This document shows, one piece after another, positions 1-27,780 of a stretch of DNA of 27,780 nt. Each line of letters opens with the position of its first letter. The stretch's first letter is position 1. The stretch lies in the IMG/VR virus record IMGVR_UViG_3300017748_000097, positions 1 through 27,780 of that record. One strand, 5' to 3'. The translations under genes were made by a program, and so were the position numbers. The notes beneath the pieces are model-generated. The model did not search any database, had not been told where the DNA came from, and saw only the letters and a list, made by a program, of their open reading frames with translations. The stretch is from a virus.

Positions 1-31
1 AAAAAAAGGAGAAAGAGGGGGGTGCCCCCCC
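1..31 (-). terminator. Possible intrinsic terminator of the leftmost operon
   Basis: On the minus strand a run of G (31-25 complement) faces a run of C (22-17 complement) across a very short loop, and it is followed by a pyrimidine-rich tract ending in seven T at the contig edge. This is the layout of an intrinsic terminator, about 30 nt past the stop codon of the last minus-strand gene (59). The loop is tight, so some G-C pairs would have to open. It could also be an assembly-edge artefact. Confidence 0.4.
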
Positions 32-58
32 TATGTGGCCCGCGCACACGGCCTTATA

Positions 59-535
59 CTAGCCAAAAGAGAACCGCTTTCCCTTTTTACTGAGAGACTT
101 TTTCGCCCTTTCAAATAAATCTTTGTCTGCCTTCTCTATTGTTTTACCTTTGGCAAGGAAGGAGTAGATCCGAGCTCTGGCCCACTGGTCTTGTGTTGCC
201 CCTGGTCTGTGTCCTGTTCGCCACGCCGCGAGTCCTTTGTTGTAGACTTCATCAATAATACCCACAGGTATATCTGTTACTCTAGAGACTGCCTTTATGA
301 ACCTTTCACGCGTGGATCCTTTGCCCTCTGTGGTCTCCTCCTGTATGACTTTTCTGATACCACTGGCCGCGATTCTTTTGGTGTATTTTGATTCTCTAGT
401 CTTAGCTCTGGCGTCACCTGGTAAAGGTTTGAAAGATTTCTTTCCTTTCTGTCTCTTTCGGATCTCTGCCTTTCTTTTATCTGCTGTGGATTTACCCAGA
501 CCTGCTGTATATTTTTTGGGGACCTTGGCAGCCAT
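59..535 (-). CDS. Basic DUF5824-like phage protein, function unknown
   Basis: A 158-residue, Lys/Arg-rich protein. The N-terminal half (about 1-65) is highly basic and probably disordered. The C-terminal half holds a segment with GIIDEVYNKGLAAWRTGHRPG followed by TQDQWARARIYSFL, a pattern I associate with the DUF5824-type family found in marine phages and large algal viruses. That assignment is from memory of the pattern. The start ATG overlaps the stop of the preceding 25-codon ORF by one base (TAATG), so translation is probably coupled. It is the last gene of the leftmost operon. The high charge suggests nucleic-acid or virion association, which is inference. Confidence 0.75.
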   Translation of the reverse strand: MAAKVPKKYTAGLGKSTADKRKAEIRKRQKGKKSFKPLPGDARAKTRESKYTKRIAASGIRKVIQEETTEGKGSTRERFIKAVSRVTDIPVGIIDEVYNKGLAAWRTGHRPGATQDQWARARIYSFLAKGKTIEKADKDLFERAKKSLSKKGKRFSFG

Positions 536-612
536 TATTTTTTGCCCTTGCCTTTTGGTTTCTTTGGCTTCATTGTCTTTGGTTTCTTCTTCTTTGTTGT
601 GTGGTATGGCAT
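535..612 (-). CDS. 25-residue Lys/Pro-rich peptide
   Basis: A 25-codon ORF starting MPYHTTKKKKPK and ending KPKGKGKK; about half of its residues are lysine. It starts one base after the stop of the upstream 53-codon ORF, has a purine-rich AGGAA-type ribosome site just upstream, and ends in TAATG shared with the next gene. This chained layout is the main reason to believe it. It could encode a small nucleic-acid-binding peptide, or simply be a coupling leader for the next gene. No family is recognised. Confidence 0.5.
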   Translation of the reverse strand: MPYHTTKKKKPKTMKPKKPKGKGKK

Positions 613-613
613 G

Positions 614-775
614 TCATTTTCCTACTTTCTTTATGGCTTCTCTGTGAGCCTGTGTAAATGTTTTACCACTGGCCATTGCTGTTCTCATGTATGACATGTG
701 AGCTGGTGTGTGGTGTACAGAATGTTTTAATAATGTTGTCTTTTGTTGTATACTTAACTGTTTTTTCTTAGCCAT
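614..775 (-). CDS. 53-residue basic protein of the type found in large DNA viruses
   Basis: A short ORF from ATG at 775 with a good AGGAG site placed over the end of the preceding gene, which it overlaps by 8 nt (ATGGCTAA). The N-terminus is MAKKKQLSIQQK; the C-terminal half reads HTPAHMSYMRTAMASGK then TFTQAHREAIKKVGK. Short proteins with a 'H..HM..MR..M..GKTF.QAH..A.KKVG' pattern occur in algal and marine viruses. I recognise the pattern but know no function. It is basic and probably helical at the C-terminus. Confidence 0.65.
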   Translation of the reverse strand: MAKKKQLSIQQKTTLLKHSVHHTPAHMSYMRTAMASGKTFTQAHREAIKKVGK

Positions 776-1109
776 CTTCTCTCCTAATGATTGAGTTTAC
801 CCATCTGCGGCCAGCATTGCCACCCCATAAAGCCCATGCGATCGCTGCCTTGCTGGTCCTGTCCTGCCTTGCTTTGGCCTCCTTCTCTGATTCACCGTGT
901 CTAGCAAACCAAGCAGACATTAATTTAGCCTGTGGCAAATCTATTTTACCACGTGATAATCTTCTAGCGGTCCTCATGCCAGTACCGGGCTTTCTGTCTT
1001 TACCTGTGCCCTCATAGCTCGCCCTCTGTGCTATGGGTAAACTATTGTTATACTCTATAGCTCTTTGTGCTGTTCGCTGGATGTTCTTTGGCACTGTGTA
1101 AACTGGCAT
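768..1109 (-). CDS. Conserved marine-phage protein with WGGNAGRRW motif
   Basis: A 113-residue protein. It begins MPVYTVPKNIQRTAQRAIEY, has a glycine/arginine-rich middle (GTGKDRKPGTGMRTARRL) and ends with AIAWALWGGNAGRRWVNS. The 'A.AWALWGG.AGR.W' segment recurs in phage proteins, often near structural genes or fused to capsid or portal-type proteins. Function is not known to me. The ATG overlaps the upstream stop by one base (TAATG), with GAGGAG acting as ribosome site inside the upstream gene. It is the second gene of the leftmost operon. Confidence 0.75.
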   Translation of the reverse strand: MPVYTVPKNIQRTAQRAIEYNNSLPIAQRASYEGTGKDRKPGTGMRTARRLSRGKIDLPQAKLMSAWFARHGESEKEAKARQDRTSKAAIAWALWGGNAGRRWVNSIIRREDG

Positions 1110-1486
1110 TAGTTGGACTCCTCTATCTCATTGATTGTGGTTAGTACTGCTGCCACCACAGTTAATAGAGATGGTTTTTTTCTGTGTACAAAAAACTCTG
1201 CACCATCTGACAACCATCTAACCTCCACCACCAAATCATTATTATCATTATACACCATACAATTGGTTAGCTCATTTGTAACCAATATGGAGCTGTTTAA
1301 TTGTTCTAAATTCAATTTAAACACAGCAGCATGAATATAAGGATCAATTTCTTCTCTGGAGTTGATTCCACGGTCCAGAAGCAGATCAATATAGGGGTGT
1401 AGTGCTGATAAATCCATACCAAAACATAACATATTGGTGTAATTTACTCTATTTCTGTGTTTTTTTATCTCTATGAGCTCGACCAC
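1109..1486 (-). CDS. Acidic protein of unknown function, first gene of leftmost operon
   Basis: A 125-residue ORF with a GTG start at 1486, beginning MVELIEIKKHRNRVNY. It is acidic overall, in contrast to the basic proteins downstream, with a mixed alpha/beta pattern and a hydrophobic C-terminal stretch (SLLTVVAAVLTTI, about 106-118). No recognised motif. The GTG lies inside a small dyad (CTCGAC, three bases, GTCGAG; 1479-1494) and immediately downstream of a 13-bp inverted repeat, so its translation or transcription may be controlled by these structures. A downstream start at one of the internal methionines (about residue 19 or 24) cannot be excluded. Confidence 0.65.
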   Translation of the reverse strand: MVELIEIKKHRNRVNYTNMLCFGMDLSALHPYIDLLLDRGINSREEIDPYIHAAVFKLNLEQLNSSILVTNELTNCMVYNDNNDLVVEVRWLSDGAEFFVHRKKPSLLTVVAAVLTTINEIEESN

Positions 1487-1490
1487 GTCG

Positions 1491-1536
1491 AGAGCTTACA
1501 CTAAATTACAGAAGGTTTTGAGCTAGTGTAAGCTCT
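1491..1536. repeat. Perfect 13-bp inverted repeat upstream of gene at 1486
   Basis: AGAGCTTACACTA at 1491-1503 is matched by its exact reverse complement TAGTGTAAGCTCT at 1524-1536, with a 20-base spacer. It sits 4 bases upstream of the GTG start of the leftmost operon. It could be a repressor-binding site or an mRNA hairpin that controls initiation. There is no T-tract on the minus strand, which argues against a terminator. Confidence 0.8.
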
Positions 1537-1729
1537 ATTCACCCCTATCTATGGAAGATATAGAGATTATTTTTTACAATTACACTAAAAACCTAAAAAA
1601 ACTTTTTAAATAAAAAGTGAATATATAAAAAATGTTTTTTACTATTTTCGCAGAATCAGCACCCAGAAACAACAAAAGCCCCCATCAGGAGGCTATTGTA
1701 CTCAATACAGAAGGTAAAAATCTTCTGTA
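1507..1729. repeat. Three CTTCTGTA-core repeats (iteron/operator-like)
   Basis: TACAGAAGG occurs at 1507-1515 and 1706-1714, and the inverted core CTTCTGTA at 1722-1729. The copies at 1495-1515 (minus strand) and 1721-1741 (plus strand) share an extended CTTCTGTAATTTANTGTAA with a single variable base. The second and third copies face each other to form an 8-bp hairpin. Repeated sites of this kind suit a DNA-binding regulator or an origin-binding protein; which one is unknown. Confidence 0.6.
1670..1694 (-). terminator. Intrinsic terminator in the regulatory region
   Basis: On the minus strand AGCCTCC (1694-1688) pairs with GGGGGCT (1683-1677) using one G-U pair and a 4-base loop, followed by TTTTGTTGTTT. 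It lies downstream of another terminator with no ORF between, so it may end a short RNA initiated around 1740-1760 or act as a second barrier to read-through. Confidence 0.6.
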
Positions 1730-1751
1730 ATTTACTGTAATCTGTATTTAA

Positions 1752-1771
1752 AAAGTATGCTATTTTGTGAA
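1752..1771 (+). promoter_or_regulatory. Shared 20-nt element, copy 1
   Basis: AAAGTATGCTATTTTGTGAA on the plus strand matches the reverse complement of 6113-6131 (AAAGTATGCTATTTGTGAA) apart from one inserted T. In both places a TTTACT lies 18-19 bases upstream of the internal TATGCT. This could be -35/-10 spacing, or the whole element could be an operator. It lies outside any gene. Confidence 0.5.
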
Positions 1772-1810
1772 AAATAAATCTATTTTGTTGATAGATATAG
1801 ATCGATATGT

Positions 1811-1839
1811 AAAAAAAAACCCCAGAAGTTAATCTGAGG
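1811..1839 (-). terminator. Intrinsic terminator of the replication operon
   Basis: On the minus strand CCTCAGA (1839-1833) pairs with TCTGGGG (1826-1820) with one G-U wobble around a 6-base loop, then nine T. It lies about 75 nt past the stop codon of the exonuclease gene, the last gene of the replication operon. The layout is classical, so confidence is high. Confidence 0.85.
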
Positions 1840-1914
1840 TATCTGTTTTATTTATGCTGGTACAGATCGCCAGTGCCTAAATGGCTAGCACTTTCACAAT
1901 TATCTATCAACCAT

Positions 1915-2547
1915 TTACAATGTATCTGATGATAAATACACGCGCAAATGATATTTAAACTTCCACCACAGCCGCTGCCATATTGTAGATCTGGAGAGCA
2001 GATTATAGATATATATTGTATCCTGTGTATCTTGCAATGCTGTGTGATTATTGGCCAGTGACATACCCAGAAAGCGCCGCGTGTTATCCAGTGACATACT
2101 ATGCAGGCCCAGTGGGATCAGGTGCTCATTTACCAGTGTCATGACGTCGATCATTCTTAGTCTTTTGAGATGGTAACCATACTGCTCTAATGCCACTCTA
2201 ATAAATGACATATCGAAACCAGGATTGTACCCTACAAAGCACATGTCTTTTTGTCGCATTTTCTGGGCTATCATCTGGATCGCGTCCTCCATTTCCCATG
2301 CTCCATCCCACTTGGCTTTACAATAGCCATTTATCTCCAAAGCCTTTGGATCTGCTGCCTCTATATTTTGAGGGTGTATAAGAGCTGCCCATCTGTCTAT
2401 ACATTTACCGCCATCATAGGTAATCATACAGATAGATATAATCTCATGTTGTCTAGGGTTGAGTCCTGTGGTTTCACAATCTACAAATAAATACTTCATA
2501 GAGGATAAAATAAAATGACTCTGTGGCACTGTCACTACAGAGTCCAT
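1915..2547 (-). CDS. DnaQ-family 3'-5' exonuclease (DEDDh)
   Basis: A 210-residue protein with all three exonuclease motifs: ExoI VDCETTG (D23, E25), ExoII GYNPGFDMSFI (D112) and ExoIII NHTALQD (H168, D173). The histidine makes it DEDDh-type, like the proofreading epsilon subunit of DNA polymerase III. The substrate should be DNA or RNA 3' ends with two metal ions. No polymerase domain or polymerase gene is present in the window, so it may proofread for, or compete with, the host polymerase, or trim recombination intermediates. Start at 2547 is chosen for spacing to the upstream gene; Met17 (2499) just before the ExoI strand is an alternative. It is the last gene of the replication operon. 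Confidence 0.9.
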   Translation of the reverse strand: MDSVVTVPQSHFILSSMKYLFVDCETTGLNPRQHEIISICMITYDGGKCIDRWAALIHPQNIEAADPKALEINGYCKAKWDGAWEMEDAIQMIAQKMRQKDMCFVGYNPGFDMSFIRVALEQYGYHLKRLRMIDVMTLVNEHLIPLGLHSMSLDNTRRFLGMSLANNHTALQDTQDTIYIYNLLSRSTIWQRLWWKFKYHLRVYLSSDTL

Positions 2548-2563
2548 TTATCGACCTGTTTAT

Positions 2564-2797
2564 TTATCGCCAGATTATTGGATTATCTTGGATCGCTTGC
2601 TTTACTATTCTGTGGACTGGTACACCCTCATACCTGGCAATGCTCTTGCATACTATCAAAACAGTATCTAATCTTGGTTGCTGGCCTTTGGTCCATCTTT
2701 GTATGCTGCCCTCTGATAGATTGGCTCTTTTGATGAGCCATGCCTGTGATTTACCCATCTTCTCTAGTTTGTACTCTACCCACTGGCCAAAGTTCAT
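2564..2797 (-). CDS. Small helix-turn-helix protein (HTH paralogue A)
   Basis: A 77-residue, helical protein. It begins MNFGQWVEYKLEKMGKSQAW, followed by LIKRANLSEGSIQRWTKGQ, which reads as a Cro/CI-type helix-turn-helix with recognition helix around SEGSIQRW (about 29-36). The length suits a stand-alone phage regulator. Its ATG overlaps the helicase stop (ATGA). It resembles the proteins at 26336-26581 (MNFGEW start) and 5336-5593, giving three small HTH proteins in one genome. A role as repressor, Cro-like switch or plasmid-type copy control is inference. Confidence 0.8.
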   Translation of the reverse strand: MNFGQWVEYKLEKMGKSQAWLIKRANLSEGSIQRWTKGQQPRLDTVLIVCKSIARYEGVPVHRIVKQAIQDNPIIWR

Positions 2798-4065
2798 CTT
2801 TTCACCCAGCGCCTTTGGTTCTTTTCTACCTTCTGAACATATCCCAGCTCTTTACAAATCTGGGCGATTCTTTTGCTGTTTCCTGTGTGCTGTTGGCTTA
2901 TAGGTAAATCTAGATGGTCCATTATTTCAGTGGTACTTTTACCACCTGTAACCAAATGCTCCAGCACTTTTGGAGACCACGGATCATCTATCATAAATCT
3001 ACCCATCTGATAGCTCTCTAGATCATCTCTCAGTTTTTTGGTGTCTAGGTGCCAGGGCTCACCAGATTTGTATCTATGTACAGCCTCTGCCCATAACTGA
3101 TCTCTATTCTGTTTGATGTAATCTATATCAATACTATGATTGTGTTTTATCAGTATTGGCCAGATCCGCCGCTCCGGCCCATCTGATAGTATGTTTACAT
3201 TGTTTGCAGATAGAGCGATCACTGTCCTTCTGGGCCTGTGTTTGGGAAATTTACCATAGTTGGCAGTGTACCGATCCCATGCGCCTGTAATAAATGCCTT
3301 GAATGACTCCGCTGATTTACCTTGTAGGCTGGCCATCTCTGCCAGCTCCCATATCCACACTCCAGATTGATGTATAGCCATATACCCTCTTTTGCTGCCT
3401 ATATCTAAATTGGAATTGGAGAAGTATTCTTCACCTGCCAAAGCCTTTAAAGAGAATCCTTTTCCAACACCTTTGGCCACTGATATCAGAGCTATACAAG
3501 TATGCACTTCACACCCTGGATCCATTATTCTGGCCACTGCGCTAATGAGCCATCTGGAGCTCATAGCCTGCACCAGATCACTGTAATTTGCTTCAAAATC
3601 TGCACAATACTTATCAATCAATAGATTGTCTATACGTGGTTTTTTATCCCACTGCAAACCATCTAGATAATCTCTAATGGGCTCAAATTGGTTTTCCATT
3701 GCTGCTGCTGTGACGCCACTTTTGATGGCACCATCTTTGACTCTCATTCGGTATTTTTCCAAATAGATTCCGACTCTCTCAATGTCGACCTCTTCAAAAG
3801 GAACACCTTTCCATAACAGTTTATCACTGTGTGGATTATACCCCAGTGTAGCAAACTCGGTATCATTTTGGAGTATGGTTTGTAGGTTTGTTCTGGTGTC
3901 GTATGGGATAGGCATGCATACCTTCCCACTGTTGGTGATCTTGAATTGGGTTTTATCCAACAGATCCCACACTGCTGGATCTACTCCTTCTGGGCAATGG
4001 TCTTCTGTGATCTCTACTCCAAAATGAGCTTGTGCCAGTTTGATTAGGTTATCTTTATCCTTCAT
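2794..4065 (-). CDS. VapE/D5-like replicative helicase with atypical P-loop
   Basis: A 423-residue protein resembling the virulence-associated E / D5-like helicase family. The family's entry signature is seen at 129-150 (PIRDYLDGLQWDKKPRI). An ATPase domain follows, with a Walker A region at 195-203 (SVAKGVGKG, K202), a Walker B-like WIWELAEM (237-244) and an arginine-finger-type DGPERRIWPI (295-304). Residues 340-423 form a C-terminal helical, winged-helix-like region. The P-loop departs from GxxxxGK[S/T]: the first Gly and the Ser/Thr after Lys are both replaced. The gene follows the primase with a one-base overlap (TAATG), as expected for a primase-helicase pair loading at the phage origin. 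Confidence 0.88.
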   Translation of the reverse strand: MKDKDNLIKLAQAHFGVEITEDHCPEGVDPAVWDLLDKTQFKITNSGKVCMPIPYDTRTNLQTILQNDTEFATLGYNPHSDKLLWKGVPFEEVDIERVGIYLEKYRMRVKDGAIKSGVTAAAMENQFEPIRDYLDGLQWDKKPRIDNLLIDKYCADFEANYSDLVQAMSSRWLISAVARIMDPGCEVHTCIALISVAKGVGKGFSLKALAGEEYFSNSNLDIGSKRGYMAIHQSGVWIWELAEMASLQGKSAESFKAFITGAWDRYTANYGKFPKHRPRRTVIALSANNVNILSDGPERRIWPILIKHNHSIDIDYIKQNRDQLWAEAVHRYKSGEPWHLDTKKLRDDLESYQMGRFMIDDPWSPKVLEHLVTGGKSTTEIMDHLDLPISQQHTGNSKRIAQICKELGYVQKVEKNQRRWVKR

Positions 4066-4940
4066 TACTCACCTACCAAGGCAGATAGAGGACCCCACCA
4101 ACCGCAGCTTTCTAAGTGGTTGCATTTTGGCCATCTCTGACTGTTTGGCATTGCCAGATCGATGGAAAAAAATACATCAGGTCTACCACAGGAGGGACAG
4201 ATTATATTTTTGGCGCTATTGTTTACAACCTTGGCACCCAATTGATCTGCTATCATCCCTCTAAATCCACTGTCTAACACTGCATCATCTAATCTAACTT
4301 TGCCAGTCTTTGGCATTGGCTTTGCTTTGTATACTGGTTTTTTTATCTCCACATGGCTGTAATCAAGATTTAGCAGTGGTTTGTCATCCCAGCTCACAGC
4401 AGTATGATTAAACTTTGATCGACGTGGATCCCACTCATCCAGTGCTGGATCTGACAGTGGTATTGCATATCTATAATATATTCGAGCTACATCTTTTAGC
4501 GCCTTTGGATCTGGCTCACCACGTCCCACCACAGAGTCCCAGTATTCTTTACCGGCAATGCTGGCCCGATCCCAATCTTTGGCGGGTATTGGTGTCTCTA
4601 GTGGTATGATGATTCTGTATTTATGATGCTGTGGTTTATGGCTAAATGATGTATGGCAGATGACCACACAATCTGCAAACAGACGCCAGGAGCTAACCGG
4701 AGCTACTCCATCATCTATATCATAGACCAGAAAGCCGATCTCTTTTGCATTGGCGCCACTTCTGGTGCCCTCGAAAATAGTAGGAGACCACAGAGGGATC
4801 GAGTCTTTGCTGGTGACTCCGTCTAGTGGTCTAGTGAGTGATTCAATAATGCAGTCAAGTGGTCTTTCTATGGTCTGTGGTTGATTGTCTTTTGTGTGTT
4901 TAAATAGTGATAATTTCATGTTTGGGTTGAATTTAGCCAT
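4065..4940 (-). CDS. AEP-type DNA primase with C-terminal zinc finger
   Basis: A 291-residue protein with the archaeo-eukaryotic primase pattern: hhDhD motif LVYDIDDG (D74, D76), an S-x-H motif SFSHKP (H101) before a hydrophobic strand, and a later acidic/arginine motif KDVARIYY (about 149-156). The C-terminus has a CPxC...C...C zinc knuckle (C248, C251, C273, C279). The role is probably primer synthesis for phage replication with the helicase just downstream. Start at 4940 is chosen because GGAGG lies 4 bases upstream and the ATG overlaps the RusA stop by 8 nt (ATGGCTAA); the frame stays open further upstream without a good ribosome site. Confidence 0.85.
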   Translation of the reverse strand: MAKFNPNMKLSLFKHTKDNQPQTIERPLDCIIESLTRPLDGVTSKDSIPLWSPTIFEGTRSGANAKEIGFLVYDIDDGVAPVSSWRLFADCVVICHTSFSHKPQHHKYRIIIPLETPIPAKDWDRASIAGKEYWDSVVGRGEPDPKALKDVARIYYRYAIPLSDPALDEWDPRRSKFNHTAVSWDDKPLLNLDYSHVEIKKPVYKAKPMPKTGKVRLDDAVLDSGFRGMIADQLGAKVVNNSAKNIICPSCGRPDVFFSIDLAMPNSQRWPKCNHLESCGWWGPLSALVGE

Positions 4941-5358
4941 TAGGCCTCCAGATGGATAATGTGAAAAGTGTGTGTGGATCTTCTGTGTGTGCAGCATAGA
5001 GATCCATATGTTGGTAGCCTGTGAGGGGCTGTATGGTGGTTATTAAATTGTCATCTGGTATCAGATTGGCTGATACAATACCATCTAACAACATTTTAAT
5101 TAAATTGTCTAAATCAGGTTTCGTGGTCTTTGGCACCTGTGGCCCTTTTCCGAGTCTCTTTGGTCTGTGGTGGATAAATACACATTGCAGCAGTACTGGC
5201 TCTGTGGTGGCGATGGGTTTACCGTCCAGAAGTGCCACCAATGATTTTAGGTACACTCTAGACTTTGGAGGGGTATACATGCCATGCCTACCCCTCCTTG
5301 GTCTACCCATCGCCACTGGAGGCAATGCCACTTTTTTAGTGTATGTTTTGATCCACAT
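4933..5358 (-). CDS. rusA: RusA-family Holliday junction resolvase
   Basis: A 141-residue protein with the RusA signature KPDLDNLIKMLLDGI (D82, D84) followed by ANLIPDDNLI (D102/D103), the acidic residues that bind metal at the dimer active site. The basic N-terminal loop (MGRPRRGRHGMYTP) is typical. It should resolve branched recombination or replication intermediates before packaging. The length fits the family. It overlaps the upstream HTH gene by 23 nt and the downstream primase by 8 nt, which places it firmly in the replication operon. Confidence 0.92.
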   Translation of the reverse strand: MWIKTYTKKVALPPVAMGRPRRGRHGMYTPPKSRVYLKSLVALLDGKPIATTEPVLLQCVFIHHRPKRLGKGPQVPKTTKPDLDNLIKMLLDGIVSANLIPDDNLITTIQPLTGYQHMDLYAAHTEDPHTLFTLSIWRPNG

Positions 5359-5593
5359 TTTTAACCATCAGAGCATCAGCACAGATTAATCCAGATACGT
5401 GTACATATTGATCTACTGCCTCTTTGGGGTGTAGTATCTGACACAGCAGATAGAGACTCGCGACCTTTGGCACAGATTGACCTGCTAGCCATTTATCTAC
5501 TGATCCTTTTGTCAATGTGAGCTCTTTGGCCAGTTTGGCTCGGCTATAAGGTGAAATTTTTAATGATTCAATTAACCAACTTCTAAACAACAT
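5336..5593 (-). CDS. Small helix-turn-helix protein (HTH paralogue B)
   Basis: An 85-residue protein beginning MLFRSWLIESLKISPYSRAK, then LAKELTLTKGSVDKWLAGQ, a Cro/CI-type HTH with recognition helix near TKGSVDKW. It shares the 'F..W' N-terminal feature and HTH spacing with the proteins at 2564 and 26336. It has a strong ribosome site (GGAGG, 5 bases before ATG) that lies inside the last codons of the upstream gene. The C-terminus (about 55-85) is not conserved between the three. A regulatory role is likely; the target is unknown. Confidence 0.75.
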   Translation of the reverse strand: MLFRSWLIESLKISPYSRAKLAKELTLTKGSVDKWLAGQSVPKVASLYLLCQILHPKEAVDQYVHVSGLICADALMVKNVDQNIH

Positions 5594-5788
5594 TTATACC
5601 TCCTTTTCATGGTGTTTTTGTATGTATTCTTTTGCATTTTCTAGAGTGTAAAATACCCCAGATAAAATGCCATTGCTTTTATGTATTGTAGCTCGATAGT
5701 GCCACATGCCTTTGGTATACCACTTCATAATATAATTTTTCGATGATCCCATATAGACTGGTATTGTCTCTGGTTTAGTTGTCTTCAT
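5594..5788 (-). CDS. 64-residue unknown protein
   Basis: A small protein rich in aromatic and basic residues (MKWYTKGMWHYRATIHKSNG), ending in an amphipathic helix (LENAKEYIQKHHEKEV). The pattern of two or three beta strands and one helix resembles small phage host-takeover or AP2-like folds, but no motif is diagnostic. It has a GGAGG ribosome site, overlaps the upstream 37-residue ORF by ATGA, and is followed directly by the HTH gene. Confidence 0.65.
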   Translation of the reverse strand: MKTTKPETIPVYMGSSKNYIMKWYTKGMWHYRATIHKSNGILSGVFYTLENAKEYIQKHHEKEV

Positions 5789-5898
5789 ACAACCTCCATA
5801 AAATGATTGGCCCAGTGGGAAAAATAATACAGTGCCACATATGCTGCCACAATGCCAGCAGACAAAATCAATAGAACAGTGTTTGAATCGTCTTTCAC
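5785..5898 (-). CDS. 37-residue single-pass membrane peptide
   Basis: A GTG-start ORF (VKDDSNTVLL...) with one hydrophobic helix (VLLILSAGIVAAYVALYYF, about residues 8-26) preceded by a charged N-terminus. Its start overlaps the upstream stop (GTGA) and its stop overlaps the next start (ATGA). A GAGAGG site lies 7-8 bases before the GTG. These tight couplings support it despite its size. Early phage membrane peptides can serve in superinfection exclusion, inhibition of host functions or lysis timing; which applies here is unknown. Confidence 0.6.
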   Translation of the reverse strand: MKDDSNTVLLILSAGIVAAYVALYYFSHWANHFMEVV

Positions 5899-6077
5899 TG
5901 GTTCACCTCTCTGGCAAATTCTGAAAAGGCTTGTCTGATTATCTGGTCATATTCTGCACTTTGAGCCTTATATGATTTCAGCAGCTCTCTAACTTTGGCC
6001 CTGCCATGTGTGCATATGGCTTTTCTGATGATTACACGAGCTACATTTTTGAGCTCTTCTTTTGTTGAATCTTCCAT
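5895..6077 (-). CDS. 60-residue helical unknown protein, first gene of replication operon
   Basis: Start at 6077 is preferred because GGAGGT lies 3 bases upstream; an upstream in-frame ATG at 6110 has no such site. The protein (MEDSTKEELKNVARVIIRKA...) is predicted helical, with mixed charge and one cysteine. No family is recognised. It is the first gene after the divergent intergenic region and probably among the first transcribed. It overlaps the following membrane-peptide ORF by 4 nt. Confidence 0.65.
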   Translation of the reverse strand: MEDSTKEELKNVARVIIRKAICTHGRAKVRELLKSYKAQSAEYDQIIRQAFSEFAREVNQ

Positions 6078-6110
6078 TTTACCTCCAGAAAGATTAGACT
6101 TGATTGTCAT

Positions 6111-6212
6111 AATTCACAAATAGCATACTTTGGTGTGTATTGGCAAGTAAAGATTATTTGTGGCACTATTCATAATTTATTGATTTACCCTATCTGCAAG
6201 ATATGATCGGCA
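6111..6212. promoter_or_regulatory. Divergent intergenic region with shared 19-nt element (copy 2)
   Basis: A 102-bp AT-rich gap between the replication operon (minus) and the only sizeable plus-strand gene. It holds TTCACAAATAGCATACTTT at 6113-6131, the near-exact counterpart of 1752-1771. Read on the minus strand, TTTACT and TATGCT are spaced by 18 bases and point toward the replication operon, which suits an early promoter, but the match to consensus is only partial. No clear promoter was seen for the plus-strand gene. Confidence 0.5.
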
Positions 6213-6734
6213 ATGTTGAATAGACACAAAAGGCAAAAAAGAAGTGATCGACTTTTCGCAAAGTGGATTAAACCAACACTTTTAAAACACTATCCAGGGA
6301 TCTGGCAGTCCACCAGCCATACCCATTTGGACTATAAATATTGTGTCGATTGGATGTATAATAGCCCATCTGGGCCACAGAACTGGGCCACCCGATCTTG
6401 GATGGCTAGACCATACCAGAATCATTGTGTGAGATACCGCAAGTCCACAGATCCAGCACAGAAGGTAGAGACACAAATAATGCTATCTAATCTGGCAAAA
6501 GATAGAACATTTCCAGATTACACATTAGAGGCATGGATCTGGGATGGCTGGATCTATATTGCTATTTCTGACTCTCGCATGCTGTGGAACTACATTAGAG
6601 ATAATGAGCACAATTTACCCAAAATCAAGATTAAAAACCCAGTGGGATATACTGAGTTTCTAAAGGTCAATTTTGCACTGTTGCCACAGCAACCAAAGAA
6701 GATAGTTCAGAAATTGGATAATTGGAATCTATGA
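6213..6734 (+). CDS. Plus-strand protein of unknown function
   Basis: A 173-residue protein starting MLNRHKRQKRSDRLFAKW (basic N-terminus), rich in Trp and Tyr. Visible pieces are HLDYKYCVDWMY (about 38-49), a W-A-T-R strand near 58-61, CVRYRKS (72-78), and an alternating strand LEAWIWDGWIYIAISD (about 105-120). The order 'DxxxxVDW - R - hhRhR - ...W...D' recalls phage proteins with a restriction-endonuclease-like fold, but the ExK motif is absent, so nuclease activity is only a weak guess. It is divergent from the replication operon, and its stop codon overlaps the stop of the convergent lysis gene (6729-6734). No Shine-Dalgarno site is obvious. Confidence 0.75.
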   Translation: MLNRHKRQKRSDRLFAKWIKPTLLKHYPGIWQSTSHTHLDYKYCVDWMYNSPSGPQNWATRSWMARPYQNHCVRYRKSTDPAQKVETQIMLSNLAKDRTFPDYTLEAWIWDGWIYIAISDSRMLWNYIRDNEHNLPKIKIKNPVGYTEFLKVNFALLPQQPKKIVQKLDNWNL

Positions 6735-7034
6735 AGTAATTTTGTGGTTCAATACGGTCACTTCGTCTTTAATGTCTTTTACTGATACAGTGATCTCCTG
6801 TACCTCTCTGGCTAGTACATTATGCTGCTCTGTAAGTGTCTGGAGTCCTTGCCTGTACATTTCGCGATCTTGGGTATGATTATCAATCATTTTATCAATC
6901 TGCTTTAAATGTCTATCCAGATACAGTGGTACATTTTGAGCTAGCCATCTACCCATAGCAAACAGCATGATCACTGCCAATACCATTGCAGAAAATGGAC
7001 CGGTTAGCATTTGTATAATTTCTGAATTACTCAT
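6729..7034 (-). CDS. One-TM coiled-coil protein of the lysis cassette (holin or i-spanin candidate)
   Basis: A 101-residue protein: short N-terminus, one hydrophobic helix (about 13-33, AMVLAVIMLFAMGRWLA) and a long heptad-patterned region (about 40-100) rich in charged residues. Start at 7034 is chosen because GGAGA lies about 8 bases upstream and the ATG overlaps the endolysin stop by 8 nt (ATGAGTAA). The TM-plus-coiled-coil design beside an endolysin fits an inner-membrane spanin (Rz-like) or a small holin. The sequence does not decide between them. It is the last gene of the late block. Confidence 0.7.
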   Translation of the reverse strand: MSNSEIIQMLTGPFSAMVLAVIMLFAMGRWLAQNVPLYLDRHLKQIDKMIDNHTQDREMYRQGLQTLTEQHNVLAREVQEITVSVKDIKDEVTVLNHKITS

Positions 7035-7620
7035 GAATCTGTCTCCAATCCAACAAAGCATTTACCATCGTGGTGGCAATGGAGGCCATGCCGGGTATAC
7101 TCAATAATCTTTGGTGTGTATCCATAAAAAATGGTTCACAACATATGGCCACGGGGCGCCCTACATTTCTAATTGTGTAAAAAGCATTTTTGGTCCAATC
7201 ATCGGCTTTGGCTGGTATCGCCTTGGCTGTGTCGATATGTTCAACACCCTCTTTTAACTTTTTGGCCATCATTGTGGCGAGCTGTTGTCCTTTTGTGGAT
7301 CTTGAATCGTAGAAGTAACTACCATATTCACCGCCGCCACTGTTTAAATGCAGTGCCAGATATACCCAAGGCCCTGGATGGAGCTCCGCATATTCATTTA
7401 CTCTGGCATGTCGCGCTGAATATTTACCATCTGACAGAGGCATTACTTTAACCCCTTTGTCGTATAGTTTGATCTCCAGTTCTACTGCGAGTCGGGCGGT
7501 CCATATGGCCTCTAGCTCCTCTGCTGTTATCTCTCCATCTCCATTGAGATCCCTAGAAGCACCACGATCATTAATTTTGTGTGGTTTTCCGGCGTGCTGT
7601 CTGTCAATAAATACAATCAT
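7027..7620 (-). CDS. N-acetylmuramoyl-L-alanine amidase endolysin with EF-hand-like loop
   Basis: A 197-residue Amidase_3-type protein. Metal and catalytic motifs in order: FIDRQHAGKP (H9, in place of the usual GHGG), an acidic helix around 45-49 (AVELE), LALHLNSGGG (H91) followed by GSYFYDSRSTKGQQLA, and ICCEPFFMD (E162). It should cleave the lactam-forming amide between MurNAc and L-Ala of peptidoglycan. Between the first strand and the acidic helix lies DLNGDGEITAEE (24-35), a perfect 12-residue EF-hand calcium loop. Start ATG 7620 is used because the catalytic strand begins right after it; a TTG at 7647 would add nine residues. The ribosome site is weak. No signal peptide is seen, so a holin is needed. 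Confidence 0.88.
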   Translation of the reverse strand: MIVFIDRQHAGKPHKINDRGASRDLNGDGEITAEELEAIWTARLAVELEIKLYDKGVKVMPLSDGKYSARHARVNEYAELHPGPWVYLALHLNSGGGEYGSYFYDSRSTKGQQLATMMAKKLKEGVEHIDTAKAIPAKADDWTKNAFYTIRNVGRPVAICCEPFFMDTHQRLLSIPGMASIATTMVNALLDWRQIHE

Positions 7621-7657
7621 AACATTACTAAAATAACATATAAACAATTGTCAATAG

Positions 7658-9352
7658 TCACATGCTACGTAGATTTGTAACAGTGTTTGACTCTAAGTGT
7701 AAAACAAACCGCCATTTTCCATTGCTCCAACTCTTCTGCACTACCTGACATTTATGATCAACTAAGCCCAGCTCGGCGCTATTTAGTGCCACCACATCAC
7801 CCAAAGCCAAATAACCATATTTACCGACAGCTTCAAATTCAATAGCCATAGATCCTAAAGATCTTTGGTGTATTCTGTCCCTGGCTATTTTTACTGCTGT
7901 GTTAAAATCCCAGACAAAAGGCAGGGTTAAAACCTCTTCTTTCACACCAAATCTTTCTGCTGATACTTTTGCAATATTATCAGGAAAGATCATGGCGGTT
8001 TCTGTTGTGATAAATGGATCTATGCCAACAGTAGACAGGTATCTATCAAACTCGCCTTCATAGCAGAATTGCACAATCAATTTATTAACAACTTCAATAT
8101 CTAAAGGCTGGAGTCCGGTTAGTGGTTGGAACTCTCCAGAAGTATAAATTGTGTATTGTGTTTCAATCTTTTGTACATAATGATACATATCTAATTGAGC
8201 TCTGATTCCTTTTGGACCCTGAGTCACTGCAATTGGTAAATACTCAATAATGTTTTTTTGTAACCACTCTAAGGCATTTACTTCTGGGTCATTGGCAAAA
8301 CCAGCAAATTTATATTCATTTAGAATTGTCTTCAAACCTACAAAGGATTCTCTATCAATTTCCAAATCAAGCAGATCTAAAACATACAGACAAAGATCAC
8401 CGCCACCAGTTAATAAACCACCCTCCAAAACATTCGTAAAGCCGCCGTCATTTTCACCCCAGCTGGCCCAGAAGGTTTGGTCATTATCTAAACCAGGCAC
8501 AAAGCTGTTATCTTCTACTACTGATCCAGATTGATATCTTACCAAACTGTATAAATTTCCATCTGCATCTTTATCTAACAATACTGTGTTTCTAAAGTTG
8601 CCACCAGTCTGATCAAAAATACGGACCTGACTCGCCTCTACATCATGCCCGGCTATCAAAAAATCAACCACAATGGAGGCACCAGATCCAGAAGAGTTAA
8701 CAATGTATGAAGGTGATACATGAGCTATGCTATTAAATTTTACCGCATGATTATTGCCAGTTCTGCTGGGCCAGTTGCCAGGTATACCAAAGACAAAAGG
8801 CGCGTATTTTCCTTTGGGAAACTCCACTAAGCCCTGGAGATTTGGGAACTTGTATACATCAATTTCAAAACTATTTTCAAGGAGCTTCACATTGGTAGTT
8901 TGTAAATCATTTTGTATTGAAAAAATAATATATCCTTCTGGCCTATTTGGAGTCCCAAATATGGGATCAACTACCCTGCCTTTATATAAATGAATCTTAT
9001 TCATTTCTGTTTGTAGTGCTGCTCCATTGCGTACAGTTACCATAGACAAAGTACAAATTGAATGATTTATTAATCGACCCTGCAACCATTCATTAACCCA
9101 ATTTATATCTTTAAAAATCAGCTCCACTGCCAAGGTAGTAACCTCCAAATCAAAACCAACAAAAGATATACTCTGATCCAAATCTGGATCAGACAAACCG
9201 CCCTCATATCTGTTTGTAGTGTTGTTAATAGTGTCTGTAATGTCAATTGTAAATGTCGAGAATCTGTATGGAGCTCCCATATATTCAATTTCAAGTAAAA
9301 AACAAACTTCACTACCAATTAAATCAGCTTCATTGATTAGGGTGTTTATCAT
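7658..9352 (-). CDS. Putative tail-tip / baseplate hub protein
   Basis: A 564-residue protein that lies directly after the large spike gene and before the endolysin. The N-terminal third is rich in beta strands, with a GRVVDPIFGTPNRP segment like those of tail-hub proteins (rings built from gp27/DUF2163-type folds). The C-terminal third has 'ARDRIHQRSLGSMAIEFEA...GYLALGDVVALNS', the pattern of the final beta domain in gpJ/hub-type tail proteins. The exact family is not certain. The ATG overlaps the spike stop (ATGA) with GAGGAG upstream. Its role is likely at the distal end of the tail, connecting tube and receptor-binding protein. Confidence 0.65.
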   Translation of the reverse strand: MINTLINEADLIGSEVCFLLEIEYMGAPYRFSTFTIDITDTINNTTNRYEGGLSDPDLDQSISFVGFDLEVTTLAVELIFKDINWVNEWLQGRLINHSICTLSMVTVRNGAALQTEMNKIHLYKGRVVDPIFGTPNRPEGYIIFSIQNDLQTTNVKLLENSFEIDVYKFPNLQGLVEFPKGKYAPFVFGIPGNWPSRTGNNHAVKFNSIAHVSPSYIVNSSGSGASIVVDFLIAGHDVEASQVRIFDQTGGNFRNTVLLDKDADGNLYSLVRYQSGSVVEDNSFVPGLDNDQTFWASWGENDGGFTNVLEGGLLTGGGDLCLYVLDLLDLEIDRESFVGLKTILNEYKFAGFANDPEVNALEWLQKNIIEYLPIAVTQGPKGIRAQLDMYHYVQKIETQYTIYTSGEFQPLTGLQPLDIEVVNKLIVQFCYEGEFDRYLSTVGIDPFITTETAMIFPDNIAKVSAERFGVKEEVLTLPFVWDFNTAVKIARDRIHQRSLGSMAIEFEAVGKYGYLALGDVVALNSAELGLVDHKCQVVQKSWSNGKWRFVLHLESNTVTNLRSM

Positions 9353-12300
9353 TCGAGCTCCTCTAGATTTATTGTGGCAACCCTAAATAGCTCATCTTTC
9401 TGCTCTTCACCCAGTACAGACTCTATGGTGATATCTCCAGTAGTTCTGCACAACATCTGATCATGGTACCTGTTAAAAACCTGTGTATCATCTGATCCAG
9501 TGCTCTTTTTTAAACTGGGCAAATATACAATAGGAGTCTGATTTGCTAGGTATCTAATTAACCCCATCATTTGAAAAGGGGCATCACCATAATTGGCCAC
9601 AGGCTGTGATCCTGCTGTGGTTGAGTACTGCCAATAATCTGGACTAATGCTCATTATTGATCTGGTGTCCACTGCTTCTGTCCAGGCTATACTGGCGATT
9701 CTTCTGCCATCTGATAGCTTTCTACTGTGGAAAAGCCCATCTAATGATTCACTGCTTTGGGTATTTGGTAGATATGATATATTTCTACCCCTCTGATACT
9801 GTGGAGCCATAAATAAAACATTGCCCACCACCAGTGATCCAATCTGATGATATCCTTCTAAACTGGTTTGACTATCGACCTCCAGAGCTATTGCATACTC
9901 ACCAGGGGTACCACTTGAAGACAACAGCTCATGGGCTATGGTTATTTTATCTGGCATCAATTTAATGTTACCACTGGTGGGAAGAGTTGCCGGATCTGTT
10001 AAACTTGTATCAAAGACCAGAATCGATCTTTTGTGTGTAGATTGATTACCCCAGACTCCTTCTGAGTTTTGAACAATTTTTACTATATAGGTGTCTTCTC
10101 CACTGGTTAATTCTGCTCTCCAATTTCTGCACTCATCATAATGTAAATAAAAGTCAGTTGCAGAGCTGTTGGGTTGTAAAGTACTACCTACTCTCTGAAA
10201 AGTACCTTGGAGTCCTGTGCTGGTGTCAATGGTAACAGCAGTGGCCCATGCTGCACCATTCCACAGCTGGAGCTTTCCTTTTCTCCAATTAATATTAGAT
10301 AAATGTATCCCCAGCACATCTGATAGACCTAAGTTTCTGGCAGTGCTGCCCACCTTTGGATCTACGTAGAAAGCTATTTTATTGGCTGTGGCGTCTTTTG
10401 ACCTCCACACAATCTGAGTCGATAAGCTCACCTGATAAAATATATTATCAATAGAATAGTCATATCTTGGTTTTATTTTGTATTCTTCTGTGGCTCGTGC
10501 TGGTGCTTCTCTGGCAGTCAATAGCAGTCCGGAATCTACATATCTAAATTTACCAAACTGGGGATAGAGTGATCCTCTCAATGTACTATTCTGTGCACCT
10601 GTTCCACTCTCTGATACAAAAAATTCAGACCATGAGCTCTGTGCTGTGAAGCTTGCAGTATGACCCCACCTTAAAGAGTTTCCTGCTCCTGTGGCTTGTG
10701 CTGCCACTGTTAGTGATAGTTTGGTCCATTTCTTTGCTTGCTTTTCATCCCATACCCGGTAAAACACTGTTAATGCTGTTTTTTTGTGGAAGCATACAAA
10801 CTCTACCTCACTAGTCATATCTTGAGTCACACTAGATAGAACTGTTGTGCCATCATGAATTAAAAAGCCAGCAGTGCCAAATCTAAAATTAACTTCGTAG
10901 CTGTTAGATGTGTCATCAGAAGTTTTTAGCATACCAATATAGTGTGTGGTTAAATCATTACCTGTGGTGACTTTGAGCTTCCATCTCCAATATTGAGCTT
11001 CTGACAGATTACCAGAATATGTATAAAATTTTGTGTTGCTGCTGGTGTTGATTCTCAATCCATCAGATAAGACACTACCAGTACCAGATCCAGTGGCACT
11101 ATACACACTAGCAGTATCTGGTGTGTTATTTGCGATCCATGTGCTTTTCCAATTGTTGTAATTAAATCTATCAGGTTGATCCACCAGTGCAGGGAAAGAG
11201 AATGAACTATAACCACCAAAATACATTAGAGCTATAGAGTTATTGGTACCCACCATTATTATTGATCGGCCTTCCCAGACAGTAGCTTTTAACCCCTTGT
11301 GCACTGTGCTGCTGTTTGGCTGGTATACTGTTCCCTCTGCTAATGTTGGACTAAAACCACCTGCTATGTATTGCCAAGTATCGCCATTATCAGCAGATAA
11401 GAATCCAACCATTTTTTTATTAGTGTCCTCTGCTACTACATACAAGTACCCCTCATTAAACCAGCTCGTAATGTTACCACCCGATAGGTAAAAATTAGAT
11501 CCTGATCCTGTTGCTGTTTGAGTACAAAATGTAAGAGTACCACTTGATATGGTTTTCTGTTTGGCAGTTAAATACTCAGTAGCTCCCGCTTGCACGCCGG
11601 GGTGTGGAATATTTACATGTTTCAAATCCTGTGTTGCACTCAAATAAGACAAAGCAATTGATCCATTAGGTAATCCCACAGCAACCAGCTCATGAAAGTA
11701 TCCATTAGATATGGGTACAGACTGTGTAAAAGTTGTACCTTGATCTCTAGAGATTAGAGCCACCATGTCATTTTCACCGACCCCAGAAAGACCATGAAAA
11801 CTGATAAAAATTATCACAATATCATTAGATACAATCATAGTGGTTTTATCAATAGCTCGACCTGATCCGGCGGTTACATTGATGGATTGATCTTGTAAAG
11901 CTCTCTCTGCTATATTTTGCCAGTTTGATCCATTATCAAAAGACCGCCAAACTACAATGTTGACAAAGTTATCATTAGTGTAATTAAAATATGCAACCAA
12001 TATAGATCCATCATTTAAAATGGTGATCATGGGCTTTGCTGTGGAGCTGGGGCTGCTCGATAGGGTACCTGTGAAAAATGTTTTCAGTGTAGTTATTGAT
12101 CCATTCTGCTTTTGGCTGTGGCATGAAATGGTGTATATACCACTATTGATAAGCTCACTCACAGAATAAAGAGTCCCATCTGAATCAGCGATACATGCAA
12201 AATCTTCGTATCCAGGAGAGCTGCTAAACTTCCAATATTTAAAGTCAGTTAATATATTGTCATGATCTTTACCCAGTTCTGTGGCGTCCTCTCCTTCCCA

Positions 12301-12537
12301 TATAAATGTTGCAGTTTTACCTGGTACACCTCCTTCTCGTGTTGTGACTCTAATTGTTTCGGCTTGTGATCCTGCACAGGTTAAAACTAATGATGTACCA
12401 TCTTGAGCTGGTGCTGGTATGCCGGCACGTGGATTTTTTTGGCTAAAAGTACTTTGAGCTGTCCATATATTTTGCTCTGATACTGTGGAGATGGGCACCA
12501 CTAACCCTCTCATTTTATCTGGTGTTATATTGCTCAT
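9349..12537 (-). CDS. Asp-box (sialidase-like propeller) tail spike / receptor-binding protein
   Basis: A 1062-residue beta-rich protein, the largest in the window. At least three Asp-box/BNR motifs (SxDxGxTW) are visible: SFDNGSNW (199-206), SRDQGTTF (263-270) and SADNGDTW (381-388), each on a turn between propeller-like strands. Residues about 440-640 look like a jelly-roll or laminin-G-type carbohydrate-binding domain, with further beta domains to the C-terminus. This suggests binding, and perhaps hydrolysis, of a surface glycan. Asp-boxes alone do not prove sialidase activity, and I did not find the arginine triad with confidence. It sits after the tape measure, as expected for a tail-tip protein. 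A head-binding or tail-attachment segment probably lies in residues 1-60. Confidence 0.75.
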   Translation of the reverse strand: MSNITPDKMRGLVVPISTVSEQNIWTAQSTFSQKNPRAGIPAPAQDGTSLVLTCAGSQAETIRVTTREGGVPGKTATFIWEGEDATELGKDHDNILTDFKYWKFSSSPGYEDFACIADSDGTLYSVSELINSGIYTISCHSQKQNGSITTLKTFFTGTLSSSPSSTAKPMITILNDGSILVAYFNYTNDNFVNIVVWRSFDNGSNWQNIAERALQDQSINVTAGSGRAIDKTTMIVSNDIVIIFISFHGLSGVGENDMVALISRDQGTTFTQSVPISNGYFHELVAVGLPNGSIALSYLSATQDLKHVNIPHPGVQAGATEYLTAKQKTISSGTLTFCTQTATGSGSNFYLSGGNITSWFNEGYLYVVAEDTNKKMVGFLSADNGDTWQYIAGGFSPTLAEGTVYQPNSSTVHKGLKATVWEGRSIIMVGTNNSIALMYFGGYSSFSFPALVDQPDRFNYNNWKSTWIANNTPDTASVYSATGSGTGSVLSDGLRINTSSNTKFYTYSGNLSEAQYWRWKLKVTTGNDLTTHYIGMLKTSDDTSNSYEVNFRFGTAGFLIHDGTTVLSSVTQDMTSEVEFVCFHKKTALTVFYRVWDEKQAKKWTKLSLTVAAQATGAGNSLRWGHTASFTAQSSWSEFFVSESGTGAQNSTLRGSLYPQFGKFRYVDSGLLLTAREAPARATEEYKIKPRYDYSIDNIFYQVSLSTQIVWRSKDATANKIAFYVDPKVGSTARNLGLSDVLGIHLSNINWRKGKLQLWNGAAWATAVTIDTSTGLQGTFQRVGSTLQPNSSATDFYLHYDECRNWRAELTSGEDTYIVKIVQNSEGVWGNQSTHKRSILVFDTSLTDPATLPTSGNIKLMPDKITIAHELLSSSGTPGEYAIALEVDSQTSLEGYHQIGSLVVGNVLFMAPQYQRGRNISYLPNTQSSESLDGLFHSRKLSDGRRIASIAWTEAVDTRSIMSISPDYWQYSTTAGSQPVANYGDAPFQMMGLIRYLANQTPIVYLPSLKKSTGSDDTQVFNRYHDQMLCRTTGDITIESVLGEEQKDELFRVATINLEELE

Positions 12538-12538
12538 T

Positions 12539-14536
12539 TTAATATGCCTTTATTCCTGTACTCTTTGGAGACTTCAAGCCAATTTCTCTAGCAAATCTGC
12601 CAAAGTGTCTGAATGGCTGAATGATTACAACCTGATCCCGATCTGATCCTTGTTGCTGTAATTGTTTAACACCTTGCTCACCGCCAATCCTTCTGACTGT
12701 AGCTCTATCTAGTATGGCTTCACCCCTCAAAACTCTAGCTCCCATCTCATCTGGTGCCAGTCCACCCATGTGGAAGCTCGGAGGCTGTTTACTGGCCACC
12801 ACTGCTGATTGTGTTGCACCTGTGGCAACTGCCAAAATACTGGCCGCTATTGCCTGTGGTGTACCAGGGCCATATACAGCTTGAGCTTTCATTACTGCCT
12901 CTGCTGTACTCATACCAATATCAGCAATAGAAAGAGCTTGTTCTGCCCTGAAAAATGCTGTCATTATTTTCTTTTGTCTGGTTATTCTGTCCTGTTCCAT
13001 TTGAGACAGTTTATCAAACTCTTCTCTTTCTTTTTGTCTCTCTGCTACTACATTTTGTTGGTTAATAAAAAGATTAGAATAGATCATTTCTAGATCACTG
13101 GCAATGGTGCCAAGATCACCAATTAAATCCTTAATGATTTCTTCGTCAATTTCTTTAATCTGTTCTCTATTCTTTAGTGAGAGCTCATGAATTTCTTGTT
13201 CTTTCTGGAGTCTCAGTTCTGCTATTGTTATCTGGTGTGTGAACTCTTCACCGCTTATCAGTGCAAGTTTTTTTAATCTTTGCTCATCAGCCTTAAATCT
13301 TTCTTCAATTTCTCTTATAGCTTTTTCATGTTCTGTCTCTCTGAGTTTTACCAAAGACAGCTCCAGCTCCTGCTTTGCTTGAAATGTTTTCTCAGCATCT
13401 GTGGTGGAGTTGATTATTTTTTGTACTTCTAGCTCTGCTTCTAATCTGGCTTCTGCTGCCTCTGCTGCATCATTTTCTAATTGAAGTTGTCTTTCTTTTT
13501 CTTTTGTTTGTTCAAATTCAAATTCAAATTGTTGTTTGGCCACCTCTACTGCTTGATCTCTGTTGGTGGTTATCTGATTTAATACTTCAATTTGAGCTAT
13601 AAGATTATCTGTTATTGCTTTGTCGATTGGCACTAGTGCTCTAATTGTTTCGCCTCTTTTTTCACCCAGCACTACATTTTTATCTGCGGCCGGTATTTGG
13701 AGCTGTAGAAGTCTGAGTCTTTCTTTTTCAGCCTCTGTCATGCCCATCTGGCCTTTCTGTAATCTATTTATTAGAGCTAAATCATCTTGTCTTTGTTGTA
13801 TGATTTCTTTTTGGCTTTGTATATTAGACTCAAACTGGGCCGCTGCTGATTTACCGGCTTGTGATAGTGCAAAATCAAAATCATTTATTTCACCTGTGGT
13901 GTGAGATAGTTGATCCTCCATATCTCTTAATTTTTCAAAACTGTTTAATAAATTGTCTTTTTGTGATCGCAATGATCCAGATAGAGATTTAGTAGCTTCT
14001 CGCATGTCTATGGTGAGCTGTTTGGCTTTCTCTGCCTCTTTATGGTATTGGGTGTATGCCAAAGTTACTGCACCAATGGCCAAACCAGCACCCACCACCA
14101 GTGGATTTAACCCCTTAAAAGACATTGCCAGTCCTTCTGTAACTGCGCTGGCATCTGCTAAACCTTCAGCTGCTTCGGCTAATTCTGGATTGACTGCTCT
14201 TAATGCTAAACCTATTGCGGAAAAGCCTCTATCCACATCCCCTGCCTGTTCTCCGACCTCACCGATCTTCTCTTTTGCATCATTGGCAGAGTCCGCCATA
14301 TCTTTAAAAGATTGGCCACCTCTTCTGGCCGCTGCTGCTGCTGATTTTGCAGCTTTCTTCTGGGCATCTGCTGACTTTTTGGCGGCCCTCTCTGCCTGTT
14401 TGAGCTGGCGGTCCAACTCTGCCACCATTTTTTTAGCCTCGATGCCTGTGACATTAGGTAGAGTTTTGAGCTTACTAACCAGATCCTTTAGATTTGCTTT
14501 GTAACTGATTTCTATACTTTTCTTTTCTTCTGCCAT
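12539..14536 (-). CDS. Tail tape measure protein
   Basis: A 665-residue protein dominated by Ala/Glu/Lys/Gln-rich heptads (about 40-100, 170-260 and 310-540), with two hydrophobic stretches: about 142-161 (PLVVGAGLAIGAVTLAY) and about 561-581. The C-terminus carries the GGLAPDEMGARVLRGEAIL and IGGEQGV segments seen at the ends of many tape measures. The protein sets tail length by spanning the tube lumen. By the usual 0.15 nm per residue this would correspond to a tail near 100 nm. It follows the tail chaperone and a gp10-like gene, and precedes the spike. Confidence 0.9.
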   Translation of the reverse strand: MAEEKKSIEISYKANLKDLVSKLKTLPNVTGIEAKKMVAELDRQLKQAERAAKKSADAQKKAAKSAAAAARRGGQSFKDMADSANDAKEKIGEVGEQAGDVDRGFSAIGLALRAVNPELAEAAEGLADASAVTEGLAMSFKGLNPLVVGAGLAIGAVTLAYTQYHKEAEKAKQLTIDMREATKSLSGSLRSQKDNLLNSFEKLRDMEDQLSHTTGEINDFDFALSQAGKSAAAQFESNIQSQKEIIQQRQDDLALINRLQKGQMGMTEAEKERLRLLQLQIPAADKNVVLGEKRGETIRALVPIDKAITDNLIAQIEVLNQITTNRDQAVEVAKQQFEFEFEQTKEKERQLQLENDAAEAAEARLEAELEVQKIINSTTDAEKTFQAKQELELSLVKLRETEHEKAIREIEERFKADEQRLKKLALISGEEFTHQITIAELRLQKEQEIHELSLKNREQIKEIDEEIIKDLIGDLGTIASDLEMIYSNLFINQQNVVAERQKEREEFDKLSQMEQDRITRQKKIMTAFFRAEQALSIADIGMSTAEAVMKAQAVYGPGTPQAIAASILAVATGATQSAVVASKQPPSFHMGGLAPDEMGARVLRGEAILDRATVRRIGGEQGVKQLQQQGSDRDQVVIIQPFRHFGRFAREIGLKSPKSTGIKAY

Positions 14537-14538
14537 TG

Positions 14539-15012
14539 TTACACCTTTCTAGCCAGATCATCTGCCAGTGCTTTTACCACGTGCCTGGATCCACGCCGAA
14601 TGGGTTTGACCATGAGCTCTGTTGCCACTCTTTTACCAGTGGGGAAAATGATATCTTTACCTTGCCAGTTTTCACTGTCGATACCAAACTTGATTGTGAA
14701 GGCATAGGGAGCTGTATTTTTCAGAAAGCCAACTATGTTGCCATCTGGATCCACCCGAAAGCCTCTTACAAATTTTTTGTAACTGTCCTTAGACATCTCA
14801 CGAAAAAACACGACTCTGCCATCTCTATCTGTTCTCACTGCTGGCTTTCTTCGGGGCCACTGTCTTTGGGCCTCCTTCTCTATCTCCTCCAGTGTCTGAT
14901 CGATAATCTTCTTTGCACCGGGGGCCACCTTATCGAGAAAACCAGAATAGAAGCTCTGCAAATCATCACCAAAGCTAACAGTGGCATTGCCTTTGGTAAA
15001 TGTATCAGCCAT
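14539..15012 (-). CDS. HK97 gp10-like tail/neck component
   Basis: A 157-residue protein. The N-terminal helix is followed by a WPRRKP segment, a strand region and GFLKNTAPYAFTIKFGI (about 95-112), the 'N.a.YA..i.fG' signature of HK97 gp10-like proteins (tail completion or minor tail). Its ATG overlaps the end of the frameshifted chaperone extension by 8 nt (ATGGCTGA), which also supports that extension. Such proteins usually sit between connector and tail-tube genes; here it lies between the chaperone and the tape measure, which is unusual. The family call is moderate. Confidence 0.6.
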   Translation of the reverse strand: MADTFTKGNATVSFGDDLQSFYSGFLDKVAPGAKKIIDQTLEEIEKEAQRQWPRRKPAVRTDRDGRVVFFREMSKDSYKKFVRGFRVDPDGNIVGFLKNTAPYAFTIKFGIDSENWQGKDIIFPTGKRVATELMVKPIRRGSRHVVKALADDLARKV

Positions 15013-15211
15013 TGAGTCTCCTGTGCTTGTCTATCATCTTTTGCATTTTATCATGTTTGATTCTTTGGTGTCTTTCTTTGGCGCTTTTGGTGTCCTCTGT
15101 GGCTAATCTGTATTCTGCTATTACATGGATTCTGGTCTGTGGTGGCAGTGTATAAAACCAATCTGGATCTCTATTCCATCTTAGTGCTATACGTAGTGCC
15201 AGCAGGTCTAA
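15005..15211 (-). CDS. Tail assembly chaperone -1 frameshift extension (T-like part of G-T)
   Basis: A 68-codon open frame with no suitable start codon, beginning at the stop of the chaperone gene in the -1 frame. It reads LDLLALRIALRWNRDPDWFY and then a charged helical tail ending DKHRRLNG. 'LALR...WNRDP.W....P' is typical of the T domain of lambda-like gpGT. It is reached by slippage on AAAGGGA (15220-15214), giving a predicted 189-residue fusion from 15573. The stop overlaps the next gene's ATG (ATGGCTGA). The extension should recruit the tape measure, while the short form binds tail-tube subunits, as known for lambda. Confidence 0.85.
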   Translation of the reverse strand, partial: LDLLALRIALRWNRDPDWFYTLPPQTRIHVIAEYRLATEDTKSAKERHQRIKHDKMQKMIDKHRRLNG

Positions 15212-15573
15212 GCTCCCTTTGGAGCTTGCGTAAAATTTGCCTGTTCATCCACTGCCTTTTCTGTGGGGATCTGTTGCATCATCTCCACCAGTAGATCAGA
15301 TCCAATCTCATATACATCTGAGACCCTAACCCCAGCAGAAAGAAGCCGATCTAACACTTTGTGACCAAAGGCGATCGGATCTCCATCTGCTATGGGGTAG
15401 GCTGGTAGACACTTGGCATGATCCACACATACTGCAATGGCAGCAGCACACAGCCGACCGAGCTGGGCTCTGTTGGGATCACTACCCCACATGGCTACAA
15501 AATCCAAACACGTGGCCATGCTGGCTGGCATCTGTGTCTGATGTTCTCCTAGCTTTCTTAGATTTATATCCAT
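15208..15573 (-). CDS. Tail assembly chaperone, short form (gpG-like)
   Basis: A 121-residue protein between the tail-tube gene and the tape measure, in the position of lambda gpG. The sequence is helical with several conserved-looking cysteines (TCLDFVAMWGS, LCAAAIAVCVDHAKCLP). It terminates right after a slippery heptamer, where a -1 shift extends it by 69 residues. It is not a virion component in lambda-like systems; it helps tape measure and tail-tube proteins to assemble. A GGAGG-type site lies upstream of the ATG. Confidence 0.82.
   Translation of the reverse strand: MDINLRKLGEHQTQMPASMATCLDFVAMWGSDPNRAQLGRLCAAAIAVCVDHAKCLPAYPIADGDPIAFGHKVLDRLLSAGVRVSDVYEIGSDLLVEMMQQIPTEKAVDEQANFTQAPKGA
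15210..15228 (-). promoter_or_regulatory. Programmed -1 ribosomal frameshift site
   Basis: In the coding (minus) strand the zero-frame codons AAG-GGA lie within A-AAG-GGA (15220-15214), matching X-XXY-YYZ; after slippage the tRNAs re-pair on AAA-GGG. The heptamer sits inside a perfect 7-bp stem, AAGCTCC and GGAGCTT, with loop AAAG (15227-15210). The zero-frame stop TAG is two codons after the slip. A GGGAG purine stretch could also act as a Shine-Dalgarno-like stimulator. Confidence 0.8.
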
Positions 15574-15599
15574 TTTGTTTACCTCCTTATATTACAAAA

Positions 15600-16106
15600 T
15601 TATGGACCAGATACCACAGCACCACCATAACAGGTAAAGTTTAGTGTAAATGCAGATGGATCTCCCTCTGCAAAATCTAAATTACATACACATTTAGACA
15701 ATGTAACCTGGTGATCTGCATCATCTCCAAAATCTGTGCCCTCTGCTGTGTATCGAATATCCACACAGTAGTGCTCTACAAATGGAGTGCCAGCAGTGCC
15801 GGTACTGATGTTACCAGAATAAAATCCAGATTTGTTAATAAAATCACGAACTGATCCGGCTTCTCCACTGTCTGCAAATTGGCGAAAATGGAAAGAGAAA
15901 GATCCAGTTATAGCCTGCTCATCTTGGCGACGTATGGCGCTAAAGGATCCACGGTCCATAATGACCAGTTCACTGAATTGTTGTGGTTGTGAGAATGAAA
16001 AATTACCGTCTTCAAAAGCGACGTCTAGAGTCACTGGGGATCCTGTGCCATCACGGAGCTGTATAACTCCATCTCTTTTGGTTTTTGGTACTGTTGAATA
16101 GGCCAT
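15600..16106 (-). CDS. Major tail tube protein
   Basis: A 168-residue beta-rich protein: MAYSTVPKTKRDGVIQLRDG, then alternating strands with the 'GSFSFHFRQF' and 'NLDFAEGDPSAFTLNFTCYGG' segments expected of tail-tube/major tail proteins. Position immediately before the frameshifted chaperone and after the tail-terminator candidate fits. It has a strong GGAGG ribosome site, as expected for an abundant protein. The exact family is not resolved, but the role is well supported by context and length. Confidence 0.85.
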   Translation of the reverse strand: MAYSTVPKTKRDGVIQLRDGTGSPVTLDVAFEDGNFSFSQPQQFSELVIMDRGSFSAIRRQDEQAITGSFSFHFRQFADSGEAGSVRDFINKSGFYSGNISTGTAGTPFVEHYCVDIRYTAEGTDFGDDADHQVTLSKCVCNLDFAEGDPSAFTLNFTCYGGAVVSGP

Positions 16107-16115
16107 GCCGCCTCC

Positions 16116-16553
16116 TTATAGGGTGTGTAATACTGAGAATGTTAGAGTAATAATAATATATTCTTGGCTGTCTGTCACTGTGCGAGTACTGGCAGTATAT
16201 CTAATGGTAAATTTACCGCTGCCAGCATCCTGTACATATGATTCCAATGCTGCATTTAATACGAGCTCTTCTGCTGTCAGTGCATTGTCATAATCAGTGG
16301 GGTATGCATCCAGGGGCCGGAGTCTGTGTGCAAAAGTTATCACCACTTGACTATTGACATACTCACCCACCGATCTTCTTTGTCTTTCCTCTGCTGCCAC
16401 TGTGGACGCTATACCCACCACAAATGCTTTATGAGCTATGGACTCCTGTGTACGTCCGAAGAAATCAGGAGTCATGCGCGATTCTTTAAAACCGCTAACT
16501 GAATCCACCTTGCTGGCAATCATTGATCGTACTCTAGCCAGGGACTCTGCCAT
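16116..16553 (-). CDS. Tail terminator / tail completion protein
   Basis: A 145-residue alpha/beta protein beginning MAESLARVRSMIASKVDSV, with a middle region of strands (FVVGIASTV, NSQVVITFAHRLRP) and ending in a long strand EYIIITLTFSVLHTL. This resembles the lambda gpU-like/minor tail fold in which a helix packs on a four-stranded sheet. It lies directly upstream of the tail tube, as terminator genes do. The start overlaps the previous stop by one base (TGATG). The ring it forms would cap tail-tube polymerisation and join tail to head. Confidence 0.7.
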   Translation of the reverse strand: MAESLARVRSMIASKVDSVSGFKESRMTPDFFGRTQESIAHKAFVVGIASTVAAEERQRRSVGEYVNSQVVITFAHRLRPLDAYPTDYDNALTAEELVLNAALESYVQDAGSGKFTIRYTASTRTVTDSQEYIIITLTFSVLHTL

Positions 16554-17314
16554 CAGTACCGCCTATAATAGTTGCCGGGTTTATTCAAATAAATTACTGG
16601 TTGCTTTGCTGTGCGTCTGTTGGGATCATCTGCAAACCCAGTATGAGAATTATCATACAACCAATTGATTAACTTCCACTCATTTTGGTACTGTGCATTG
16701 TGCTCTGTTGCCAGATCGAGGTAGCGTCCAGTAGATTGGTTTAAACTGCTGTGAAAGTCTCTAAATATATAATACAAAGATAGATTCAGATGGCTAGCTC
16801 TCAATGCCTCTGGCGATAGTACTAGATACTCAATACCGCCGCCCTCTGTCCTAATCCTTTGCATGATTGTATACCATGCTTCATCAATGTAATCTTGATA
16901 ACTGGTGATGCTACTGGGCATCAGTGCAGACAATTGTTTGTAGGTAGCAAATAGATCCACATCTGATACCACAGGATATAACCGCCGCCGGACCACAGCC
17001 GCCATGCGTCGAAATATGTAGGACTTGGAACCTATGGTTATGGTCCACTCCTGCATATAGCCTTCACCCAGATTTAAATCATTAGAAAGATTGCCAGCAG
17101 TATGCACAAACTGTGGAATGTTACCGGAAAATGTACCTGTGCCACCATCAACCAACTTGGTCTCGTCTGGTTTGTAGAGGGTGTAAGAAACAGCAGCAAT
17201 GGTAGCGAGTCCACCATCCCTATATACAGGTAGCTCTGTTATCTGTTCTCGGCCCCTCTCCAGTAACTCTATGGTTTTGATCTGTGGGCTGTATGGTATG
17301 CCACTGCTAGCCAT
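16553..17314 (-). CDS. Head-tail connector-region protein, unknown family
   Basis: A 253-residue protein in two parts. About 1-110 is beta-rich with a hydrophilic loop (TITIGSKSYIFRRMAAVVRR), resembling an immunoglobulin-like or jelly-roll fold. About 115-253 is helical (YKQLSALMPSSITSYQDYI ... YYIFRDF), similar in style to gp6/gp15-type connector (adaptor) proteins. No decisive motif. The gene lies between the capsid and tail terminator genes, where adaptors are expected, and overlaps the upstream gene by 8 nt (ATGGCTAG). Confidence 0.6.
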   Translation of the reverse strand: MASSGIPYSPQIKTIELLERGREQITELPVYRDGGLATIAAVSYTLYKPDETKLVDGGTGTFSGNIPQFVHTAGNLSNDLNLGEGYMQEWTITIGSKSYIFRRMAAVVRRRLYPVVSDVDLFATYKQLSALMPSSITSYQDYIDEAWYTIMQRIRTEGGGIEYLVLSPEALRASHLNLSLYYIFRDFHSSLNQSTGRYLDLATEHNAQYQNEWKLINWLYDNSHTGFADDPNRRTAKQPVIYLNKPGNYYRRY

Positions 17315-17978
17315 TTAGAAGCTCCTCGTAATATGCCAGGCCTTTGGATAAAATGCTTTGTCTGGCTATCTCCATATCCTCAATTTTTTTGTACATAGTA
17401 ACCAGTCTAGTTTTTACTTCTGGTAGGTGTTGCTGATTAATATATCTATCTGGTCTCTTTTTTAAATCTATCAGAGCTAGCTCCATAAAATGATCATGTG
17501 GTATGTCGATATGGCCATTTATCATCAGCTCTAATCTCCACCTGTTAAATGCAACCTGATCAAAGTTTCTAATTATTTTATTGGCTAGTATTTTGTATGT
17601 CTCAAATCTAGGGCTGTGTTTTTTACCACCAAATCTGGCAGGATAAACCCGCATGTAATCATGATCACGTGGATCCAGAATAACATAGCCGGCTTGTCTC
17701 AGTTTACCCAATCTAGATGATGGATCGCCCAGCTCTCCATTTATCTGGTGTACACCATTTACACCCGGTACTACTCGCTCAATATCCACAGATGGAAAAA
17801 AAACAGGTAATGACTTCTCTTCTGTTTTTTTGCCTTTGGTGACATTTACAGTCCAGTATCCGAATTCCCAATTTGCAGGGAAATGTTTATAGTAAAAGGG
17901 GTGGTCTGGACTAATGGGGAGTCTGGTGTTTTCTGGTGCCGTCTGACTCCAAGGCTGGCTCAATGTATCGTAATTCAT
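17307..17978 (-). CDS. Conserved phage head-associated protein, function unknown
   Basis: A 223-residue protein immediately downstream of the capsid gene. The middle (LPVFFPSVDIERVVPGVNGV, then a strand VILDPRDHDYMRVYPARFGG) resembles a conserved marine-phage segment that I remember but cannot name. The C-terminal half is helical and charged (about 120-223). It has a GGAGG ribosome site, and a 14-bp hairpin separates it from the capsid gene. It may be a connector, a head-completion factor or a scaffold-associated protein. Confidence 0.6.
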   Translation of the reverse strand: MNYDTLSQPWSQTAPENTRLPISPDHPFYYKHFPANWEFGYWTVNVTKGKKTEEKSLPVFFPSVDIERVVPGVNGVHQINGELGDPSSRLGKLRQAGYVILDPRDHDYMRVYPARFGGKKHSPRFETYKILANKIIRNFDQVAFNRWRLELMINGHIDIPHDHFMELALIDLKKRPDRYINQQHLPEVKTRLVTMYKKIEDMEIARQSILSKGLAYYEELLNG

Positions 17979-18003
17979 TTTTTTATTTACCTCCTAAAAA
18001 TGT

Positions 18004-18039
18004 ATTTTGTGTGGGGTACCAATGCACCCCACACAAAAT
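18004..18039 (-). terminator. 14-bp hairpin after the major capsid gene
   Basis: ATTTTGTGTGGGGT (18004-18017) and its exact reverse complement (18026-18039) surround an 8-base loop, only 7 bp past the capsid stop codon. On the minus strand it is followed by ACATTTTTA. It probably attenuates transcription or stabilises the 3' end of the abundant capsid mRNA, with part of the transcription continuing into the tail genes. Confidence 0.75.
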
Positions 18040-18045
18040 AATAAT

Positions 18046-18984
18046 TTAAATGTCACTCTTTAGCAACACGCCGCGATCATCATCGATAATCGATACACCA
18101 AAATAAGCATGACCAATGACTCTAGTAGTAGCATTGGCACTCTGGCGATCCATCTCAATGGTAACCTGATCCATCTGCATTACTTGGCTAGCGCCAATGA
18201 CCTGTGGTGCACCAGTCGCAAACCCAATTGCACCAGGGGCCCACATTGCCTGCTTGAAATCTGAGCCATCGTCAGTGACGTATGATGATACATAAATCTC
18301 TACACCTAAGAAAGATCCTTTATAGGCATCTCCTTTGGCTGAAATTGCATCAATAGTGGCAGGATTAAATTTAATAGCTCCTACCTCTGCACGGATTGAG
18401 TCTTGCAGGTGTCCCCATGCTTTAGGATGTAGTACACAGACATATGGACCCGGTACAGTTTTACCTGATTTGTTTTGCAATTTCTGATAGGCATCAGTAA
18501 AGCTATCTACATCAAGATTAGCAGTAGCTGTTTCTACATCAGTAAAAGAAGCAAAAGCATCAGCAGTTAGATCGGCTACCATGCCGTCATATGATCGAGC
18601 TATGGATTCAGCAATTCGGAAAGGATCCAAACCACCTGCACCGGCTAGCTCTGTCATTGCTGCCAAGTCTGAGATGCCGTACGCCAAAGATCGGCGCTTG
18701 ACCACTACATCTGCACTAGCATCAGTTAGTGCTGTGTTGGTTACTGCATCTGCCTCTGGAGAACCAGAAAAAGTGGCCCACTGGTCCGAGTTAAACCCAT
18801 CGAGTCCCGCTTTCCGCACTTTGATTGTGTCTGATCCCATGCCATTTATACTGCCGACGAAGCTCATGTATGGGGTGTTTCGTAGGCTCACAGAGTCAGC
18901 GAGAAGGAGTCGGATCTCTTGTGAGATCATGTTATTCATTCTCAGGTCTGTCAGGAGCCCATTATTGGTAATTTCATTAGCCAT
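18046..18984 (-). CDS. Major capsid protein (HK97-type fold)
   Basis: A 312-residue protein with the typical layout of HK97-fold capsids: a basic/amphipathic N-terminus (about 1-45), then KVRKAGLDGF, an alternating region with VVVKRRSLAYGISDLAA, a spine-helix-like segment (DPFRIAESIARSYDGMVADL, about 121-140) and the A-domain region (about 165-270) with GPYVCVLHPKAWGHLQDS. The C-terminus (GHAYFGVSIIDDDRGVLL) matches the terminal strand. Context agrees: terminase, portal, scaffold, this gene, tail. A separate scaffold means a covalent HK97-like delta domain is not needed. Flanked on both sides by strong hairpins, so it may be transcribed from its own promoter at high level. Confidence 0.9.
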   Translation of the reverse strand: MANEITNNGLLTDLRMNNMISQEIRLLLADSVSLRNTPYMSFVGSINGMGSDTIKVRKAGLDGFNSDQWATFSGSPEADAVTNTALTDASADVVVKRRSLAYGISDLAAMTELAGAGGLDPFRIAESIARSYDGMVADLTADAFASFTDVETATANLDVDSFTDAYQKLQNKSGKTVPGPYVCVLHPKAWGHLQDSIRAEVGAIKFNPATIDAISAKGDAYKGSFLGVEIYVSSYVTDDGSDFKQAMWAPGAIGFATGAPQVIGASQVMQMDQVTIEMDRQSANATTRVIGHAYFGVSIIDDDRGVLLKSDI

Positions 18985-19129
18985 GATAATATCCTGTTAA
19001 ATTTGTTTGTTATTGATTTGCTGGGGTTGCTACTGTTAACCGGTGTGACCGTGTCCAGAATCTATGTAGAGGGTGTATCCCAGTAATAATATATCTCACT
19101 CTGCCGTGAATAATGTCACAAAATAAAGA
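18985..19129 (-). promoter_or_regulatory. Leader/promoter region of the capsid gene
   Basis: 145 bp without an ORF between the terminator at 19130-19158 and the capsid ATG. The minus strand has TTCACG and TATTAC spaced by 16 bases (around 19100-19070), a weak sigma70-like pair. A dedicated capsid promoter is implied by the upstream terminator. An AGGATATT site precedes the capsid ATG. Confidence 0.4.
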
Positions 19130-19158
19130 GGCCCACCAGAAGAGGATCCTGGTGGGCC
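19130..19158 (-). terminator. Intrinsic terminator after the fibre-like gene
   Basis: GGCCCACCAG (19130-19139) and its perfect reverse complement (19149-19158) form a GC-rich 10-bp stem with a 9-base loop, followed on the minus strand by TCTTTATTTT. It lies 39 bp past the stop of the fibre-like gene. It separates the terminase-to-fibre transcript from capsid expression. Confidence 0.9.
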
Positions 19159-19197
19159 AATGATAGTGGAGGTAATTACTATCATTTGAGGGATGGA

Positions 19198-20592
19198 CTA
19201 CAAAGACACAGCAATATCCACAGATACATTAGAGTTTGCTTTAACTTTTACATTGTTTGCATCTTGATATTGGATCTCCAATTGGACCAGATTCCCACTA
19301 GAATCCATTGCAGATACGTGTACCAATTGTTTACCCAATGCATGATTGAGAGTGGCAAAGGTGCCAGCAGTCAAAGATTGGCTAGCAAAATCTTTACGTA
19401 GCTTATTGAGAGAAACTTTGATATCACCAGATCCGCTGCTGTATTCCAAAAGGTTATCAGCACCACTATGAGCTTGAACACTACCACGCGATCTTGCTTG
19501 TGTGAAGTATTGGTTGGAGCCTTCTGGCAGGTCTCCACTATCGCCAGCGCCTAAAATGGCAGCAGCAGTAATTGATCCACCAAGGGCAGTAGAAGCTCCG
19601 GCAATACTGATAGCACTGTTAACCAGGCGTGCATTAGCAACAGATCCATTTTTTAGATCCGCTTTAAAGTTACCGCTGCTGGCATCAAGAGTCATATCGA
19701 TCTCTGTGGTGTCAACTGCGGTTAGTGCTGCTCTGACTCTGGCATCTGTATAGTATAATTTGCTGCTTCCTTCTGGTAATGAATCAGTATCAGAAGCTCC
19801 TAGGATAGCAGCAGCTGTAATAGATCCACCAAGGGCAGTAGAAGCTCCGGCAATAGTGATCGCGCTATTTGCTAGACGTGCATTAGCTACAGATCCATCT
19901 TTGAGAGCTGCTGAAAATTCACCAGTACCAGAGTTGTAGCTCATGTCCACTTCTGAAGTATCAGCAACAGACAAAGCACTTCTTGATCTTGCATCCGTAT
20001 AATATAGATTGGAGCCTTCATTCACTAAATCAGTAGAGGCATTCAAAGAAAATGCACCACCAGAGAAGGAGAGACCAGATCCAGCAGAGAAGAATCCACG
20101 GATTTCACTTTGATCGGCAGTTATGGCACCTGTGTTGGCATCATAATTAACACCAGCAGATCCAGAAAGGAAACCGCGCACTTCTGATGCTTGAACATCT
20201 GCACCTTGAATCTCTGTCCAGTCAGCAGCAGATCCAGCAGATCCACCATTATGGATGAATGAATCAGGTCTAGTAGATCCAGAGATGTTAGTAAGAATGA
20301 TAATATCAGACTCTTGATACTCATTACCATTGGAGTAATTAGCAGATAGCCAATTAGCAAAAGAGGTTTGAGTAGTATCAACCAGAGTCCGGCCAATGGT
20401 CAGTGGCTTTATTTTGAGCTTTTGCTTACCACCATCTGTGACAATTTCTGCATATTGAGAAGAGTCAGAGTGAATAGCAACTACTGAATTTGATTCAAGA
20501 TAAGTTTTAGTTACTGCGTGATTTGCAGCAGTGATCGATCCGTCGATTTGAATTACACCATCAAATACGACTTCTGGGTTTAGAAATTTCAT
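19198..20592 (-). CDS. Repeat-containing fibre-like virion protein
   Basis: A 464-residue Ser/Ala/Gly-rich protein starting MKFLNPEVVFDGVIQIDGS. It contains repeated 'EGSxLYYTDAR' segments (three forms, one reading NQYFTQARSR), a repeat typical of phage fibres, and an 83-residue tandem unit with 33 identical bases at 19574-19606 and 19823-19855. The C-terminus is a small beta domain ending VKANSNVSVDIAVSL. Start 20592 is preferred because GGAG lies 8 bases upstream. Its position between scaffold and capsid rather than at the tail end suggests a head fibre or decoration protein, though a tail fibre is possible. Confidence 0.7.
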   Translation of the reverse strand: MKFLNPEVVFDGVIQIDGSITAANHAVTKTYLESNSVVAIHSDSSQYAEIVTDGGKQKLKIKPLTIGRTLVDTTQTSFANWLSANYSNGNEYQESDIIILTNISGSTRPDSFIHNGGSAGSAADWTEIQGADVQASEVRGFLSGSAGVNYDANTGAITADQSEIRGFFSAGSGLSFSGGAFSLNASTDLVNEGSNLYYTDARSRSALSVADTSEVDMSYNSGTGEFSAALKDGSVANARLANSAITIAGASTALGGSITAAAILGASDTDSLPEGSSKLYYTDARVRAALTAVDTTEIDMTLDASSGNFKADLKNGSVANARLVNSAISIAGASTALGGSITAAAILGAGDSGDLPEGSNQYFTQARSRGSVQAHSGADNLLEYSSGSGDIKVSLNKLRKDFASQSLTAGTFATLNHALGKQLVHVSAMDSSGNLVQLEIQYQDANNVKVKANSNVSVDIAVSL

Positions 20593-20633
20593 GTTGTGAT
20601 CTCCATACATGATTGGTTAGTATCGTGTACAAT

Positions 20634-20846
20634 CTATCTCACAAATGCAATACCAGATAGTGAATTTTGGAAACTAAGAGTCAATTGATTATCACTATCA
20701 TGGGTGATCTGACAAAAGCCTACCTCTCCTGAATCAGTGATAACATAGACAAAAGGTTTAAAACCTTTGTTGTGTGTAATAATAACTGTCTGTACATTGC
20801 TAAATGGAAACTGCTCCGGCTCCATAGAGCCACCAAAAGTAAACAT
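20634..20846 (-). CDS. 70-residue beta-rich virion-type protein
   Basis: MFTFGGSMEPEQFPFSNVQT is followed by VIITHNKGFKPFVYVITDSG and strands to the end. The 'V.i.H..g..PfVyVi..dG' pattern occurs in small phage structural domains, often at the ends of fibres or decoration proteins. The ATG follows GAGGAG and the stop of the preceding gene by three bases. Together with its neighbour it probably decorates or completes the head. Function is unproven. Confidence 0.6.
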   Translation of the reverse strand: MFTFGGSMEPEQFPFSNVQTVIITHNKGFKPFVYVITDSGEVGFCQITHDSDNQLTLSFQNSLSGIAFVR

Positions 20847-20849
20847 TAA

Positions 20850-21155
20850 TCACTCCTCTGTTAATATGATTGTAATGTCACAGGTTGCCGAGCTAGACGC
20901 TATATAAATTGAGTCTGTTCTGTCGCGTCCTTTACCCAATGCAATATGCAACATGTTTTCTTTTGGCACAAATGCATGATTATTTGGCAGAGATCCACCA
21001 TCTGTGCCACCCAGAAAGCAAAAGTATATTTTTTTATCTTCTGATCCTATGGCCACATGGCTGGCTACTCTAGGTAGTACGACCTGAGTCGTGTTGCTAC
21101 TGGCATTAAATACATGTGTGTGTGGGAAAAATTTTACACTTGTTAGATCCTCCAT
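20850..21155 (-). CDS. 101-residue beta-rich virion-type protein
   Basis: A small beta-rich protein: HTHVFNASSNTTQVVLPRVA, VAIGSEDKKIYFCFLGGTDG, and a C-terminal DSIYIASSSATCDITIILTE strand pair. The composition (short strands, Ser/Thr/Gly turns, few helices) suits a decoration or fibre-adaptor protein. It follows the scaffold gene with a GGAGG site and sits before the 70-residue protein. No family is recognised. Confidence 0.6.
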   Translation of the reverse strand: MEDLTSVKFFPHTHVFNASSNTTQVVLPRVASHVAIGSEDKKIYFCFLGGTDGGSLPNNHAFVPKENMLHIALGKGRDRTDSIYIASSSATCDITIILTEE

Positions 21156-21176
21156 TGGTTTACCTCCTTAGATTGA

Positions 21177-21809
21177 TCACTTGTTAAAATATGCTTTTCG
21201 GATGGCGTCACGATTAGCCCGGTAAAAGTCCAAATCATCCAAACCTTTCTGCACTAGATCCGCGCTCTGCATTGGTGCTGGTCTGGCACCTGCATTAGTG
21301 CTAGGTGGTAACAGTGCCGGATTGTCTGGCTGTGCCATTGCCTGTGGCATTGCCTCCACTTCTGGTGCTGCTTCTGTCTCCACCTGTGGGAGCTGCATGT
21401 GTGGTTGCAATATGGCAGGAGCTTTGGTGGGATCCTGTTTTATGTCTGCTAGCCAGTCTGCAAAAGAAAGCTGATCCTTCTTTGCCTTGCCCTTCATCGA
21501 TTTACTATAAGACCATTCAACCGCATCTCTAATGTCTGGATCTGTAAATCCAAAATCTGCCATTGAGGTATGGCGGGTGTATCTAGTATTGGCCTCTGAT
21601 AGTTGAGTCTTGTAATCCTCCACCTGCTGTGCCAAAGTATCAAGTGTGGTTAGTTTACCTTGTATAGCATCCAATTGACCTTGGAGATCTTTGGCCCTAT
21701 CTTCTGAGGCCACTCTATCAGCAGAAAGCTTTTTAATCCTTTCCTGCATTGCTGCTTGCATGGCGTCCTGTGGTACATAAACCACACCCTCGATTACTTT
21801 CTTATCCAT
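21177..21809 (-). CDS. Capsid scaffolding protein
   Basis: A 210-residue protein with a coiled-coil N-terminal half (about 15-75, Gln/Glu/Lys/Leu heptads), a short globular segment (SMADFGFTDPDIRDAVEWSY), a Pro/Ala/Glu-rich linker (about 135-180) and a basic-aromatic C-terminal helix ending DFYRANRDAIRKAYFNK. This composition and the position between portal and capsid fit a scaffold, with the C-terminal helix binding coat protein. Start is coupled to the upstream gene by an 8-nt overlap (ATGGATAA). No protease motif is seen. Confidence 0.82.
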   Translation of the reverse strand: MDKKVIEGVVYVPQDAMQAAMQERIKKLSADRVASEDRAKDLQGQLDAIQGKLTTLDTLAQQVEDYKTQLSEANTRYTRHTSMADFGFTDPDIRDAVEWSYSKSMKGKAKKDQLSFADWLADIKQDPTKAPAILQPHMQLPQVETEAAPEVEAMPQAMAQPDNPALLPPSTNAGARPAPMQSADLVQKGLDDLDFYRANRDAIRKAYFNK

Positions 21810-22098
21810 ATATTACCTCCTGTCGTAGTATTGCTATTAAATGTAATTCTGCATCATATTTGTTATCCCAGCTCATATCCAGGGCCAGAGACATCAGAGA
21901 TCCCAGCTCATCTAGTGGCACCCACCGATCATACAGATTCTCCTGATCTAGTTTGTCCTTCTGTGTATCATAATATGCACAGTCTTTGTGGGCAACACGT
22001 ATGGAATGCACTAGACATACACCATTGGCCAGAGCTAGCCACTCGACTATTATATTTTCTTTGCTGGTGATATCCTGCCAGCATGATTCACATTTCAT
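21802..22098 (-). CDS. CxxC...HxxC zinc-finger-like protein
   Basis: A 98-residue protein beginning MKCESCWQDI, with C3 and C6, then H37 and C40 (AHKDC): a treble-clef-type zinc site. The rest is mixed alpha/beta and acidic (DRWVPLDELGSLMSLALDM). It lies between portal and scaffold, overlapping the latter by 8 nt, with a GGAGG site upstream. It could be a packaging or assembly factor or simply a carried gene. No family is recognised. Confidence 0.65.
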   Translation of the reverse strand: MKCESCWQDITSKENIIVEWLALANGVCLVHSIRVAHKDCAYYDTQKDKLDQENLYDRWVPLDELGSLMSLALDMSWDNKYDAELHLIAILRQEVIYG

Positions 22099-22115
22099 TT
22101 TTACCTCCTAATTGA

Positions 22116-23567
22116 TTATTGAAACTCGGCTTTGTCTCTTCTGATTTGATTCAATAACATTTTAGCTTCTATCTCATCCATATCATCATAGAGCTCCATG
22201 ATGGCTTGTACTGGAGACATTAAACCGGCATTCATTTTACCTATGATATCTTCTCTTTGAGCTCGTATCTCATCTGGCGATAATGGCATGCTGTGGTATG
22301 ATACCCGATAACCTGACTCAGGTAGATTGGTACCTAAAAACCGATTTGCCATCATTGCAGATTTAGCCAGTAGCTCCTCATCCCCCATGCGCTGGGTAGG
22401 AGCTTGCTTTCTCTGCGCTTCTCTTTGGCCAGATCTTGATACAGCCAAAGCATAACCCGATCTAGGGTCGCCACTTTGTCTGGAGATGTCGGCAGCATTT
22501 AAACCAGCAGCCAAAGCAACTCGTGTTTCGTAATTTGAAATACTAGAAAGTAGAGTACTGGGATCCACTGGTACATTAAATGTACCAATCAGAGGCTGGC
22601 CCTGTGCATCTGGATCCTGTGCAAATACTAGTATACTACTGGGATCAGTGGAGATTGCAGATCTTCTGGCTACCTGATCTTGGTCCATCTGATTCAAGCC
22701 AGCAACAGACAGACCAGCACAATACTTCTGAGCCCAGCATGAATCTCTTACCAGATGAACCCACATTGTATAGAGTGTACTTGAAACCAAAGAACCTCTT
22801 ACACTAGAGCTTCCTGTATATGGATCCCAAAGATGGCCAGTCTTCTCAGCGTGATACAATACCAGAGGCAGAATCGGAGCGCCATCTTTGTTACGATATG
22901 GATAAGTAGCACCCTCTAATGGTGCCCCCATATATTGATCTGTAACCTCGATCCCCAGTTTTCCACCCTGCTGCACTTTGTACAGTTTATAGCTCGGATT
23001 CTGTGGATCTCTGATGTCTATAACATCTGCCACCCAATGTGATTCACCATCTCGCATGCGGAGTCTAAGCTCTTGATAATAAACTGGCACATCTGGCTGG
23101 TCTGGGTGTGCCTCCATATAAACCAGATCACTGGTTACTATTCGATACTGTAACCTAGCAGCAAGAGCTATTTCTTCTCTGGCTGGTATGACATCGATCC
23201 TAATAATTGCTTCCCTCATACCCAGTACCAATTGCTGTGCCCTCTGCATCAGTGGCCACAGGCCAGCAGTGGTGGCGAGTCCTTCTCTACCAATCAGAGC
23301 TGATATATCGCCTATGCTGTGTGTTACTGTTGGATTCTCGTGATACAGAACCGCGAGCTGTCTGGTGATTTGTTCAAAAGGATTTGAACTCAGATCGGCA
23401 GGTCCCCATGCTTCTCTTCTGTCTGGTGGCAAGTGCTTTGCTAGCTCCCTTTCCAAATCATCATGCCAGGCACCTAAGATTAATCTTTTACGGAGTCCTC
23501 CTTCATCCCAGCGAGCTTGGTCTTCTGACGTGGGGGCCATTGGTTTTACTGGTGTTGAATACTGCAT
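22116..23567 (-). CDS. Portal protein
   Basis: A 483-residue protein placed directly after the large terminase. The N-terminal region includes RKRLILGAWHDDLERELAKH, then NPFEQITRQLAVLYHENPTV, typical of the portal clip/stem entry. The middle contains mixed strands with conserved-looking aromatic residues (DLVYMEAHPDQPDVPVYYQEL), and the C-terminal half is helical (SRQSGDPRSGYALAVSRSG), a segment characteristic of portals of this type (DUF935/SPP1-like). The length fits. It forms the dodecameric ring through which DNA is packaged by TerL. Confidence 0.85.
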   Translation of the reverse strand: MQYSTPVKPMAPTSEDQARWDEGGLRKRLILGAWHDDLERELAKHLPPDRREAWGPADLSSNPFEQITRQLAVLYHENPTVTHSIGDISALIGREGLATTAGLWPLMQRAQQLVLGMREAIIRIDVIPAREEIALAARLQYRIVTSDLVYMEAHPDQPDVPVYYQELRLRMRDGESHWVADVIDIRDPQNPSYKLYKVQQGGKLGIEVTDQYMGAPLEGATYPYRNKDGAPILPLVLYHAEKTGHLWDPYTGSSSVRGSLVSSTLYTMWVHLVRDSCWAQKYCAGLSVAGLNQMDQDQVARRSAISTDPSSILVFAQDPDAQGQPLIGTFNVPVDPSTLLSSISNYETRVALAAGLNAADISRQSGDPRSGYALAVSRSGQREAQRKQAPTQRMGDEELLAKSAMMANRFLGTNLPESGYRVSYHSMPLSPDEIRAQREDIIGKMNAGLMSPVQAIMELYDDMDEIEAKMLLNQIRRDKAEFQ

Positions 23568-23568
23568 T

Positions 23569-24987
23569 TTAATACATCCTGATTTTGTGGGCTGGTGTTA
23601 CATATTTTCGATCTAATATTGGTGTCAAACAGTAGCGCATGGAATCAATTGCATGTCCCCATTCATCTCTACTTCTGGCAGATTGGTTTTTCTTCATCGT
23701 CCATCTCTGTATACTTAATATCAACCTCTCACATTTTGGACTAATATAAAATTCTTTACGTGCCATGATACTGTGGATCATTGCTGCACCATAATAAACA
23801 CTGTATCGAGGTTTTCTAATGGTCCTGATCCGCCACGGTAGATTGTTATTAGGATATCTGCCAATGGATTCAAAAGCCCTCATTAGTAAACTGTTTGACA
23901 TTTTGCCAGTTTGGCCACCTGATCCAAAGTGTATATTATCACCAGTCCACCTGCACTGCCCTGGCTGTAAATCATTTCTTTCTATCATTTTTAAAATAGC
24001 ACGGGCATGCGCTTCTGGAGGAGCGGCGCCGCTTACATACTCATCTAAGATATACACCTTTGGACTATTCGGATCTGTGAGCTCCACTGCTGCCAATATG
24101 GCCACCTGTGAATTAGGTGTTGATCCGTGGTCGATACCGATTCCGAATTCATAATTACCCACTGGGGCTGGTGCACTGCTGATCATTTCATCAGTGAAGC
24201 AATCAAAGATCCGGCCCTCTGGGATCCCCACATTCCAATCTCCATTTATTCTGGCCTCCCTATCTATTGGTAAAAACTTAGAGGTAATTTCTTTTACCTG
24301 CTGTTCTGATAATAGGGGCCGGAGTCCCCGTGGAGTCGTGGCCTCTACTGTGAGCGGTGCTTTGTGGCAGGTCACTTGGCCAGCCTCCACTAACTTCTGA
24401 AGGTATGATACATCCTGCCCAACAGGAGTCATGGTTATGCCAATGGTACCAGTAGATCCACCAGCACCACCACGAAGAACACGAGCTGCCAATTCACCCC
24501 ACACAAACTGTGATACAGGTTCATCGATCCCCACATATGATATCGTAGCACTTGCCAACCCGAGTCCTTGATTGGCGGTTTTGATATGAATCACACTACC
24601 ATTGACAAATCTGACAACTGGATGAATACCCCGGAATCCCTTCGACCTGACGAACTCACAATCAGGATGTAGAGCCGACTTAGGACACAGGTCATAGAGC
24701 TTCTCTTGAATGGTCACAGATTGCATGTGGCTATGCGTAATTAAAAATGCAGTTATTGGTGGTGGATCTGTGTCTAAGTATGGATGTGTACCCAAACATC
24801 GATGGAGTAGCTCCACCACCTGACAGGCAGTTTTTCCAACCTGATTACCGCCCAGAAGGAGCTTACACTTTGATTTATCACGGAGCCATGCATACTGGGG
24901 AGCTGTAGGTACCCAATACAATAGAGGATTATCTACTGTTCGATCTGATAGCCGTCTAAGGCTTTTGGCGGCGTGTTTAATAGTCAT
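23569..24987 (-). CDS. terL: Terminase large subunit
   Basis: A 472-residue protein with both domains visible. ATPase: Walker A LLGGNQVGKTA (46-53 core), Walker B VGIDEP (152-157, D155/E156) and a coupling-type GITMTPVG (183-190). Nuclease: first aspartate in FGIGIDHGS (D286), with the final acidic motif in DEWGHAIDSMRY near residue 450. It powers DNA packaging into the prohead through the portal and cuts the concatemer. The start region overlaps a plus-strand promoter-like sequence of the lipoprotein gene. Confidence 0.93.
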   Translation of the reverse strand: MTIKHAAKSLRRLSDRTVDNPLLYWVPTAPQYAWLRDKSKCKLLLGGNQVGKTACQVVELLHRCLGTHPYLDTDPPPITAFLITHSHMQSVTIQEKLYDLCPKSALHPDCEFVRSKGFRGIHPVVRFVNGSVIHIKTANQGLGLASATISYVGIDEPVSQFVWGELAARVLRGGAGGSTGTIGITMTPVGQDVSYLQKLVEAGQVTCHKAPLTVEATTPRGLRPLLSEQQVKEITSKFLPIDREARINGDWNVGIPEGRIFDCFTDEMISSAPAPVGNYEFGIGIDHGSTPNSQVAILAAVELTDPNSPKVYILDEYVSGAAPPEAHARAILKMIERNDLQPGQCRWTGDNIHFGSGGQTGKMSNSLLMRAFESIGRYPNNNLPWRIRTIRKPRYSVYYGAAMIHSIMARKEFYISPKCERLILSIQRWTMKKNQSARSRDEWGHAIDSMRYCLTPILDRKYVTPAHKIRMY

Positions 24988-25015
24988 TGATGGATCTATT
25001 TTTGTGTGATAAAGT
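24987..25015 (+). promoter_or_regulatory. Sigma70-like promoter for the lipoprotein gene
   Basis: TTGATG (24987-24992) and TAAAGT (25010-25015) are spaced by exactly 17 bases and point toward the plus-strand lipoprotein gene, whose ATG lies 22 bases further on. Each box matches consensus at four of six positions. A private promoter is typical of phage morons. Confidence 0.45.
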
Positions 25016-25037
25016 TGTTGTCTTGATAGGAGTCATC

Positions 25038-25160
25038 ATGTACATTTTATTCTTATTTTTCATTGCTTGCAGCAGCTGTGGTAAGTCCAAAGAAACTGGA
25101 GCTGATACTGCACCAGCACCAGAATCAAAAGACACAGGATCAGACACAGGATCAAAATAA
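25038..25160 (+). CDS. 40-residue lipoprotein on the opposite strand (moron or o-spanin candidate)
   Basis: MYILFLFFIACSSCGKSKET, then a Ser/Thr/Asp/Pro-rich tail (ADTAPAPESKDTGSDTGSK). The hydrophobic N-terminus ending FIAC is a plausible lipobox with Cys11 as lipidated residue; the lack of an N-terminal Lys/Arg is unusual. The mature part would be about 30 residues, without an obvious fold. AGGAG lies 5 bases upstream of ATG. It is on the plus strand inside a minus-strand late block, with its own promoter-like sequence, and its stop overlaps the end of the methyltransferase gene by 9 nt. Possible roles: surface modification or superinfection exclusion, or outer-membrane spanin. None is proven. 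Confidence 0.65.
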   Translation: MYILFLFFIACSSCGKSKETGADTAPAPESKDTGSDTGSK

Positions 25161-26324
25161 CTTATATTGAGCATTAGCATTATACCACTGTTTTAAAGCA
25201 TGGTTTACTCTGCCCTCTATGATGGGCCAGTATTCCTCTGTGAGCTCACATCCCACCACATCAAAACCTAGAGTTAAACCAGAAACTGCTGTGGTGCCAC
25301 TGCCCAGAAATGGATCCAATATGACTCCACCTGGTGGAGTAATGAGTCGGGCTATCCACTCAAAGAGCTTGGTTGGCTTGATAGTTGGATGTGTATTGGC
25401 AATGGCTGTGGATGTTCTGCCAGTGCCAGCAGCTGCATTTAGATGACCCACATTTTCTGGCTTTCTGCCATTGAGATCAAAACCTGTTTTTTTCACCAGA
25501 TGATCGAGTCCGGACTCCTTCTCTGCTCTGCTTGGTTTTGGACACTGATAAATATTAGCGGGCCATCTACCTTGGTTATTTTTGGGGCTTCTTTTGGTTA
25601 CTATTGATCCACTTTTAAAATTTATATTATCAATTGATTGTGACATTGAACCGTCACCAGATGGATCACCGGTCCAATTTTGAGGACCTACCCAGCACGG
25701 ATCGCCATATGCAAATCTAGACTCCTCTATATTGATTCCACCTGTACCCCACTTCATTACATTCTCTGCAATGGTTAAACCTTTCTCAAGTGGCTTTCTG
25801 GCCAGACATGCTGGCTCACAGGCTGGTTTTAATGCTGTGCCCCAGTTGGACCACTGATCAGTGCCTTCTTTGTCTAGTAATATTTTACCAATATTATGGT
25901 TTTTGGGAAAGCCTGAAAAGTAGATCCAATGGAGCTGGTCTCTCACTTGAAACCCGGCATCCTCAATGGCACAGGTGATCCGGTGCATAGTTCGAGTACC
26001 ACCAAAGGCCACCAGATGACCACCAGGCTTTAACACTCTCAAACACTCTTTCCATACGTCTGTTCTGAAGGCAATGTCTCCACCATCCCAAGTCTTACCC
26101 ATAAAGCCTCTACTCGACCTTTGAAAAGCTCCATCAGTGCCAAACTTTGGCGGGGCTGAGTCTGTGTCTCCATATCTATCCACAATAGATTGCAGATGGT
26201 ATGGAGGATCACACAGCACAGAGTCTATGCTGCAATCCTCTAGTGTTTTTAGGGTTTCTAAACAATCCCCTTTTAGTAGTGTGAATCGGGGCACTACCTG
26301 ATCCCCATACATCTCTCTAGCCAT
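25152..26324 (-). CDS. Beta-class DNA adenine/cytosine-N4 methyltransferase
   Basis: A 390-residue protein with catalytic motif IV VLCDPPYHL (DPPY 39-42) before the SAM-binding motif I DPFLGSGTT (336-344), the order of the beta class (N6-adenine or N4-cytosine). The region between (about 130-300) is the target-recognition domain and is unusually Gly/Asn/Ser-rich. No restriction enzyme is adjacent, so it is probably a solitary phage methyltransferase that protects phage DNA or regulates. The recognition sequence cannot be read from the protein. It has a GGAGG ribosome site and lies between the HTH gene and large terminase. Confidence 0.92.
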   Translation of the reverse strand: MAREMYGDQVVPRFTLLKGDCLETLKTLEDCSIDSVLCDPPYHLQSIVDRYGDTDSAPPKFGTDGAFQRSSRGFMGKTWDGGDIAFRTDVWKECLRVLKPGGHLVAFGGTRTMHRITCAIEDAGFQVRDQLHWIYFSGFPKNHNIGKILLDKEGTDQWSNWGTALKPACEPACLARKPLEKGLTIAENVMKWGTGGINIEESRFAYGDPCWVGPQNWTGDPSGDGSMSQSIDNINFKSGSIVTKRSPKNNQGRWPANIYQCPKPSRAEKESGLDHLVKKTGFDLNGRKPENVGHLNAAAGTGRTSTAIANTHPTIKPTKLFEWIARLITPPGGVILDPFLGSGTTAVSGLTLGFDVVGCELTEEYWPIIEGRVNHALKQWYNANAQYKLF

Positions 26325-26335
26325 TGTTACCTCCT

Positions 26336-26581
26336 TTAGCTATCTAGATTAATCTTGACTCCCATTGCTGCTGCACCCTCTTCTAACACTGTACACAATG
26401 ATCTATTTTGATCTTTGGCCAGTGTTATGCAAATCAGCAAAAAGTATTCTGTTTTTGGGTTGCTGTTTCTGGTCCTCCATTTTACTATCAGACTCGGGTG
26501 TGCCCCTACCTGATGAGCCAGCCATGTTATGGTCCGGCCGCTTTTGTTTACCTCTGCTCGGCACCACTCCCCAAAATTCAT
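26336..26581 (-). CDS. Small helix-turn-helix protein (HTH paralogue C)
   Basis: An 81-residue protein starting MNFGEWCRAEVNKSGRTITW, then LAHQVGAHPSLIVKWRTRNS, a Cro/CI-type HTH. Start at 26581 is chosen because it aligns with the MNFGQW start of the protein at 2564, although the frame is open to 26629. It lies in the late block between the terminase small subunit region and the methyltransferase, unlike the two HTH genes of the replication operon. It may control late genes or the methyltransferase. It is overlapped in another frame by a Cys-rich ORF. Confidence 0.75.
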   Translation of the reverse strand: MNFGEWCRAEVNKSGRTITWLAHQVGAHPSLIVKWRTRNSNPKTEYFLLICITLAKDQNRSLCTVLEEGAAAMGVKINLDS

Positions 26582-26636
26582 ATTGCCCCCAATCAAAACA
26601 ATCACATGGATCACATTGACAAACTTCACATATCAT
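26403..26636 (-). CDS. Candidate Cys-rich protein overlapping the HTH gene
   Basis: From ATG 26636 (or the GTG at 26642, which overlaps the preceding stop as GTGA) an open frame encodes MICEVCQCDPCDCFDWGQYE and then a polar, charged tail. The CxxCxCxxCxC cluster looks like a metal-binding knuckle and is not expected by chance. It overlaps the start and first 179 nt of the HTH gene in a different frame, so either only its N-terminus matters or both genes are read. The tail (about 30-77) looks like out-of-frame sequence. Confidence 0.4.
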   Translation of the reverse strand: MICEVCQCDPCDCFDWGQYEFWGVVPSRGKQKRPDHNMAGSSGRGTPESDSKMEDQKQQPKNRILFADLHNTGQRSK

Positions 26637-26638
26637 GG

Positions 26639-27064
26639 TCACTTTCTCTTCTCAAATATATCCTGACAAGTTTCTAGCTCTATTCCTGAATCTTTGCACG
26701 CGTGCAAGATTTGGAGGCTGTTACTAATGTTGGCCATTGACTCACACTCCTGCTGGCTGGCTCCATCTCCTTCCCTGGTTTGTAGTCTACAGAACATTTC
26801 TCGACACAACAGATCGCTATTGTCTGCCAAGTATTCTGCACTGCAAGCCACCTCTAATAAATCTGGTGCAGTTAGATTCTTTTGTATCTGTATCTGGCCC
26901 TGTTGAATGGCTGCATTTATTCTGGCTATTTCCTCCAGTGCCTGTGTCTGTTGGCTGGCTATCTGTGCGATCTTCTTTGATTTGGAATCGATTAAAACAA
27001 TGGTGCCAGTGGTCAATAGTCCACCAGATAGAGCTCCGATCAATAGTGCTTGGATGATTGTCAT
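26639..27064 (-). CDS. One-TM protein with coiled coil and six-Cys C-terminal domain
   Basis: A 141-residue protein with an N-terminal hydrophobic helix (about 4-25, ALLIGALSGGLLTTGTIVLI), a Gln/Ala-rich coiled-coil stretch (about 30-65) and a C-terminal domain holding six cysteines (C74, C87, C92, C107, C123, C133). This suggests a periplasmic domain with disulphides anchored in the inner membrane. It is coupled to the small terminase gene by ATGA, with GGAGA upstream. Possible roles: spanin-like, superinfection exclusion or DNA-entry control. No family is recognised. Confidence 0.7.
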   Translation of the reverse strand: MTIIQALLIGALSGGLLTTGTIVLIDSKSKKIAQIASQQTQALEEIARINAAIQQGQIQIQKNLTAPDLLEVACSAEYLADNSDLLCREMFCRLQTREGDGASQQECESMANISNSLQILHACKDSGIELETCQDIFEKRK

Positions 27065-27708
27065 TTCTTCTCCACAAAAGGGATGATGTTGCTAAATGCT
27101 GTTAGATTATTTTCGAGTCTTTGTCTCAGTATTGGTGGCAGTCCAATTATGGCATTGCTGATTTCTGTCAACATCTGCTCATCTGTCAAACCCTCCATCT
27201 CATCATTATCACCTAGCTCCGATTCTATCTGTCTGATCTCTGCCACCACAGATAAAAATTGTCTTTGCAATGCTGCATAGGCTTGCCAACTTTGACTCGC
27301 CTTTGCTTGTGCCATTGCTTGTTTAATCTCCACTGCTTGTTCTCTCAATATGGCATGCGGATCCTTTGGGATCTCCACTGGCTTTTGTTTTCGCTGGCTG
27401 CCTATCCCATCTCGATGATATCCATATCTCCTTTCTAGAATCCAAGCTCCTGCTTTCCAATCTTTGGCACTGGCCGATCGTATCACACCCAGAAGACAGA
27501 TCGCGCCATCTGCCTGTGCTTTATTTACCTCCTCCTTAAATGTTCTGTATAATCCACCGTGGCTATCTGCTTTCTTCAGATACTCATAGTAAGTGGTCTT
27601 ACCAATGCCAGCAGCATCACAAGCCATTTCAACAGTAGCTCCCGCTCTCAATGCTGCTATTATTTGTTCTCTAACTGGTTTAGTAAATTTTGTACGTCGA
27701 CCTGCCAT
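27061..27708 (-). CDS. terS: Terminase small subunit
   Basis: A 215-residue protein. The N-terminal HTH (MAGRRTKFTKPVREQIIAAL, RAGATVEMACDAAGIGKTTY, YEYLKKA) is followed by a helical oligomerisation region with DWKAGAWILERRYGYH (about 84-99), a combination typical of small terminase subunits with transposase-like HTH. The C-terminal half (about 110-215) is helical and acidic and may contact TerL. It binds the packaging site and regulates TerL. Start 27708 is chosen for the GGAGGT just upstream. It is the first gene of the packaging block; the large subunit is four genes downstream. Confidence 0.82.
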   Translation of the reverse strand: MAGRRTKFTKPVREQIIAALRAGATVEMACDAAGIGKTTYYEYLKKADSHGGLYRTFKEEVNKAQADGAICLLGVIRSASAKDWKAGAWILERRYGYHRDGIGSQRKQKPVEIPKDPHAILREQAVEIKQAMAQAKASQSWQAYAALQRQFLSVVAEIRQIESELGDNDEMEGLTDEQMLTEISNAIIGLPPILRQRLENNLTAFSNIIPFVEKK

Positions 27709-27780
27709 CGTACCTCCATAAATCTGTTTTCTATTGTCTGTTTTTTCAAAAAAATAAATAAATATCAAAAAAAAGTGGCG
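27709..27780. other. Right-end AT-rich upstream region
   Basis: 72 bp with no gene. The minus strand shows long T tracts and a GGAGGT ribosome site ahead of terS. A promoter for the packaging operon is expected here or beyond the contig edge, but I see no clear boxes. Confidence 0.5.

Follow-up and report, generated by a model that had tools for sequence, protein, structure and literature searches.

A probable lambda-type G/GT −1 ribosomal frameshift at A AAU UUU in an unannotated family of environmental phages

Where would ribosomes leave the G frame for the T frame in the tail-gene region of this phage? The window, a virus record of 27,780 bases from a marine-type phage, carries a siphophage-like structural block on its minus strand. 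A sequence-only reading had placed a G-T frameshift there, with the slip at AAAGGGA inside the loop of its own hairpin. The comparison with relatives described below supports the frameshift and points to a different heptamer, A AAUUUU at 15238–15232, which lies 18 nt upstream of AAAGGGA, as the probable slip site. The region contains the following features, listed by coordinates in the window.

12539–14536, minus strand: 665-aa gene at the tape-measure position, carried by 55/55 relatives whose sequence suffices
14539–15012, minus strand: 157-aa gene whose start overlaps the T stop, present in 63/66 relatives with enough sequence
15005–15238, minus strand: T region in the −1 frame, 77 codons plus TGA when the slip site is taken as its beginning
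15150–15192, minus strand: second, longer imperfect hairpin of ~15 bp inside T, starting 39 nt downstream of the heptamer (z −5.4 at +35 in the window, relative to synonymous shuffles)
15208–15573, minus strand: G ORF of 121 aa, the short product, a putative tail assembly chaperone (relatives 32–71% identical)
15210–15227, minus strand: 7-bp stem-loop AAGCUCC-AAAG-GGAGCUU, the probable downstream stimulator, with family-wide excess structure at the same place
15214–15220, minus strand: AAAGGGA, the heptamer of the sequence-only reading, probably not the slip site, found in the window only
15228–15231, minus strand: 4-nt spacer ACGC between heptamer and hairpin
15232–15238, minus strand: A AAT TTT slippery heptamer in the context GCA AAT TTT ACG, the probable −1 slip site, conserved and under codon constraint
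15600–16106, minus strand: 168-aa gene at the major-tail-protein position, carried by 72/72 relatives whose sequence suffices

An AAGGAGG-type ribosome site precedes the G ATG. The gene order (tail protein, G/T, 157-aa gene, tape measure) is conserved, and G/T lies between the major tail protein and tape measure positions, with the 157-aa gene intervening. The tail identities come from position and weak matches: the 168-aa gene weakly matched an annotated phage 'tail component' (E 0.06), and the 665-aa gene is probably the tape measure, judging by its position and sequence character. When used as a query in the viral contigs, the 157-aa gene gave no match, although relatives carry that gene. 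The tape measure gene is followed by a 1062-aa protein (window 9349–12537, minus strand) that showed weak BNR/sialidase-repeat matches (PF13088, E 5.9e-5, below the cut-off).

Relatives were collected with G and T queries followed by alignments, and they come from IMG/VR and one Rhodospirillaceae MAG contig. The set comprises 80 distinct loci including the window, of which 77 had both G and T readable and the three others were truncated; 38 loci that were <90% identical to each other were used as representatives. The closest relative in a bacterial assembly is the Rhodospirillaceae MAG contig (L156, PBMU01000001.1; 14.7 kb), whose G is 73% identical. This contig may come from a prophage, or else it belongs to a phage and was placed in an alphaproteobacterial bin; it possibly gives a hint of the host.

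In all 77 distinct loci, the frame of T is −1 relative to that of G. Conservation of this extent indicates that the G/T overlap is not due to chance, and it strongly supports the G-T frameshift reading. The proposal of a tail-chaperone frameshift is thus borne out by the 77/77 −1 overlaps, the conserved gene order and a conserved slippery heptamer; homologues with the same overlap, on whose existence the sequence-only reading had made its case depend, were found throughout. In the window, the zero frame of G ends at TAG (15210–15208), and the −1 frame stays open for 79 codons, from 15244 to the TGA at 15007–15005, which overlaps the ATG (15012) of the next gene. No ATG, GTG or TTG was found near the beginning of the T frame of the window. 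The sequence-only reading had correctly described the overlap of the −1 stop with the next ATG, the startless nature of the frame and a fusion length of 189 aa. The length of 68 codons that it gave for the −1 frame did not hold, as the frame counts 69 codons from AAAGGGA; furthermore, since its opening is at 15244, a second canonical heptamer, A AAT TTT, falls within it, which was absent from that reading.

The A AAT TTT heptamer is in phase in 72 of the 77 loci and also in the three truncated loci. The remaining five of the 77, which are more distant, carry T TTT TTN one codon on. Furthermore, the codons at the site are fixed beyond amino-acid need. The Ala codon is GCA in 73/73 cases, compared with 253/829 (31%) in the rest of these G genes, Asn is AAT in 75/75 cases (110/195 elsewhere in G) and Phe is TTT in 75/75 cases (99/163 elsewhere in G); these counts come from kin loci and are not independent, though 38 of the loci differ mutually by >10%. 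Two loci lack Ala at the site and have ATA and ACA instead, both retaining the first A of the heptamer. These results indicate that A AAT TTT is selected at the nucleotide level. In 34 of the 77 loci, the G stop comes directly after A AAT TTT (AAT TTT TAG) or one codon on (AAT TTT ACG TAA), and no slip is possible in them at the place of AAAGGGA because the G stop precedes it.

Two variants of the site were also observed. In a divergent relative (L155, 2477–2510), a −1-frame TGA overlaps the usual place of the heptamer and T TTT TTT follows directly, so that the slip site is pinned to a few bases. Several loci (L014, L059, L067, L071, L085 and similar ones) carry A AAT TTT TTN, in which two in-phase heptamers, A AAT TTT and T TTT TTN, overlap; such loci likely represent a step between the two site types. 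A phage tail example with AAATTTT was not found in the literature, and a slip example with AAATTTT is known from a Wolbachia hydrolase gene pair (PMC10299305).

Read from A AAT TTT on, the −1 frame of most loci encodes the peptide K/R-F-[YFL]-x-x-x-[RK]-G-x-[LF]-D-[LY]-[LM], with F2 and the Gly of K/R-G present in 38/38 representatives. Between A AAT TTT and AAAGGGA, the loci differ from each other more at third codon positions as defined by the −1 frame (0.41) than as defined by the G frame (0.30). Because the −1 peptide between the two sites is conserved, the −1 frame appears to be translated already upstream of AAAGGGA. The predicted fusion of 189 aa reads ...AVDEQANF|YASSKGSLDLLALR..., with the junction EQANF|YASSKGSLDLL. 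Of the predicted tryptic peptides, AVDEQANFYASSK would arise only from a slip at A AAUUUU, AVDEQANFTQAPK would be common to unshifted G and a fusion made at AAAGGGA, and GSLDLLALR would be shared by the fusions from either site.

What, then, of the hairpin? The 7-bp stem AAGCTCC/GGAGCTT that had been described does exist, with arms at 15227–15221 and 15216–15210. Its loop, however, consists of AAAG only (15220–15217), and AAAGGGA therefore does not sit wholly in the loop as had been claimed: one half of it is looped and the other half belongs to the stem, its GGA being in the 3′ arm. With A AAUUUU as the reference point, the stem is a conventional hairpin that begins 4 nt downstream of the heptamer, and the puzzle of a slip site in its own loop disappears because the stem sits at an ordinary place. 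The 4-nt spacer of the window is slightly under the usual 5–9 nt, and a wider range is known (PMC5009743).

This place is structured across the family. In the 38 representatives, with synonymous-codon shuffles as the folding-energy control, the excess structure peaked in the 50-nt segment starting 5 nt past the heptamer (mean z −1.74), followed by a weaker peak at +29 to +35 (mean z about −1.3), and no excess structure was found in the rest of T. The hairpins of the relatives start mostly 4–11 nt past the heptamer and reach down to −23 kcal/mol. The longer hairpin of the window at 15192–15150 may belong to the signal or act as a pseudoknot partner. An upstream Shine-Dalgarno-like stimulator, which is optional in bacteria, gave no signal (mean z −0.1). 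RNAalifold recovered the downstream stem from an alignment of the L004-like clade, with one pair changed on both sides; pair-by-pair covariation support in this clade is thin because its members are too alike. The stems of the window and of locus L024 lie at an equal distance with a pairing offset of one column, so they are not made of the same pairs. Different local hairpins, several in number, have come to occupy this one place downstream, and the family thus offers a natural data set for the study of stimulators.

Could AAAGGGA nevertheless be the place of the slip, with the hairpin around it acting in an unusual way? The heptamer is canonical, its X XXY YYZ phasing agrees, as had been claimed, with the G frame (CCA AAG GGA GCT TAG, with one codon, GCT, before TAG where two had been counted), the stem is present, and A AAG is a plausible slippery codon pair. 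Yet AAAGGGA occurs in one of the 77 loci, the window, and is missing from all of the other 76; its place is behind the end of G in 34; and the conserved −1 peptide between the two heptamers argues for translation of the −1 frame before AAAGGGA is reached. Its presence is explained by coding, because AAA GGG in the −1 frame encodes the conserved Lys/Arg-Gly of T, here Lys followed by the invariant Gly (38/38 representatives). Moreover, a ribosome decoding AAAGGGA would presumably cover both arms, making the stem impossible. We consider a slip at this heptamer alone, and with it a slip site inside its own hairpin loop, very unlikely. Coding can leave a canonical heptamer in a single genome as a by-product, and placing a slip site needs relatives.

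It is also conceivable that both sites are active in the window: A AAUUUU would be the main site, inherited from the ancestor, and AAAGGGA, 18 nt further on, a second one specific to the lineage. Both heptamers are canonical and in phase, and the two fusions would differ only at residues 115–118 (YASS or TQAP). This arrangement seems unlikely, as the second site is found in no relative and the hairpin downstream of AAAGGGA is 21 nt away from it, beyond the usual range. Furthermore, in-frame XXXYYYZ heptamers occupy 11 of 4104 positions in the G genes of the relatives, and at this rate an extra heptamer would fall by chance into a given overlap of ~10 positions in about 3% of cases. We hold the same doubt about the more specific proposal that the window lineage has gained a working AAAGGGA site and that one hairpin both stimulates A AAUUUU and encloses AAAGGGA, tuning the G:GT ratio. 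Overlapping stop/start arrangements often couple translation in phages, and T might on that ground be a separate protein made by re-initiation or internal initiation, with no fusion; given that no ATG, GTG or TTG lies near the T start and that the conserved residues reach the heptamer in every relative, this is hardly plausible. A change of frame by slippage of RNA polymerase rather than the ribosome would fit the T TTT TTN runs of the divergent relatives, but the longest run in A AAT TTT is four, which to our knowledge is too short for transcriptional slippage, and the codon phase is strictly kept, which leaves this explanation extremely improbable. Finally, a single metagenomic contig could hold a sequencing or assembly error that splits one gene in two; the same split in 77/77 distinct loci refutes this, and its probability is practically negligible.

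Our preferred reading, to which we assign a probability of about 0.93, is that the window encodes a lambda-type G/GT programmed −1 ribosomal frameshift with the slip at A AAU UUU. Most ribosomes would translate G and terminate at the TAG (15210–15208). A minority, their tRNAs paired with AAU and UUU in GC|A AAU UUU (15238–15232), would slip one base back to AAA and UUU and read the −1 frame to the TGA at 15005, producing the 189-aa G-T fusion. The hairpin 4 nt downstream (15227–15210) would pause or pull the ribosome, and the hairpin at 15192–15150 perhaps helps. If the proteins work as in lambda, the tape measure protein would be coated by G and the tail tube protein brought in by the T part, with G-T kept at a fixed low ratio to G. 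Observed here were the conservation of the frames, the heptamer, the −1-frame peptide and the gene order, together with the codon bias and the excess structure; slippage itself, its rate and the chaperone function we infer.

The lambda slippery heptamer is GGGAAAG. Lambda and the window family have in common two overlapping ORFs before the tape measure gene, a −1 shift at an XXXYYYZ heptamer close to where G ends and a long fusion that gains a T domain. Because this architecture and position match, a tail chaperone function is suggested by analogy. On the other hand, no sequence relation to lambda is detectable, and the window family differs in its heptamer (A AAU UUU), in its clear downstream hairpins and in the extra 157-aa gene between T and the tape measure gene. 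The lambda G/GT tail assembly chaperone is made by −1 frameshift (PMC5009743, citing Xu, Hendrix and Duda 2004); the tape measure and tube proteins are the targets of gpG and gpGT, whose ratio is about 30:1 (PMC5009743).

Do G and T resemble any described proteins? Pfam, PHROGs, PDB sequence, Foldseek and hhalign searches gave nothing significant for G or T, and neither protein had a significant tblastn match in the phage-record collection. AF2 predicts G as small and mostly helical (mean pLDDT 85.8) and T as an all-helical domain (mean pLDDT 88.2), and Foldseek returned nothing below E 0.5. The best lead is a match of T to the C-terminal third of Phage_Gp15/phrog_706 (Pfam PF06854; E 0.01–0.03, below the Pfam cut-off). 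The likeness is nearly co-linear, with residues 122–181 of the fusion corresponding to 122–180 of 201 in phrog_706, but with E 0.014–0.12, under the curated cut-off, it serves as a lead only. The window belongs to a new, unannotated family of the known G-T frameshift kind. The phages that keep this frameshift thereby gain a large environmental family, one for which the phage-record collection searched yielded no relative of G.

A weakly similar major capsid protein (E 7e-4) is found in phage DSL-LC06 (OR003941.1). The genes of this phage follow the arrangement seen in the window, with another heptamer, and its G and T show no homology to those of the window family detectable by profile comparison. 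Its annotated chaperone (20864–21202) has A AAA AAC in phase at 21193–21199, and an unannotated −1 ORF at 21166–21384, before the tape measure gene, is the T part missing from the public record.
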